Source: Diphasiastrum complanatum (Eukaryota; Streptophyta; Lycopodiopsida; Lycopodiales; Lycopodiaceae). Taken from it: a stretch of DNA of 64,000 bases. Position numbers and translations under genes: made by a program. The DNA lies in contig MU831857.1 of the NCBI GenBank assembly GCA_029204225.1, forward strand, positions 36,231-100,230, written 5' to 3'. Of the stretch, positions 1 to 64,000 are shown one piece after another. Positions within the stretch are counted from its first letter, which is position 1. Each line of letters opens with the position of its first letter. Below the pieces are notes generated by a model. The model worked only from the letters and a program-made list of their open reading frames with translations. It ran no database searches and had not been told where the DNA came from.

Positions 1-51
1 AGTACAAGAGGATTTATGAAGATTTGATGGGGTTGATCCAAAACTAAGCAC

Positions 52-401
52 AAATTAGCAAGCTTTTGAAACTAGCTAATTTTGATGTGGCGAGTTGGAT
101 AGGATAGGTATACTCAAAATTTATGGACAAAAACTTGTTGTGGGCTGCAGGGGTACTTTTCACACGTGCTAGAATGTGCAGTACCAGTTTTGGAGCCTTA
201 TGTTTCAGTTTGATGCTAAATCTCCCAAATTAGCAAGTTCATGAAAACTAGCTAATTTTGAGGTAGAGAGTTTGAATTGATAGCTAGATTCAATTTTTTT
301 GTACCAAAACTTGTTGTAGGCTGTAGGTGTACCTTCCACACGTGTGGGGACATACTGAACCTGTTTTGGTTGAGAAAATTCAAATTGATGCATAATTTGA
401 C
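52..401. repeat. Two degenerate ~175-bp tandem copies in element E1 leader
   Basis: The segment starting AAATTAGCAAG at 52 recurs at 227. Both copies contain AACTAGCTAATTTTGA, then AAAACTTGTTGT and GGCTG(C/T)AGG, then a CACACGTG core, then an A(C)C(A)GTTTTGG-like end. The copies differ at many bases, so the duplication is old. It lies well upstream of the decayed gag region, where an untranslated leader would sit. No coding potential was seen. Confidence 0.6.
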
Positions 402-1094
402 TCATACACCCAAATTTAGAGATTTTTAGTGCAAATTCCATCTTTTTCTATAGAGATTCTATTTCTATGATTTGTTCTTGGATTAGATCATTCAATTAAT
501 TTAATTTGAAGCTTGATTCAAGTGCATTAAGTGTGTTTCTCTGATTTTTTGAGTACATGTCAGAGTTGAGAGAGATATTGCCAAAAATCATAGATTAAGG
601 AGTGAATGCAAGGTGAGAGGTTGAAATCCATTGTACAATCACTCTAGATTTGTTCAAGAGTGATAGGGTCAAGTTTAGAAGCATCAATTTGCTAGAAAAC
701 ATCTTTGGATCTTTCCTCCAAGTGAAACCTTTGAGAGGTTCTAGTGCATATATAGCATCTATGCAAATCTTTTGTAGAATTTGACATAGATTGGCTTCAA
801 TTGAGAGTTCTAGAAAAGAGATTGAGATCCAAGTCACATTGTTCAACCCTACTCAATTTGTTTGAGTGATTGTGAGGTTTGAAAAGAATCATTAAGTTTT
901 CTATGGCAAATGTGTAGAGAAAAATCCAATTTTCTAAGAGTTCCTTTGTAGAGGGCAAGATCTAGAAGCTCATTTTGTGTTGTTATTGGTGGAGAATTTG
1001 TCTTCTCCTAGTGATCAAATCTTTCTAAGTGGCATTAGCTCTTTGAAGCACAATATCTTAGTGAGAAAGAAGAATCACAACTTTTCATTTTGAA

Positions 1095-1880
1095 TTTCAT
1101 TCCAACTCTTAAGAGGTATAGTCATTGGTGGAATCCAATAGGGGTGAATGAATTCAATTTATTGAGCAAAAATTGACATAGTATGTATGAAACTCAAATT
1201 AGTTCTATTCAACTTTCTTTGTGAGAGTGAGAGGGTCAATTTGTGATCCCATTGGATGTCTAGAACAAGGAGGAGTCCATATTTGAGTGTTCATGCATGG
1301 TTGGGATCTTTGTGAATCTCTATGTGTCTAAATTTTAAGCTTTGTGAAAAATTCTTGACATAGGCAAACTATTACAAATCCATTCCAAAGTGAGATTTAT
1401 TGGGGATTCCAAAAGGGGTGATTGGATCTTAATTTTATGTGTTTGCTTCACATGTACATGTCAAGTTTGAGTGATCTAGTGTAGATCCTATATTTTGTGA
1501 AAATTGATGGTATAGTTTGTTGTCAAATCAAATCAAATTCATTCTAAATCTCAAGAGTGAGATTATTTGGGTGGTTTGAGTCCAAAAGAAGTGATTAAGT
1601 TTAATTTTTATGTTTTTGAAACAAAACCCATTTTTTGTTCAAGAATCTCAAGTGTTGAGAAAACTATTCAAGTGAAAAGGAAAATCTAGGTGTCAAATCT
1701 TTTCATAACCATTTCAACTCTCAAAAGAAAGAGTCATTGATATTTGTTGAGTCCAATAGGAGTTTGGATCTGATTTCTTTTGTGATTTGATTCAAAGATT
1801 GTGTGCTTTTGCCTTAGTGATCAAAGCAAAGTTTCCAAGTGACTAGTCATTAGTGTGAAGATTGATTCTTAGGTTTGTGA
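1095..1880. repeat. Degenerate ~160-bp tandem repeat in E1 leader
   Basis: A motif resembling CATTCCAACTCTCAAGAG...GTGATTGG...GTCCAATAGGAGTGATTGGATTTAATTT recurs with starts near 1099, 1381, 1540 and 1710, with a weaker copy near 1225. Spacing is roughly 155-170 bp. All frames carry stops. It looks like a decayed leader or spacer repeat inside the LTR element that ends at 4568. Confidence 0.45.
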
Positions 1881-2029
1881 GCTAGATCTTTTGTAGATCC
1901 TTCTAGATTATTGAATATGTTCAAATCTAGTCTCTTGAGAGTCACAAATTACATTTGTAGAATCATATCACAAGTTTTTTTTCACATGGCATCAATAGCT
2001 GGCATCCTATTGAAGGAAAGTAAAGATCC

Positions 2030-2230
2030 TAAGTGCAACCTTTGTGGGAGGATATTTTTCCTCAAGATGCCACAAAAAGAAGACCAATCCATCCAAGAAC
2101 AACCAAAGCAAGGGGGCCCAGGTGAAGGATAGAGCTTCAAGTTTGCAATGAAAATACAAGAAGGACAAATCCAAGGAAAGATGTTTCCTTTGTGGAAAGG
2201 TGAAGGAGGCTTGGAGTCTCATAAGGACTT
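2030..2230 (+). pseudogene. Decayed gag zinc-knuckle region of element E1
   Basis: Two zinc-knuckle-like starts are visible: CNLCGRI near 2034-2056 and CFLCGKV near 2180-2200. A lysine-rich linker lies between them, readable only with a frame change and a TGA near 2147. The usual pattern is C-x2-C-x4-H-x4-C, and here the His and last Cys are not preserved. This fits the nucleocapsid end of a retrotransposon gag that has lost function. The second knuckle is in frame with the open region that follows. Family (copia or gypsy) cannot be decided from this alone. Confidence 0.45.
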
Positions 2231-3135
2231 GCAAGATTTGCCTTCAAGAGTCCATCTCAACACATGTCAAATCTTTTGAAATTTTTCATTCGGAAGTGCA
2301 TTGTTTGGTTCAATATGCAAAGATACATGTCACTTTCATGAAAGTAACTTGGATTTATTTCATGTCCTTGGAAAGTATTTTGCTTGGAACTTTGGATAAG
2401 TTCAAACTTATTGTTATGATCCAAGAGAAATCAATCAAGAATAAGGAGGAGCAATCACAAAATGAAAATAGTTTCATTTATGCTCTCATGTCAACTTATG
2501 AAGATCTATTTTACTTTGAAGGGATTTTTGTATCTCAAAGGTGGATTAAGGCAATACTAATTGAGTGTGATGCCTTAAAGTATAGCAAAGCATGTTTTCC
2601 TTGTAAACTTACATTGGATATGAAGTCGAAATGTCTTCATAATGTAGATTTTTTTGGTTTCAATAAGATCATGAATGATGTGATCATTCATAAAGATGAA
2701 AATTGTAAGTTTTCAATCTTAAAGGCAAGTTGTAAACTTCTTATGAGAATAAGTGAAGCATCCAAAGTGGACACTTATATCCATAAGCAAGTAGTTAGCC
2801 TTAGTGAGATGGAAATACCATTTGATTTCAATATTAAAAAAATCATGCCAAGTTGTAGTGATTTTTGGACTTATGTTTCTAGCATAAGTAATCTTGATAA
2901 TCATAGGAAGTGCATATTGAATGGTCATGATTGTTGTGATCATTATGAGACATGGAGGTCTCGGATTTCTATCAAGAAGGAGCACCATGAAGAGGATCTT
3001 AAAGAATCATCTCAAGGTTCAAGTGTGCCAAGGATTGAGGGGGAGAGTCCTTCTCAAGGTTCAAATGTGCCAAGGATTGAGGAGGAGAGACCTTCTCAAG
3101 TTGTGATTAAAAGGAAACTCAAGAAATATGGTTGA
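2150..3135 (+). CDS. Unrecognised open region inside LTR element E1
   Basis: The region is open from just after a TGA near 2147 to a TGA at 3133. No start codon is convincing. I recognise no protease, RT, RNase H or integrase motif. The N-terminus carries the decayed CFLCGKV knuckle. The C-terminal third is acidic/Ser-rich, with a 42-bp tandem repeat at 3010-3051 and 3052-3093 that encodes two copies of a 14-residue SQGS(S/N)VPRIE unit. A stretch around DTYIHKQVVSL (near 2775) is echoed by DTYLHNEVFTL in the next reading frame, so the protein region arose partly by internal duplication. It sits upstream of a polypurine tract and LTR, where pol would normally be. It may be a relic ORF of a non-autonomous element. 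Confidence 0.4.
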
Positions 3136-3526
3136 GTCCATGTGGCTCACATTTCAAGGGAAAGAGGAGCATATCTCATGTGGTATACATCTCATACTTA
3201 CTTCTCTTATGTCATTTGCTGAACCAATTTCTAAAGACACTTATCTCCATAATGAAGTATTTACCCTCATTGGATCTGAGATTAGCATGGTAAACAAGCA
3301 TGAAGATATGATGCAAACACTTTGTTATTATAGCATGCATAGTCTTGCCAATTTGGATGAGTCTAATTCTTTAGATCGTGGTAACATGATGTTGGATCTT
3401 TGTGATCCTAATAAGTCAAGAAGAAATCTTTATTTCTTCATGAAGGAGCATGCACATGAAGAAGGAACAAGCCTCAAGGTCAAGCATCTACATGAAATTG
3501 GAAGAAATCAATTTTGGAGGTGCTAG
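3128..3526 (+). CDS. Continuation of the unrecognised E1 open region (shifted frame)
   Basis: This 132-codon open frame overlaps the end of the previous one by 8 bp in another frame, as expected if one longer ORF was broken by an indel. DTYLHNEVFTLIGSEIS near 3236, SLANLD near 3343 and the FFMKEHAHEEG segment near 3436 match, in order, DTYIHKQVVSLSEMEI, SISNLD and a KKEHHEEDL segment about 460 bp upstream. No known domain was recognised. It stops about 200 bp before the polypurine tract. Confidence 0.35.
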   Translation: MVESMWLTFQGKEEHISCGIHLILTSLMSFAEPISKDTYLHNEVFTLIGSEISMVNKHEDMMQTLCYYSMHSLANLDESNSLDRGNMMLDLCDPNKSRRNLYFFMKEHAHEEGTSLKVKHLHEIGRNQFWRC

Positions 3527-3722
3527 GATGGTGCAAAGCTCTCAAGTTCATCAAAGATGTCACCATCAAAGAAGCACTATCATGGATATGGTGATTTCGG
3601 ATCAACATCAAGCTCATTGGCTGATCTTCACACCTTTTGGACCAGCAAAGACCAATTCAGCCCATGGAGTCAAGTTCAAGATCATCATGCTTTCATCAAG
3701 CAGCTAGATTTACCAAGCTAGA

Positions 3723-3733
3723 TTTTTGAGGAG
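3723..3733 (+). promoter_or_regulatory. Polypurine tract of element E1
   Basis: TTTTTGAGGAG lies immediately before the LTR start TGTGAAAA at 3734. The copia elements later in the window end their internal regions the same way (TTTTTTAGGAGGAG before TGTGAAG at 63081). It marks the downstream LTR as a 3' LTR on the plus strand. Confidence 0.6.
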
Positions 3734-3834
3734 TGTGAAAAATGCAAAAAATTATGCTTGGTCAAGGCCAAATCTATGTATATAGGATGATTACACATGT
3801 GTGGAGCCTGTTCCCACATGTGAAATAAATGTAC
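3734..3834 (+). other. U3 start of E1 LTR, no gene
   Basis: The first 100 bp of the LTR hold a CACATGTG motif twice (3794-3801 and 3815-3822), variants of the CACACGTGTG palindrome found in other LTRs here. No coding sequence was seen. Confidence 0.35.
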
Positions 3835-4568
3835 TTTTCATGTAGTACAATCATATAGTCTGTACATATAGTTTAAGTCAAGTTCTATTGGCTAAAAAAG
3901 CCAAAATCATGTGTTTTAGCCATATGCCACATGGCATCAATCTAGAGATTGCATGAAGCCACATCATGAGATTAGGTGTCAAAACCCATGTGTAGAAATT
4001 TGCTCACACGTGTGGAATAAGCTGAGGAAGTCGAATTTGCTCTTTTAGAAGAATTTTTTCTAGTTCTCTACATAGAAGAAAAATGGATCAAAAGTGCTCA
4101 AAATAGAAGGTTTTGTCCAAGTGTCCATTTTGCATGATGAATCATCACATGACAAGGCACCCTCACACATGTGAGAGCAAAGGGATGATCAGTACCACGA
4201 GCTCCCACTTTTTGTATATATAGAGCCACATTTGGCCATAATAAAGAAGAAACACCAATCTTGGTTTTGGAGGCAATTCTTGTCAATTTCATCATTTGTC
4301 TTGCTTTTTCTTGATAGTTTTGGGCTCCTATCATATTGTACTTTGATTTCAGGCTGGAGTTCCGTACTCTGACAGGTTTTCACACGTGTGAAACCATCAA
4401 GTACAATTCCCTTTCATTTATGATTGTTCTTGTTAGATTTTCTCATCTAAATTGATCTAGATTGATCTAAATCTTGTGTAGATTGATAGATCAATTGTAT
4501 CTAACATCCAATCATTCTTGTGGATCATTTTAGGATCCATTCTTGGTCCAATTTTGCAGATTTCCACA
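3734..4568 (+). repeat. 3' LTR of element E1
   Basis: The LTR runs from TGTGAAAA to TTTCCACA, which form inverted termini, and is 835 bp long. It carries CACACGTGTG at 4005-4014 and 4381-4390 and a TATATATAG stretch near 4215. Its 3' half is repeated at 48900-49292 in the same orientation, with the same TTTCCACA end. A diverged copy in reverse orientation starts at 36202. The 5' LTR must lie left of the window, so the target duplication cannot be checked. Confidence 0.75.
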
Positions 4569-4732
4569 AATCCTCACAAAAGTAACCTTCGCAGACTATC
4601 CCATTGTCTTCAGAATGTCATTTTCCATCAGTGAAGAAGTGTGTGAGAGTTAGTTTGAGATATTGAATGGTCAATGAGCAAAAAAAGTGGTTTTGAATCC
4701 TCAAACATTAATAACTTTCAGATCCCTGAGAA

Positions 4733-5757
4733 AGAACCCTCCCCACTTTGAACAGAGCTAGATCCATGCTACATCAAGCACACCTACCTGCAAAGTTTTG
4801 GGCAGAAACTATTGCCACAGTCTGTTACTTGCAGAACAGATCCAACACCAAAGCTGTCAACAAAAATCCTTATAAAGTTTGGCATGGACACAAGCCTAGT
4901 GTCAGCCATTTAAAAATCTTTGGTTGTATATGTTTTGTTCACATTCCTAGATAGCTTAGAAAGAAACTGGATCATAGGACAAATAAATGTATTTTCATTG
5001 GCTATCCTAATGACCATAAAGCTTATAAAGTTTATGATCCATTTACCAATGTAGTATTTGTCTCTAGGGATGTAATATTTCAAGAACATGCATATTATGA
5101 TTTCAAACAGCCATCGATAAATGATGCTATGTCATTTCATCCTATTTTACGTAGCATGGATTCTTCCAACGTTAATGTTCCTTCTACAAAACCCGCAGCT
5201 ACAGCTACAGAAGCCGAGCAGCCGACAGTACCTGTCATCAGACCAGACCAAGCCAGCTCGAGTAGATCTGGAGAAATTCAAGAAGAAGCATCATCGCATC
5301 CTGATCAACAAAACATCCGCAAAACCTCACGGACTCGGATAGTTCTTAAGAGATATACACCTCAATCATTCTTGACTTCATAAGAAGAACCACAGAGCCT
5401 AGCCGAAGCAATTAACTCCAAGGATGTTGTGAAGTGGCAAGAAGTTATGGAAAGCGAGTACAACTCACTTTTGACGAACCAGACCTGGACACTGGTCGAC
5501 TTCCCCACTCACAAGAGAGTTATAGACAACAAGTGGATCTTCAAGAAGAAGATCAACTCTGATGGTTCCATTGCTAAATTGAAAGCACGACTGGTGGCCA
5601 AAGAATTCACTCATGTCCAAGGAGTGGATTATCAAGAAATTTTCAGTCCTGTCATCAAAATGCAGTCAATCAGGACTCTGATTGAGTTAGCAGCCGCATA
5701 AGACCTCAAAATACACCAAATGGATGTCAAGACAACATTTCTCAATGGCAACTTAAG
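4733..5757 (+). pseudogene. Ty1/copia pol fragment (integrase end to RT start)
   Basis: The reading starts inside the integrase region (NRARSMLHQAHLPAKFWAE, then LKIFGCICFVHIP) and passes through the usual post-integrase segment (CIFIGYPNDHKAYKVYDP). It continues into the RT N-terminal segment (NQTWTLVDFPTHKRVIDNKWIFKKK, LKARLVAKEF, IFSPVIKM) and a TTFLNGNL remnant near 5740. The sequence has stops at 4954, 5383 and 5701 and at least one frame change. It ends abruptly near 5757, before the RT catalytic YVDD box. It belongs to a different copia family from C1-C3, whose RT begins NNTWELVDPPSNKHVIGCKW. Both ends are truncated. Confidence 0.85.
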
Positions 5758-5769
5758 TTTGCTAAGTTT

Positions 5770-6321
5770 TGTAATTAGTCAAAAGTCAAAGTGGTGGTAG
5801 GTGGGGTGTGCTTCTTTGTGCATCGTGGATTAGATTGTGTTTCCTTTGAAGGGTTAGGATTTCTATCCTACCTTTTTGCAAGTAGCCAATAGGAAGGGGC
5901 AATGGCCTCCCCAAAGATAAACTGGCACCTCTTGTATACCATTTTACATGCTAATAGAGAGGAGGAAACTCTACTACTTTTGAGAGCCAAGCATCCTATT
6001 GTGTTCATCCTTATGTTTTTTACTTGTTCTCCATTTTGCATTGTTGTTGGTTTAGTATTCTTAAGAGCTTTTCCATTAGTATGAATTAATGAGCACATGA
6101 GATACCTCTCTCTAAAACTCTCTCTCATCTTCCTTCACCTATTCTCATGATGAATATATGTGGTTAGTGTTAGTGGAAGTTAGAGTTAAAGGGGGGTAGA
6201 GTTAGTGTAGAGTTAGAAAAGCATCTAGACTAGCAACTAAACTAAGTTAGGTTCCTATCCTTGTGTTCTAACCCTTTTGACAGGTCGAGGACTGCTCACC
6301 ATCGACTTCCTACACCCTACA
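5770..6321 (+). repeat. Probable Ty3/gypsy LTR (3' end certain, 5' end guessed)
   Basis: The 3' edge is set by the primer-binding site that follows: ...CCCTACA at 6321, then one base, then TGGCGCC. The 5' edge is only a guess at TGTAATTAGTC (5770), just after the copia fragment breaks off. No second LTR is visible, so this is a truncated element or a 5' remnant. A (CT)-rich stretch lies at 6105-6130. Confidence 0.4.
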
Positions 6322-6322
6322 A

Positions 6323-6340
6323 TGGCGCCGATGCCGGGGA
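6323..6340 (+). promoter_or_regulatory. tRNA-Asp-type primer-binding site
   Basis: TGGCGCCGATGCCGGGGA differs at one base from TGGCGCCGTTGCCGGGGA, the complement of the plant tRNA-Asp 3' end used by many plant Tat/Athila-type gypsy elements. It lies one base after a CA-ending LTR. This identifies the element as gypsy even though no pol was found downstream. Confidence 0.7.
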
Positions 6341-7557
6341 TAGGCCATCACTAACTAGTTTTAGTTGTCTTTTTAGTTGTTTTGTTTATTTTATTGTGTT
6401 TAGGTGGGTTTGGGGGTAGTTTAGGCTTGTTTTGCTCCAACAACACAAACATAGTAGGCACAACAATCAAAATAGTCATAAGCAAGAAAAGCAAATAGCT
6501 AACAAAAAAATTGAAGGTTTCCATTTCTACTTTCAAGCTAATTGGAAATCCGCTCTATTTTCAATGTGATCTTTTCTTTTTTGTCAAAGACAGTTTAGAA
6601 ACCGCTAATGATCAGGGTTTTTCATTTGCGACTGAGAAACTGATATGCATAAACAAAGCTTTTTTGGGAGCTAGCTCGATGATTCAAATGACACAAAGGA
6701 AGAATCCCTTGAAATAGTTGTGATTGCTTTGTTTTGTTTTGTTTTGTTGGAAAGGACTATTTATTACTTTGAAAATTGCCCTACTAAATTTGAAACCAGA
6801 ATAGGAAATTATTCTTTTCATAGAATAAAATTATCATTTGAAAGAACATTGAGCAAGCTTTGTAGAATATTTGAGATCTTTTCACAATGTAGTGTTTGTT
6901 AAGAAAAGTCAGTTGTTAGAGAGCCATCTTTTTGATCAAATGTAAGATGGCAAAAGAAGAGATGGCGATTTTCCTCTGCCTTTATCTCGAATGAGAATGC
7001 AAATTGCCATGAAACATATCAAATAGTATACAAAGCTCGCTCAATATTCTTTCAAACAATGGTTCCTTATTTAATATTTTTGGAATCTGAATCATGAAAA
7101 CAGATTTTGTCACATTAGCGTTTGGAATTCAAATTTTCAAATTCATGGTTACAATTTACAATATATAATTGATTAATTATGAGCATCAAAATAATTATCA
7201 GCATGTTCTCATGACAATAGCCAATGTACAAAGGTTGTGTGCGCCTGCCTCCGTGAAGGTGCCTGAGTGCACGGTTGTTCTCCTCATTGTCCCATAAGTA
7301 AATGCTTGCCTTGAACTCTTCCATATATAAGTTGGGGATTCTCTATATCCTCTATCCCGTGATACCAGCCCTTTTGGGTGTTAAACAAATGGCGGGTGGT
7401 TGGGTGTCTGGCGTGAGATCCCATGAGATCCCAATACGCGGGTTGTGTGTGTGAGTGGCCCCTTGGCCCACATTCTTAACAGGAAGGAAGGAGCGAGAAT
7501 TGTGTGACGTATCTTTGAGCTCGCTGCTTTATGTCCTCCAACGTTATTCTCCCAAAA

Positions 7558-7560
<3 letters not shown>
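6341..7560. other. No recognised gene; probable decayed gypsy leader then spacer
   Basis: The first few hundred bases after the primer site would be the internal leader of the gypsy element. No gag or pol motif was found. Short open frames at 6511-6717 and 6720-6902 match nothing I know. The rest is AT-rich spacer. Confidence 0.4.

Positions 7561-7592
<32 letters not shown>
7561..7592. repeat. (GA)16 microsatellite
   Basis: An uninterrupted GA dinucleotide run of 32 bp. Confidence 0.95.
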
Positions 7593-7596
<4 letters not shown>

Positions 7597-7726
7597 CCTG
7601 TGTGAATTACCTTGCTTAATAATGAGTGCCTTAGCCTGCTAGATCGATTGAGCATCGATTGAGCAGCATCGCCATCGCTACCAAGATTCAAAATGCAGGC
7701 ACACTCTCTACAACAATTAAACAAAA

Positions 7727-7739
7727 ACACACACACACA

Positions 7740-7806
<67 letters not shown>
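7727..7806. repeat. Compound (AC)8(TC)32 microsatellite
   Basis: Eight AC units pass directly into about 32 TC units. Open frames reading Ser-Leu or Arg-Glu repeats across it are artefacts of the repeat. Confidence 0.95.
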
Positions 7807-7809
<3 letters not shown>

Positions 7810-8179
7810 GAATCGATCACCTCAGTGGGCACTTTGTCCATCTTCCCACTCATTCGGCACTTTGTCCATCCTCCCACTCACCTCACAGGTCTCGAAGTAG
7901 AGCAGGGCGTGCATTTCCTTCATCACCTTGTACAAACGCTCCAGTCACCAGAGGGCCGATTCCATCACCTAGAATAAATGTGACTGCGTGAGGAGCCATC
8001 GCCATGCCGAGGCATATATGTCATGCTGTGCATCTGACTTAAGTCTTTCTCCACTGCCTCCCACTGCCTCAACTGCCCGGGCACCACCTCCCACACCCCC
8101 GTCTCTTACTAGCACGATACCATGATACCGATGACGGGCGAGCAAATCTTGGGCAGCCACGTGTTTTCAAGTATTCTCT

Positions 8180-8640
8180 GTGGCTGCCCGGGATTTTTCA
8201 TGGGGCTGAACGTACGTGAGCGAGGGCACGCGCCAGTGTGAGGCTGCAGCTGGTGGCGCCGCCCGGGACCACACGGTGCCGACGCTGGACCGTCGGCGTC
8301 GCGGGTGGCGCCCGACGCCAGCGCCAGAAACCCAGTGGTCCCGGGACATTGGCGCCGGTGGTCCCGGGCGCCGGTGCTCCCGGGTGAGCTCCCGAGCACC
8401 GGCGTGGGTGATCGGGACCCTGGCGCCGGCGCCACTGGGTCCCGGCATGCGCGACCCGTTGCAGGTGGAGCCGGCGCCCGGAACCCAGTGGTCGGCCGGT
8501 GCCACGTTAGCGCCCCGGAGCACCGGCGCCAATGACCTGCGCCCGCTGGCACCGAGACTCGGGGCACCGGCACCCTCTACCCTTATATTGCAAGGGCGGG
8601 CCTGTCCATGCGTCCAAAGCGCACAGGCCCGCTCGTTACC
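8180..8640. repeat. GC-rich island built from imperfect repeats
   Basis: An abrupt GC-rich block sits in otherwise AT-rich DNA. It is made of shuffled, often palindromic motifs: GGCGCCGG, GGTCCCGGG, GTGCTCCCGGG, CCCAGTGGTC (near 8330 and 8483) and its near-complement GCCACTGGGTCC (near 8430). Long open frames on both strands follow from the base composition and match no protein I recognise. It resembles GC-rich LTR or satellite sequence, but no LTR ends or duplicated flanks were found. Confidence 0.55.
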
Positions 8641-8969
8641 CTGGACTTGTGCAAATAAGCGCCAACTCTCCCACACCGCCTCATGCACAATTTCAAGGAG
8701 CAAGAGGAACAAGAGGAAGTGTTTTCAAATATCAAGTCGAATGACCGAGACAAACATATTTCCAAGTCAAACTACAGATTGTTTCCCTTTCACTAATCTA
8801 ATCTTAATCCTCGATGTAATCCACATGTATGGTTCACAATATGCCATGTGGATAGTGTCTTTGAGCAAACAGTTTCAACTTCTACATAGGACAAAATTGT
8901 CAAAAGCATTGGAAATTGCATATCTTGTTGTAGTGCGCATGATACATGACGTTCTGATCGATCATTGAT

Positions 8970-11900
8970 CTTGTTGTCATCATTGCCATTAGCTAATGAA
9001 GAGCATCTTATCAATAATGTTGTCATAGGAGATATCCAGGGAGAATTAGATCAGATAGACTCGTTAAGTTTTCAAATTTGTCGCATGATCATATTGTAAG
9101 AAATGATATCAATTATATAGATGTGCAATAGTAGATGGTGATCAAATTATAAAAAATAATGTAGAGCAACTTACTATACTACTAATTATATAAATCGCTT
9201 TACTTATATAGTTTATTGATTGGCATGACACAAGAATATGCTATAACTGGTGATGAGTACACATTTGATCATGATATTGTTATGTAGTATATTACTACAT
9301 TTGGCTTTCACTTGTGCAAATGGCCTATATTGTTGAGATAGAATCAAATTCCATGTGTTGATAAAAATCTATTTTGTAGTATACCAAGACTTATATCAAG
9401 GGGTGCATTTTTTTAAGCAATGATGGTATATACTGGAATTTTCATTGGCAAAAGATGCTAATTACAAGGATTATACCAAAAATATTTTTGAGGGTATCGT
9501 GGTCATGAATCAATGCACAATTGCCTAGCATTGCTAACCACCCTCACATTCTTTTTTTTGGCTATCTTTTCTGAAAATGCTCCAAAGTAGCATTGGAAAA
9601 CCTCTACTTTTAGTGTCCTAGCCACTCCAGTGGCATGTACATCAACCAATCCCGACCATTGATATTCATCAATAAAGTAGATCTACTCTAAGTCAAATAT
9701 GCAAATGTGACCTACGATAGATAGCAAGTTTTGCCTTGGAACCAGGCCAAAAGGTGAAGGAAGTATTCCATTTTGAATAAAATAACCTTTTGGGCATGTA
9801 ACTTGGCCCCAAGTTCAAGTTTAGACTCATTAACATAAGTGAAAAATGACCAAATCTATGTTGTGCAACTTACAGAATTTTTACAATTTCCCTTCAAACT
9901 GTCCTAGTAGAAGTTTTTAGAATAAAAAATCTCTTTTGGCTTGGAATTGAGACAAAAATTAGTTTCTTCTCTATCGAACGTAGTTGTTGGGATTCTGGTG
10001 CTTCTAAAGTTTAGTTTGCGTAGAAGCTCTACACAAGGCTTTTCTTTTTAAAAAATTAACTAAGTGTTGGGTGGACGTGAATAATGACTACAGTTGCTTT
10101 TTGTGGTGTAAGAAACAAAGTTGCTTATCATTTTGAAATAGCGTGTGAAATTGATGAGGTAGGAAGGACAACCAAGAGGGAAATAGTGAAAGCAACAAAG
10201 TGAAATATTGTAGAAATAGGCAAGTAGGACGAAGTATCGATCAAAGTAGTGATGCTTGTTCATAAATCATGATCAACCAAACATACAAGCAGTTAATTCT
10301 TAGGATGTTATTTACAAAGATAAGTTGTTGAAAGATAAAACGTTTTTGTTAATCTCAAACATGACATGTACAAAAACTTAAACAAGAATATATATAAAAG
10401 GAAACTTGAAAACTAATGTGATTGTAGACCACTCACTCTTAGTTGAGGTGGATAGGTAATGGCATTTATACTCAATTTTGAAGAAGTTTAATACAAAAAC
10501 ATGAATATATCTAGGAAAGATAAGAGACACTTTAGGAATTTTCTATTATGAGTTGATAAACTTTTTGAAGGTCTATTGCATACAATCATTAGTTGTTCAT
10601 ATTTGTAGAACTTTATTATAAAGACTGCGTAATGTTGAGGATTTTTTCAAAATGAAAAAGGTAAAAACTATCATTGAGCAGATAAGTGCTTGTTGATCGC
10701 TGCTTCGTTCCTCATCTCAGGGTTTAAAGAATTTCCTAAGAAACCTTCCAACTTATAAACAAAGCTTACTAGACTGGGAAACATTTTGAAATCACAGTCC
10801 AAAAATAGAGTAAATTTTTTCACTAGAATTTGCCATAGTAATATGTGCTCATAGTCTTTCATAAAACCTAATGCTTCTTGGTTTCCAAGGGGAGGCTCAA
10901 AACCTAGGACCAAAGAAACGTTGGATGTCAAGCTAACCAACTGAGCCAACAGTGTTAGGTCATAAAACCTAATGGTAGATGAATTTTGAATGCTTGTACG
11001 TGATACCAAAACAACAAATTGAAATGTAAATGTGAGATTGCTTGGAAAGACACCTTTGAATATTAAACTTGGCATGCTTGGAAAGCAGAATATGTGTATT
11101 GACTAAAGAGTATGTATACATATAGTCCCTTTTCAAGATAAAAACTCTATTCAAGATTTAACAAACTCCAAGTCAAGATAGAGATTACCCATTGAAATTT
11201 TTGTTAGTTGTAGACTCTTTTCCTCACCTCGGAGTTTGGTGTTTAAATTTCACTCAAGCACAATCAGACATGAAAGGTTATTAAAAGGATAGAAACCACC
11301 AATGTATAAAGCGCATCAAAAAACAGTAAACTTGCTTGTCTGACAATCCAAACACATTTGGCAACCATGGTAAAAATCCTCACATGCGATAATTTCCTTC
11401 AGAAGAAAACAAAATATGACAAGTCTCAAGCATTAGCATACTTGAGCATCACGAATGACTAAAAGTGGAGCTCTTTCTCCTATCTCTTACACACTCACAA
11501 GAATCCTACATCATGAAGTAGGATCTTGTCACTTTGTCTATATCTTTTCCAGGTAGTTGAGCTTGTTCAGTGGCAACTCTTAAAGCAAGAGAACACATTA
11601 AGATCTAACCTTCGCAAGAAGAAATGTTCAAAGTTTGGTTAATCAAAACTGTGATGGATTTACTTACGGACACTGATCTGATGATCTTTCGTTATGAATG
11701 GAGTAGCCACAAACATTTGTATAACTTGTACAAAACCAAGGTTGATTACCCATGCATTTCTGGTCTGTTTGCAGTTTGTTTGCTTCATGCATGTTTGTGA
11801 AGACTAGTTAGCAAGCAGCAGGCTTGCCCTTAAATGATCATCTTTCCTCCCAGTAAAGCACACCAGCCATATCGGTTGCAAGATCTGTGAAGTATTAGTC

Positions 11901-11990
11901 ATGAGGAAAACTTGGTTAATTTCTGGTCAACGTAGCTACAACTTTCCCGCTTACTAAACAAGCATCCAAAGCTCATTGAATCAGCAGATA
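8970..11990. other. AT-rich region with no recognised gene
   Basis: Both strands were read for domains, LTR ends, primer sites and tandem repeats, and nothing convincing was seen. A 134-codon minus-strand frame at 10671-11075 has no recognisable feature. The part next to 11996 would be the 3' UTR and downstream flank of the peptide gene. Confidence 0.4.
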
Positions 11991-11995
11991 GGCAG

Positions 11996-12793
11996 CTAAT
12001 GGCTGCGGGGAGGGTGTGGTGTAGGGTCTGAGTAGTCTACATGAAACAGTGGATCATTTATTCCAGTATCTGGCCTCTGACGATAACCCCTGAATTTGGT
12101 TCTCATGTCATGCTTAATGGTAGAAGATAGCTTTTCTGATTTTATAGGTGTAGACGAGTGAGGAACTCCAGTTGAGCTTTCGGCAGTTTCAGAAAGCAGA
12201 AGCCTTGGGGCCCAGATGATCTGCTTGCTTCCATGTCTTCTGGTTGCTGCCTGATGAACTGATCTCCTCTTTGTGACTATTTCCCACAAAAAGCTCCTCA
12301 GTCTAAAAGAGTTCCGTGGTAAGTTCTGCCTGTGTTGGTATGAGATCTGTCAAATTTATTCATTTAGTAATGCTCTCTCTCTCTCTCGCACGCAATCACG
12401 CGCACACACAGACGAGCTAGCTAGCACTGCAAATTACTTAATTGCACGGTATATGCCCGGGGTGAGAAGCCTACCTTTCTTGGAGCAAAAACTCCGTTAT
12501 TCAGCTCAAACTGAGCTAAATGGTCACCTTGCAGTTTCATGTTGATGTCTTCAGAAGAATGATCTGATATTCCTGAAAAGCAAGTATGCTGTTAATCTAT
12601 ATGGGTTGCCTCCAAAAATCAGCATGAACAAAACGCATGCTCTGCTGGCTATCGCTAAATCGTTATTAGGGAGAATACCTTGTGAGAGTTGGATGGATGT
12701 CTTGTTTCTTAAGAGCAGGCAAACGCCTACCAGAGCCGATGCAGTAAGCAGCACAAGGAGCAGAAGAATCCTTGCCCCAGCTTTCTGAACCAT
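11996..12793 (-). CDS. RGF/GLV/CLEL-like secreted peptide hormone precursor, three exons
   Basis: The proposed exons on the minus strand are 12793-12679, 12572-12475 and 12346-11996, giving 187 residues. Exon 1 starts at an ATG with G at -3 and +4 and an in-frame TGA four codons upstream. It encodes a hydrophobic N-terminus (residues 8-28, ILLLLVLLTASALVGVCLLL) that looks like a signal peptide. The junctions are AAG|GTATTC to TTTTCAG|GA (phase 1) and AAG|GTAGGC to TTTGACAG|AT (phase 0), with a TTACTAAAT branch-like site before the last. All three exons are open in the joined frame. The protein ends DYSDPTPHPPRSH (175-187), matching the RGF1 peptide DYSNPGHHPPRHN at 8 of 13 positions, including the Asp-Tyr needed for tyrosine sulfation. 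RLLL at 119-122 could be a subtilase (SBT6.1-type) cleavage site. RGF peptides signal through LRR receptor kinases to control root meristems. The region between is basic and variable, as usual for such precursors. The main alternative is a PSY-type peptide (DYGDP...). Confidence 0.75.
11999..12037 (-). other. Predicted mature RGF-like peptide
   Basis: These 13 codons encode DYSDPTPHPPRSH and are followed directly by TAG. Features shared with RGF1 are the first residues DYS, Pro at 5, His at 8, Pro-Pro at 9-10, Arg at 11, and placement at the extreme C-terminus. By family rule Tyr2 would be sulfated and Pro10 hydroxylated. Gly6, His7, His12 and Asn13 of RGF1 are replaced by Thr, Pro, Ser and His. 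Confidence 0.75.
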
Positions 12794-12802
12794 GACTTCG
12801 AC

Positions 12803-12988
12803 TCAGCTGCAGCTTCCTTCGACGTCTACGTCCACATTTGAGTATGGCGTTTCAAGATAGGCACTTACGCTGGGGCTAGATCTTTGATCCATACAAGAAT
12901 AGTTTTTCGACCATATGTGATGTACTATTTTGGGTTCAGCGATTGACCAGAGAGAGAGGATAAATCGCACTTCAACGATCTTGAACAT
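12803..12988 (-). CDS. Possible in-frame uORF of the peptide gene
   Basis: A 61-codon frame starts MFKIVEVRF and ends at a TGA nine bases before the precursor's ATG, in the same frame. If the transcript begins upstream of 12988, this uORF would be translated first, and stop readthrough would give an N-terminal extension. It resembles no known protein, and the transcript start is unknown. Confidence 0.25.
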   Translation of the reverse strand: MFKIVEVRFILSLWSIAEPKIVHHIWSKNYSCMDQRSSPSVSAYLETPYSNVDVDVEGSCS

Positions 12989-13060
12989 TCGAGAGGGAGA
13001 TCCCGTTCCGATTTGATCACACCAGAAATGTTTCCATGTCTTGCTTCATGCTTGAGAGAC

Positions 13061-13064
<4 letters not shown>

Positions 13065-13131
<67 letters not shown>
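13065..13131. repeat. (AG)33 microsatellite upstream of the peptide gene
   Basis: A perfect AG run lies about 270 bp upstream of the precursor ATG; on the transcribed strand it reads (CT)n. CT-rich tracts are common in plant promoters and 5' UTRs. A TATATTTATATAG stretch lies further upstream on the minus strand (near 13243-13258), a possible TATA box. Confidence 0.9.
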
Positions 13132-13135
<4 letters not shown>

Positions 13136-13139
13136 TTAT

Positions 13140-15455
13140 AGTTTAAGCCAACCTTAAGAAAGATAGCTAGATTCTCTCAAGCATGAGTTTTTGGGTTCAA
13201 CCCAGAATTTAGCCGAGCAGTCATGCCCGGCTGTTAAAGAGACTATATAAATATATAATAATACTATTATGTATAGATAATAGCTGATAGAACTGTGTAA
13301 GGTAGAATGTAGCTTCTTCGGTATGCTAAAGTCTAAACTGAAACAATCATGTGACAAGTGAGACAAATCGCATACATGCTGTCTGCTAAATAGCATACCA
13401 AACACATTCTCAGTAGAGTCAGCAAGCACATCACTTATCGAGAAAGGAGGAGGAGACATCCACGCTCCCGATTCCGGAAGCAGTAGAATGTACTAAGTTG
13501 AAATTATGTGTTTTACAAATTACGTTGTACAATGTATATCACTAGGTAGTAGGTACTAGGAGCCGAAGTATTTGCTTGACTCAATAAGTATATTGTATCG
13601 TCCGTCTCCACCTTAGGTCATACAGGGATGGATCATGGAATCATCCCTAGAAGGTACTAGACAAAGTCAGCCATCGTCGTCACAGATCTGAGATGCAGGG
13701 CGCAATTCAAGTTCACGGTGGGGTTGTTAGGCTACAGATCCACAGTTGACTCTTGGACACTTGTTTATAAATTGTAGTACATAGATGATAGTATATATAA
13801 CATAGTACATCACCCACAATTCATATGGAATATATTTTGAAAGTTATAGATGATGGAGGATCTTGATTCTTTACCCTAGAAACCTGAGCACAAGTTTCAT
13901 TTTTCCAACTTCAATGTCTATGTCAATTTTGCACCAGGAGTGTCTTGAACCGAAATAGAGTCTGGGATTACCCTGAAGAAATCTACCAGATTAAAACTGA
14001 GTACCAGTAAATTTGAATAAGCTTGTTTGCTGCCTGAGAATTAGTCAGTGAGCAGTAATAAGGTTCCTTTTTAAAGTCCTGCTACTGACTCCTGAGGATC
14101 ACCGATTCACGACACAGCTACTTTCTCACCAAAGCTAACAAAATCAATCAAGATGTGGACTCCACTGTCTGGTAGCACTTAGACCTGCACATCCCTACAG
14201 AATTAGACAATGCAGCATTTGTTCAAACTTCAAAGGGACAGAGTACAGTAGTTCATGGGCCATGGGCAATGGGGCCATGGGCTATCACGATTCACCAGCC
14301 ATCAATGATCAGGTTGGTTTGATGATAGACGTTACACAATAGTGTGATCTGCTTCAAAGTGGGAACTCGGAGCTTGGTAAATCTTCAGAAGAAGCAAGAG
14401 GAAAGACAAAATACGTTTTGAAACTAGAGCCATGCACTTGGCAATGTGCCATCTGTGATTTGACTATCCAAAGACTAGAGTCTCTAAGCTAGAGTCTAAG
14501 ACCACTGGGCAGCTGCCTTTCGTTTCTGTCTTGAGCTCAAAAGCCTGCTCATGAAAAACTAATCTTTTTTTAAACCATGGGGCCTCAATTAACTCATGGT
14601 ACTGCAAGAGCATCGGAGCTAATTTCTTCTAGAATCTGTTAAGGGTTCTCAACAAAAGTAGTCATATGCGATACTCCATAAAAATATGGCCAAGCCAAGT
14701 CCTTAGATTTTGGAGCACACGATTGAACTTGCACCTTCTTGGCCACACTAAACAACTCAACCCGTTGTGATCAATCTCATGAAAATCTTTCAAGCCAACC
14801 TTATAGAAAACCAACAACACTTTAATGAAAGCAATAGAATGACACAATAGAACTTATCAATTCGAAATTCAAAACTAAAAAATGCAAAAAAATTTGAAAC
14901 AAGTCAAAATCCTAAAAAGGAATAACTATTTAGCGATTTTTCAAACTTTGTTCAAAAATGTGTTTTTGCAAAACAAAAAAAATAACATGCCTTTTGCCCC
15001 AAAAATCAATCCAGCATGCTAGAATTTTTTTTTTTTTGACTTTTTAATAAAAACCACTCAAATAATAAATCAATATAATTTCACAAAAATATCTAGCTTT
15101 AATAATCTAAAACAACATTATAAAAAAAAACACATAAAAGACATTCTGGTTGTGTGAAATTCAGAAAAATACAAAACCATTCAAAATAGTTTTTGTGTTG
15201 AATTATTTATAATTTAAGAAGTTTCTAAAAATCAAAGTAAAATCTAAAAAACATAAAAACTCAAAACAATTACAATTATTAAATAGACATATGGTTACAT
15301 TTTATAAGATTTTAAAAAATAGTAAGATTGTAAAAATACAAAATGCCTCTCAATTTAATTTTAAACTTAGCTTTTGTAAAGTTCCTAAGTTGGGAAACAC
15401 AACTTGACCTCAAGAAACACAAAGTGATCTTGACGGTCAATATAGTGATCTTGAT
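13140..15455. other. Peptide-gene upstream region, then AT-rich spacer; no gene seen
   Basis: A 101-codon minus-strand frame at 13154-13459 matches nothing I recognise. From about 14850 to 15300 the DNA becomes A-rich. This is the pre-insertion flank of copia element C1. Confidence 0.4.
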
Positions 15456-15460
15456 GAAAC

Positions 15461-16255
15461 TGACAAAATTTTCAGAATTCTCACACGTGTGGGGATGATC
15501 CACAAGTATGATGGATCTTATTAAGCTTTATGATTAGCACAATAATCTGATTCTAGATTGAATAGCAAGATCTAGTACAGAACTTATGGCTTAACCACAA
15601 TCTAGCATGCTAAGAATCAGAGAATGATAGCATTGAATTACAAATGAGCAAAAGTACAAGAGTTTAGTGTATGAGCATTAGCCTCAACACGAGTTAGAGA
15701 GAGAAAGAGAGTGAGATATTCAAGCAAAAATGGTGTAGATCCAAAATGGCATGGAATAGCTACAAATATTTGGTTCTTCATAAAAAATTATGAGAATAGC
15801 TACACATATTTATGGAGTTTGAGGTAGCTCAACGTAGAACCACATCCATCCACCTTTCAATCACATCTAAAGTGAAAACTAGAGTCTAAGTGACATTTGT
15901 CACATCTCATGCATGTATCTCTACCTACTTTTACCAAGTGTCCTAGTTCTAACTAGAATTGTACAAATCATCATGCATGTGTCCATTTCACTTTGTGCAT
16001 GCCTTGCATGTCACTATGGATCACTTACAATAAATGCATGCGATATGCCACGAGTTTCTACAACCATATTAATGCTATTTCTAAGTCTATAATCTATATG
16101 CAAGTTGTATTCAATCAACTAGATATGACAAATCCATATAGCTCGAGTTCTATCTAGGCCAAATTTGGCATTTACATTTATGAAACAACATATTTGCATA
16201 GTACAAAGTTTGTAGCAAGCCTAAAGTCAAGATAGACTATTTTTCAATTTCAACA
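15461..16255 (-). repeat. C1 3' LTR
   Basis: On the minus strand it runs TGTTGAAATTGAAAA to CTGAAAATTTTGTCA. It contains CACACGTGTG at 15482-15491, near the LTR end. It has the full TG...CA ends, whereas the partner LTR has mutated its outer end. Confidence 0.9.
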
Positions 16256-16272
16256 CTCCTCCTAAAAACAAT

Positions 16273-19200
16273 CTATGTTGACTTGAACATGGATCTTGGT
16301 ATTACTCCAAGATTGGCTCTATGCTTAATGAAGGAACTCTTGCTCAAAGGTTTGGTGAGCAAATTTGCAATACAAGATGAAGTGTCGATGTGCTTCAAGT
16401 AGATTTTCCCTCCAATGAGCTTCTCTCTCACGAAGTGATGTGCAACTTCGATGTGTTTGCTCTTTGCATGGAATATCGGATTGTTGGCAAGGGCTTGTGC
16501 CGAAATGTTGTCACACATGATCATAGGTAGATCACTTCCATGATTATCTTTAGCTCCACTAGCAAAAAGCACTTCCTTTGTTGTATTAGTGAGTGCTTTA
16601 TACTCAGCTTCATAAGATGAGAGTGATACAATATCTTGCTTTTTGGAAAGCCAAGATATCAAGTTTCCTCCAAGATATATGACATAAGCACTTGTAGATT
16701 TTCGATCTACTCTATCACTTGCAAAATCTGCGTCAGAATATCCAACTATAGAAAGATCTTCACTTTTATACAACAAACCATAATCAAAAGTTGAAGATAT
16801 GTATCTAAGCACTCTCTTGGCCATTTTCCAATGATGAATAGTAGGATTTTGCATAGCTTGGCTCAACTTATGAACACTAAAACTTATGTCAGGTCTAGTT
16901 ATTGTGAGCCAAATTAGGGAGCTTATAAGACTCCTAAAAAGAGTGATGTCCACGAGGATCTTTCATCACCTTTGTTAGGGTCTTTTACAATTTGCTCCAT
17001 AGGAGTTTCTATACTCTTACAATCTAACATATTGAACTATTTTAACATTGAAAGAGCATACTTGGATTGACATACAAAAGCTTTATCATTAAGAAAGTCA
17101 ATGTCTAATCCTAATATGTAGTGAATCTTTCCAAGATCTTGCATCTTGAACTCTTTTCCAAGTGCAACCTTGGTCTCCTCAACTAACTTCATACAACTTC
17201 CTGTTAGAATGATATCATCAACATAAATAAGAAGGATGACAATATCTCTATCATAAAACTTGACATACAAGGAAGGATCATAGTTACTAAGTTTAAAAAC
17301 TTGGTGACTCAAGAAAGGTGTTAAGTCGAGAATACCACGACCTTGGAGCTTGCTTTAGTCCATGTAGACTTTTGAAGAGCAAGGAAACTTTGTCTTTGTC
17401 ATGGATGAACCCAATAGGCTGATCCATATAAATCTCTTCTTCTAGATATCCATTTAAAAATGCATTAGAGACATCTAGTTGAAAAACTTGCCAATTGAAA
17501 AAACATGCAATAGAAATTATGATTCTAATTGATACCATCTTTGCAACTGGAGCAAAAGTCTCCTCATAATCAAGTCCATAAACTTGAGCAAAACCCTTTG
17601 CACAAAGCCTAGCCTTGTACTTGTTGATTGTGCCATCTTGATTATACTTGACTCGAAAAACCCACTTGCAACCAATGGTGTGCTTGTTGGATGGAAGATC
17701 CACAAGCTCCCATGTCTTGTTGGCCATCAAAGCATCATATTCCTCCTTCATGGCAAGAAACCATTCCTTCAAATTGAGTGCATCATATACATCCTTTGGC
17801 TCCTCATGTGAAATAAAATAAGCACAATTAGTGGAGTTGAGTTCCACTTGCTTGCCTTTATCTTCATATGTAATCCTCCTAGGCTCGGATCTTTCTCTTT
17901 GAGACCTCTTTGGTGAAAAGATTCGAGGTGACTCCTCCTCAATTCTCGGCCCCATCTCTCCATGATAGTCTTCAAGGGTGACGATTGGAGTATCTTTTTG
18001 AGAATATTTGAACTCGGCCTCCTCAAGAATGTATTTTTGATCCTCATGAAATATAACATCTCTACTCTCAATTGTAGTTGAGGTAGAGGGAGCATAGATT
18101 CTATAAGCTTTCTTGTTGGATGAATATCCAAACATGATCCCTTTGATAGAATTAGGATCATCTCTTCTCCTTGTTTCCAAGGGTACATGAACAAAGCAAG
18201 CACATCCAAAAACTCTAAGGTGATCCACCTTAGGTTTCTTCTTAAACAAGACTTCATATGGTGATTTTCCAGCAACTGCATTATGAGGTAATGTATTGCA
18301 CAAGTAGTTTGCACAATTTATTGCTTCACCCCAATATTCAATAGGCAAAGAAGCTTCAACTCGGATTGCTTTAGCACATTCACATAAAGATCGATTTTTC
18401 CTCTCAGCAAATCCATTTTGAGATGGAGAATAAGCACAAGAAAACTCTCTCTTTATTCCTTCACCTTCACAATATTCATAAAACTTGTTGGAGATGTATT
18501 CACCTCCTCCATCACATCTTAAAGCTTTAACTTTTAAGGAAAACTGTTTCTCAACATAAGCTTTGAAGATTAGGAAGTGATCAAATACCATAGCTTTTGA
18601 AGAAAGTAGATACAACCAAGTATATCTTGTAAAGTCATCAAAAAAGGTGACAAACATGTTGCACCACCAATACTTTTAGAAAAAGAAAAATGAACATCCG
18701 AGTGTATAAGCTCCAAAGGATGAGTAGTCTTGATAAAAGACTTTTGATATGGCTTTCTATGTGATTTTGCAATAGCACAAGCCTCACAAGGCTTGAAATC
18801 TTTGGAAAATGATTTTGGAAGGCCAACAGTCTTCTCTCTCTTGACCATAGAAGACATAGACTTAAAGTTAGGATGCCCCAACCTTCTATGCCACAACTCC
18901 TCCTTAGATAAAAGAGCAACTTCACAAAGGTTTGCATTCTCATAAGAATTCAACTTGAAAATTCCACCATATCTAGATCCATCAGCTAGGACCTCATTGT
19001 TTTTCTTGATAAAGCAAATATTGGAGTTGAACTTTACATCACAACCACTATCAAGCAACTTTCCAACACTAATCAAGCTCTTTCTAAGTTGAGGAATAAA
19101 AAGAACATTAGAAAGTGCAAGAACTTTAGAAGAAGCAAGTTTCAATGGAATGTTGCCAATTCCTTCAATAGAGCACTCATGATCATTAGCAGTTAAATAG

Positions 19201-20205
19201 ATCTCTTAAGTCCTTTGTAAGATACAATTGAGTCAAATGACTCCTTTTGAACAGCACATATGTGAAGAAGCTCCACTATCTATGTACCAAGCTCCATCTT
19301 TCTTGAAAGGTGATGAAGAAAAACTGGACACCATAAGTGATCCTTCTCCATCACTTGCAATAGAATCTTCTTCAATCTCTTTGGAGAGATTAGCTTGCTT
19401 GAGTTGGTTTTTCTTCTTAAAGCAATTAGAGGCATAGTGCCTCTTCTTGCCACAGAAGAAACACTTCACTTTCTTCTTCTTGGTCTTTGAAGTAGAAGGA
19501 TGAGATGAATCATCCTCTTCCCCACCTTTGTCTCGATCCTTGGCTTTGTCTTTGTTGGATGGTTGAGAAAACCGGTTCTTGCCCTTCCTTTATGCTTGTC
19601 CTTGACAAAGAGGGCTTTGTCACTTCCAACATGTTGGAGTTTGTTCATCCTAGAAAGTTTATAACTTTGCCTAGCTTCTTTAGAGATAAGAATTCCTTGG
19701 AGAGTTTCTAAATTAGGCAACTTCTCCTTAATGGAAAAGGACTGAACAAGATTATCATAGTCATCTTTCAAGCCATTTAGAATGACTTGTACTAGCTCAT
19801 CTTGGTTAATTGTAACACCAACACAAGAAAGCTCTCTATGAAGATCTCCTCACTTCTTTGAAAACTTTGGAAAATCTGATTTCTAAGAGTGAGTATTCTA
19901 GAAGTATTCTTTGCTTCATAGATGGATTTAAGTGCATCCCAAGCATCTTTAGTTGTGGTGCAAGATCCTATCTCTCTCAAAATTTCATTAGATACATTCA
20001 TCTTAATGAAATGTAGAGCCATTCTAGCTCTCTTCCTGTACTTTGGTATTTCAAGTTGTGCTTGAGGCTCCTCCTCCATACCAAGCACAATGTCCATAAC
20101 ATCCTGGAGTATTAAAATAGACTCCAATCTAAGCTTCCAAATTGAGTAATTAGAAGTATTTAGTCTTTCATTTTCTTCTAGAAGATATCCTCCCAGAGGT
20201 GCCAT
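16273..20205 (-). pseudogene. C1 gag-pol, broken by frameshifts
   Basis: Read right to left, the order is gag, nucleocapsid, protease, integrase, RT, RNase H. Gag starts MAPLGGYLLEENERLNTSNY at 20205. The zinc knuckle starts CFFCGKKRHYASNC (19465), with the Gly of GH changed to Arg. The protease box is WYIDSGASSHMC. The integrase has ELWHRRLGHPN, HSDVHF and LRCDGGGEYISNKF. The RT has [25 protein letters not shown] and LIYVDDIILTGS. RNase H has GYSDADFASDRVDRKS and the final HIEVAHHFVREKL segment. Frame breaks near 19780, 19470, 19200, 18600, 17300 and 16960-17037 separate otherwise intact blocks. Catalytic residues are largely kept, but no complete polyprotein can be made. It is closest to C2 and C3 in this window, with many amino-acid differences. 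Confidence 0.9.
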
Positions 20206-20877
20206 TATGTGAAGACTTCTTAGTTATTGGACAACAATATGTTTGAACTTGTTCCAATCCAGTGGATCTCAAATATTTCACAAAACAAGATTATCTAGAT
20301 CAGACACTCAAAATGGTTTAAGGCACTTTAACAAGTTTGAATCCTACTTTTGGCACGTGTGAAATGCTTCAAAAGAAAATACTATTGATACTCAGAAGGC
20401 TCAAAAGGTGTTCAATTACTTCAAACTTAGTCTTGACCTTCAGTTTCTTGTGTAGGATGCTCAAAACAATGGACTCAGAACAAAGCAAGGTTGAATCAAA
20501 TCAAAAAGTGGTCACTCGGATTTTGGACCTCTTCCTATCCTCTTTAAGAGCTTATAACTCTTGATAGACACATTAGATTGATTTGGTATCAATTTCTATA
20601 GAAAGTACATTCATAAGCTTTCCATCAAGCTATAACGCCACTATCTTTGGATCAACAAGCAAGGAAATAGAAGGGACTAAAAAGCTCTCATTTTCACATG
20701 TGCGAAATTCCAGAATTCCGCACTATCACTTTTCAGACCTGAAAATTCAGTTTCAATCCAATTTGATCCAAACACTCTTCATAGAAAGATAAGAAAAAGT
20801 GTATAACTACTTTTTTGCTTGAATTAGCTCTCAAATTCTTGTACAATCAGAGATGTTAGCATGCAAAGCTCAATTTG
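20206..20877 (-). other. C1 untranslated leader
   Basis: About 670 bp lie between the primer site and the gag start. It has a CACGTGTG motif near 20353 and no sustained reading frame. C3 has a leader of similar length (58326-59068). Confidence 0.6.
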
Positions 20878-20889
20878 GCTCTGATACCA
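20878..20889 (-). promoter_or_regulatory. C1 primer-binding site (tRNA-Met type)
   Basis: On the plus strand GCTCTGATACCA directly precedes the LTR end TGACAAAA. Its complement, TGGTATCAGAGC, is the initiator-tRNA-Met site typical of plant copia elements. Confidence 0.9.
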
Positions 20890-21682
20890 TGACAAAATTT
20901 TCAGAATTCTCACATGTGTGGGGATGATCCACAAGTATGATAGATCTTATTAAGCTTTATGATTAGCACAATAATCTGATTCTAGATTGAATAGCAAGGT
21001 CTAGTACAGAACTTATGGCTTAACCACAATCTAGCATGCTAAGAATCAGAGAATGATAACATTAAATTACAAATGAGCAAAAGTACAAGAGTTTCGTGTA
21101 TGAGCATTAGCCTCAACACGAGTTAGAGAGAGAAAGAGTGAGATATTCAAGCAAAACTAGTGTAGATCCAAAATGGCATGGAATAGCTACAAAGCTTTGG
21201 TTCTTCATAAAAAATTATGAGAATAGCTACACATATTTATGGAGTTTGAGGTAGCTCAACGTAGAACCACATCCATCCACCTTTCAATCACATCTAAAGT
21301 GAAAACTAGAGTCTAAGTGACATTTGTCACATCTCATGCATGTATCTCTACCTACTTTTACCAAGTGTCCTAGTTCTAACTAGAATTGTACAAATCATCA
21401 TGCATGTGTCCATTTCACTTTGTGCATGCCTTGCATGTCACTATGGATCACTTACAATAAATGCATGTGATATGCCATGAGTTTCTACAAGCATATTAAT
21501 GCTATTTCTAAGTCTACAATCCATATGCAAGTTGTATTCAATCAACTAGATATGACAAATCCATATAGCTCGAGTTCTATCTAGGCCAAATTTGGCATTT
21601 ACATTTATGAAACAACATACTTGCATAGTACAAAGTTTGTAGCAAGCCTAAAGTCAAGATAGATTATTTTTCAATCTCAATA
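20890..21682 (-). repeat. C1 5' LTR
   Basis: Partner of the LTR at 15461-16255 along its whole length, with a 2-bp deletion in the GAGAGAAAGAGAG tract near 21131 and scattered substitutions. The CACACGTGTG palindrome has become CACATGTGTG. The outer end reads CTCAATA instead of TTCAACA. Confidence 0.88.
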
Positions 21683-21804
21683 GGAACTTCAGTAGCCAAC
21701 CAAAGTGAAATAGGCTCATCTCTCAAATTTATAAGAGGGAACCATTTCCTTTGTATTCGCGCTCCTTCTACTCTTCCTAATAACACTCTTATCAGTTTTA
21801 CTTC

Positions 21805-22004
<200 letters not shown>

Positions 22005-22322
22005 AAAACCATGGAGCGATCATTAAGATCTATAGACATGATTTATTTCATTGTTCACCTCCCCCTCCCTTGAGAAGACCAACCTGTTGAGGAGAAGATC
22101 TAGAGCCAAGGACGCCTGGATAAAAACCAGTAAATGAAACCATGAAAAAAATCAAAAAGAGAAAAATTATCAAATATGAACCATGCACGAATCTAGGCTA
22201 TTCCATGAGTAGATTCAAAGCTAAGATTGACAACCTTAGCAAGCTTAGATTCCCACTCCTATAACCGTGCTTACCCTCTCCCCATTGGATCGAAGCCCAT
22301 TACTACACGACTACTCACCCAG

Positions 22323-22455
22323 TTGGAGATCCAAGCCCCTTCTTTGCCCTCTTGGTCGCACCGATTAGGAAGGAACAGAAATGGTCCAATTGGAGATCCA
22401 AGCCCCTTCTTTACCCTCTTGGTCACACTAATTAGGGAGGCACAGAAACGGTCCA
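22323..22455. repeat. 67-bp tandem duplication
   Basis: TTGGAGATCCAAGCCCCTTCTTT...GAAATGGTCCAA at 22323 is repeated from 22390 with about eight substitutions. It abuts the inner edge of the LTR scrap that follows. Confidence 0.8.
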
Positions 22456-22459
22456 ACAA

Positions 22460-22807
22460 TGTTTATGCATAGATAGCTCGGATCTGAGCATTTAGGGCTT
22501 CTCTAAATTCAACATAACGTAACCCTAACATCTAACCTAATTGATCATCGGATTCACCCTAATTAGGGGTCTAGATCTCGAGATCCAAAAACAATGAAAA
22601 ACATGCTATTTTTGGGTCCTAATTTCTCTCTACCCTATCTATGCACTTTTTGACCTCTTTTCAAAAGTGCCACCACAATGTAATATGTAGAATAAAGCTT
22701 TGGAAATTCCTCCTATGCTATTTGGCACGCATCCAGTTACATGGCCATCTTGCCAATTACAATACATATGACCAAAATTGGTCCAAACTAGCTTGAGAAT
22801 TTTAACA
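22460..22807 (-). repeat. Truncated LTR of the C4 family
   Basis: On the minus strand this segment matches the first ~350 bp of the C4 LTR at 39430. Shared blocks include GGTCATATGTATTGTAATTGG, a run containing CTCTAGACCCCTAATTAGGG, and GCTCAGATCCGAGCTA. It starts TGTTAAAATTCTCAAGCTAG at 22807 and is cut at about 22460. A GAGGAG tract follows at 22815-22820, where a polypurine tract would be. Confidence 0.75.
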
Positions 22808-23074
22808 ACAAGGACTCCTCAATCGAGATTGTTAGTTATGCCTCAAAATTCCATTCAAGGCCAGTTTCATAATCCATGATCTTGAGATGACCTAGGAACT
22901 TTAATAGTGACATGTGGAGTAGTTCATGGTGTGTGACGACTATGTACTTGATGTGGGATATCAATACTAACTAGAATTATGTTTTGAAATGTTGTCGACC
23001 TAGACATGATTCCTTCCATGTTTGATATGTAAAGATTTTAGCACGTGTGAACTGTGAAAGATTCAACTAGTTTC

Positions 23075-23799
23075 TGTTGAATTTCACACGTGTGGACTGT
23101 CCACTACATGTACTTGTGATCTCCTAAGGTGTGTAGATGCACCAAGATCAAGACTAGATTGAGATTCAAGATCAATCTTGAATCCTATGGCAAAAACACA
23201 CTACTACATGCATTCAATCACTTCCAACTCTCACTCACACGTGTGGGAAGTATTCAAAAAATAATCTAAGTAAAAACAAGCTGCTCTCCTCGGGTAGAGA
23301 GAGAAAATGCATCAAGAGCTCTCGGGTAGAGAGATAAAGCTAGAAATCCAATAACTCACAAAATCCATGAAATCACCAAATCAATTGACTTCAAAATGAG
23401 GAGTACAATGATACTAGTAGGTCCACGAGCTACCACTATGCTTAACTATGATTGGACCACATTTTGTCACCTCTTGATCCTATTGGATCATTGATCTATG
23501 CACCTCTTAATTCTATTGGGCTATATTCAAGCACACCTCAATTTCCTATTGGACCTCACAAGGTTCCACCTCTATATCCTATTGGACCTCTTGGAATTCA
23601 TCAAAAAAAAACTTTACACTTGTCTACACTCTAATTAGCAAGTGTTTAGCCTCTTACTCTATTTTGGCTCAATAGTGGCATTACAAGTGGAAAAGTCTAT
23701 GCCAAATTTATTCCTATCAACATCCTACACCTAGATGCTTGATGTAAAAAACATAAGACCCCTATATCTAACATAGATATTCTTTTTCAATTCTTCACA
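23075..23799 (-). repeat. C2 3' LTR
   Basis: On the minus strand it starts TGTGAAGAATTGAAAAAG and ends GTGTGAAATTCAACA, like the C3 LTRs. CACACGTGTG occurs at 23085-23094 and 23236-23245. The CCTATTGGACCTC/GATCCTATTGGATC repeats at 23470-23590 are short internal repeats typical of this LTR family. Confidence 0.85.
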
Positions 23800-23817
23800 C
23801 TCTTCCTAAAAAATTAT

Positions 23818-26390
23818 CTATGAAGATTTGAGCATTGATCTTGATATAACTCCAAGATTAGATCTATGCTTGATGAAAGCACTTTTGCTCAAAGGCTTGG
23901 TGAGTAGATCGGCAATACAAGAGGACGAGTTGACATGCTTCAAATAGATTTCTCCTCCAATAAGCTTTTCTCTCACAAAATGGTGTGCCACTTCTATGTG
24001 CTTGCTTCTTGCATGAAATATGGGATTATTGGCAAGAGCTTGGGCCGAGATGTTATCACACTTGATCATTGGTAGATCATCCTCCTTGATGCACTTTAGT
24101 TCCATTAGTAACCTCTTGATCCAAAGCACTTCTTTGGTAGTTGTAGTGAGTGCTTTGTACTCGGCCTCACATGAAGAGAGAGATATAGTATCTTGCTTTT
24201 TGGAAAGCCAAGATATTAGATTGCCTCCAAGAAAGATAGTGTATGCACTAATAGACTTTCGATCCATCTTGTCACTTGCAAAGTCCGAATCCGAGTAGCC
24301 AATAATGGATAGATCTTCACTTTTATAGAGTAGACCATAATCACAAGATGAAGATACATATCTTAGAATCCTCTTGGCCATCTTCCAATGATGGATCTTA
24401 GGTTCTTGCATAAATTGACTCAATTTGTGCACACAAAAACTAAGATCGGGCCTAGTAATGGTAAGCCAAATCAAGGAGCCTACAAGACTCCTAAAAAGTG
24501 TGATGTCCTCAAAGGATCTTTCATCACCTTTGTTAGGATCTTTTACAATTTGCTCCATTGGAGTATCTATGCTCTTAGAATTTTCCATATGGAATTTTTT
24601 CAACATAGAGTGACCATATCTAGATTGGCATATAAAGACATGATTTTCATAAAAATCAATTTCTAGGCCTAGGATGTAATGTATCTCTCCTAGATCTTGC
24701 ATTTTAAACTCACATCCAAGTGCTAGCTTGGTTTCATCAACTAGCTTGATACAACTTCCACAAAGAATAATGTCATCAACATAAATTAGAAGAATGACAA
24801 TATTGCTATCAACAAACTTTAGATACATGGAAGGATCATAGTCACTAAGAGTAAATCCTAGTGAGATAAGAAAAGAGTTAAGTCTTGAATACCATGATCT
24901 TGGTGCTTGCTTGAGTCCATAAAGACTTTTGAAGAGCAAGCACACTTTGGACTCATCCTTGATGAATCCTTGAGGTTGTTCCATATAGATCTCCTCCTCA
25001 AGATAACCATTTAGAAAAGCATTGGATACATCTAATTGGAACACCTTCCACTTGAAAAAACAAGCAAGAGAAATAAGAATTCTTACTGTCACCATCTTTG
25101 CAACGAGTGCAAAGGTCTCCTCATAATCAAGACCATGGATTTGAGCAAATCCTTTGGCACATAATCTTGCTTTATGCTTGTTGATGGTGCCATCATGATT
25201 GAACTTGATCCGAAATACCCACTTGCAACCAATCACATGCTTGTTGGAAGGAGGATCCACAAGCTCCCAAGTATTGTTGGTGATCAATGCATCATACTCT
25301 TGCTTCATGGCATCATACCACTCCTTGGTATTGAGTGCCTCTTGTACATTCTTTGGTTCTTCATGAGAGACATAAAAAACATAATTAGTGGAATCAAGAT
25401 CCACTTGTTTGCCTTTGTCAACATATGAGAGCCTCTTAGGCTCGGATCTATCTCTCATGGATCTTCTTGGTGAAAAAATCCGAGGAGAGTCTTCTTCAAA
25501 TCTCGACCCCATCACATCATGATTGTCTTCAAAATCAATAATTGATGATGCATACATAGATTTCTTGATCTCGGCCTCTTCAAATGATGAGTGTTGATCT
25601 TCATGAAAGACAACATCTCTACTTTCAATAACTTGAGAAGTAGAGAGTATAAAGACTCTATAGGCCTTCTTGGTGGATGAGTATCCACCATGATCCCTTT
25701 GCATGCACTAGGATCTTCCTTCTTCCTTGTTTCCAAGGGAATATGGACAAAGCATAAGCATCCAAAACCTCTAAGGTGATCAACCTTAGGCTTCTTCAAA
25801 AATAAGATTTCATATGGTGACTTTCCTCCAAGAGCTATATGTGGGAGCCTATTGCAAAGATAAGCTGCACAATTAATGGCTTCTCCCCAAAAATCTTTGG
25901 GCAAAGATGCCTCAATTCTCATAGATTTTGCACATTCACATAGAGATCTATTCTTTCTCTCGGCCACTCCATTTGAGCTGGAGAGTAGGCACAAGAAAAC
26001 TCTCTTTTAATGCCTTCAAGCTCACAAAAATCTTGAAATTTATTGGAGATATATTCACCACCTCCATCACTTCTAAGAGCTTTAATCTTGAATGAGAATT
26101 GCTTCTCTACATAAGCTTTGAAAATAAGGAATTGATCAAACACCATAGATTTTGAAGCAAGAAGATATATCCAAGTGAATCTTGTGTAATCATCAATGAA
26201 AGTAACAAAACAAGTGGCTCCTCCCTTGCTTGTAGTTGATGAGAAATGCTCATCCGAGTGGATTAACTCCAAAGGATGCTTGCTTTTGATAGAAGATCTT
26301 GTAAATGGCTTTTTGTGAGATTTAGCAATAGCACAAGCCTCACAAGGCTTGATCTTCTTGGAGAATGACTTTGGCAAGCCAATAGCTATG
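23818..26390 (-). pseudogene. C2 pol: integrase, RT and RNase H
   Basis: The region from 25704 down to 23818 is one 628-codon open frame covering the RT and RNase H. RT motifs include [52 protein letters not shown] and YVDDIILCGS. RNase H motifs include GYSDSDFASDK and ADLLTKPLSKSAF. The integrase is in another frame upstream (IHSDEHFSSTTSKGGATC, LRSDGGGEYISNKF), with breaks near 25980 and 25690. The first catalytic Asp context, HSDV, reads HSDE. The RT-RNase H half is the best preserved pol in the window, though it cannot be made without the missing gag. Confidence 0.9.
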
Positions 26391-26399
26391 GATTCTTTG

Positions 26400-26930
26400 A
26401 TTTGGCATATCCCATGAGTTGAGTACCCTCTCAAACTCTCTGATTGCCTAAAACTCTTACATATCTTTCCACTCTTGGTAAAGGACTTGGGCAAGTCAAG
26501 ATCAACTCCTAATTTCTTGCTCATTATCTCCATGCTTTTGAAATTGGGACGGCCTAAACTCTTATTCCATAGCTCCACTTGTGCCATTATTCCCACATTA
26601 GAAACATTTGCATCAAGCTTAATATCCTACCTTGCTTACAACCTTTTGCCATACATTTCTCATTCCTAAGAATAGAGCAAACATCCTTCTTAAAATGAAA
26701 ATTAGAATCATTATTCATCAATTGACCCACACTCAAAAGATTCTTGGTGATTGAAGGTACATAAAGTACATTGTCTAGATTTAACTTTCATGGAAATCCT
26801 ATAAAGGAATGGTGTGAATCTCTCAATGCTACATTCTTGATCATTTGATGTGAAAATTGACTTCCTAGCACCATGATAAGAGAGTAGAGTTGAGACAAAT
26901 TTTGAGACCTTCATTTTGAACAACTTATAT
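26400..26930 (-). pseudogene. C2 upstream part from a different copia lineage
   Basis: Read on the minus strand, this gives a decayed protease-to-pre-integrase region. It includes ARKSIFTSNDQECSIE near 26860 (compare C3 VKKSIYTANDFECPIE). LDNVLYVPSITKNLLSVGQL lies near 26720-26780 in another frame, and ELWNKSLGRPNFKSMEIM lies near 26575-26520. Similarity to C3 here is only partial, while the sequence left of 26400 is nearly identical to C3. Stops and frame changes are frequent. Confidence 0.7.
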
Positions 26931-29900
26931 GTAAGATATGATGTGTCAAACATGTGAGGGTAATGATGAGACTTCAATATTTTCATATATGGGACTACAT
27001 TATTGTAAATTTTACATTCAATTTTTTGCCTGTCTGCTCTTAAAATTTTCATATGATTATAGAAACTTGCCTATAAAAAGAAATCTAATGAAAAATATCA
27101 AAACTAAAAGTTTCATATTTGAGTGTAAAATACCATGATTTTAACAATATTTTTTTGGGAGGTCTACTTTAAAAAGTATTATATGAACATAGAAACATGT
27201 CTTTCAATTTTTCTTTAATTTGGAGTTATGTAGAGATAGATATGTCCATCTAAAGCTACCCATGTCAAGTGTTGAAAAGTGTGTAAAATTATTGAAAGGT
27301 GCTAAAAAGTTGCAGCTCTTTTGGAGGTGCTTTTTACAACCCCTTTCTTTGGCTATCTACTTTCAAAAATCTTTTATGACTATAGAAATATGTCTAACAA
27401 AAAATATTAAAAGTCATATAGAGATATATACCAAGGAGAGAACTTCCAAGATTGGAAACAGGACCTTTAAGGAGATTTTATTATCATCTAGTCCTTCAGA
27501 AAGGATGCACCTAATAATTACTCATGTGAAATGCTGAAAAGTACTAAAAATTGAAGTCTTTTGGGGGTAAATTGCCATCAATTGAGAGAGAAAAAAAATT
27601 AAGTCTTCTGATAACACAATGAAGAGTCAAGTCTAGTTCCACATACAATTGAAATATTGAAATTCAATCATTTGGTGACATGTTATGTCTCCTCAAGTGA
27701 CCAAGGGTTTTATGCGCACTTTTGTGACATGCAAAAGTGCGTTGAAAACAACTCTAGTGTTAAAAGCATTGCAAAACCTGAAAACTTAGCCTAAACATAC
27801 CAAACAAAAAATCGAAATGACATAAACACCTTTTTTTTAAAGTAATTAATTTCATTAAAAAAATCATTAGAATTTCTTAATCTTGAATAGATCGAGGCTA
27901 TTGAAATGAAAAAAATTTCAATGTTGTTAATGATTATGGAAAGGACCAAAAGAATATTGTGAAAATGTTTTTTTACAATTTTAAATTTGTCATTTAAAAA
28001 GAATTTCAATTTAAAAAGTTTATCAAATAAAAAATTCTCAACCAAATTTAAATATTTAATTTTATTTTTTTAATAAACAACAATGTTTATATGTTCTACC
28101 ATGTACAAAAGTTTTAGACATATCTTATTTGTTGTAGAATTTTGAAATGTGCATATAATTTTTGTTGAAAATTAATCTCAATTAACCAAAATTTACAATA
28201 CTTCAAGTTGATTGTAGTCATAAACATAGGATTTTTATGAATTACTAATATTCTAGAAAATTATTACTATTATGCATGTTAAATTTTGAAAATTATGTAA
28301 AATTTGTGAGTATTATATTTGAAACTCTTAATGCATTTAATGAATTCCATTTTATCAAAAAAGACATAAGATTAGGCTCAAATACATACCTATCCAAAAA
28401 AAGTGAAGATTGAATTTAGCTCCAACCCATAGTTTTAAGAAAATCAATCATTTTCAACAATCACAAAACACTTAAACCTTTTATATAACAATTATCTATG
28501 TTTAGCATGAAAACTCATTATGACTTTAAATAAATAAACAAAATGGTGTAAGGATTTAGTTTGAAGCTCAATAAATAAAAATAATGTACACTTCAAATTT
28601 TTCCAATTTAAACCAAAGACCATAGCCTCTTATACTTTTATGAGAAATTTGTGTTTGAAAACTAAGAGATATGTTAATTATAAATATAATTCGAAAATAT
28701 ATATACTTGTTGAAGTGGAGAAATTTTTTTCTCCTTTTAAACTGTTTTTTTAATTTTTGGCTTTGAGAGTTATCCATTGACAACTCTATAGACCACACTT
28801 ATTATTAACTCAGTTTTTCTCTTGCAAGTTTTCCCATTCTGATATTCCCATGTATGTGGGAATCTATATAAAATTAATAGTCGTCTAGGATAACTTCTTT
28901 TTGGATTTTGTCAATCCTTGAACAAGTTCTTCTCTTATTTCAAATTTATTCTCATTTATGAAAAAGTTGTCAAAACCAATGTAACTATTTATAATCAACA
29001 TGCAATAGGACAAATTTTTAAGTAGTTTAATGTTCATTTTAGGAAACAAATTGTTATGCTAAGAACAAAAATTAATAAATAAAATTATACTTGGCCACTT
29101 CAAAATGCTAACTAAAAATAATTATATTATTTAGTCAAACTCTACGTAAAATCCTTTCCATCAAAGGGAAAACTCGTTTCTTTTGTACAAACCTGTAATT
29201 TAACAAAAAATTTGTTTGCTCAATCTAGGAGATGATTCTTCAATTGAGAGGTTTTATTAGTCTTTCATGTCAACAACACCACAACAATTGTCAAAAAATT
29301 TAGATGCTCTTTTACAACTTGCACGAGGCGAAAAATGTCACATTTATTTGGGTTAAAAAAACTGACAAATTGTAGAATAAACTGGCGTGGTGATCTTAAC
29401 AAGATTCAAGCTAGGTGTCTTGTTGCATTTTTGCCTTTAAAAAACCAACTAAAGACATCAATTTTGGATTGCAAAAGTGCTCTTTGAGAATATTATAGGT
29501 CCATTTGTTGCGCACCATTTTAAATAATGTTTTATTTAGGAAGGTAAAAGTTGAAAATGTTGCAGATAGATCGGAAAGGCAAGCGAAAAAATGACTATAG
29601 AACAATCAATGAAGGTTGACGATTTAAACTAGAAGATGTGGATGTGTTAGTTTTTTATTTTGAAACGACAATGACAAATCGTTTATTAATATCAATTGTA
29701 TTTCTTTTAAAAGAACGACTTGGGCAAGTGGACAACATCCACCATCCTCATACAACAAAAGAAAGTTGACTTACAAGATTTCTTGTCAGCATTAGATGAT
29801 GATGCAGATGAAGATAAGCTGATTGATTTTAATAAGAAGCTTCATTAGTTGATTAAGAGATTGTTGATAATAATCATTTTCCATGGCACTTATTAGCCTA

Positions 29901-30253
29901 AGGCCCAATGTTGGACTCACACATGCAAGATGCCAACTGGTAGCCTATATCTAATACTTCTAACTCTCTACTTCTGTTGTATAGTGTTTGGGCTTATTGT
30001 ACTTCTGACTCTCTACTTCTATTGTATAGTGTTTATTGCTTATTCCATGTCATACCCAAAATCGGACAACATGCTCTTGCTGCCAAACGAGTGTCAGTCC
30101 CATGGCACTTCGCCTCTGACTGGTCCTTGGGATGATGACGAGTCACATTGTCAAAGTCTGTAGAGAGCATATGTATAGATATATATTTTTGTTGTGCTCT
30201 AGGAAAAACGTAGATATGAGTTTGCTTACGTAAAATCTTGAGGCTTTATTTAA
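26930..30253. other. AT-rich spacer with no recognised gene
   Basis: Long AT-rich DNA with short open frames only. No LTR ends, primer sites, domains or clear tandem repeats were seen, apart from A/T homopolymers. Confidence 0.45.
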
Positions 30254-30587
30254 TGACGATCAGTAAGAACATGGACTTAAGATTTTCAATAATAACCATA
30301 TGAGTATTGTGACCATTCTTGATAACCTTGTTTATCGACAAATGGGTAGTTGACACCATCCATCATAGGATCCCATGATAAGCCTGGTTGATATTGATCC
30401 TGATATATTGGCGCTACTTCTGACGATCAGTAAGAACATGGACTTAAGATTTTCAATAATAACCATATGAGTATTGTGACCATTCTTGATAACCTTGTTT
30501 ATCGACAAATGGGTAGTTGACACCATCCATCATAGGATCCCATGATAAGCCTGGTTGATATTGATCCTGATATATCGGCGCTACTTC
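30254..30587. repeat. Almost exact 167-bp tandem duplication
   Basis: TGACGATCAGTAAGAACATG at 30254 starts a unit repeated from 30421. The only difference seen between the copies is ATATTGG versus ATATCGG near the end. It is the youngest-looking tandem duplication in the window. No gene is evident in it. Confidence 0.95.
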
Positions 30588-32729
<2,142 letters not shown>

Positions 32730-33719
32730 CCCACCAACCGTGCCCACGGTTGGCAAGGTATCTTAGGGGGCTGTTAGCACCATTAAAATGGAGTGCCAAC
32801 TGCCCACCAAGAGAAAATCCACATTTTTTTGTAGTGTAAACATCAAACCAAGAAACATATTGTGTAAGAATATTTTGTTGACTATCCCATATAATCTTCC
32901 TTTCAGAAAGCCATTCCTTTGAAACGCCATAACTATTGCGGAAGCTCTTTCGTTTCGTGTTCATCCTCTCTCTTCTCATTCGCAAACAATTTTCTGTCTT
33001 TGAATTTTCTTTTTGTGCGGAAGCTCTTACGGGATCCCAGACACTCAACTATGCATCACAGAACATATTTTATTCTAGCAATCAAGAGACACAGCACAAG
33101 GCCAAGAGATACACGAAATAGAGCGACTATATTGTCAGTTTGGTTTTAGAGCGAGATCGTCAGTGTCTCGCTCGTTGGCAGATTGACTCTCTACTCTTTC
33201 ACTGTCTTCTGCTCATTGGCAGACTTTCATGCACAGCTATGGTATTTTTGCTTTCTTACTCTATTCGCTACGTCTCTCTCTATTTCTTACAGATCTCTGT
33301 AAAATTCTTATTAATTTTTTTTTCTCTTTTTTGGTTATGATCCAGAGAGGATCATTTATACCTCCACTGTGTGGAGTTTACAAGATAGCTAAACGTAGAA
33401 TCACAAGACTAGTTAATGCTAATCAACTAGTTAGTTAGTCTCCATCGTTGCTATTCGTTTCAGCTGCGCATGAAGCCCGTTGAGCTGCCAGCTGACAGCA
33501 CGAAAGATTTCTCTTCGTGTGTTTTTGTTCTTTTTCTTTCTTTTCGTAGTTTTTGTTTTGCATCCATTTTGCGCTTTGTGGTCCTGGAGGTGTGTTTACG
33601 ATTCGCGATTGATTCGCAAATCGTTCGTGCTTCGATCAAAGACACATTGACTGTCGCGAATTGTTCTCGTTCAACCTTTGTGTCTTGTTCGTGCTGCGAC
33701 AAAATTGCAGGAGTTCACC

Positions 33720-36150
33720 ATTTCTGACAATAACAATGTCATTGACTTTATTAATAAAAGTAGTTTGATCTCTACAACAATACATAGCAGCAATATTATG
33801 TGCAATGAGTACTTAATAAGAGTTCAAGATAGGTGTATGAACTTGAAAAAGGAAAACGGTAGTTCCTTTTTTTATCAAACTTTTTCATGTAAAAGACACT
33901 TGACTCAGAATCAAAGGTAGTAGTAATATTCAAAAGTTCACCGTATTGTCATTAGAAATTCCACATTTTTGATGGTCAAGTACTCCAGAGGATAAATCTA
34001 TTAAGAGTACGAGGTTGTTCTTTATCCATAAATAAAAGCACAACTAGTTTATTAATAAAACAGATGTCATCTATATATCGAAAGGTATTCTTGAATGCCC
34101 GTAGGTACTCAATTTTTCCAATCTGGCAAATGTAATTCATAAAATGACAGATACTAGTTACACCAAGTAGGGGAACAAGCAAAGCCCATAGGTATACCAC
34201 AAACTTGTCTCCAACCATTTGTTTCTAAGTCTCACAATGCAGTGGTCAATCAGTAAGTCATTCCATTGACAAAGTAGTAATTTGTCCATATGAGTCCATT
34301 TTTCAATTGCTTTGTTTACCCACTCCCTTACATTCCTCATGGTCAGGTTTCCATTTATAGGCAAGAATTTTGTTCTTGTTGAATTTGAAAGCATACAAGA
34401 TCAACTTACGTATAATAGTCTTAAGTCCATTTGGGCCATTAAGAGGGATGTTTTCATAACATTTAGAGATGTCGGTAGACCACATAGAAGTGATTTTACT
34501 TGGCACATTAAGATAGAATTCAATGGATGAATTGCACTATCAAAATAGGTTGGTATCCACATTTAGATAACTCCGGTATGAATTTGCCTCCTGGCCTATC
34601 CCCTCCATGAGGAGCGGAGACAAAATACCAAGAGCCCCAGAATGAAATGTGGCCACCTTTGAAAAGAAATAGTCATGTGCATTTGTTATCCATTTGAAGG
34701 TATTTTTATGCTTTAAAGGTACAAAGTAGAAAAGATAATTCTTCTTTCCCTAAAAGGTAATTTGGAAATATACTAGAAAAGGTATGCTTAATAATTGTCA
34801 TAGCATTATCAATGTTATTGTTGCTATCCTCTCGAAAAGGAGCAAAATCCAGACTAGATAATCTTTGCAATGCCGAGTTTCTAACAAAGTATATGCACAC
34901 GAAACAAGGATTATGATGGGCCTTATCTATGCCATTCACATACAGATAGGCAGTAATCCAGTCACGCTCATCAGTAGCATTCTTTCAAACTTTTCTAGTG
35001 GTGCTTTTACCATGAAGCCATCTAGTCTTCTTTAAAAAGTTTGTAACAACAAGCTTGCAAATTAGGGCATGTTCCACAATACTATCATGATCCATATTCT
35101 GATAACAAGGTAAAAAATTAGCCAATTCAAACCAACCATGGTAAAGTTCCAAAGAGAAGCCAAAGAAAGAAGGTGTTTAGTTGGTTTTGTAGAGATGCAC
35201 CAGGAAAAGAACTTGGCAAGGTTGTTCATCATATACCAGATAGCATGATCAAATCAAATGATAGAAGAATTGTTTTTACATTTGTCGCGCATTTAAAGAA
35301 GGGTCTTTTCCAGTTCCAGATTCTAGCTTGATGGTTCATCTTGTTAAAGCCAATCTTAAAATGGCCTCCAACGTTTTCTCAGAAGGACAACTTGTAGGTT
35401 CAAATTTGCTCATCTTAATGACGGTGTCAAAGGTAATAGGTGTATCAAAGGAAGGATTTTTATGCAAAGAGACAAGCTTGAAGACTTGAAATTCTGCATC
35501 AATAAGATGGGTAAGAGCAATTTGAAGTTCAATAGAGATGGGTGCCAAAAATTTCACAAAAGGAAGGCTCCAAAGCTTGTAGGCAGTCTTGGCAGATTTA
35601 AACGCAAATTGAATAGTACGATTCGATACCAAGGTACTGGGCAAATTTTGGATTGGCAGAATTCAAAGACTGATTGGTTGTTAATTTCACAAATTTCTTG
35701 AGAGAAGGATTTAAATTGGGACGCACTATCTTCATCAAGGTCTTCGGTAAAGATCAAAGGGTGCGGTGAGGTAGGAGGTTCAGTAAGGGTACGAGTATCA
35801 GCAATAAAGTCACCATTTTCTTTTTCCAAATAGACAAATATCTTTTGAATATGTAAATTGTAGAATTTTTCTTTAGTAGCAATCATGTTCAACATAGTTA
35901 GAAAGGTCTATATAGATTTTTTCAACCATGCTTAGGGTTTTCTTCTTCTTAATGAAATCCATATATATTTTGATCCAATCCATCGTAGTCATAAAGTCAA
36001 CAAGGCCCAAAGATTTTATCATCATCACTAGTAGCATCACAAGTATCTTTATCATAAGAAGTTATAAGTTTGTGAACATCAACAACTTTATTCAAGCAAA
36101 ATATAACAGTCTGAACAAAAGGATTAGGTGGAGGAAGGGGCTCCCCATAA
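33720..36150 (-). pseudogene. Penelope-like element reverse transcriptase relic
   Basis: Several RT motifs fall in the right order on the minus strand but in different frames. KHKNTFKWITNAH lies at 34660-34712 (compare the Penelope HK.P.K.R.I motif). STDISKCYENIPL, with the first catalytic Asp, lies at about 34441-34490. GIPMGFACSP is at 34169-34198. FRYIDDICFIN has its YIDD at 34066-34077. FDKKRNYRFPF lies near 33851-33892 (compare Penelope YDKR.DF.F). GIPMG plus Y-I-D-D and the DKR motif point to Penelope-like elements rather than LINE (YADD) or LTR RTs. Upstream decayed frames at 35336-35895 may be the N-terminal region, although their similarity is unproven. Frameshifts and stops are frequent. 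No GIY-YIG endonuclease was recognised, so this could be an endonuclease-lacking type or just truncated. Limits are approximate. Confidence 0.6.
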
Positions 36151-36201
36151 CCAAGAGCAACAACGTCATAGAACCATCTTGAGGATTACATCATCAAAAA
36201 G

Positions 36202-36840
36202 TGTGAAAGTACTGTACTTTAGGACCATAAATGGATCTACAAAAGATCCACAAGAGTGATTGGATGCTTGCTTAACAATCTATCAAAAAACTAGACACAA
36301 AAAAGTTGATCTAGATTGGCAGTTTGACAAACAACAAGCATTAACAATCAAAAGCATTGATCAACATTGAAATCCGAGCCCACACGTGTGTACTACAGGC
36401 TTTAGTACGGCCTTCAACCTGAGAAACAACTAGAAATCGATTTGGTCTCATTTGGATCACAAAAACTCAATGTACATAGTGAACTAGCTTAAGATTGCCA
36501 ATGAGCTCCAAAAATTTTCTTCTTCTCACTATGGAGAGAGGGAATACATAGCAAATTCGACTTCCTTCTTGAAGTTAGGTGGATTTCCAGCATGTAATAA
36601 GGAAGTTAACTCACTCTCCTTGACTCTATTTCCTAGAGTTATGCTTGGTAGGTAGCTAGTTGGTCAAATTTTCACCTTAAACTTAGGTGTAGGTCCTATA
36701 AAGTAGGGATGACCACCAAATAGACATGACCAACTCTCTTGACTTGACCTAACCTACATTAGGATGGGTTTCCCATGTGGCCTCACATGTGTGGGACCCA
36801 CTTGTGTACACAATTTACACTATTCTACATGGTTTTTGAT
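36202..36840 (-). repeat. Diverged E1-type LTR, reverse orientation
   Basis: Compared in reverse with the LTR at 3734-4568, it shares the terminal TGTGAAA at 36202 (the complement of TTTCCACA) and GATCCACAAGAGTGATTGGATG at about 36248. It also shares CACACGTGTG at 36381-36390 beside a CCTGTAGTAC context, and GCAAATTCGACTTCCT near 36551. It breaks off near 36840, exactly where copia C4 sequence begins. Confidence 0.6.
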
Positions 36841-36844
36841 CAAG

Positions 36845-39410
36845 CTCAAAAGATTTGGACACATCAATACAAGTTCCATGGAGGCTATGTGCAAGGAGGA
36901 GCTTGCTTTAGGCCTTCCAAGGTCCTTAGCAAAGGAGAAAATTTTTTGTGAAGCATGTGCACTATCACTATCCAAGGCACATAATAAGGCTTTTCCAAGT
37001 TCTATCACAAAAACATCTCATCCTCTTGAGCTAATACATTCGGATGTTCCCTTTGCTAGCACTAAGTGAAATGGTGGAGCTTCAATGTGTTTAACATTCA
37101 AAGATGACTTTTCAAGATATTGTTGGGTTTTCTTGCTTTTTTCCAAGGCTCACGTGTTTTAAACTTTTGTCAAGTTCAAAACTTTGTTGAGAGGCATCAT
37201 AATCAAATCATAAAGATCTTTAGAAGTGATAATGGAGGAGAGTATATCTCCAATAAGTTCAAAGATCTTTGTGAGGAAGAGGGAATCAAGAAGGAGATAT
37301 CTTGTCCCTACACCCCTCAACAAAATAGACCGTTATGTGAATGTTCTAAAGCCTTGAGATTAGATGCATGCTTGCCAAAGTCATTTTGGGGTGATCACTC
37401 ACTTGTGCCAATTATTTGATCAATAGAGTTTGTCATGCAATTCTATTGATGGTAAAACTTCTTCCGAAGTTTTGTATGGAAGAAAGCCTGACCTCAAGCA
37501 CTTAAAAGTCTTTGGATGCAATTGTTATGTGCATGAACCTTTTGAGACAAGGACAAAGGAAGATCCATCATCAACTAAGGGGATCATGCTCGGGTATGGC
37601 AACTCAAGTAAGGGATACAAGGTATATCTTTTATCCTTGGATAAGTTTGTGATGCCTAGAGATGTAATCTTTGATGAATAAAAGATGCAAAAACTTGATG
37701 ATGGCTCAACCATCTCAAAAATCAAGAGGATAGTGGCTAAGAATCAAGATGATCTTGCTTTTGAGGAGGAGCCTAAGGAGGAGCTTGAACCAAGTTAACC
37801 TACCACACCTAGAAGATCATCAAGGGTAAGAATGGAGCCAAAAAGGCTCACATATCAAGGAAAGGGGCAGCAAGCCGAGGTTAATCCATCCACTTCTTTT
37901 GCTCTTATGTCAAGTTTTGATGAACCTTCAAAAGTAGAAGATGCTTTAAGCTCAAAAGCATGGTACCAAACTATGCTAGATGAGTATAATGCTTTGATGG
38001 GATCCTTGTTGATAGACCTTATAAGAATGTGATATCCATAAATGGGTGTTCAAAATGAAGCTAAATTTAGATGGAAGCATAAGCAAACACAAAGCAAGGC
38101 TAGTTGCCAAGGGATATGCCCAAGTGGAGGGCATAGATTATGTGGAGACTTTTGCACCCATAGCCACGATGGTCACAATAAGGTTAATTCTTGCTCTTGC
38201 AATGGATGTGTCAAATGCATTTCTTAATGGATTTTTGGAGGAATACATCTTCATGGAGCATCCCCAAGGATTCATCAAGTTCGGGTTGGAGGACAAGGTT
38301 TTGTCATCTACAAAGGAGAATCTATGGCTTGAAGTAAGCCTCTAGGTCTTGGAACGCAGGACTACATGATTATCTTGTTTAACGTGGTTTGTCTCAAAGT
38401 GGATATCATCCTAGCTTATATATTAAGTTTGATGATCATGGTATTGTACTTTTTTTAATCTATGTTGATGACATCATCCTTAGTGGTGATAGTATTGTTG
38501 GAATCAAGAGCATCAAGCTAGAGCTTTCATTAAAGTTCAAAATGGTAGATGTAGTTGATCTTCATTATATTTTGGGCATAGAAGTCATTAGAGGTCCCGA
38601 TTTTATCTTTATTTGTCAAACAAACTATGCTAAAGAAGTTTAAGATGCAAGATTGCAAGTATGTAGAAACTCCTATGGAGCAAGATGTAAAAGTGCCTAA
38701 TCAAGATGATGAAAGATCCTTCATAGACATCACTTTATATCGACAAATTATAGGCTCTTTAATGTGGATTACTATTACTAGGCCTGATCTTAGCTTTAGT
38801 GTATGTAGATTGAGTCAATACATGCAAGATCCATTGAACATTCATTGGAAGAAAGCTAAAAGAATCTTGAGATACATCTCGGGTACACTAGACTTTGGTA
38901 TTCTCTATGGAGGAGATGTAATTGACTTGCATGCCTTGACTGATTCAAATGTTGCAGGTGGCAAGAGAGATAGAAAGAAGATCAACGAGTGCCTATGAAA
39001 CTTTCATAGGTTATGGAGTAGTTTCTTGGCTATCAAATAAGCAAGAAACAATCTCACTCTCTCCAACCGAGGCCGAGTACAAGGCACTTACTAGCACAAC
39101 CAAGGAAGTTCTTTGCATCAAGACACTATTGGTGGAGCTAAAAATTATGGATCCAAATGATGTACCAATCATCCATAATGACAACATTTCATCTCAACAT
39201 CTTGCATCAAATCCAATCTTCCATGCAAGATCCAAGCACGTAGAGATTTGTCATCACTTCATGAGGGAAAGGTTCAAGCAAAAGAGATCTCTCTTTGGAA
39301 CATGTATCAAGTAGTGAATGTGTGGCTGATGTACTCACTAAACCTCCTCAAAGAGCAGCATTCATAAGTTAAGAACCTCTCTTGGAGGGATTAGTAGATC
39401 TATGTTAGAT
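36845..39410 (+). pseudogene. Copia element C4 pol relic
   Basis: It begins inside the pre-integrase domain (RFGHINTSSMEAM) with no gag or protease. Then come the Cys motif FCEACALS, integrase (LIHSDVPF, RSDNGGEYISNKF), KHLKVFGCNCYVHEPFETR, and the RT parts [46 protein letters not shown] and LIYVDDIILSGDS. RNase H follows, ending in HARSKHVEICHHFMRE. Stops or frame changes occur near 37069, 37119, 37420, 37681, 38032, 38345, 38640 and 38990. A stretch of RT between the DYVETFAP and DVSNAFLNG motifs appears shortened. It is a distinct family from C1-C3. The 3' LTR follows at 39430. Confidence 0.88.
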
Positions 39411-39429
39411 CCAAACTAGTTGTGAGGAG

Positions 39430-39960
39430 TGTTGAGATTCACAAGCTAGTCTGGACCAATTTTGGTCATATGTATTGTAATTGGCAAGATGGCCATGTAA
39501 TGCCACATGTGCCAAATAGCATAGGATGCTTTTCCAAAGCTTTATTCTACATGTTACATTGTGGTGGAACCTTTGAAAAGAGGCCAAAAAGTACATAGAT
39601 AGGATAGAGAGAAAGTAGGACCTAGAAATAGCATGTCTTTCATTACTTTTGGATCTTGAGATCTAGACCCCTAATTAGGGTGGATCCAATGCTCAATTAG
39701 GTTAGATGATAGGGTTAGATTATTTTGAGTTCAAAGAAGCCCTAAAATGCTCAGATCCGAGCTACCTATGTATAAATATGATGAATTCTTCATAAAATTA
39801 TGAGTAAAATACTGGTTTTCCTTCCATCAATGTTGTTGGTGATCCATATGCTTGGTATTTGCTATTTGTGTTCAGTTCTTTTCAATTGTGGGATTGATTA
39901 CTATACTTTGCTTGTGGCATTCCGTACATTCACACATGTGAAGGAAATTGCAAAATTTTG
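39430..39960 (+). repeat. C4 3' LTR (3' edge uncertain)
   Basis: It starts TGTTGAGATTCACAAGC directly after GTGAGGAG. A TATAAATATG box lies at 39771-39780. A fragment of the same LTR in reverse lies at 22460-22807. CACATGTG at 39933-39940 and GCAAAATTTTGA near 39951 resemble the ends of the C1 LTR, so the edge is put at about 39960. Confidence 0.65.
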
Positions 39961-40354
39961 AGCCTTGTGGTGGAGTTCAAGCCAAGAAAAAGCTAGGAAA
40001 CACTAAATTGGTTGGTGTTTTTGCTGTAGGGTCTCAATTGGATCCATTCAAGGCGATTCCTCCATCATTTCAAACATTTATTAAAGTATTTTTGCTACAT
40101 TTTCAACACTTGTATCCCATATCAAAAGTATTCTAAACACTCAATGAATGGACATGGATGTAGTAACTTTGATGCCATCTACCTCTATAGGATTTTGTTT
40201 TTGATTCGTTTATTTAACAAGTGATTTGGGCTAGGTAGCTTTCTCATCCCCCATCTATTTATTTTAAGAATCTCATAAATTTTGCTCAATTTAAGCTAGT
40301 TTCTTTCTTGTACTTTTGTAAAAAACTCTTATTATAAGACCGATCTTTTGAGAG

Positions 40355-40390
<36 letters not shown>

Positions 40391-43147
40391 GACCATTTCA
40401 CTACTATTTTATGCTTAAACACTATGGAGATTCTATATGAATTAACATGAAAGTTATGGACTTTTATCCATAGTCTTCTAAAAGACTCAACATTTTTATT
40501 TCATAGAATACAATGATTTCTTTTCAGATTTATTTAAAGTTTTAAGATAATGCCACTTCATAGTTCTTTGTGAATCCAAAACATGTCTAGTTATATATTC
40601 CTCAAGTGCGTCTTGTCAATGGTTCTTTACCTCATCATTTGAAGCTTCTACTTGGGAGATATCAAAGTAATGTTCCATTTTTAAAGCATAAGCATAACTT
40701 TAATTCATATACATTTTTTTTTTGTTTTCAAGACAATCGTAACTAAAAGCTAATTTTGACAACTAACAATCTAGATCTTTCTTTCTCTTTGTACATATTT
40801 GTCATTGAATAAATATGTGATTCTTTCAAAATTTTCAATATCGCACAACATTACATGTTTGATGTCATAGGATATTATCAAATGAAAGTACATGACATCA
40901 CAAAACATCATAAAAAAACAAGAATTTAGTTCCATACGATGCTCACAAACGCCAAACATTGTGTGGATAATGCTATTCAAATTTAAATTTAAAAAAAAAC
41001 TAATCTATCACTCAGTTTCTAAGGATAATAATCTTAAATGGGGTGCATAAATGGGGCCTCAATGCAGAAAGGAAACACCTAAGGCATACCTATTGATGTA
41101 AGCCCCCATGATCTTTTATGTAGTTTCTATATTATAAGATGGCTCAAATGGCATAACACACATATCATGTTCTCATAGGAAATGGTTGTAAATAGATTGT
41201 TTAGAATGAAAATTCCAAAGTTCTATGAAATTGGTGGAATTTTGATTGCATTGGTACTTTTGATTTCATTGGAAATAAATAAAAGAATAGTTTACATAGT
41301 ATATCTGCGAATATTTCTTTCTAGAATCTATTTCTACATCATTATATCCAAAGATTAGGTAATGCAATCTAGTCTAAATCTTATAATCTATATGTATCAT
41401 GAAAATCACATGTGATGGTTGCATTATGCTAAGCATATATCGCTTTTTCATTTTAGTACATTAGTATGGAGACTTGTATGATTAGATTAATACCAACAAG
41501 TGATCAACCTACCTCACTCAATATCTTATTTTGATATTCTCATTAAAGCCTAGATATAGATTTGGCAAGGTAGAGATTGTAGGAAAGTTGGGGATGGTGG
41601 GTTTTCTATTTCTCCCATCTATAGTTAATCTTTTTGAGAGAGATAAAAAGTCCTGGACATATGTTTTGCAATCACAAAATATACTTTTTTTATCAAAATC
41701 ATATGGGTTTGTCTGTAATATGTAGCTTCTTGGTTGAGCTATTTTTTTTTCTTGTCCTACAAATCGCGTGTTGATTTAAGATATGCATGTCTACATTTAG
41801 TAAGAGTTATTTTCTAGTTGTGAAGTTGTTTCAACTTGTTGATGTGAAGTACTTGACCCTTGTGAACAAATTTTATCTCTATATCATTAATTGGCTAGAA
41901 TCTTAGATTTAGTTAAAAACATATCTATATGCTTGATTTCTATTACAACTATTTAATGAATACAATAGAAATATTATGTATTTCAAAATGGCCTACAACA
42001 TCTATCACATAAACAAATCAAGATAATTGTCTATATTTTAGAATATCTAATTGTTGTAGTTATAGAGATGGCCTTAATGATATCAATAGATCACACGCCT
42101 ATATTCCACCATCATAGGCCATACTTGAAAAAATAAAATATGTTTGGAAAATAATAAAGCTTCTCACATTGCTAAACACATTGTGAAAATGTATTCGTAG
42201 CTTTCTTTCACCCTAGAAAGTCTAATATAAATGAAAATAATTGAAGTGACTAGTTTGAACACGAAAATCTCCTCTCTTGCTTAATTATGTAATGATGGGT
42301 ATATGGAAGAGAATGTCTACTCATAAATAGCTCTTGACATCTACATCCAATGTGCAAAATTGTCAATTAATTTGCTTGCCTATTTTTGGTCAAACGGAAG
42401 TCAACAAGTACATATAGTACATCAAACTTTTCACATGTGTGTAGGTGGTTAAGATGATATTATTTACTACTTATAAAATTTTCTTGGAAGTGGTAGATCG
42501 TAAGTCCCACAAAATGGTCTTTGTTTGATGTAATTTGGCCATAAGGACCAAACTTGGGAATGTAGAACTCGTATTTCTATTTTAGGGCTAGGAGAGGGAT
42601 TCATCTGTCGCACTTATTAAGTAGCAAGGAATACATGTAGGGTGAGTGGTTGATCATTGTAGTGGAGATCACTCTAATGGAATACTATCTTGATTTTGCT
42701 CTTATCTCTACATTCTTTACAAAAAAATTCATATCTAATGAAAATGTCCATAAACTTCTATTATTGTCATTTCAATTGTGTATGATCGTTAATCGATTTA
42801 AAAGCAAATTTATGATTGTTTTGTCTAGCTCTTGAATTGTGGACGCTTGTGCATTCACTCTTGGCCTAGATCTAGTGTTTGGATTTGTTTTGGATTATGG
42901 TTTTTCACATCCAATACGTGTCTTGTATATAAATGGCATTGTTAAATGATTGAGAAGAGATATTTTAAAATGTACTAATTGAAATAGTAATTATTGAGCT
43001 ATTTTTATTTTGGCTATATATCTATATATATAGAACTATTTGTGCGCATGTGGTGCACATGTGTATGGGTGCACCCATGCATCCTCCTCCTCTCACCCAT
43101 GCATACAATTTTTTGAACTAAATCTTAGTTGTCTGAGCATAGTCTCT
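39961..43147. other. AT-rich spacer with no recognised gene
   Basis: It contains the (AC)n run at 40357-40389 and a short GGGTGCACCC palindrome near 43068. No supported coding sequence was found. Confidence 0.4.
40357..40389. repeat. (AC)16 microsatellite
   Basis: A perfect AC run of 33 bp. Confidence 0.95.
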
Positions 43148-43432
43148 TTAATGAATCTTGATATGTAAAACTATTTGTACATCAAAAGCAATAACACCTG
43201 CATCATAGAATGTAAAGTGAGAGCTGGAGCCAAAGGTCCCTGCATGGTATGCTAGCCATTCCGTCAGCCTCTGAGGGCTTATGTTTCCATAGAGAGATTC
43301 ACCACAATAGAGATAATTGTACTTGAATGGGGGATCAAATGAAGTGGCATTGTATTCTCCTATCTTTTTAGTGAGAGAAACTATGCGTTCTAGAGATTGA
43401 TCTTCACCTTGAGTAGCATGTAGGATGAGCAC
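43148..43432 (-). pseudogene. Glycosyltransferase family 92 (GALS-like) fragment
   Basis: About 95 codons align with the start of the GT92 (DUF23) domain of plant galactan beta-1,4-galactosyltransferases. LILHATQGED matches the GTLLLHA region. NYLYCGESLYGNISPQRLTEWLAYHA and SSHFTFYDAG match the YLYCGSSLYGNLSPQRIREW and SHFVLHDAGG motifs. The frame opens after a TAG at about 43440 and closes at a stop about 15 codons after the DAG motif. The catalytic DVDEF region, the C-terminal half and the N-terminal anchor are all missing nearby. Intact family members act in the Golgi, extending pectic galactan. This is a gene fragment, or one exon of a gene whose other exons I could not find. Confidence 0.75.
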
Positions 43433-43804
43433 CCCCTAGAGAATCCGATCCTAGATTAGCCCTACTGGCCTGCTGGCCGCACTCTCACAATTCACTCTCC
43501 TGCTTCGTCTTTGATCTGATCTTTCTCTCTTTGGGCTGCGCTCTTCTTCTGCCGTCTGCTGGCCCGATCCGCTACTGCACTATGGTTGCTCTCTTTTGTG
43601 AGGAATGATAGATACATGCAATGTTGGCAGGGCACGATGAACTCTTATCATTGACATCTTAATAGAAAGCAGAAAAGACCAGCTGCACACTTCTGGAGGA
43701 CCAAGGAATAATTTCACTTTCAATGACGATACTGCTGCAAAACTTGCGTCCCGTCGGAGGTGTGTTAGATAACAGAATTTTCTTCCTCTGCTTCTACTTC
43801 TAAA

Positions 43805-44095
43805 ATGATGTCTGCATCGAAGAACTGTATGCTTTTGAAATTTGAATGCCCTTACACAATTGTTAACTTCTGTGGTGAGATAGGTGAAAATGGTTCTTTG
43901 TTGGCATCCGATTTCTCAGACAAGGAAAGCCCAAGAACGCCTCTCATCCTTGTCCCCATATCTGTGGCAAAGTCCAATATTTTACAATCTGAAGATGGGT
44001 TCAACACAAATCAGCTCATGGGAAGTCCTAATATTATTGGGATGAGAAAAGCTCCTGCGCTTGAAACTACAAGTAAGAAAACAAAACACATGTAG
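43805..44095 (+). CDS. Unrecognised 96-codon open frame
   Basis: Starts MMSASKNCMLLKFECPYTI and has a mixed, non-repetitive composition, unlike the spacer around it. A GENGSLLASDF stretch faintly recalls the segment just before the GT92 domain, and it lies about 370 bp from the GT92 fragment on the opposite strand. That similarity is too weak to rely on. It could be an exon or an inverted piece of the same gene. Confidence 0.2.
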   Translation: MMSASKNCMLLKFECPYTIVNFCGEIGENGSLLASDFSDKESPRTPLILVPISVAKSNILQSEDGFNTNQLMGSPNIIGMRKAPALETTSKKTKHM

Positions 44096-44099
44096 TTAA

Positions 44100-45090
44100 G
44101 CTATTGATTACAGCCATAAACATGACACAACAAGTTCTTTTTCATTTCAAGCCTCAGAAAAACCGAAACTTTGCATTAGAAAATGTCTATAGCATCTCCC
44201 TATTAGCAAGCGCAAGACAGGACAAGATCTGTCTCATGAAATCAATCGACATACCTCAGATAAGAAGTTGTTAGATACAGAGGAGCACCAACAAAAATAT
44301 TGAGAAAACATGAGAATACTAGTGCATGAAAGGATGTCAATATCTCCGAAGAGGTATGAGTAATGACAATAAGATAGTGACAATTAACAAATAATCCATT
44401 TTCATCACTTTGTTGAGAGCAGAAGCAATATAGAAGGACATCATACAGTGTTGAGAAGGTTTACAGTAGAGCCAAAATAGAAAAAATGAAAAGTATTTGA
44501 ACAGTAAATGGAGACCAACAAAAAGTTGCAATCTTAAATATCATCTCTTTACACATGGCCTTAAAAAAAGAGTGAAACAATGTGAAGCAATCATGCATGG
44601 TGCTAGCAGACATCTCATATAAAACCAACAGCTATGCCTACAAGCAAAATAGCCCCAACCAAAGCATCAAGCAAAATAAAATCTTAGCTAGCACCTAAGT
44701 CAATGAATGGGAGCTTGAAAATACCAAAAGAAGTCATTCGTTTTTATTTTCAGAACTTCAAAAAACTACATCAACACTAGTCATATCAGCTGCTCCTCAA
44801 CCCAGTCGTGATAGATGTGAAAAGCAACACAGAACAGATGAGCAGAAAGCATTTGAGCCTACATAGGAAACTGATAGTTCCGATCCATCTATAAACAAAG
44901 CACATCAGTTGGAGTGCAAAATAGCAACAGAAAACAAAAGCTCATGTTATGCATTTAGCTCCAAGCATAACAAGTTAGAGAGGCACACAAAGTTAAGACT
45001 TGTAGATTAGTCCATTCAAAAGCCTCAACATGTTTTATTAAGAAAAAGGTGGAACAAGCCACAATTAAAATAAAAATTAACTTGCTCTAT
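44100..45090. other. Spacer without a recognised gene
   Basis: Nothing supportable was seen on either strand. Confidence 0.4.
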
Positions 45091-45096
45091 TTTTGA

Positions 45097-45308
45097 CATC
45101 CTTTGACATGTGCATCAAATGATTGTCAAATAACATGGCTCTATACAACAAGTTGTAATAGCAAAGCAGCTTATTGGCATCCAAGAGAGCGAACAAAAAT
45201 CAAAATGTCATCCTTTGACATGTGCATTGTCAAATAAAATGGCTCCATACAATAAGTTTAATAGCAAAGCAGCTTATTGGCGTCCAAGAGAGCAAACAAA
45301 AATCAAAT
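45097..45308. repeat. ~112-bp tandem duplication
   Basis: CATCCTTTGACATGTGCAT at 45097 is repeated from 45209. Both copies include GCAAAGCAGCTTATTGGC and CCAAGAGAGC(G/A)AACAAAAATC. The second copy is about 12 bp shorter. Confidence 0.85.
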
Positions 45309-45509
45309 GTTTATAGAAATGGCAGCACTTTTAGTGCATCTATTTTTGAGGCAATGTTAGATACCTTGGTGTATAGCCAGGTAATGGTATTAGATTTAAG
45401 TAATGACATTTACGATGTTTTGAAATTGGTTGAAAATCTATATTCGAACTATTTGAAATGTCTCTTAACCAAAAATGTTATGGGATTCTTTCGATGGTTA
45501 TACTAGGGT

Positions 45510-46850
45510 CGAAAAAGTTAGACCTGATTCGACCCAACCCAGGGTCAAAATTTTTCTCTTTGATAAGAGTTACAGTGGGTTGGAAATATCCGATACTGGA
45601 TTTTTCGACCTTTTGAAAAACTCGAGCCTCCTATTTTAATAGTATCGGATTTTACAATGGATCAGATTTTATACACGGTCGAAAAGTAACGTAGTATCAA
45701 AAGATATACAAAGGGTCAAAAATTTATACGGGGATGAAAATATGCATAGGGTTAGATAAATCAGACTCGCGATTTGACCTGATCTACGATCGAACATGCC
45801 CGGATAATTTTCGCCTCGATTCAATCCGAGGTCAGAAAATCTCTTTTTGACAAGGATGAAATTGGGTCGAATTTTCACCATTGGGTTGGATTTTTACCAT
45901 TGGGTCGGATTTTCACCATTGGGTTGGATTTTTTGACAAGGATGACCAGAGTCGAAAAAGTCAGACTCGATTCAATGTGATGTTTGGTCATGTGAGAAGA
46001 CTTTTGGCTGCAGACTCTTGGCCGCCCGCCGCTCTGAGCATCGTTCTCACGTTTCGACCATTAATGGCTGCCACCCAAACCATTGGTCGCCTGTCAACAT
46101 TGTGTCGGTTTTGTGACAAGGATGACATTGGGTCGGATTTTTACCATTGATTTTCACCATTGGGTTAGAGTTTTTGACAAGGATGACCATGGTCAAAAAA
46201 CTCTGACCCGACCCTGGGTCGAACACGTTCGGATTTTTTGACAAGGATGACCAAGGTCAAAAAGTCAGAGACCCGACCCAGGGTCGAACACACTCGGATA
46301 ATTTTTGCCTCGATTTGATCCGATTCATGGTCAGAAAATCTCTTTTCAACAAGGATGACATTGGGTCAAATTCTTACCATTAGGTCAGATTTTTTTATAG
46401 GGATGACTAGGGTCAAAAAAGTCAGACCTGATTCAACTCGACCCTAGGTCGAACACGCCCGAATAATTTTTTTCTCGATCCGATCCGATCCAGGGTCGGA
46501 AAACTTTTTTTTTGACAAGGATGACATTGGGTCGGATTTCTACCATTGGGTCAGATTTTTATCATTGGGTCAAATTTTTACCATTCGGTCGGATTTTTTT
46601 GACAAGGATGACTAGGGTCGAAAAAGTCAGACCCGATTCGACCCAACCCTGGGTCGAATTTTTACCATTGGGTCAGATTTTTGACAAAGGATGACCAGGG
46701 TCGAAAAAGTCTGACCTAGAGTAGTTTTTCTAACCCAGTGTACTTTTCTGACCCAGTGTATTTTTCCGACCCATTTTATAATTTTTCGACCCAATGTATT
46801 TTTCCGACCCACTTTATATTTTTTCATACCGAGTAATTTTTCGAGACAGA
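45510..46850. repeat. Complex GGGTCGAA / GACAAGGATGAC repeat array
   Basis: About 1.3 kb is built from recurring blocks. TTTTTGACAAGGATGAC appears near 45855, 45930, 46115, 46172, 46235, 46510, 46600 and 46682. GGGTCGAAAAAGTCAGACC, TTTTACCATTGGGTCGGAT and GACCCAGGGTCGAA also recur. Block order varies, and both GGGTCGAA and TTCGACCC occur, giving many short inverted pairs. Stops occur in all frames. No LTR edges were identified. Confidence 0.8.
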
Positions 46851-47164
46851 GAAAATATTAGGATTTGTTGGAAGAGTGCGGATTTTTTGCCACAAACATT
46901 GGTCTTGACAATCATTGAAATACACAAACAAAAATTCGCAAAACTTGTATTTTATTTACTCGCAAAATGTTCGAACTCCTCCCTATGCTACTATTGAACA
47001 TAGTTAAATTTTGACCCCTACTAAGGCTGAGATGTGTGAGATATCTTAGCTATTCGAGATGCAAGATGTGCGAGATCGGCCACCATCCAAAATCATCGGC
47101 CACCACCTAGATCGGCCTCAATTGCCAGTCTACGATGGGCACTCTTTACCAGTATATGTCACAT

Positions 47165-47665
47165 AACTTAGTTGGCTTGCCACACAAGCCTATGTCAAAC
47201 CTATGTGACAGACTGCAACATGTCTGCATGGCAGACATCAAGTTTATGTCATGTCTATAGGACCTGCCACACAAGCCTATGATAGGCCTACGTGGCTTGC
47301 CACATGGCAAGTCCCAAGCCTGCATGGTTTGTCTCATGACATGCGTACATGGCTTGCCACATGGCAACTTGTGAGCCCCACACCTCTCTCTCTAGGTCCA
47401 CTGCTTAGTTGGGTTGCCACACAAGCCTATGGAAAGCCTATTTGGTAGCTTGCAACATGCTTGTGTGGCAGACATCAAACCTATGCCATGCCTATGTGGC
47501 CTGCCATGCAAGCCTATGGCAGGCCTGCATGGCTTGCCACGTGGCAACTTCTGAGCCCACCTATATATATCTCTCTCTAGATCCACTCAAGCCTACGTGG
47601 TAGAGCCCAGTTGGCTTGTCATACAAGCCTATGGTAGGTCTCCATCGTTTGCCACATGGCAAACC
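47165..47665. repeat. Tandem repeat of ~200-240 bp, CACATGGCAA type
   Basis: AGTTGG(C/G)TTG(C/T)CA(C/T)ACAAGCCTATG starts units at about 47170, 47407 and 47608. Units share GCAGACATCAA, CCTGCCA(C/T)(A/G)CAAGCCTATG and GGCTTGCCAC(A/G)TGGCAA. Minus-strand frames across units 1 and 2 translate to similar peptides (CGKP..., LMSA(M/T)QACC). That reflects the repeat rather than a proven protein. Confidence 0.8.
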
Positions 47666-48899
47666 TTGAGCCTATTGTTAGGTCTCCTGCATCCACATCG
47701 GCTATGGCTCCATCTAGTGCGGGTTATGGCTTCTCCCAACTAACCCTCACTAAGGCTTGCTAGCTTGGATATGGATACTAAAAAGACAGTTCAAGCATAG
47801 GATGAGTATTTGGAGGGTAAGATACGCTCTTCTCTCGTTTCTCTACTTAGGAACTGACTCAAACGATGGCTTAACCTAACTCAAATGATGGCTTCACCTA
47901 AAACCCAACTTCACAAAGGCTTAACCTACTTGTGAAAGGCCCAACGATAGAATAAAACTTATTAACTTGGTTAATAGGGAGAGATTATAATACATAGTGT
48001 AACAACAATAAAATTGTCACAGAGGAGAACTCTCAATGGAAGAAGATAAAGCTCTATTATGCAAGGTGGTCACTTACAAAAAGGCACTATGGGACAAATA
48101 GACCACATAGGCTTAACTTGATTAAATTGGTGCCATGGGACAAACCCCCAATGGACCATAAACAACTGAACTAACTTAAGTTTAACTTATTTAGACTATC
48201 TTAAGTTGAACTTTATTTAGACTAGCTTAAGTTGAACTTATTTAAACTAGCTTAAGTTCCAATGTTCTAGACTTAGGCTTAGAACTAAATAACTTTAAGC
48301 CATTACAACATGGCGTAAAGGCCTAAACTTGACTAATCTAGTTCTAAGCTTAAGTTTGTATCCTTTTCAAGATGGCTTGAATATTCCTTGGAATATCAAC
48401 CTACATGATCCTCTCCATCAAAAGATTGGTGGCCCCACGCCAATTGTCGCTGCATGTTGTCTTGTCTAACGAAATAGCTTGAAACAAAACAAAAATGAAG
48501 CAAAATCAATTTGCGATGAGGGCCGAATAGAGCCGACTGGGTAGGAATAGCTACTACTTCTCACTGCGGTCCAATTCTCTTCTAAGCCCCAGATCGCTAC
48601 TGCAGATCTGTTGTAAAATTCAAACTTGTAAAACAATAGATAATGTTGTACAAAAAATAGCAAAAATCTATCTACTGATAGCATGCATTCCAATATTACA
48701 GATCATACATATCACAGAACAGAGCATTGAAAAAAATCTCTTCTATATCAGAACTGAATTTACAATTTCTTTCTTGAGCGTTGTCTATTTCCCAGATTAG
48801 CGAGTTGGCACGAGAAAGATGTTCTCTCACATGAAGTACGACTAGCTACTACTAATCTGTAAATTCACTCTATGTCCGTGACTATCTTCCTTACAGTCT
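47666..48899. other. Spacer without a recognised gene
   Basis: No domains or LTR edges were seen, apart from a small CTTAAG repeat at 48174-48259. Confidence 0.4.
48174..48259. repeat. ~25-bp tandem repeat, CTTAAGTTGAACTTATTTAGACTAG
   Basis: The palindrome CTTAAG recurs at about 48175, 48200, 48226 and 48251, separated by TT(G/T)AACTT(T)ATTTA(G/A)ACTA(T/G). There are three full copies plus a partial one. Confidence 0.85.
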
Positions 48900-49292
48900 T
48901 GACACATGTGAGATTAGAGGGATGATCAGTACCACGAACTCCCACTTTTTGTGTATATAGAGCCACATTTGGCCATAATCAACAAGCAACACCAAGACTG
49001 GTTTTGGAGGCAATTCTTGTCAATTTCATCATTTGTCTTATATTTTTTTATAGTTTTGAGTTCCTGTCATATTGTACTTTGAGTTCAGGCTGGAGTCCGT
49101 ACTCACACGTGTGAAACCAGCAAGTACAATGCCCTTTCATTTATGATTGTTCTTGTTAGATTTTCTCATCTAAATTTGATCTAGATTGATCTAAATCTTG
49201 TGTAGATTGATAAATCAATTGTATCTAACATCCAATCACTCTTATGGATCATTTAAGAATCCATTTTTGCTCCAATTTTGCATATTTCCACA
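48900..49292 (+). repeat. 3' half of an E1-type LTR
   Basis: It matches 4165-4568 almost throughout. Shared blocks are GGGATGATCAGTACCACGA, GAGCCACATTTGGCCATAAT, CACACGTGTGAAACCA (palindrome at 49104-49113), and the final CCAATTTTGCATATTTCCACA. The 5' half is missing. Sequence on each side is unrelated to E1, so this is a truncated solo fragment. Confidence 0.85.
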
Positions 49293-49299
49293 CTGGAGG

Positions 49300-50603
49300 G
49301 TTAGGTATGGTTGTGAAAACTTCACAGGGGAGGGTTGGGTATTTGTGGAGTAGATAAGCAGTGGATGGTAAATAAGGTTGAGTGTCGAGGTGGTGAGGTG
49401 ATTGTTCATGTGGTGGGGAGAGGGGTGCGTCATCGAGTGGGGCTGATGAGACTTGATAGGTGGTGTCAGGTTGAGTGGCAGTGGGATTAGGCTCTTCAGT
49501 TGAGATGCCTTGTTCGTGGTTCGTGGTAGTACCCCTTGTGTGCTGTGAGGTTCCACCATTGCTGAGTGATACCCTGGATTATCCCGTTGTTGACCTGTGT
49601 AGCGCGAAGGTCCAGGACCATCATTTCTTGCCTCCTGTTGTCTATGGTGTTTGGCGTGTGTTTCTTCATGTTTTGTGTATAATATTGGTAGCTGCTAGCG
49701 TAATGTTTTTAGCTATCCTTCTAGCTCCTCAATTTGCACATTGAGTGCAGTTTTATTTGCTAGAGTGGCCTATTACAATTGTTGTGCTTGCATTTGGTTC
49801 GCCATTAGTACCTGAGTTAAGTTCTGATAGGAAGTGAGAGGTATTATGATGCTCTCCGGGATTGGTGGCACTTGGAACTGGTTGAAATCAATCCATTGAA
49901 TATTTCCCATCATAGCGGCCTGTAAGTTCTTGTGGCTTCGTCGTTCACCTTCTAACTATGTTTCTAGAGTCTTGATGAGATCATCCCTACGTTGTAAGCG
50001 TGCGTGAACATCCTTGTTATTTCGGTGCAGCTCATTGAGGTCAGCCATGAGTTTTCTTTCTTTGTTTTTTAATTGAGTGACCTCTTGTTTTGATTTCGTG
50101 GAATAAATCTGCCATTCTTGTACATTGTTTGTCAGCTGCACATTTTCCTCTTGCAAGAAGTTGCACCAATTCTGATACTCATTGATTGAAGAGTAGAGGT
50201 AATGCATGGCATTACTTTGAGCATTGATGGCCTGTCGCACATTTTTCACTGCCACTCCCCAATAGGAGGATACTGTTGAGAGGCAAATGCATAGGATGGT
50301 GGGGGATTTTTTTGTGTGTTTTGATACAATGTGGTGTATTGTTCATGATAGATGGATTGAGCAGATGGAGGTTGTGATGTTTGAGTGATGGTGATAGGGA
50401 TTGGAGATGTGTCGATAGTTGTGATCGAAAAAATGAAAAGTATTGTGGAAGTGTTGGCAGTAGCGATAGTAGTGGGTGTAGGAAATGGTGTGGTGGTGGC
50501 AGGTGGTGTGTTTAACAGTGAAAGTGAGAATTCTTTAATGTTGAGGGATGTAGAACACCTAATTAGACAAATATCAGTTCTACTAACAAAGTGCACAATT
50601 TAA
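49300..50603 (-). pseudogene. Decayed gag-like region, Pro/Thr-rich plus coiled coil
   Basis: On the minus strand a Pro/Thr-rich segment (50596-50246) leads, through a frame change near 50250, into a 99-codon segment (50255-49956). That segment is rich in Gln, Asn, Lys and Leu heptad-like runs (LQEENVQLTNNV, KERKLMADLNELH), consistent with a coiled coil. Another Pro/Ser/His-rich frame follows at 49559-49242. This arrangement is seen in gag N-termini of some plant gypsy elements, but no zinc knuckle or pol was found. I do not claim a family. Confidence 0.35.
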
Positions 50604-50639
50604 TTGACAAAGGATGAGAAGCGAACTCGAACTTGAAAT

Positions 50640-50990
50640 ATTTTTATTCATGTTCAACCTCGAAAAATTTGCGAAATATTCTTGTGGTAACTCAAAAGAT
50701 TCGTGAACAGATTTATTGTGGTGACTCAAAAGATTCGCGAACAATATCTTGTCACGAAATATTTTGTTTATTGTTCAAATTTCACATGTCGCAAAACTGT
50801 CGTCCGTCGCAAACAATTCATGAAATATTCTTGATTCTTCGTCAAGCTCAAAACTGTCAACTATCACGAATAATTCGCGAAGCACGAAGATGTCGCGAAG
50901 AGACAAAGTGTCACGAACAATTCGCGAAACACGAAGCTTAGACAAAGAGATAAACTGTCGTGAACAATTCGTGAACAAAAATGATTTGAG
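50640..50990. repeat. Cluster of degenerate TTCGCGAA-containing repeats
   Basis: ATTCGCGAA occurs near 50732, 50872 and 50920, among many near-copies (TTCGTGAAC, GTCGCGAAG, GTCACGAAC). Two ~34-bp units, GTGACTCAAAAGATTCG(C/T)GAACA, lie near 50685 and 50719. A segment at 33595-33700 uses the same vocabulary in reverse. Confidence 0.6.
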
Positions 50991-51002
50991 CCTGAAAACA
51001 GA

Positions 51003-51409
51003 ATGTTTATTTGAATATCAACCGTCGTAATGGTTATATCTACTATTATAGAAGTAGAAGGCCAAAGGACCTGTCCTGTAACAATATAAATACATGTGCA
51101 CTACTCCTATCAACTAACTCAATCAAAGACACAACAGCGAAATAAGATAGCAAAAGATGTGTACTGATGATTTAGATTTAGAATTATAAAATTCATTTTT
51201 GATCAAAGTTTCTCTATTTCTGATTGTCTAAAATTGTCTATCTAAAGTTGTCTCTTAATTCCGCATGCTTATTCCATCAAGGTAAAAACTGTTTTATTAG
51301 TACATAGATCAGAAATAGACTCGATTGAAGACACTAATATTAGTTTGATTTATTCAAGCTTTCATCATGTTCTCTGAGGAAGAATTATTACTATTTTTCC
51401 TACAGTGGT
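51003..51409 (+). repeat. 5' LTR of another copia element (5' edge tentative)
   Basis: The 3' edge is fixed by the primer site that follows. TGTTTATTTGAATATC at 51004 is the nearest plausible TG start, giving about 405 bp. A TATAAATAC box near 51088 and a CA end support it. No matching 3' LTR was found. Confidence 0.5.
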
Positions 51410-51410
51410 A

Positions 51411-51422
51411 TCAGAGCAAATC
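51411..51422 (+). promoter_or_regulatory. Copia primer-binding site
   Basis: TGGTATCAGAGC follows TCCTACAG. A second partial copy, AGTGGTATCC, lies 21 bases on (near 51433), apparently a short local duplication. Confidence 0.85.
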
Positions 51423-51513
51423 AGAGTCAATACAGTGGTATCCTCGCATCTCTCTCAACATTCTTCATACATCCATCAACAACCGCATCTGGAATTTATT
51501 CAGAAGAATAGAA

Positions 51514-52005
51514 GATGTCATCAATCAGCAACATTCAGTCTAAGATCAGTACGATCTTGGATCCAGAAGGTTCAAACTATTTGATCAGGAAATTAAAGAC
51601 TTCACTCATACTGAAGGGCGAAGGTCTATGACAATGGATAGAACCAGTAGAGGAGAAGCCAATAACTACTCCTAGCAAAAAACTTCGAGAATGGAGTTTG
51701 AGAAATGACAAATCTATAGCAATTATTGCGTCATCAATGCATTACAACATAAGGCTAGATCTTACATCGACGCAAAAGATTTATGGGAAAAATTGCAAAC
51801 CAAAAATGAGACTAGATCTCGTATTCAAATCATGTTCTTGGAAGACCAATTAACTTACCTACAATGGGACGACAAAGACCTGACCACATTCGTACGAAAG
51901 ATAAAGTATCTGTTTATTTCTTTGCAGAATTTTGGCACGGAAAATGCAATCTCAAAGAAAAAACAGTTTGGATCAGTGACATGGCAAAAACAAGTTTCAA
52001 AATAA
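51514..52005 (+). pseudogene. Copia gag fragment
   Basis: An ATG at 51514 starts MSSISNIQSKISTILDPEG, with a UBN2-type gag pattern continuing as YLIRKLKTSLILKGEG. After a TGA near 51630 and a frame change, DLWEKLQTKNETRSRIQIM, LEDQLTYLQW and LTTFVRKIKYLFISLQNFG follow in the usual gag order. It breaks off near 52005, before any zinc knuckle. It is a different family from C1-C3, whose gag reads SNYSIWK. Confidence 0.8.
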
Positions 52006-52069
52006 CAACATATTTGAATCGTAAACTTGGGGCAATGAGTGGACTTAACAATAAGCAAAAAACGCAGAT

Positions 52070-52700
52070 TGTTGAGGTGTCATTTAGAAGAGAGCACGTG
52101 GATTGATGACATGGACGAAGCTCGACAATAGTATATATAAAGAGGTTCGGTCAAGTTTATAAAAGTTTAGTCGCTATAGTCACTCACATTTCTCTTCAAA
52201 AGCAAGCTAAGTTTGGTCGTTCATAAAGACGTGCTCTTCAGAGTCATTCTAGTTTTCAAACTTTTAGTGACGTTCACTCATACTCCCTTTCAAAAGTAAG
52301 CAAGTTATTCCTAATAACTTTTTGAGAACATCTTTTTGAGAGTACTGTAGATTATCTATGTTAACATATTCTTAATATTATATGGTAATATTCATTGTAA
52401 ATACTTTGTCTTGAAACTTTTTTATCTTTTTCTTTTATGTAAGAAAAAAAGTTTTGACTGATTGTTTTTGAACGCAAGGACAGTCTTGATTATAATATTC
52501 ATTTCATGCTTGTCAAGACAAGCATAAACTTTTTTTGTGATGCATTGAATATGCAAAGTCCATTCACTACTTTGCATGTTATGAAGATCTATATTTCTTA
52601 ACAGAAAGTATTTACTGGTAAATCGAACGTACAGCTTAATGAATATGTCATTCGCTCTTTTGTTGAGCATATCAAATAAGATCATAACCATCTGCTTTTG
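52070..52700 (+). repeat. Possible LTR remnant with TATA box
   Basis: TGTTGAGGTGTC at 52070 looks like an LTR start, and TATATATAAAGAGG near 52130 like its TATA box. No matching end, primer site or second copy was found, so both limits are uncertain. Confidence 0.25.
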
Positions 52701-52728
52701 TTTGAGATTTTTTTAGGCGACCCTAGAT

Positions 52729-52761
52729 CCCTCTCATAAACCATCAAGATTTATGAGAGGG
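52729..52761. repeat. Perfect 12-bp inverted repeat (hairpin)
   Basis: CCCTCTCATAAA (52729-52740) pairs exactly with TTTATGAGAGGG (52750-52761) across a 9-base loop. It lies just upstream of the hairpin array. Confidence 0.85.
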
Positions 52762-52840
52762 ACAAGACCGACCGTGAGGACCAAAGTTTTTTTTAAAAAT
52801 GTTCAGGACCGATGTTTTTCTTTATATAAAAGTTTCGACT

Positions 52841-53115
52841 GAACCTCCTGCCGCAATGGGAGGATCAGGATTAATTTTTTTTATTTTTAGAGCCCTCGAA
52901 ACCTCCCGACTCCGGAGGTCCAGAAAGAATTTTTTTTCATTAAAAAAAAGGCTCTGGACCTCCCGCCGCGATGGGAGGTCTAGAGGGGATTTTTTTTTTT
53001 CAATAAGCCAAATCCTTTCTGGACCTCCCGTCGCGGCGGGAGGTCCATAGAGGATTTATTTCTCAATAATAAAAAAAAAAAATGCTCTAGATCTCTCGCC
53101 GCGATGGGAGGTCTA
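52841..53115. repeat. Tandem array of palindromic GGACCTCCCGCCGCGATGGGAGGTC units
   Basis: Five units start at about 52841, 52899, 52956, 53021 and 53089, spaced 57-68 bp. Each is a near-palindrome (ACCTCCCG...CGGGAGGT) followed by a CAGA-type linker and a run of 7-12 T or A. A diverged sixth unit lies at 53425-53450. Only the arms are well conserved. Confidence 0.85.
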
Positions 53116-53809
53116 GAAAGAAATTTTTTTTTTCAATAAAAAAAAGCTCAGAAGAAACATTTCAAAGCTTAACCTAAACATACTATGTGTCTGAAATTCG
53201 ATAGCTGAAAATTTGAAAGCTTGAAGACAAAAAGAAAGCTCTAAATGTGAAAACTGAGGTGAATTGTTAAGGGTGGGACCCTTTACGTATACTTATTTTA
53301 GTGGTCAGTTGCCCATTTTGTTTATGGGATAAATTCACTGCCACATGTCACAGGTTCAGCGAGGGTCTCTTCAAAGATCAAAACTAAAACTCATTTGTGT
53401 TTTTTAAAACCACAAAGTCTTAGTTGAACCTTCCGCTATGGCGGGAGATTCATCCCAATTCTGAATTTTTAAGGATTAATTGTGATGGTTGGGCTCTTTT
53501 GTTTATATATCCTTGTGGTCAAATTCCCATTTTGATTGTGGGATAAATCATATGCCATGTGTCAACACTGTGTTGAATTCTCAAAAAACCAAAAACAAGT
53601 GTTTTTTGGTTTTTTGGAATGCAACCTTAATACAAATGTGAGTCTTTACTCACAATTGTGAGAAATGGTCGAATTTTACAATGTATATATATTTGTAAAT
53701 TCTATTGTGCTTCCAAAAGTACTTATGGGATTATTGTTCTTCTTTACTCGTGCTCTTCTCCTCCCTTTGCGTTTTCCTCCTCTTGTGCTTTCCTCCCTTT
53801 GCATGTTTT

Positions 53810-54400
53810 TCATAACACATAAAAGATGCATACAAAACATAAAAACATAAAAAACTTTTAAGGACACAGAAGTAAAAATTAGTAAAATCAAATCTGAAAA
53901 ACACTAAATGCTTACCACATAATAATAAAAATCATAAAATAAAAACACACAAAATAGAAGAACAAAATAAATAAATATATACAATAGTAAATAGAGTAAA
54001 TCAAAAAATAAAACTAAACAAAAAACCAAAAATTGCAATAAAAAATATAAAATCAAAATCAAAATTGAAAAAAATTAAAAGAATAAATAAATAACATTTT
54101 AAAAAAATAAAATAAAATAGAATAAATAGAAATAGAATTAAAATAGTAATAAAATAACAAAAAATAGAATGTGACAATTAAAAAACTATAATTTTTTTGA
54201 AAATAGACTACCTAATAAAATATCAATATAACATAATAAATAAATAAAAATAAAATTAAAGACTACAATAATTAAAACAAAAACTAGAATAAAATCAAGA
54301 ATAAATAAAGACAAAAGTCATATAATAATAACATCAATAAATTGAATATCAAAAAATGAAATAATATTAAAATAAAATCACAAAATAAAAGAATGACTGT
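53810..54400. other. Very A-rich low-complexity tract
   Basis: Almost entirely AAAATAAATA-type sequence with no coding potential. It separates the hairpin array from the gypsy remnant. Confidence 0.8.
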
Positions 54401-54869
54401 CTTGCGAAAGTTCTGCAAGGGTTCAATCCTCGCAGCGAGTAAATGTTCACACAACTTGCTCCCGTGGTAGGATTTTCAAGATCAGACCATGTAGACAGGC
54501 TAATTTCACTACTCTGATTCCATTTATGCCCCTTGCGAAGTTGGTTTGATGATCTTGATGCTCTACGAGGGTTTTGAAGATTCTGCTTCCAAGAACCCTC
54601 GCACATACTAAAAAATGATGTTTTTTTCATCAGTAACTCTCACAGAGATTTTCATAGATGCATCTAGGTCAGATCTAGGGATTGTCCAAGTTTCAAGAGT
54701 TATCTCCCAGGGGATCTCTAAAAATCATGAAAAAAATGCTCTTTTTATAGTGTTTTTTGATGAGATCTTGAGATTCTCTAATTTTTAACTTTTGCAAACC
54801 GGTAATTTGCTACATCCATGTTAGATCTGACTGTTAGTAACTCTCTGAAAGTTCTGATAGATATTTGGG

Positions 54870-57569
54870 ATCACGAAAAATTCCTCCAACAGGACCTTGA
54901 TGGTCTCATTGATGAAATGACTCCCGCGATCACTAACTATCTCCACTGGGCACCCAAAGCACACAATGATATTTTCATAGAGAAACTTGACAGTGGTCCT
55001 AGCATCAGCTACTCTTACTGCCTTGGCTTCGACCCACTTGGTGAGGTAGTCAGTGGCCATGATTATGTATCGAGCGTAGGTACATTTTGCTGCAGGGTGA
55101 ATTGGACCAATGTAATCCAATCCCCACTTTTCAAATGGTGCTTGGGCTAAGACCGGGTGCAGAAGGTCATAATTCAATCTCGTCGGTCTCCTTGCCCTTT
55201 GGCACACATCGCATTTTCTTAGGTATTCCTCTGTATCCTTATGAATCATTGGCCACCAGCATCCTGATTGTAGAATCTTGCGAACTGTAATGTCGGATGC
55301 AAAATGGCCTCTACTTATGCCTTCATGTGAAAGCGAAATGATCTGGGTGGCCTCATGAGGAAGAATACATCGCCGGAGAATCCCATCTAGTCCCCTTCGG
55401 TACAGTTAGCCGGCAATCAGCTGATAATGTCTAGTTTTCAAGATCAATTTTCGTTGATCCGCCTTTGGTAGTGATTTGTCTGGTTGGCCCCTCATTAGAT
55501 ATTCAACTATGTTAGCAGCCCACTCCGGTACTGTGTCTACGTAAAATAAGGTAGCATCAGGCAGCTCATCGTCGGGTTGGAGTGCAACCTCCTTCCCCTT
55601 GATCCGCGACACATGATTTGCCATGTAGTGTTGTTTTCCCTTGCAAACTACTATCCGAAAATCAAACTCTAACAACAGAAGTAGCCATTGAGTGATTCTC
55701 CCTGTGTTGCAGATTTTGTTAACAAGATCGAGAAAGGGTTGATGGTCCGTATAAAATACAAAGTGTGTGGCCATCAAGTAGTGCCGAAACTTCTTAACCG
55801 CATATTTCATTGCCAGTGCTTCCCGCTCTGTGGTTGAATAATTCATTTCTATATCACTGAGCTGTCGGCTTGCAAATCGGATCGAAAATTTCTTTTTGTG
55901 TTCTCCTAACTAGGTTAAGACTACACCAACTGCATACTTCGATGCATCCATATGCACTTGAAACTCAATGGATTAATTGGGAAGATGTAGGATTGGTGCT
56001 GAAACCAATGCATCCTTAAGTTTTTGAAAAGCCTTTAGGGCTTCCTCGTTCCAATGTGGATCCGTTGTGAGTTTGCAAATTGGCCATGCTAACTCCGCAA
56101 AATCTAGAATGAAGATCCTGTAATAATTAGCATGACCCATAAAGATGTAGACCTCGCGGATCGTTCTAGGTGGTGGTAGATCAACAATGATTCTGATTTT
56201 TGATAGGTCTGTGGCGATCCCATGTCTAGATACTATATGGCCAAGAATCAAGCCATGTGTAACCCAAAATTGACATTTTTCTGGATTCAAGGAGATCTGG
56301 AATTAGCGACATTTTTGTAGTACCTTCTCCAGATTGGATAAGTGTTTAGAGTTTGGTCCATGCATGCACAGATTGTCCAAAAAAAATTTCAAAAATTTTT
56401 GCAAATACTCTTTGAATGCCTACATGACTCACTGGACAGTGCTTGGGGCATTACAAAGTCCGAATGGCATCACCTTATAGGCATAGGTTTCCCATTCTGT
56501 GGCGAATGTTGTCTTATGCTGGTCTTGGGGTGATATCTTCACTTGGTTGTAACCGCTGAAGCCGTCTAAAAAATTGTAGGCTTCGGCCCCAACTACTCTG
56601 TCAAGGACACTTTCCGTAAAGAGCAAAGGAAAATGATCATTTTTGGTAACTACATTTAGCGTCTTCAGATTCACACAGATCCATGTTTTGCCATTCTTAT
56701 TGGTTACTATAACTATCGACGATACCCATTCAGTGTGTTCAATTTCGTATATGAAATCTGCATCGAACAACTTCTGCAATTCTTACTTGATCAGCTCCTT
56801 GTAGTTTGGGTTGTAGCGGTAGTAACGACTCACCTTGGGGACTGCTCCATCCACCAAGGGTATGGTGTGTTGGACTATTGTTGGTGGAATGCCCTTCAAA
56901 TCACTGTAATTCTAGACAAAACAATCCTTGTACTCCACCAACAATGATCGTAGTCTTTTGAATTGTGTGGGCGTTAACTACTTTCCCACATATACGATCT
57001 TTTCTTCTTCACCTGGATCGGCAAGGTTCATGGGTTGCATTTGCGCAGGTCCTTCAAAGACTTGTTCTGCTGGTGTCTGACTTTGATCAAGTTCTCGCTG
57101 TTTTTGCGGCATTATAATTACCACGTCGTTCAAGGTATAATTCTTGAAGGTCTCAAGCATCTCGTGAACTGGTGCTCGTCGAGATTCCTCCTTCAACATA
57201 TTGATCTTAACTCGACTGGTCATCTTTTGATTTTCCATCATCTGAGAAGAGGATGATGCTGTATTAGACTTCATCCTGATTGACTTCAAGGAATCCAACA
57301 CCTTCTTTTTGCCTCCTTTTTTCAAATGGGTGGATTCGTTGTTGTTGTCTTTATTCAAAACTGGTGTGACATTCGCCTCATGGTTGCGAATATCAACATC
57401 CACTGTAGCTTCTTCGGGCACTCCATCGGATCACCTGGTTGTAGAGTTGCGTCAACTAGATCTTCTTGTTCACAGGTGTCCTTGGTGGATCTATCCTTGA
57501 AAATTTTGCCATAGCGGATTTTTGCGGCGGTTGAGCTAGTACTTTGTTAATTCCGTAACAATCTGGGTC
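54870..57569 (-). pseudogene. Ty3/gypsy pol remnant (continues at 63815-64000)
   Basis: Order on the minus strand: protease-region frame (57421-56978), RT, RNase H, integrase. RT begins ADFIYEIEHTEWVSSIVIV and includes FLDGFSGYNQVKI and MPFGLCNAP. The FLDD-type catalytic box near 56370-56400 reads FLDN, losing an Asp. LNPEKCQFWV and ILGHIVSRHGI follow. RNase H has TTEREALAMKYAVKKFRHYL and FYTDHQPF. Integrase has the zinc-binding CDVCQ, WGLDYIGPI and SDRGSHFINE, then loses similarity at about 54880, before the catalytic Glu. It resembles Tat-like plant gypsy elements. Stops and frame changes lie near 56970, 56430-56290, 55900 and 55400. The upstream part is displaced by the nested copia element C3. 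Confidence 0.9.
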
Positions 57570-57574
57570 CATAT
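57570..57574. repeat. Target-site duplication of C3, left copy
   Basis: CATAT abuts the LTR start at 57575. The right copy after 63809 is CATGT, differing by one base. Confidence 0.75.
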
Positions 57575-58312
57575 TGTGAAGAATTGAAAAATATTATCTA
57601 TGTTAGATATAGGGGTCTTATGTTTTTTACATCAAGCATCTAGGTGTAGGATGTTGATAGGAATAAATTTGGCATAGATGGCAAAATTATGCATTTCCAC
57701 TTGTAATGCCACTATTGAGCCAAAATAGAGTAAGAGGCTAAACACTTTCTAATTAGAGTGTAGACAAGTGTAAAGTTTTTGTCTGATGAATTCCAAGAGG
57801 TCCAATAGGATATAGAGGTGGAACCTTGTGAGGTCCAATAAGAAATTGAGGTGTGCTTGAATATAGTCCAATAGAATTAAGAGGTGCATAGATCAATGAT
57901 CCAATAGGATCCAGAGGTGACAAAATGTGGTCCAATCATAGTTAAGCATAGTGGTAGCTCGTGGACCTACTAGTATCATTGTACTCCTCATTTTGAAGTC
58001 AATTGATTTGGTGATTTCATGGACTTTGTGAGTTATTGGATTTCTAGCTTTCTCTCTCTACCCGAGAGCTCTTGATGCATTTTCTCTCTCTACCCGAGGA
58101 GAGCAGCTTGTTTTTACTTAGATTATTTTTTGAATACTTCCCACACGTGTGAGTGAGAGTTGGAAGTGATTGAATGCATGTAGTAGTGTGTTTTTGCCAT
58201 AGGATTCAAGATTGATCTTGAATCTCAATCTAGTCTTGATCTTGGTGCATCTACACACCTTAGGAGATCACAAGTACATGTAGTGGACAGTCCACACGTG
58301 TGAAATTTAACA
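57575..58312 (+). repeat. C3 5' LTR
   Basis: It runs TGTGAAGAATTG to GAAATTTAACA. CACACGTGTG lies at 58142-58151 and 58293-58302. It is about 9 bp longer than its partner because of small indels (for example CTCTCTCTACCCGAGAG near 58050), besides scattered substitutions. Confidence 0.92.
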
Positions 58313-58325
58313 TGGTATCAGAGCC
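58313..58325 (+). promoter_or_regulatory. C3 primer-binding site (tRNA-Met type)
   Basis: TGGTATCAGAGCC directly follows the LTR end AACA. Confidence 0.95.
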
Positions 58326-59068
58326 TACCTAAGGTTACCATGCATTTTGATCCATCTAAGTGAAAAAATTTCATCAATCTTGAGCTAGAAGTTGTCAAGG
58401 CCCATTTTCCTAGCTATCTTGTTCAATCTTGGATCAAAAGAGATCAAAAGGACATTGATTGGGTCTGACCTGGTACTGTACGGAATCAGGTGCTCAGACA
58501 CGTGTGAGGAACATCCAATTTCAGTTTGGAAGTTCTCTCTCATCTTCGATCCATTTATCTTGCTTGATAGCTTGTTTTGAAGCTATTTTTGTCTAGTTTT
58601 TGTTGCAATCAGTTTCATTCCATTTGGTTGAGCCAATCAAAAGTTATAAGCTTTTGAAGAGGGTTAGGTAGGGCACCTAGACCTGGGTGGACACATTTGG
58701 TTTGGTCAAGAGATTGCTTGGTTGATCCAAAATCACAGTTGTATGCTTGCCAATCTCATCTATATGTGATCTAGGCACTGTTTTGAGATCTTAGCCATTT
58801 TGTTTCATGCAATATGATTGTATTTGAGTCAAATTTGGTTTCTTAGTGTATTTCACACGTGCTAAGAGTGTTAGATCCTAACTTTTCCTATACTCCATCA
58901 TTTTATGTGAAATAGATCTTGTTTTAGAGAGATTTGTGTAGCTAGTGAGAATCAATTCACAAATTGTTGTAAGATCTTTCATAGGAGGAGATAGTACTCA
59001 ATTATTGGATCCTATTGAAAGTGTGTAACAACATTTATTGTTCATCATTTGAGTTTTCTTCACTTCAA
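58326..59068 (+). other. C3 untranslated leader
   Basis: About 740 bp separate the primer site from gag. ACACGTGTG (near 58498) and CACACGTG (near 58854) recur in it, echoing the LTR palindromes. No long reading frame was seen. Confidence 0.6.
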
Positions 59069-61516
59069 ATGTCTTCAATGGGTTCATCCTTGTTGGAACC
59101 AAGTGAAAGATTGACCACTTCAAATTATTCAATTTGGAAAATGAGGATGGAGTCCATCTTGATCCTTCAAGACGTGATGGACATAGTTCTTGGCCTTGAA
59201 GAAGAACCACAAGTTCTTCAAGAGGTTCAAAAATACAAAAAGAGAGCTAGGATGGCTCTCCACTACATTAAGATGAATGTCTCTAATGAGATATTGAGGG
59301 AGATAGGTACTTGTACAACAGCCAAAGAAGCTTGGGATTGTCTCAAGACTATCTATGAGGCTAAGAATACCTCTAGGCTTCTCACTCTTAGGAATCAAAT
59401 CTTTCAAAGTAGCCAAAAGAGTGATGAGAGTGCATCTAGTTATGTTTTGAGAGTAAAAGATATTCATAGAGAGCTTGCTTGTATTGGTGATTCCATCAAT
59501 CAAAATGAGCTAGTTCAAGTCATTCTCAATGGCTTGAGAAGTGAATTTGATAATCTTGTCCAATCCTATGCCATTAAGGAGGAGCTACCAAGTTTGGACG
59601 CTCTCCAAAGTGTGCTAATTTCAGAAGAATCAAGACAAGAGTACAAGCTCTTGAGGATGGACAAGCTTTCTCTCACTCATAATGATGGCAAAGCTCTCTT
59701 TTCCAAGGATAAGCACAAAGAGAGGAGCAAGAACCAACATCAACAATCCTCAAGCAAGGACAAAGTCAAATCCAAAGACAAAGATGAGGAGGAAGATGAT
59801 TCCTCTAATGCTTCATCATCCAAGCTCAAGAAGAAGAAGAAGATCAAGTGCTTTTATTGTGGCAAGAAAGGTCATTATGCCACCAATTGCTTCAAAAAGA
59901 AGAATCAACTCAAGCAAGCCAATATTACCAATGAGAAGGAAGACACTATTGCAAGTGATGGAGAGGGATCTCTTATGGTCTCTAGTTTCTCATCTACTCC
60001 TTTCAAGAAGGACGGCCTATGGTATATTGATAGTGGAGCCTCTTCACATATGTGTAGCTCCAAGGACTCTTTCTCTTCTATTGCACCTTATGATGGAGTG
60101 AAGAAATCAATATACACTGCAAATGATTTTGAATGTCCTATTGAAGGCATAGGGAACATTCCCTTGAAGCTTGCATCCTCTAAAGTTCTTTCTCTCTCTA
60201 GAGTTCTTTATGTACCTAAGCTTACCAAGAATCTTATTAGTGTTGGCCAATTGCTTGATAATGGCCTTGATGTAAAATTCAATGTTGATACTTGCACTAT
60301 CAAGAAGAATGATGAGATACTTGCATTAGGATCTAGATTTGGTGGCATCTATAAACTAGATCCAAATGAGTATGTGAATGCTTGTAATGTTGCTCTTGTG
60401 AACAAGCTCTCTATGGAGGAATTATGGCATAGGAGGTTGCGACATCCCAACTACAAATCCATGCTCTCTATGATCAAAGAATCCAAAGCTATTGGCTTGC
60501 CAAAGTCATTCTCCAAGAAGATCAAGCCTTGTGAGGCTTGTGCTATTGCTAAATCTCACAAAAAGCCATTTACAAGATCTTCTATCAAAAGCAAGTATCC
60601 TTTGGAGTTAATCCACTCGGATGTGCATTTCTCATCAACTACAAGCAAGGGAGGAGCCACTTGTTTTGTTACTTTCATTGATGATTACACAAGATTCACT
60701 TGGATATATCTTCTTGCTTCAAAATCTATGGTGTTTGATCATTTCCTTATTTTCAAAGCTTATGTAGAGAAGCAATTCTCATTCAAGATTAAAGCTCTTA
60801 GAAGTGATGGAGGTGGTGAATATATCTCCAATAAATTTCAAGATTTTTGTGAGCTTGAAGGCATTAAAAGAGAGTTTTCTTGTGCCTACTCTCCATCTAA
60901 AAATGGAGTGGCCGAGAGAAAGAATAGATCTCTATGTGAATGTGCAAAATCTATGAGAATTGAGGCATCTTTGCCCAAAGATTTTTGGGGAGAAGCCATT
61001 AATTGTGCAAATTATCTTTGCAATAGGCACCCACATATAGCTCTTGGAGGAAAGTCACCATATGAAATCTTATTTTTGAAGAAGCCTAAGGTTGATCACC
61101 TTAGAGTTTTTGGATGCTTATGCTTTGTCCATATTCCCTTGGAAACAAGGAAGAAGGAAGATCCTAGTGCATGCAAAGGGATCGTGGTTGGATACTCATC
61201 CACCAAGAAGGCCTATAGAGTCTTTATACTCTCTACTTCTCAAGTTATTGAAAGTAGAGATGTTGTCTTTCATGAAGATCAACACTCATCATTTGAAGAG
61301 GCCGAGATCAAGAAATCTATGGATGCATCATCAATTATTGATTTTGAAGACAATCATGATGTGATGGGGTCGAGATTTGAAGAAGACTCTCCTCGGATTT
61401 TTTCACCAAGAAGATCCATGAGAGATAGATCCAAGCCTAAGAGGCTCTCATATGTTGACAAAGGCAAACAAGTGGATCTTGATTCCACTAATTATGTTTT
61501 TTTATGTCTTTCATGA
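59069..61516 (+). pseudogene. C3 gag, protease and integrase
   Basis: The start is taken at MSSMGSSLLEPSERL (59069). The frame is open 18 codons further up, but gag relatives begin here. Domains in order: UBN2-type gag (SNYSIWKMRMESILILQD); Lys/Asp/Ser-rich linker; zinc knuckle CFYCGKKGHYATNC (near 59849); protease WYIDSGASSHMC (near 60019); pre-integrase ELWHRRLRHPN, where the usual Gly is Arg; integrase with HSDVHF, LRSDGGGEYISNKF and NGVAERKNRSL (the D, D, E residues are all present). The open frame ends at 61516 because a T run near 61497-61503 has seven T where C2 has six, shifting the frame just before RT. Apart from that, this is the most intact gag-integrase in the window. Confidence 0.92.
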
Positions 61517-63060
61517 AGAGCCAAAGAATGTACAAGAGGCACTCAATAGCAAGGAGTGGTATGATGCCATGAAGCAAGAGTATGATGCATTGATCACCAA
61601 CAATACTTGGGAGCTTGTGGATCCTCCTTCCAACAAGCATGTGATTGGTTGCAAGTGGGTATTTCGGATCAAGTTCAATCATGATGTCACCATCAACAAG
61701 CATAAAGCAAGATTATGTGCCAAAGGATTTGCTCAAATCCATGGTCTTGATTATGAGGAGACCTTTGCACCCGTTGCAAAGATGGTGAAAATAAGAATTC
61801 TTATTTCTCTTGCTTGTTTCTTCAAGTGGAAGGTGTTCCAATTAGATGTATCCAATGCTTTTCTAAATGGTTATCTTGAGGAGGAGATCTATATGGAACA
61901 ACCTCAAGGATTCATCAAGGATGAGTCCAAAGTGTGCTTGCTCTTCAAAAGTCTTTATGGACTCAAGCAAGCACCAAGATCATGGTATTCAAGACTTAAC
62001 TCTTTTCTTATCTCACTAGGATTTACTCTTAGTGACTATGATCCTTCCATGTATCTGAAGTTTGTTGATAGCAATATTGTCATTCTTCTAATTTATGTTG
62101 ATGACATTATTCTTTGTGGAAGTTGTATCAAGCTAGTTGATGAAACCAAGCTAGCACTTGGATGTGAGTTTAAAATGCAAGATCTAGGAGAGATACATTA
62201 CATCCTAGGCCTAGAAATTGTTTTTTATGAAAATCATGTCTTTATATGCCAATCTAGATATGCTTACTCTATGTTGAAAAAATTCCATATGGAAAATTCT
62301 AAGAGCATAGATACTCCAATGGAGCAAATTGTAAAAGATCCTAATAAAGGTGATGAGAGATCCTTTGAGGACATCACACTTTTTAGGAGTTCTTGTAGGC
62401 TCCTTGATTCTGGCTTACCATTACTAGGCCCCGATCTTAGTTTTTGTGTGCACAAATTGAGTCAATTTATGCAAGAACCTAAGATCCATCACTGGAAGAT
62501 GGCCAAGAGGATTCTAAGATATGTATCTTCATCTTGTGATTATGGTCTACTCTATAAAAGTGAAGATCTATCCATTATTGGCTACTCGGATTCGGACTTT
62601 GCAAGTGACAAGATGGATCGAAAGTCTATTAGTGCATACACTATCTTTCTTGGAGGCAATCTAATATCTTGGCTTCCAAAAAGCAAGATACTTTATCTCT
62701 CTCTTCATGTGAGGTCGAGTACCAAAGCACTCACTACAACTACCAAAGAAGTGCTTTGGATCAAGAGGTTATTAATGGAACTAAAGTGCATCAAGGAGGA
62801 TGATCTACCAATGATCAAGTGTGATAACATCTCGGCCCAAGCTCTTGCCAATAATCCCATATTTCATGCAAGAAGCAGCACGTAGAAGTGGCACACCATT
62901 TTGTGAGAGAAAAGCTTATTGGAGGAGAAATCTATTTGGAGCATGTCAACTCGTCCTCTTGTATTGCCGATCTACTCACCAAGCCTTTGAGCAAAAGTGC
63001 TTTTCATCAAGCATAGATCTAATCTTGGAGTTATATCAAGATCAATGCTCAAATCTTCAT
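61517..63060 (+). pseudogene. C3 reverse transcriptase and RNase H
   Basis: From 61517 the frame continues SHEEPKNVQEAL-like (first codon differs), [52 protein letters not shown] and YVDDIILCGS, so the RT core is intact. Near 62390-62430 a paired frame disturbance turns the C2 sequence SLVGSLIWLTITRP into SSCRLLDSGLPLLGP. RNase H has GYSDSDFASDK, another disturbance near 62680-62730, and a final shift near 62880 where one A of the C2 codons is missing. The end then reads in another frame to about 63060. A polypurine tract follows. Confidence 0.9.
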
Positions 63061-63080
63061 AGATAATTTTTTAGGAGGAG

Positions 63081-63809
63081 TGTGAAGAATTGAAAAAGAT
63101 TATCTATGTTAGATATAGGGGTCTTATGTTTTTTACATCAAGCATCTAGGTGTAGGATGTGATAGGAATAAATTTGGCATAGATGGCAAAATTATGCATT
63201 TCCACTTGTAATGCCACCTATTGAGCCAAATAGAGTAAGAGGCTAAACACTTGCGAATTAGAGTGTAGACAAGTGTAAAGTTTTGTTTTGATGAATTCCA
63301 AGAGGTCCATTAGGATATAGAGGTGGAACCTTGTGAGGTCCAATAGGAAATTGAGGTGTGCTTGAATATAGTCCAATAGAAATTAAGAGGTGCATAGATC
63401 AATGATCCAATAGGATCAAGAGGTGACAAAATGTGGTCCAATCATAGTTAAGCATAGTGGTAGCTCGTGGACCTACTAGTATCATTGTACTCCTCATTTT
63501 GAAGTCAATTGATTTGGTGATTTCATGGACTTTGTGAGTTATTGGATTTCTAGCTTTCTACTCTCGAGAGCTCTGAGCATTTTCTCTCTCTACTCGAGGA
63601 GAGTTTTGTTTTTACTTAGATTATTTTTGAATACTTCCCACACGTGTGAGTGAGAGTTGGAAGTGATTGAATGCATGTAGTAGTGTGTTTTTGCCATAGG
63701 ATTCAAGATTGATCTTGAATCTCAATCTAGTCTTGATCTTGGTGCATCTACACACCTTAGGAGATCACAAGTACATGTAGTGGACAGTCCACACGTGTGA
63801 AATTTAACA
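63081..63809 (+). repeat. C3 3' LTR
   Basis: It runs TGTGAAGAATTGAAAAAG to GAAATTTAACA, matching the LTR at 57575-58312. CACACGTGTG lies at 63639-63648 and 63790-63799. The CTCTCTACTCGAGG region near 63560-63605 has lost several bases relative to the 5' LTR. Confidence 0.92.
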
Positions 63810-63814
63810 CATGT
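63810..63814. repeat. Target-site duplication of C3, right copy
   Basis: CATGT, one base different from CATAT at 57570-57574. Confidence 0.75.
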
Positions 63815-64000
63815 GCTGTAGGACCTGCTCATCAATCAACTCAGTCTCCTTGTTGTAAGTCAGAGCATGTTGCCAAGGGACTAAATCATCGTCCACTGGG
63901 TTATCAATAGATTCCGCTGACAGCCATGCTACGTTTATCATATTCACTCCAAATGTAATTGGTGTGTCCAGTGTAACACTTGGGTGAAGATGTGTTGGGT
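63815..64000 (-). pseudogene. Gypsy gag-protease region, upstream half of the split gypsy element
   Basis: On the minus strand this edge segment is open for about 60 codons. It includes VTLDTPITFGVNMINVAW, DNPVDDDLVPWQHAL and LIDEQVLQHM. The frame leads directly into the segment starting MDPDCYGINKVL left of C3. It belongs to the gypsy element at 54870-57569 and runs off the window. Confidence 0.75.

Follow-up and report, generated by a model that had tools for sequence, protein, structure and literature searches.

The closest described systems are the RGF/GLV/CLEL peptide hormones. The main text of Furumizu and Sawa 2021 (PMC8329595) describes the RGF domain as 13 residues long, with an Asp1-Tyr2 sulfation motif, Pro10 and, in most cases, Pro5, His8 and Pro9. 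Residue 13 is given there as Asn in Arabidopsis and as His in the lycophyte Group H, whose RGF-like members are characterized by His8, a last residue of His, and a precursor that mostly ends with the peptide; Group R is limited, in the same account, to the Selaginellaceae and Isoetaceae. Arabidopsis RGF1 (GLV11, CLEL8) reads DYSNPGHHPPRHN in a table of PMC11534595, where its precursor has 116 residues, and is printed with one extra Pro in PMC10741408. According to PMC8708909, most RGF genes have introns, a signal peptide is found in 158 of 203 RGF candidates, and AtRGF1 is perceived by RGI receptor kinases. The maturation of the Arabidopsis CLEL6 and CLEL9 precursors, as described in PMC7162652, begins with a pre-cut by SBT6.1 in the Golgi (for CLEL6 at RRLR/RRAL sites); they are also sulfated and hydroxylated, and the final release is the work of aspartate-dependent subtilases, SBT3.8 among them.

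The window analyzed here, a 64,000-nucleotide stretch of contig MU831857.1 from the clubmoss Diphasiastrum complanatum, contains a locus (gene A; Table 1) that is very probably an intact gene for a hormone precursor of this family, of the Group H type. Three minus-strand exons join to 564 nt and encode 187 residues, with a single RGF domain behind a variable pro-region. A sequence-only reading of the same DNA had proposed this precursor, its two GT-AG introns with junctions at 12679/12572 and 12475/12346, a hydrophobic N-terminus, a C-terminal DYSDPTPHPPRSH-stop, and a match to RGF1 at 8 of 13 residues; each of these points was reproduced. A Pfam scan of the precursor returned no family, the best match being CBF/Mak21 with an E value of 0.13, below its cut-off.

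Table 1. Features of gene A and its surroundings in the window, and the repeat-borne fragments elsewhere in the assembly.
Feature	Position	Strand	Description
Exon 1	12679..12793	-	115 nt, phase 1 end; start codon and hydrophobic N-terminus; identical in C9 copy
Intron 1	12573..12678	-	106 nt, GT-AG, AAG/GTATTC...TTTTCAG; position and phase as in paralogs B, C, E
Exon 2	12475..12572	-	98 nt; final residues ...FAPRK
Intron 2	12347..12474	-	128 nt, GT-AG, AAG/GTAGGC...TTGACAG; short (GA)n run at about 12373-12387
Exon 3	11996..12346	-	351 nt; variable pro-region, hormone, stop
RGF-type peptide DYSDPTPHPPRSH	11999..12037	-	stop TAG (11996-11998) directly after; Group H features
Candidate signal peptide, residues 1-20	12734..12793	-	AxA site (A18-S19-A20) before L21; basis hydropathy
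Candidate SBT6.1/S1P-type pre-processing site R98-R-S-V101	12257..12268	-	picked by eye in alignment
(CT)n microsatellite	13054..13131	-	about 260 bases upstream of gene A start codon
Extra third intron of public model	11885..12040	-	156 nt, CAT/GTAGAC...TTCACAG/ATC; removes exactly Val174, 13 hormone residues, stop
Alternative tail of public model	11804..11884	-	26 residues plus stop; interpreted as 3' untranslated sequence
Repeat-borne RGF-like fragments	C6:63952114-63952161, 63952612-63952659; C24:7392383, 7392881; C4:73397496, 73831308		

The predicted hormone carries every residue of the domain as described in PMC8329595 (Asp1-Tyr2, Pro5, His8, Pro9 and Pro10), spans 13 residues at the precursor end, and has at residue 13 the His of the lycophyte form rather than the Asn of Arabidopsis. 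Compared with RGF1, gene A shares the precursor layout with a C-terminal peptide but has Ser12-His13 in place of His12-Asn13, differs also in Asp4, Thr6 and Pro7, and encodes a longer precursor than the 116 residues tabulated for RGF1. Marchantia MpRGF1, printed as DYAEPDTHPPESN, agrees with the gene A peptide at 7 of 13 residues, including an acidic residue 4 and Ser12, and differs in having Glu11 and Asn13 where gene A has Arg11 and His13. A full-text literature search found no paper containing HPPRSH or DYSDPTPHPPR and none pairing Diphasiastrum with RGF. Diphasiastrum is likewise not named in the main text of PMC8329595; DYSDPTPHPPRSH or a near peptide may be among the sequences in figure 4 or the supplement of that paper.

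Gene A belongs to a set of at least four intact-looking RGF genes (A, B, C and E), a lower bound for the 1.74 Gb assembly. B, C and E are built like gene A, with the same exon 1 phase and the same phases at both introns, in keeping with the intron-bearing RGF genes described elsewhere, and they end in DYAGPETHPPHNH, DYSGPRTHPPHNH and DYTPSGTHPPHNN, respectively; in all four genes the stop follows the peptide directly. A, B and C display all three Group H features, while the last residue of E is Asn. Gene B, of which C19 carries two copies (near 654 kb and near 826 kb), encodes 193 residues that are 48% identical to A (89 of 185 aligned) and has the end HVDYAGPETHPPHNH-stop; its exons of 124, 101 and 357 nt differ from the 115, 98 and 351 nt of gene A by multiples of three. 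Gene C is located on C21, and C1987 carries a copy of it that is 99.77% alike over 3.1 kb. The three exons of gene C (112, 92 and 327 nt) give a protein of 176 residues with the end HVDYSGPRTHPPHNH-stop. The first intron of gene C is of the GC-AG type (GAAG/GCAAGT, C21:40950625-40950717), in agreement with the public protein model. Gene E, on C9 near 15.27 Mb, has exons of 112, 92 and 336 nt and the end HVDYTPSGTHPPHNN-stop; this is our own model, without a public counterpart, and its start is the most upstream of four in-frame start codons.

The paralogs, by keeping the three exons, the intron phases and the C-terminal hormone, together with the Group H features, support the sequence-only assignment of gene A to the RGF/GLV/CLEL precursors, as a further member of a family already known. 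The conservation in relatives that the same reading had looked for at the C-terminus is found within this genome, in B, C and E. No relatives from other species came from the protein database searches, in which queries with A, A plus B, and A plus B plus C returned D. complanatum proteins only (1 of 130, 2 of 758 and 3 of 2070 candidates); these searches are blind to relatives that lack an exact 5-residue word in common with the query. With A as the only query, O6H91_09G002900 alone of the 130 candidates had an E value of 10 or less.

In pairwise comparisons of A, B and C by the NG86 method, dN/dS is 0.58 for A-B, 0.44 for A-C and 0.37 for B-C, the latter two being rough estimates because synonymous sites are near saturation (dS of 1.8 for A-C and 2.3 for B-C). 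In all three pairs a smaller proportion of nonsynonymous than of synonymous sites has changed (Fisher p of 0.004, 0.0002 and 0.00007 for A-B, A-C and B-C). Another alignment of A and B gave 0.60 (NG86) and 0.46 (YN00), values only moderately below 1, and of the four stretches into which this pair was divided, three had dN below dS and one, that of exon 2, had dN above dS (0.37 vs 0.32). Conservation is much stronger over the last 15 residues than over the remainder of the protein in A-C (10/15 identities vs 39/153) and in B-C (13/15 vs 37/154); for A-B the difference (9/15 vs 80/170) is not significant (p 0.42).

The N-termini of A, B and C all contain a strong hydrophobic segment, and A18, A20, L21 and G23 (gene A numbering) are invariant in the alignment. 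An AxA motif behind a hydrophobic core is the cleavage pattern of signal peptidase, and the motif of the three precursors fits such a cleavage. The N-terminus of gene A may instead act as a signal anchor, because its hydrophobic stretch is about 20 residues long.

Other RGF-like sequences occur in the genome. Gene B is adjoined by an RGF-type pseudogene (C19 at about 650 kb, with a copy at about 821 kb) whose domain is broken by stops and a frame shift, so that the remnant NYGGPVETHPPQSH is left. Exon 2 of gene A has 78.6% DNA identity with that of the pseudogene over 112 bases, and the (GA)n run of intron 2 is common to A, B, C, E and the pseudogene. The 3' flank of the pseudogene can still be aligned with A and B; gene A and the pseudogene share 83% identity in a 65-base block at window 11482-11546, about 450-515 bases behind the gene A stop, and this block may be a conserved 3' or UTR element. 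Gene B and the pseudogene stand together in each of two blocks on C19 (about 645-655 kb and 817-827 kb), approximately 171 kb apart and 99.46% alike over the 9.9 kb compared, which represent either a recent duplication or an assembly duplicate. Finally, RGF-like ends reading MKDPVTLFHVDYSSPKTYPPHNH-stop, and variants of it, are borne by repeats (Table 1) in roughly 500-base tandem copies that are about 92-95% alike; a repeat appears to have captured the hormone-coding end and dispersed it.

Several readings other than an intact RGF gene can be weighed against these data. A three-exon model could be an accidental combination of open frames that carries the motif by coincidence, given that the longest single frame, that of exon 3, is open for just 117 codons (slightly more than the limit of about 100 that the sequence-only reading had stated). 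The probability of this is negligible. The window, read in six frames, has 3086 C-terminal 13-mers that precede stops, and the runner-up among them agrees with RGF1 at 4/13; the runner-up among all 13-mers reaches 5/13. The pattern DY..P..HPP had zero matches in 60 windows simulated under a third-order Markov model. The match of 8/13 is far beyond chance, and we reject this reading on the uniqueness of the match and on the paralogs B, C and E, in which the whole structure is repeated. Membership in another family of sulfated peptides with an Asp-Tyr start, such as PSY, is most improbable: of three PSY peptides shown in a passage of PMC11534595, two do have the DY..P start, but the H8-P9-P10 block, the length of 13 residues and the peptide end at the stop are those of RGF Group H, the siblings of gene A read THPPHNH or THPPHNN, and PSY membership is rejected on these grounds. 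A further reading is decay. Gene A could be a decaying duplicate whose frames are open by chance or youth: it is set among retrotransposon remains, and an RGF-type pseudogene is present on C19 (about 650 kb). We consider this very unlikely, and reject it, as the frames, splice sites and motif of gene A are all intact and its dN/dS against the paralogs is below 1; moreover, the exon length differences between A and B preserve the frame, and the decay of the C19 pseudogene, with its defects inside the domain, looks different.

An intact RGF gene is thus the preferred reading, and the alternative that weighs most concerns its splicing. The public protein O6H91_09G002900 equals our gene A model up to His173 and then continues with ILQPIWLVCFTGRKDDHLRASLLLAN, a tail that begins at 11884 and is reached through an extra third intron (Table 1). 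The sequence-only reading had called the gene hidden, which is correct in the sense that the public model excises the hormone through this intron; the gene itself is already annotated. O6H91_19G000600 and O6H91_21G067700 equal genes B and C in full, letter for letter and with the hormone included; all three proteins are named only 'hypothetical protein'. The public model may be right for most transcripts, in which case splicing of 12040-11885 would remove the hormone and gene A would give a hormone-less secreted protein or be switched off. Its three-intron structure is consistent with this, as are the TTCACAG acceptor and an upstream CTAAT, read by the branch-point rule, which resemble good splice signals, an AG near the matching acceptor place in paralog B, and the GC-AG intron of paralog C in the same annotation set, which suggests that transcript evidence was used. 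Against it, the donor CAT/GTAGAC is further from the usual AG/GT form than are the donors of introns 1 and 2, and its GT is just the first two bases of a conserved Val codon. The public models of B and C retain the hormone, and the tail is not conserved, because the aligned acceptor in B yields ILQLL-stop. On balance we regard this alternative as unlikely, and we take the third intron as a model error or a minor isoform. Such an isoform may be real, because the GC-AG intron of paralog C in the same annotation set hints at transcript evidence. It is doubtful, and rather improbable, that splicing of this intron is regulated so that one gene yields either an RGF precursor or a hormone-less decoy, with the public model as the 'off' isoform.

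The window also bears on the genomic context of gene A. Window 1-59737 is antiparallel to C9:1893957-1825100, in stretches that are 99.3-100% identical with gaps on both sides (the comparison took in window 1-59737 and listed matches of at least 400 bases and at least 95%). Local gaps, for example at window 18349-19504, may be insertion differences. All three exons of gene A are identical in C9, where the gene lies at C9:1879555-1880347, and O6H91_09G002900 is listed on two contigs in the public data. The near-identical stretches and the identical exons suggest that the contig of the window probably represents the C9 locus a second time, as another haplotype or as a duplicate contig.

Pfam scans of 20 of the 49 open reading frames of at least 95 aa found retrotransposon domains in 8 (one only below cut-offs), one other weak match below its cut-off, and nothing in 11. 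The sequence-only reading had called gene A the only apparently intact host gene in the 64 kb; in the 20 single frames scanned, no other host gene was found. Scans for Rfam families (gathering threshold) and for tRNAs were both empty across the window. Retrotransposon coding remains lie at window 17293-19145, 23818-26596, 59015-62885 and 54821-55846; three of these four stretches are of the Copia type (RVT_2 or gag) and one looks Gypsy-like (integrase and RNase H matches).

By analogy with the family, processing, signalling and expression of gene A can be proposed. Its N-terminus would direct the precursor into the secretory pathway, where a subtilase of the SBT6.1 kind would cut the pro-region. 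A candidate first site is an R-x-small-aliphatic motif that we recognized by eye in the alignment, using RRAL of CLEL6 as the comparison; it reads RRSV in A, RMAV in B and RGSL in C. A tyrosylprotein sulfotransferase would then sulfate Tyr2 of the Asp-Tyr motif, and prolines would be hydroxylated. With Asp1 as the second site, an aspartate-dependent subtilase could release the 13-residue DYSDPTPHPPRSH, the C-terminus being preset by the stop codon. The mature peptide would be expected to act as an intercellular signal perceived by RGI-type receptor kinases, with apical meristems as the probable site.

The public model of gene A illustrates how automatic gene modelling can remove a hormone from a proteome and hide it from searches at the protein level. 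Four intact-looking RGF genes are present in this one Lycopodiaceae genome. In flowering plants the root meristem is under the control of RGF peptides, and the roots of clubmosses probably have a separate evolutionary origin. Intact clubmoss RGF genes therefore provide concrete ligands for asking what the early role of the RGF signal in vascular plants was.
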